A stretch of DNA of 8,436 bases from Verrucomicrobiaceae bacterium (GTDB lineage: Bacteria > Verrucomicrobiota > Verrucomicrobiae > Verrucomicrobiales > Akkermansiaceae). Below, one piece after another: positions 1 through 8,436 of the stretch (the stretch's first letter is position 1; the number at the start of each line of letters is the position of its first letter). Location of the stretch: the NCBI GenBank assembly GCA_003820635.1, contig RPOS01000133.1:1-8436 (forward strand), given 5' to 3'. The notes beneath the pieces are model-generated. The model made no database searches. It saw only the letters and a list, made by a program, of their open reading frames with translations, and was not told the DNA's origin. A program made the position numbers and the translations under genes.

Positions 1-632
1 ACGGCGGCGGGCAGGCTGCGGACGTGGAGTTTGTCGAAGCTGCGCTTGATGTATTCGGTCACGGAATGCTCGCTGAGCTTCAATTCCTCGGCGATTTCCT
101 TGCGTGCCAAGCCCTTGGCAGAAAGTTGCAGGACCTCGCACTCGCGGGCGGAAAGGGACTCCGCCTCGGGGATGGGGCTGAGTTGGCGGAAGGTCTGGAG
201 GATCATGCCGGCGATCTTGGGATCCAGCGGAGTGCCGCCGGCCAGCACTTCTTCCAAGGTTTCGAGCAGGCGCGAGGCGCTGCCGGCCTTGACCAGATAG
301 CCGTGGGCACCGGCTTCCAGCGCGGAGAAAACCTTCGCTTTGTCGGTGAAGGCGGTGAGCACCAGCACCCGGGCGTTGGGCAGGAGTTCGCGCACCTTGC
401 GGATGCCGGCGATGCCGCTCATGCCGGGCAGCCCGAGGTCCGAGAGCACCAGGTCCGCCGTGAGTCCGCCGCGGATTTCCTCCAGTGCGTCTTCCATGGT
501 GGAGAAGCTGCCGACGCATTGGTAATGCGCCCGCTCCTCCAGCACCATCGCCACAGACTCCCGGAAATCGGCGTGGTCCTCGATGAGAATCAGCCGGACG
601 GGCGGGGCATTCGGTGCGGGTGCGGCAGCCAT
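1..632 (-). CDS. Response regulator, NarL/FixJ family (receiver + LuxR-type HTH), 3' end cut by window
   Basis: Two-component response regulator, expected to be phosphorylated by a sensor kinase and then bind DNA to control transcription in the cytoplasm. Read on the minus strand from the ATG at 632, 210 codons are visible before the window edge. The receiver domain spans about residues 12-130: acidic pair in LILIEDHADF (E18, D19), phosphoacceptor D65 in LVLSDLGLPGMSG, switch T93 in VLVLTAFTD, and conserved K115 in GYLVKAG. A LuxR-type helix-turn-helix starts near residue 159 (LSARECEVLQLSAKGL, then ARKEIAEELKLSEHSV) and reaches the KLHVRS segment at the edge, so only a few residues are probably missing. 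An Ala/Pro-rich leader of about 10 residues precedes the domain. No clear Shine-Dalgarno sequence is seen. Its sensor kinase is not in this window; the decayed kinase piece near 3222-3403 is too far away to call a partner. The family is secure; the target genes are unknown. Confidence 0.93.
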   Translation of the reverse strand, partial: MAAAPAPNAPPVRLILIEDHADFRESVAMVLEERAHYQCVGSFSTMEDALEEIRGGLTADLVLSDLGLPGMSGIAGIRKVRELLPNARVLVLTAFTDKAKVFSALEAGAHGYLVKAGSASRLLETLEEVLAGGTPLDPKIAGMILQTFRQLSPIPEAESLSARECEVLQLSAKGLARKEIAEELKLSEHSVTEYIKRSFDKLHVRSLPAA

Positions 633-697
633 GGCGTTTTTGATAAGCCAGATCGGCCGGTTCGGAAAGCGAAGGTTTGGAGAAAGCCGCAGGAGCC

Positions 698-713
698 GCG
701 GCACGCTTGCCGC
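698..713 (-). terminator. Possible hairpin terminator after the CYTH gene
   Basis: A perfect 6-bp stem (GCGGCA / TGCCGC) with a 4-nt loop begins directly after the stop codon of the CYTH gene when read on the minus strand. It lies in the 81-bp gap before the response regulator. It could end or weaken transcription of the 1197-1760 / 714-1181 pair. No run of U follows, so an intrinsic terminator is only a possibility. Confidence 0.35.
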
Positions 714-1181
714 TCAGTCTTGAAACTCACGGAACGGTGTCGCGGCGAGGCTTGCGTTGTAATAGCGGAAGTCGGATGAAACCTCCGCTCCAGCCCATGG
801 CGGCAGTTGCGGGGCGGTGGCTGCGTCATCGAGTTCCACCTCCGCAAGCACCAGGCCCTCGTTGGCGCCGTGAAACACATCCACTTCCCACAGATGTCCG
901 GCAAAGCTGACGCGGTGCCGTGTTTTATCGATCACCGAGGGCAGGCAGATTTCCAACAACTCGCGCGCGTCCTGTGGCGGGATGGGATATTCAAACTCGG
1001 AGCGCGTGATGCCCTCCGTGAGGCCCTTGATGGTGAGCCAGGCGCGGTTCCCGGCGAGGCGCACGCGCACGCTGCGGCCTGGATCGAGCGAGAGGTATCC
1101 CTGGGCGATGCGGACGCCGGGCGAGCCGTCGTGCCATGAGCTGTCGGTGACGAGAAACTTGCGTTCGATCTCGGTGGCCAC
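714..1181 (-). CDS. CYTH domain protein, probable inorganic triphosphatase or adenylate-cyclase-like enzyme
   Basis: A 155-residue single-domain CYTH protein (triphosphate tunnel metalloenzyme). The family binds triphosphate and divalent metal inside a beta barrel; short bacterial members are usually inorganic triphosphatases or have unknown substrates. The signature ExExK sits at the N-terminus as E4-I5-E6-R7-K8. Further barrel residues are visible in order: R39 and R41 in SVRVRL, K52 in LTIKG, E62 and E64 in SEFEYPI, R88 and R90 in KTRHRV, D101 in WEVDVF, and E114 and E116 in VLAEVEL. All expected charged positions appear intact, so the protein is probably active. The start is GTG at 1181, fixed by the need to keep ExExK at the extreme N-terminus. 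It lies 15 bp after the secreted-protein gene on the same strand, so the two are probably co-transcribed. The fold is certain; the substrate is not. Confidence 0.9.
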   Translation of the reverse strand: MATEIERKFLVTDSSWHDGSPGVRIAQGYLSLDPGRSVRVRLAGNRAWLTIKGLTEGITRSEFEYPIPPQDARELLEICLPSVIDKTRHRVSFAGHLWEVDVFHGANEGLVLAEVELDDAATAPQLPPWAGAEVSSDFRYYNASLAATPFREFQD

Positions 1182-1196
1182 GGCGGGGTGGGGGAG

Positions 1197-1760
1197 TCAG
1201 GGTTTTTTCTTCCCGGCATCGGTGATGGCGTTCCAATCGAGCTCGCCATGATCGAGCCGGTGGGCCTCGCTGGCATAGACGGCGTCCTCGTTGCGCGGGT
1301 CCATGGTGGCGGCGAGCTGGATGAACATGCGGGAGAGTTTTTCATTTTCAGCGCCGCCTTGTTTTTCCAGCAACTGGCCGCGGGAGTAGAGCAGGCGGGC
1401 CATGGCCTGCGCGCTGTAGCCGCCTTCCACCGCATCCGGCAGCACGCCCTTGGAGAGTTGGAAACCGATCATGAGAGCGCGCTTGTTGCGCGGCGAGAGG
1501 TGGAGCGCCAGGGCCAGCATGTGGCGGGCATCCGCCAGTGATGCGGGCGAGGCCTTGGCGGCGGCCACGTGGTTGGCGGCTTGGTCCGCCAGATTGGTGG
1601 CGTATTCATCGCGCTCGGCATCCAGCATGCCGAGCTCCTGGGTGAAGATACCGCCAGCGACTTCCGGCGGGTTCCAGACGAATGCCTTGGGCGCTTCCCC
1701 GGCCATGACGGCCGCCATGCCGAGGGATAAAAACGTCGCCGCTTGCCAGATGCCTTTCAT
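1197..1760 (-). CDS. Secreted protein of unknown function with TPR-like helices
   Basis: A 187-residue protein from the ATG at 1760; a GTG lies directly before it as an alternative start. The N-terminus is a typical Sec signal peptide: K2, a hydrophobic core (ATFLSLGMAAV), and a likely cleavage site after AVMA at residue 20. The mature part is alpha-helical, with two segments resembling tetratricopeptide repeats: about 75-103 (LADARHMLALALHLSPRNKR) and about 140-168 (LSRMFIQLAATMDPRNEDA), both with the small-residue and xxPxN pattern of TPRs. No catalytic motif is visible. It probably acts in the periplasm as a helical scaffold, but I cannot assign a role. It is the first gene of a probable pair with the CYTH gene and diverges from the 5-FTHF cyclo-ligase gene. 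No strong Shine-Dalgarno sequence was found. Confidence 0.8.
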   Translation of the reverse strand: MKGIWQAATFLSLGMAAVMAGEAPKAFVWNPPEVAGGIFTQELGMLDAERDEYATNLADQAANHVAAAKASPASLADARHMLALALHLSPRNKRALMIGFQLSKGVLPDAVEGGYSAQAMARLLYSRGQLLEKQGGAENEKLSRMFIQLAATMDPRNEDAVYASEAHRLDHGELDWNAITDAGKKKP

Positions 1761-1796
1761 CACGGCTAAGCATGGGAAAGCAGCCACCGCTTGCAA

Positions 1797-2339
1797 GTGA
1801 CATTTCCAGACTCCGGCACTCCGAAATCCCTGCTCCGCGCCACCATGCGCCGGTTGTTGCGCGAGAGGACTGCCGATGGCGCGGCGGCCCGTGCCGCGCT
1901 GGAGCGCTGGCTTGCCCGCCAGTCCGCCCTGCGCACCATCGCCGTGTTTGCCGCGCTGCCGGGTGAGGTGGATCTCATGGAAGTCATCGCGCGCCATCCG
2001 GAGCGGCGCTGGGTTTATCCGCGCGTGGCGGGTGTGGAGCTGCGGTTCCATTACGTGGCGCACCCGCAGGGCGAGTTGATACCCGGTGCCTTCGGCGTGC
2101 GTGAACCGGCACCGGCATTGCCGTTGGTGGCGGTGGGCGAGATCGACGCGTTCCTGTGCCCCGGCCTCGCCTTCGATCCGCGCGGCGGCCGCCTCGGCCG
2201 CGGCCGAGGGTTCTATGACCGGCTGCTCGCCAAGGCCCGGCCCGGGGCCTTGAAAATCGGCGTGTGTTTTCCGGAGCAGATCGTGGCCGACACGTTTCCG
2301 GAAGCGCACGACGTCCTGATGGACGAGATGATTTCCTGA
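1797..2339 (+). CDS. 5-formyltetrahydrofolate cyclo-ligase (MTHFS family)
   Basis: Converts 5-formyl-THF plus ATP to 5,10-methenyl-THF (EC 6.3.3.2), returning the storage folate to the one-carbon pool in the cytoplasm. Numbered from a TTG at 1791 (182 aa), the features are: an N-terminal basic helix with the family lysine K12 (KSLLRATMRR), PGEVDL at 57-62, YPRV at 77-80, and the nucleotide/folate-binding hallmark at 124-146 (PGLAFDPRGGRLGRGRGF followed by YDRLL). The end (EAHDVLMDEMIS) is also typical. The start is uncertain: TTG 1791 or GTG 1797 both keep the conserved lysine, while the ATG at 1845 would remove it. I chose GTG 1797. A GGGAAAG at 1774-1780 would space better for TTG 1791. The gene diverges from the secreted-protein gene and ends 5 bp from the convergent apaG stop. 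The hallmark has RGRG where many relatives have GGG. Confidence 0.92.
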   Translation: MTFPDSGTPKSLLRATMRRLLRERTADGAAARAALERWLARQSALRTIAVFAALPGEVDLMEVIARHPERRWVYPRVAGVELRFHYVAHPQGELIPGAFGVREPAPALPLVAVGEIDAFLCPGLAFDPRGGRLGRGRGFYDRLLAKARPGALKIGVCFPEQIVADTFPEAHDVLMDEMIS

Positions 2340-2344
2340 TCGGG

Positions 2345-2728
2345 CTAGACCCACTCCGGCACTTCCAGGCGGAACTCCGGGATCCGGGCGTGGATCCACT
2401 CGCCGGCGGCCTCGCCGAAAAACGCGCCCGTCGCCCGCGCGCTGACGGCCACCACATGGTAGCTGTTGTAGGAAAAGTGCCCGCCGGGATCGATCTGCGG
2501 CGTCTGGCCCACCACGCCGTCGCCCTCGACCACGGTGACCTCGCCGTCGTCCTCGCGCACCACCCACTTGCGGCCGCGGATGGTCACCGGCACCGGCGAG
2601 TCGTTGTGGATGGAGATGAAGTAAACAAACGGGTGCGGCTTGTCCGGCGGCGCGTCCAGACCGGGCATGTAAACCACATCGTCCACACGGACGCGCAGTC
2701 CCTTGAATTCCCGGATCGCGTTAGCCAT
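2345..2728 (-). CDS. apaG: ApaG domain protein (DUF525)
   Basis: A 127-residue protein made entirely of the ApaG/DUF525 domain, an Ig-like beta sandwich. Bacterial ApaG was linked genetically to cobalt resistance and magnesium efflux, but its biochemistry is unsettled. Diagnostic stretches are FVYFISIHNDS (strand pair), VTIRGRKWVVRE, and the glycine/proline-rich core GDGVVGQTPQIDPGGHFSYN, followed by a small-residue turn (ATGAFFGEA) in the place of the usual GxMxGxY segment. I place the start at ATG 2728 because the family begins with a few residues before the first strand; an ATG at 2764 would add 12 low-complexity residues. The stop is TAG at 2345-2347. It converges on the 5-FTHF cyclo-ligase with no terminator visible between them. 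No ksgA or apaH neighbour is present, unlike in enterobacteria. Confidence 0.9.
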   Translation of the reverse strand: MANAIREFKGLRVRVDDVVYMPGLDAPPDKPHPFVYFISIHNDSPVPVTIRGRKWVVREDDGEVTVVEGDGVVGQTPQIDPGGHFSYNSYHVVAVSARATGAFFGEAAGEWIHARIPEFRLEVPEWV

Positions 2729-2798
2729 GGGTGCGATGTTCCCGCCTGCCGCCACGACTGCCAAGCCGGAAAACCAGCGACTCCGCGCCCAGGGCCCG

Positions 2799-2993
2799 GC
2801 GCATCAAGCGGATCCACTGCAGAGCCGCTGGGCAGTAAAGGATTGCGGAGGGAATTCTCAAAACCGGTTGCGGAAGAATGCCTTGCTCCCAGCTTCAGAG
2901 ACTCTTGCGTCCTGCTTTTGGACCCTCTTTGCCCGGCTCTGCGGTGAAGAATATCCCGGATTTGAATGCGGCGGCCCTGCCCGCTTGATGCGC
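2799..2993. repeat. 13-bp inverted repeat spanning about 195 bp
   Basis: GCGCATCAAGCGG at 2799-2811 recurs as its exact reverse complement at 2981-2993. The span between outer ends is about 195 bp, the size of a small non-autonomous element, but no clear target-site duplication flanks it and it holds no transposase. It could instead be chance or part of a larger RNA fold. Confidence 0.4.
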
Positions 2994-3059
2994 GCCGCGG
3001 GACTTTCTATCAACTCCATCCCTTACGCGTTCATCCTGAACAGAAGAGCCGGATAAACT

Positions 3060-3095
3060 CTGAGATTATGAAGCAACCCCTCTTGGCAATCTCAG
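3060..3095. repeat. Palindromic hairpin, 8-bp stem
   Basis: CTGAGATT (3060-3067) and AATCTCAG (3088-3095) form a perfect 8-bp stem. Inside it AAG (3071-3073) and CTT (3082-3084) can add a 3-bp inner stem. It lies in the gene-free stretch. It has no U tract on either strand, so it is not a standard terminator; an operator or a structured transcript leader are alternatives. Confidence 0.45.
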
Positions 3096-3221
3096 GTCAC
3101 GCTCCATTCTTCCCATGCCGCAGCAAAAGAAGCCGCAACGGATGTGGCAAAATGCGTTGCCCATGCCATCTGGACGCGGCACGTTCCAACGCACGCATTG
3201 GGAGCGTTTGAATACGCTGGA

Positions 3222-3403
3222 AGAGCATTTGCACTTCAGCGCCTCAAAAAATGAATCGTCGAATGCCGCGGCTTCACCGGACTGGGCCTCGCCATCGTCC
3301 GCACCGCCGTCGGAGCTTGTGTGGCGGAGAGGTTTCACCGAATTTGCCGGTTGAAGGTGGTCTGGGCGTCACCATCCGCCTTTCCAAGAGTCGGCCGGCT
3401 TGA
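3222..3403 (+). pseudogene. Frameshifted remnant of a sensor histidine kinase (HATPase C-terminus)
   Basis: The strongest evidence is the ATP-lid G2 box of a histidine kinase, TGLGLAIVRTAV, encoded at 3276-3311. The expected continuation of such kinases (a Cys, two glycines, then a beta strand) is found in a different frame from about 3320: CGGEVSPNLP, then VEGGLGVTIRLSKSRPA and a stop at 3401-3403. The reading must therefore shift near 3311-3322. Upstream, NESSNAA (3250-3270, another frame) and AFALQRLKK before a TGA at 3252 loosely match the F-box and linker that precede G2 in kinases; this part is weaker. The dimerisation domain, H-box, N-box and G1 box are all absent. The piece is the dead 3' tail of a kinase gene. 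Part of its frame runs open into thiD, which makes thiD look artificially longer. Confidence 0.6.
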
Positions 3404-3440
3404 AAGATTGCAAGTCCCGGTGGATCATCCATCCAAGTCC

Positions 3441-4262
3441 ATGAACGATTCACCTCCCGTCACACTCACCATCGCCGGTTCCGATTGCTCCGCAGGCGCG
3501 GGCATTCAGGCGGATCTCAAGACTTTCCAGCATTTCGGAGTCCACGGCCTCACCGCGGTGACTTGCGTGGTTTCGGAAAACGCCAACGTTGTGCGTGCCG
3601 TGCATCCGGTGCCGGTCGGCATCGTCACCGACCAGATCACGCTCATGCTCGAGTCCTTCCCGGTGACGGCGGTGAAGACCGGCATGCTTTTCTCCGCCGC
3701 CCATGTCCGCGCCGTCGCCGGCATCCTCAACCAGTATCCCGGCCTGCAGTTGGTGGTCGATCCGGTGATGATCGCCTCCACCGGCGATCCCTTGCTGGAG
3801 CCGGACGCCATTGATGCCTACCGCGAGCTGCTTTTCCCGCTGGCCCGCGTGATCACGCCGAATCTGCCCGAGGCGGAAACGCTGCTTGGTGAAAAAATCA
3901 CGGACGAAGCCGCGCTCGAGTCCGCCGCGCGGCGGCTTTCCCAGCGGTTCGGCACCGCGGTGCTGCTCAAGGGCGGCCATCTTCCGGGGGCGGACTGTGT
4001 GGATCTGTTGGTTGAACATGGCGAGGTCTATCGCTTCACCGAGGCCCGCATCGCGGTGGCCGCCTCGCACGGCACCGGCTGCACCTTGTCCGCCGCCATC
4101 ACCGCTGCGCTGGCACGGCGCGAGGATCTGCCGTGGGCGGTGGAGGTGGCCAAAAACCATCTGGGCAGAACCCTGCGCCACGCCTACCAATTCGCATCGC
4201 CAGCCGGCGGCACGATCCACGCCCTCAACCAAGGCACCACGCTGGAAAAAAACGAGGCGTGA
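3441..4262 (+). CDS. thiD: Hydroxymethylpyrimidine/phosphomethylpyrimidine kinase
   Basis: Phosphorylates HMP and then HMP-phosphate to HMP-diphosphate, the pyrimidine half of thiamine, in the cytoplasm. The 273-residue protein has the normal length of the ribokinase-fold ThiD family. Visible signatures: substrate-binding IAGSDCSAGAGIQADLKTF at 11-29, VKTGML at 78-83, DPVMIASTGDPLL at 107-119, TPNLPEAE at 139-146 and LLKGGH at 175-180. The anion hole with the catalytic cysteine is HGTGCTLSAAI at 210-220 (C214). Residues 15-19 read DCSAG where the family usually has DSSGG, a mild change. The start is ATG 3441; the frame is open further upstream (to 3321 and before), but that stretch is the kinase remnant, not ThiD. 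No TPP riboswitch was recognised ahead of it. The partner gene thiE is about 3.4 kb downstream on the other strand. Confidence 0.95.
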   Translation: MNDSPPVTLTIAGSDCSAGAGIQADLKTFQHFGVHGLTAVTCVVSENANVVRAVHPVPVGIVTDQITLMLESFPVTAVKTGMLFSAAHVRAVAGILNQYPGLQLVVDPVMIASTGDPLLEPDAIDAYRELLFPLARVITPNLPEAETLLGEKITDEAALESAARRLSQRFGTAVLLKGGHLPGADCVDLLVEHGEVYRFTEARIAVAASHGTGCTLSAAITAALARREDLPWAVEVAKNHLGRTLRHAYQFASPAGGTIHALNQGTTLEKNEA

Positions 4263-4315
4263 CAGTGAGCCCGCAATCCGTAAGATCTCCGAAGTTTTTA
4301 CCACACCCTTGCCGC

Positions 4316-5215
4316 ATGCCCAATCCCTTGCATTCCCTTGGATATCGTTTTTTGAACGCCTCGCTCGATGACGGGCGCGGCGAGAAGAGCAGTCCGCTGC
4401 CCCTGTCGCGCCGTGGCTTCATGCTGCTGGCCGCCTCGCTGAGCAGTTGCTCCGCCGCCGCGCCGATCAAGACGCCGTCCAATTCCGGGTATCGCACGCC
4501 CTCGGTGAATGGCCCGCTGCCGCGCAATCCGGACATGGCGCTCAGCTCGGATTTCTCCAAGGGATCCGGCATTTCATTTTCCCGCGTGCTGGTTTCCGGA
4601 AACTACATCGCGATGACCTTCGATGACGGGCCGCACCCGCAGAACACGCCGCGGCTGCTCGACATCCTGCGCGCCCGCAATGTGAAGGCCACCTTTTACG
4701 TCATCGGCCGCAGCGTGGATCTCTACCCGCAGGTCGTCCGCCGCACCGTGGCCGAGGGGCACGAAATCGGCAACCACTCCCACACCCACCGCTTGCTGAG
4801 CAAACTCAGCGATTCCGAGCTGCGCATGGAAATGGCCCGCTGCCGGGATGCCGTGGGCCGCGCCGCCGGAGTGCGCATGCGCACCATGCGCCCGCCCTAC
4901 GGCGGCCTGCTCCAGCGCCAACGGGAACTCGTGCACGCCGAGTTCGGCTACCCCACCATCTTGTGGGCCGTTGATCCGCTCGATTGGAAACGCCCCGGCG
5001 CATCGGTGATCACCTCGCGCATCCTGAGTGGCACCAATGCCGGCAGCATCGTGCTGGCCCACGACCTCCACGCCCAGACGGTGGATGCCATGCCCGCCAC
5101 CATCGATGGCCTGCTGCGCCGCGGCTTCAAGTTCGTCACGGTTTCCCAACTGCTGGCCATGAAGACCGACACGGCCACTGCCCAGGTCTCCGTGACTCCT
5201 CCGCCCACCTATTGA
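4316..5215 (+). CDS. Polysaccharide deacetylase (NodB domain), likely Tat-exported lipoprotein
   Basis: A carbohydrate esterase family 4 protein of 299 residues that should remove N- or O-acetyl groups from a polysaccharide such as peptidoglycan or chitin-like glycan outside the cytoplasm. All five NodB motifs are present: TFDDGPH at 101-107 (catalytic base D103, metal ligand D104), HSHTH at 154-158 (metal ligands H154 and H158), RPPYG at 192-196, the DPLDW segment at 220-224, and LAHD at 247-250 (H249). The N-terminus carries SRRGFMLLAASLSSC: twin arginines R32-R33, a hydrophobic stretch, and a lipobox LSSC with C45 as the probable lipidated residue. A 30-residue leader precedes the twin arginines when the ATG at 4316 is used; no better in-frame start is evident. 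It lies 53 bp after thiD and 26 bp before the GTPase gene, so co-transcription is possible. The substrate cannot be told from sequence. Confidence 0.92.
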   Translation: MPNPLHSLGYRFLNASLDDGRGEKSSPLPLSRRGFMLLAASLSSCSAAAPIKTPSNSGYRTPSVNGPLPRNPDMALSSDFSKGSGISFSRVLVSGNYIAMTFDDGPHPQNTPRLLDILRARNVKATFYVIGRSVDLYPQVVRRTVAEGHEIGNHSHTHRLLSKLSDSELRMEMARCRDAVGRAAGVRMRTMRPPYGGLLQRQRELVHAEFGYPTILWAVDPLDWKRPGASVITSRILSGTNAGSIVLAHDLHAQTVDAMPATIDGLLRRGFKFVTVSQLLAMKTDTATAQVSVTPPPTY

Positions 5216-5241
5216 ATCATCCCCCGGCCGTGAGCGACTGC

Positions 5242-6939
5242 ATGATCGGCGAGCGTCACTTCGCGGCGCGCGAGCGCCTGGCCGATCTCCTCCATGGCAT
5301 CTTCGCGCTGGCGGCCGAGACCCACACCGGGCTCGACCAAGTCCTTTCACCCGCCGGCCTTCAAAACGAGCTGTGCAAACCCATCTCCGTCATTGCCTGC
5401 GGGGAAGTGAATGCCGGCAAGTCCTCGCTGCTCAATGCGCTCTGCGGCCAACCGCTCTGCCCCACCAGCGTGCTGCCTCTCACCGACCGTTTCCTCCGCT
5501 ACCGCTACGGCAATCCTGCCCGTAACGAGATGGATGGCCCACACTTCGAGGAAATATGCCGACCGATCAGTTGCCTTGAAAAATTGGTGTTGATCGACAC
5601 GCCGGGAACGGATTCCGGAGTTTCCGGCCATGCCGAAATGCTGGTGGATCTGGCGGGTGCGGCGGATCTGGTGCTGTGCGTGTTTCCGGTTTCCAACCCG
5701 TGGGGAGCGGCCTCATGGGATTTTATTTCCCGGCTGCCAGCCGCCGCGCTGGAGCGGGTGGTGCTGGTCATCCAGCAGGCGGACTTGCGGGAAGCGTGCG
5801 ATCTGGAAGTCATCCAAGGCCACATGGCGGACCTCTCGCTCAAGCGCGTGGGCCGGGTGCTGCCGTCATTCGCGGTCTCGGCGAAGCTCGCCGGCGCTGC
5901 AGGCGCCACCCACCAGCAGGCGGGTGGGTTTGCGAAGTTCGCGGATTTCATTTCCAGCGCCATCTGCCATGCCCCGGCGCGGCGCGGGCTTTTGGAAACA
6001 TGGCGTGGCCATGCCGCCAGCGCCCTGCGTCTGGTGGAGGACCGCATCGATGACCAAAGCCGCGAGATCAACCAGCACGGCCATTTCATTGCCGGCATCG
6101 AGCGCGAGATCGAGGACATGCGCGGGCAATTCGTCGCACGGCTGCCCAGCCACCTCGTGAATGTGGCGGAGGTTTTTCAAACCGAAGCCGTGGGGGTGAG
6201 CCGGATGCTGCACCGCCGCCTGCGGGCTTTTTCCTCCATCCTGCGCCTGTTCACCGGAGACCGCACCGGCCAGAACATGGAATCCGCCTTCATCGAGCGC
6301 CTGCAACAGACCATCCAAGCCGTCGCCGAAAAAGACGGCGGCGAGGTGGCCAGCGCCTGCGCCGGGCATTGGGAGGAACTTGCCGGGCGCGTCCAAAGCA
6401 CCATGCGCACGGAGCTCACCAGCGCCGAGCCGATTTCCAAGAAGCTCGCCGCCGCCCGCCTGCGCTTCGTGGAGCGTCTCAGCGGTGCCGCGCGGCAGGG
6501 TGTCGGCAGCCTCAAGGTGCGCACCCTGCTGGACAAGGACCTGCGCACCCGCAACCGGGCGCTGCGCTCGTTCATCGTCATGACGCTGGTGCTCACCACG
6601 GCCGGAGCCGCTTGCGGCGCGCTGGGCCTGCCGTGGCTGCCGGCGGTTTTCTGCGGACTGGCCGCGTTGTTTCTAACAGGTGGTGTGCTGGTGGCATGGC
6701 TCACCCGGCGGACCATCACGCGGGATTTCCGCGAGCGCCTGCTGGACACCTGCGGGGCCTTTGCCAACACGCTGCACAGCGATTACGAGGACGCCCTGCG
6801 CGTGATTTTCCATGACTACGCGGCGGCGCTCGGCCAGTTGCGCGCCCATCTTGCGCGGGAAAAACTCGCCATCGAGCCGCGCCAGCGCCGCTGGCAGGAA
6901 CTCTTCCTCACCCTCAAGGCCATCGAGCAGGATCTTTGA
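5242..6939 (+). CDS. Dynamin-like GTPase with C-terminal membrane hairpin
   Basis: A 565-residue protein with an N-terminal GTPase domain and a long helical rest, as in bacterial dynamin-like or mitofusin-like proteins that remodel or tether membranes. G1/Walker A is GEVNAGKSSLLNAL at 54-67; a G2 threonine is probably T75 or T81 (SVLPLTDRF); G3 is DTPG at 119-122; the G4 position reads QQAD at 178-181 instead of the usual N/TKxD; a possible G5 is SAK at 213-215. From about 250 onward the sequence is mostly helical and charged. Two hydrophobic segments, about 444-461 and 468-487, are split by a GLPWLP turn and followed by RR, forming a likely membrane hairpin before an approximately 75-residue cytoplasmic tail. 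ATG 5242 is preferred because the protein then starts MIGERHFAARERLA, as I recall for relatives; GTG 5230 is also in frame. No second GTPase gene, common beside such proteins, is present. Confidence 0.85.
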   Translation: MIGERHFAARERLADLLHGIFALAAETHTGLDQVLSPAGLQNELCKPISVIACGEVNAGKSSLLNALCGQPLCPTSVLPLTDRFLRYRYGNPARNEMDGPHFEEICRPISCLEKLVLIDTPGTDSGVSGHAEMLVDLAGAADLVLCVFPVSNPWGAASWDFISRLPAAALERVVLVIQQADLREACDLEVIQGHMADLSLKRVGRVLPSFAVSAKLAGAAGATHQQAGGFAKFADFISSAICHAPARRGLLETWRGHAASALRLVEDRIDDQSREINQHGHFIAGIEREIEDMRGQFVARLPSHLVNVAEVFQTEAVGVSRMLHRRLRAFSSILRLFTGDRTGQNMESAFIERLQQTIQAVAEKDGGEVASACAGHWEELAGRVQSTMRTELTSAEPISKKLAAARLRFVERLSGAARQGVGSLKVRTLLDKDLRTRNRALRSFIVMTLVLTTAGAACGALGLPWLPAVFCGLAALFLTGGVLVAWLTRRTITRDFRERLLDTCGAFANTLHSDYEDALRVIFHDYAAALGQLRAHLAREKLAIEPRQRRWQELFLTLKAIEQDL

Positions 6940-6994
6940 GGGCGCATATTGCCTTTTCAAACCGCGCCCAACCACTCATTTGCCAAAAACCGCA

Positions 6995-7404
6995 ATGTTC
7001 GAATCCGCAATCCGCCGCATGCCCCGCCCGCAGGAAGTCTCCCGCATGACCACTGCGGAGCTGCGCGAGGCTTTCCTCGTGCCCACCATCTATCAGCCCG
7101 GCAGCCTGCAAGGCCTGTTCACCGATCTCGACCGCATGGTCATCGCCGGCGCGGTGCCCACCAGCGCACCGCTGGAACTGCCGAACCCGAAGGAAACCGG
7201 CCACGCGTTTTTCCTGGAACGCCGCGAACTCGGTGCCATCAACACCGGCGGCCCGGCTCGGTGACGGTGGACGGCACGACCCACGCGGCGCATCCCACCA
7301 CCGTGGCGGCCCGCGAGCAGGCCAACACCGTGCCGCTCGGTGCGCAGTCCACGGCCAACCAGCGCGTCATCCGCCAATACATCCATGAAAACGGCATCCT
7401 CGAG
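6995..7404 (+). pseudogene. kduI: Disrupted 5-keto-4-deoxyuronate isomerase (N-terminal and central pieces only)
   Basis: Intact KduI isomerises 5-keto-4-deoxyuronate, the product from unsaturated uronates in pectin breakdown, before KduD reduces it. The ATG at 6995 opens an 89-codon frame with clear KduI sequence: AELREAFLVPTIY, DLDRMVIAGAVPT, then the diagnostic FFLERRELGAINTGGP. The frame stops at TGA 7262-7264. Adding one base near 7254-7256 restores GSVTVDGTTH in the next frame, which is the expected continuation. About 40 residues are then missing, and the text resumes as AHPTT, REQANTVPLG, and STANQRVIRQYIHENGI, matching the central part of E. coli KduI (VTLGDNLTSNRRTINKYF). The entire C-terminal half, where the zinc ligands of E. 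coli KduI lie (His196, His198, Glu203, His245), is gone. Function is lost. The right boundary at 7404 is approximate because kduD sequence follows in the same frame. Confidence 0.85.
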
Positions 7405-7701
7405 CCGTCCTGCACCGCGGCCAAGATCGGCATCGCCGGCACCACCTGGGTGCTCGCCTGCGAGTGGGCCAAGGAGCGCATCAACGTCAACGCCGTGGCT
7501 CCCGGCTACATCGCCACCGAAAACACCCGCCCCCTCCGCGAGGGCGAGAAACGCAACCAGACCATCCTCGACAGCATCCCCGAAGGCCGCTGGGGCACTC
7601 CCGAAGACATCGCCGGAAGCTGCGTCTTCCTCTCCACCGAGGAGGCGGATGATCTCAACGGCACCATCATGAATGTGGACGGCGGCTGGCTCAGCCGTTG
7701 A
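7405..7701 (+). pseudogene. kduD: Truncated 2-deoxy-D-gluconate 3-dehydrogenase-type SDR (C-terminal part only), fused to kduI
   Basis: Intact KduD is a short-chain dehydrogenase of about 250 residues that reduces 2,5-diketo-3-deoxygluconate in the step after KduI. Only the last 98 or so residues remain: PSCTAAKIGIAG, ACEWAKERINVNAVAPGY, IPEGRWGTPEDIAG, and the end NVDGGWLSR, closely following E. coli KduD (EWAKHNINVNAIAPGY and VDGGWLAR). The Rossmann nucleotide-binding GxxxGxG and the catalytic serine are missing. At the YxxxK site the tyrosine position is Cys (TGC at 7411-7413), while the lysine (7423-7425) is kept. The piece is in frame with the kduI remnant, so an automated caller may report a 146-codon protein from GTG 7261 to 7701. 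It cannot be an active SDR. Its last 11 bp overlap the thiE stop on the other strand. Confidence 0.87.
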
Positions 7702-8314
7702 GCCTCGTCCGCGCTTCGCGGGTGGCGGCCCGCACGTCCGCCGCAGTGAGCAGCTCGGAAACGATCACCACCCGGCGTGCACCGGCGGCCAGCACTTCGG
7801 TTAGATTGGCACGCTTGATGCCGCCGATGCAGAATGCCGGGATCCGGCTGCCGACCTCGCGCTCCATCGCCGCGATGTCCTGCAAGCCGATGCCCGGCCG
7901 CCCGGCTTTGGTGGGCGTGGGGAAAAGCGGGCCGAACCCGATGTAGTCGAAACCCTCGGCCAGCGCGGCGCGCGCCTGGTCCAGCGAGTGGGTGGAGCGG
8001 CCGATGAATTTCCCGGGCCCCATGATTTCCCGCGCATGGGCCAAGGGCCCGTCGTCCTGCCCGATGTGCACGCCATCCGCGCCAAGCTCCGCAGCCAGTT
8101 CCGGGAAATCGTTCAGGATGAACGGCACCTCCGCCGCATGGCACAGCGGGATGAGGGTTTTCGCCACGCTGCGGATGGTGGCGGTGTCATGATCTTTCGC
8201 GCGGAGCTGGAGCAGGTCCGCGCCGCCTTCTAACAAAGCGGCGGCCGTAGTCCCGGCTTTTTCCAGAGGCGTGTAGCCGAGATCGAGGATGGCGTAGAGA
8301 CGGGCGTGCGTCAT
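7691..8314 (-). CDS. thiE: Thiamine-phosphate synthase
   Basis: Joins HMP-diphosphate and thiazole phosphate to give thiamine phosphate (EC 2.5.1.3). The 207-residue TIM-barrel protein has the usual length. Visible family signatures: LLQLRAKD at 34-41, NDFPELAAELGADGVHIGQDD at 68-88 (diphosphate and magnesium site, D69 and D88), IGRSTHSLDQA at 104-114, DYIGFGPLFPTPTKAG at 123-138 (T135, K136), FCIGGI at 161-166, and VVIVSELL at 182-189. The start is ATG 8314, whose last bases overlap the stop of the zinc-finger gene upstream (ATGA), so translation is probably coupled. Several positions differ from common members (for example LRAK where ReK is frequent, GRS for GvS), but no catalytic position looks lost. 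Its 3' end overlaps the kduD remnant tail by 11 bp on the opposite strand. Confidence 0.93.
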   Translation of the reverse strand: MTHARLYAILDLGYTPLEKAGTTAAALLEGGADLLQLRAKDHDTATIRSVAKTLIPLCHAAEVPFILNDFPELAAELGADGVHIGQDDGPLAHAREIMGPGKFIGRSTHSLDQARAALAEGFDYIGFGPLFPTPTKAGRPGIGLQDIAAMEREVGSRIPAFCIGGIKRANLTEVLAAGARRVVIVSELLTAADVRAATREARTRLNG

Positions 8315-8436
8315 GAGTTGGGCTGGTCTGACTTGTCCGACGGGTCGGACGGAATATCCAAAACGCCCCTGCACTCCGGATAGCTGGTGCAGCCCCAGAA
8401 CTGTTTGCCCGCGCGCGGTCCTTTTCCGGCGGTGCG
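8311..8436 (-). CDS. C-terminal end of a protein with a topoisomerase-type C4 zinc finger (5' part outside window)
   Basis: Forty-one codons and a TGA stop (8311-8313) are visible on the minus strand from the window edge. The sequence RTAGKGPRAGKQFWGC then TSYPECRG is the second half of a topoisomerase DNA-binding C4 zinc finger (GxxFWGCxxYPxCRG), with two of the four zinc cysteines at visible residues 16 and 22; the first pair must lie upstream. A short acidic/serine-rich tail follows (DIPSDPSDKSDQPNS). Such fingers end type I topoisomerases but also occur in NERD or restriction-type nucleases and helicases, so the full protein cannot be named. Its stop overlaps the thiE start by four bases, making it the upstream partner in a coupled pair. 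Confidence 0.8.
   Translation of the reverse strand, partial: RTAGKGPRAGKQFWGCTSYPECRGVLDIPSDPSDKSDQPNS

Follow-up and report, generated by a model that had tools for sequence, protein, structure and literature searches.

Layout of the locus

The window, meaning the whole stretch of DNA that was analysed, is a single contig of 8436 bases carrying thiD, a polysaccharide deacetylase gene, a gene for a dynamin-like GTPase and a convergent thiE. Between the last two sits a relic of kduI and kduD, the genes for 5-keto-4-deoxyuronate isomerase and 2-dehydro-3-deoxy-D-gluconate 5-dehydrogenase. Its parts and the two flanking genes are listed here, with identities to the operon of a relative, G002.

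5230..6939, plus strand: gene for the dynamin-like GTPase, intact, upstream of the relic, starting at 5230 or 5242
6995..7254, plus strand: kduI codons 1 to 87, start ATG kept (NF002091 match; 81% nucleotide identity to G002 kduI, gap included)
7254..7255, plus strand: lesion 1, loss of 1 bp at an ambiguous exact place, followed by an in-frame TGA at 7262-7264
7255..7283, plus strand: kduI codons about 88-96 in a shifted frame, from comparison with G002
7261..7701, plus strand: open reading frame of 146 aa with a GTG start, running across lesions 2 and 3; near-identical to protein P0121
7276..7284, plus strand: lesion 2, an in-frame deletion of 114 bp (38 codons) within kduI; both flanks are present in four relatives
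7284..7399, plus strand: kduI codons about 135-173 (86% nucleotide identity to G002)
7392..7399, plus strand: lesion 3, where kduI meets kduD at a direct repeat of 8 bp, CGGCATCC
7392..7701, plus strand: kduD from about codon 156 to the stop, with PSY changed to PSC (SDR tail and TIGR01832 matches, blastn)
7691..8314, minus strand: thiE, intact and convergent, its stop codon lying within the last kduD codons

The GTPase of the window is closest to those of G002 (69% identity) and G001 (65%), the top two among 260 family genomes. A genome scan with a single GTPase sequence as query found no loci, and a scan with an alignment of 16 relatives found 27, of which 26 are labelled as Verrucomicrobiota, most often as Akkermansiaceae, Akkermansia or Luteolibacter. 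The bacterium carrying the relic is therefore probably an uncultured member of the Akkermansia family. A KduI match was expected near the GTPase and is present in the available sequence of none of these 27 loci, several of which stop shortly past the GTPase gene. The longest contig is the same for P0003 and P0133 (9433), and likewise for P0007 and P0168 (4233), which hints at a linkage of the GTPase gene and kduI in some relatives. On the other flank, the stop codon of thiE is supplied by kduD relic sequence read on the opposite strand (window 7691-7701), and the C-terminal tails of ThiE differ among four relatives. Elsewhere in the window, between an ApaG-like gene and thiD (2760-3420), there is no clear gene; a GLGLAIV-like stretch near 3275-3300, read by eye, looks like the tail of a sensor histidine kinase and is perhaps another relic.

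Parentage and lesions of the relic

What is left of the two genes? Residues 6-88 of the translation of 6995-7261 align with positions 3-86 of the NCBIfam KduI model (NF002091, E 5.7e-20), and the 7255-7698 frame aligns with positions 145-248 of the 248 of the KduD model (TIGR01832, E 1.5e-41), reaching the model end. Both parts score under the NCBIfam cut-offs (71.9 against 250 bits for KduI, 142.5 against 338.85 bits for KduD). Pfam returns the SDR tail as its single match, with none for the KduI front. Compared by blastn with the intact operon of G002, and with relic numbering beginning at window 6940, the relic falls into three collinear blocks: 56-344 on operon 61-350 with one gap (81% identity), 352-460 on 472-580 (86%) and 453-762 on 1400-1709 (89%). 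These matches bear out the coordinates and the KduI and KduD parentage of the original prediction. The homology follows operon order, as in a kduI-kduD pseudogene, and the sequence comparisons indicate that 6995-7701 is most probably a real, degraded kduI-kduD operon.

The details differ from what had been proposed. KduI was thought to run into KduD in one frame, but the KduI front (6995-7264) and the remainder (7255-7701) occupy two different frames, split by the 1-bp loss and the TGA that follows it. The front and middle of KduI were said to be present; codons from 1 to about 95 and from about 135 to 173 do survive, but the internal 114-bp deletion between them had been missed. This deletion is seen as a shift of the blastn offset against G002 from 6 to 120, and its breakpoint, read by eye, has 2-4 bp of possible homology. 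The third lesion, at the junction, accounts for 809, 818 or 827 missing bases when measured against G159, G005 or G002, respectively. Lesions 2 and 3 preserve codon phase, and no stop interrupts the frame between 7261 and its end at 7701. In total, three disabling lesions separate the relic from the intact operons of relatives, as is expected of a pseudogene. A single deletion as the full account is thus too simple, given the three lesions and the substitutions at conserved residues described below.

The idea that the operon collapsed by deletion holds nonetheless, since kduI and kduD are mostly adjacent in relatives and the join lies on the 8-bp direct repeat. The junction was compared with four intact operons in which the two genes are adjacent (G002, G004, G159 and G005). 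In three of them (G002, G159 and G005) kduI and kduD each contain the repeat, and its codon phase is the same in both; G004 has only CGGCAT, on the kduI side. When kduI/kduD break pairs are drawn at random from each of the four present-day operons, 0.024-0.053% of them show homology of at least 8 bp. A repeat of this length at the join, rare as it is among random break pairs, supports a deletion between short direct repeats.

Catalytic residues and selection

Could either enzyme still work? The relic kduI is without codons about 174-278, and all four metal ligands lie within the missing part: positions 197, 199, 204 and 245 of P0125, which we take to be the KduI metal ligands His, His, Glu and His, map beyond codon about 173, ahead of the kduI stop. 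The relic thus lacks the ligands of a functional KduI. The hallmarks of SDR enzymes are an N-terminal nucleotide-binding glycine motif and a catalytic YxxxK. With kduD starting at about codon 156, the glycine motif is absent, and in YxxxK the Tyr is replaced by Cys while the Lys is kept; the frequency of this Tyr is 1.0 in the corresponding column of 22 KduD-type proteins. The predicted loss of the KduI zinc site and of the KduD nucleotide site is therefore supported at the level of the deleted segments. Because the metal ligands, the nucleotide-binding half and the catalytic Tyr are gone, the relic is predicted to make neither enzyme.

The kept KduD tail has also lost five other highly conserved residues besides the catalytic Tyr. 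Five of its substitutions (Y to C, S to I, D to G, R to S and Y to D) are all at sites invariant in the 22 KduD-type relatives. At sites conserved at 95% or more, 6 of 79 are changed, compared with a maximum of 3 and a mean of 0.64 among these relatives, a set that leans towards the relic because it was drawn from the best 120 matches to the relic itself (20 proteins of 258 aa, P0202 of 173 aa and P0230 of 339 aa). P0230 was considered as a possible kduI-kduD fusion and reads as KduD with an extended start. The two KduI pieces have one change each, among 37 and 17 conserved sites; the 97 KduI relatives reach up to 3 and 2 there, so these counts are within their range. Branch dN/dS, from small counts, is 0.30-0.43 for the KduD piece against 0.04-0.13 on the G002 branch (ratios of branch values), and from similarly small counts it is not raised for KduI 1-86. 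With KduI pieces little decayed and no rise in dN/dS for KduI 1-86, either the operon was inactivated recently or too few changes were counted. On the sequence as it stands, the low KduI decay suggests a recent loss and would count against a long decay. A difference in decay rate between the halves (6 of 79 conserved sites in KduD, 1 of 37 in KduI) is not claimed, the counts being too small.

The same fused form on another contig

P0121, a protein of 146 aa with sources ncbi and ena, a longest contig of 2656 bases and 7 member sequences behind it, is identical to the window frame 7261-7701 except for the start residue and two internal sites. Its protein sequence carries lesions 2 and 3 and the same substitutions at catalytic and invariant KduD positions. 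P0241, the 89-aa truncated KduI front, is on the window contig and represents 4 member sequences, including that of the window. The fusion join thus appears not to be private to the window contig. The original prediction had named a fused form kept under purifying selection in relatives as an observation against it. The same form does recur, in P0121, but the substitutions that this protein shares with the window argue against selection for KduD function.

These copies also bear on the technical explanation, namely that an intact kduI-kduD was present and its reads were put together wrongly at the short repeat, so that the lesions are artefactual. The window is one contig, and in principle a repeat could cause an assembler to go wrong at the join; assembler k-mers are, however, much longer than 8 bp, and the repeat is far below that size. 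Three separate lesions together with missense changes at invariant sites do not fit a collapse, nor does the presence of lesions 2 and 3, the substitutions and two other internal differences in P0121, or a truncated KduI frame shared by four member sequences. Many called bacterial pseudogenes are assembly errors, according to a study whose scope leaves out MAGs (PMC11017572). The separate contig and the decay at base level speak against such an artefact, whose collapse form the original prediction had itself raised, and we consider it very unlikely.

kduI-kduD loci in the family

A DNA search with the relic and thiE together gave matches in 212 of the 260 family genomes; those listed, in E-value order, fall mostly in thiE, and none among the matches listed spans the kduI/kduD join. 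KduI itself is found in 45 of the 260 genomes, at 47 places. All 47 loci were inspected and counted by hand, with two duplicate rows excluded. At 33 of them a full or nearly full kduI is followed on the same strand, within about 210 bp, by a full kduD-like gene, in agreement with the proposal that the two genes are usually adjacent and co-directional. Ten have no kduD-like gene that close; nine of these are without a match above 60 bits in the stretch covered, and G136 has one at 1.8 kb. The remaining four are degenerate (G003, G115, and one locus of the pair that G096 and G159 each have), and as they lie on MAG contigs some could be assembly error.

The locus of G003 (L036/L104) joins KduI codon about 88 in frame to KduD codon about 24, giving a 324-aa frame, with a frameshift near KduD codon 186 (numbering of G009 proteins). 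Like the relic of the window, it has a KduI front in frame with a KduD back and a frameshift elsewhere, but it differs in KduI subtype and junction positions and is an independent event. A common KduI breakpoint in both (near codons 87-95) was considered and left as coincidence. In L102 of G115 and L105 of G096 one Tyr codon of the KduI motif EVYCYF, not the same one in the two loci, reads TAG as the single stop in kduI, and each KduD has a deletion or frameshift.

Is the 146-aa or 89-aa frame then a kept, functional short protein, for instance a hybrid of a KduI-like part and an SDR tail with a new role? The 146 codons stay open through two phase-keeping deletions, P0121 represents seven sequences, the KduI front is barely decayed and G003 has an in-frame fusion of its own. 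Against this, both deletions would keep phase about 1 time in 9 by chance, the G003 fusion is itself frameshifted, no whole enzyme core is left (KduI is without its C-terminal part, KduD without its Rossmann half and catalytic Tyr) and five substitutions hit sites invariant in KduD-type relatives. A retained protein is therefore extremely unlikely, and we give equally little credence to a broader version, in which in-frame kduI-kduD fusion, favoured by short in-phase repeats, has happened repeatedly in this family and the hybrid frame, kept in more than one strain, retains some role other than catalysis.

A redundant second copy, decayed while a functional kduI-kduD persists elsewhere in the genome, would be compatible with a decayed operon. 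G096 offers a precedent, with the decayed L105 and an intact kduI-kduD at L110, and so may G159, where L103 (kduI truncated at the front, kduD intact) accompanies the intact L099, though L103 is 89.8% identical over 1090 bp to the first G159 locus and a mix of strains in this MAG could explain the pair. On the other side, KduI is at one place in 43 of the 45 genomes that have it, and no KduI was found in the assemblies of G001 and G006, which are among the closest by GTPase or thiE. Redundancy seems to us a less likely background, though one with a fair minority share of the chances.

Interpretation and comparison with known systems

The relic is very probably a recently inactivated kduI-kduD operon. 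The pathway would no longer have been needed, or the copy would have been redundant; decay would then have involved a deletion between short direct repeats, a second internal deletion, the loss of 1 bp and missense changes, with no order implied, leaving a relic that should yield neither a working KduI nor a working KduD. From this we infer that the organism may have lost the pathway. Gene decay of this kind is ordinary in bacteria. It matters here for annotation: an automated pipeline could call a short SDR-family oxidoreductase at a place where no working enzyme is predicted. Broken kduI-kduD loci are now known from one lineage more in Akkermansiaceae, though the set is still small, and with such loci about, the use of unsaturated uronates is not to be assumed there from KduD-like matches.

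Titles and abstracts yielded no literature on kduI/kduD pseudogenes, and titles and abstract openings nothing relevant on fusion pseudogenes. A 2025 survey reports that kduI-kduD genes are usually clustered (mSphere; PMC12838403), and its main text has no words beginning with fus, pseudogene or Verrucomicrob; how pseudogenes occur in bacteria and are removed from their genomes is well documented (PMC2916853). The relic is consistent with the known clustering, with pseudogene removal and with short-repeat deletion, and is in these respects an ordinary pseudogene. It resembles the kduI-kduD operon (NF002091/PF04962; TIGR01832) in gene order, orientation and the sequence of the kept parts, and differs from it in that neither gene is intact. 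In E. coli, deletions between short direct repeats are known to arise independently of RecA (PMC5426353); compared with such events, the relic is alike in the 8-bp direct repeat at its kduI/kduD junction and differs in carrying two further lesions and missense changes.
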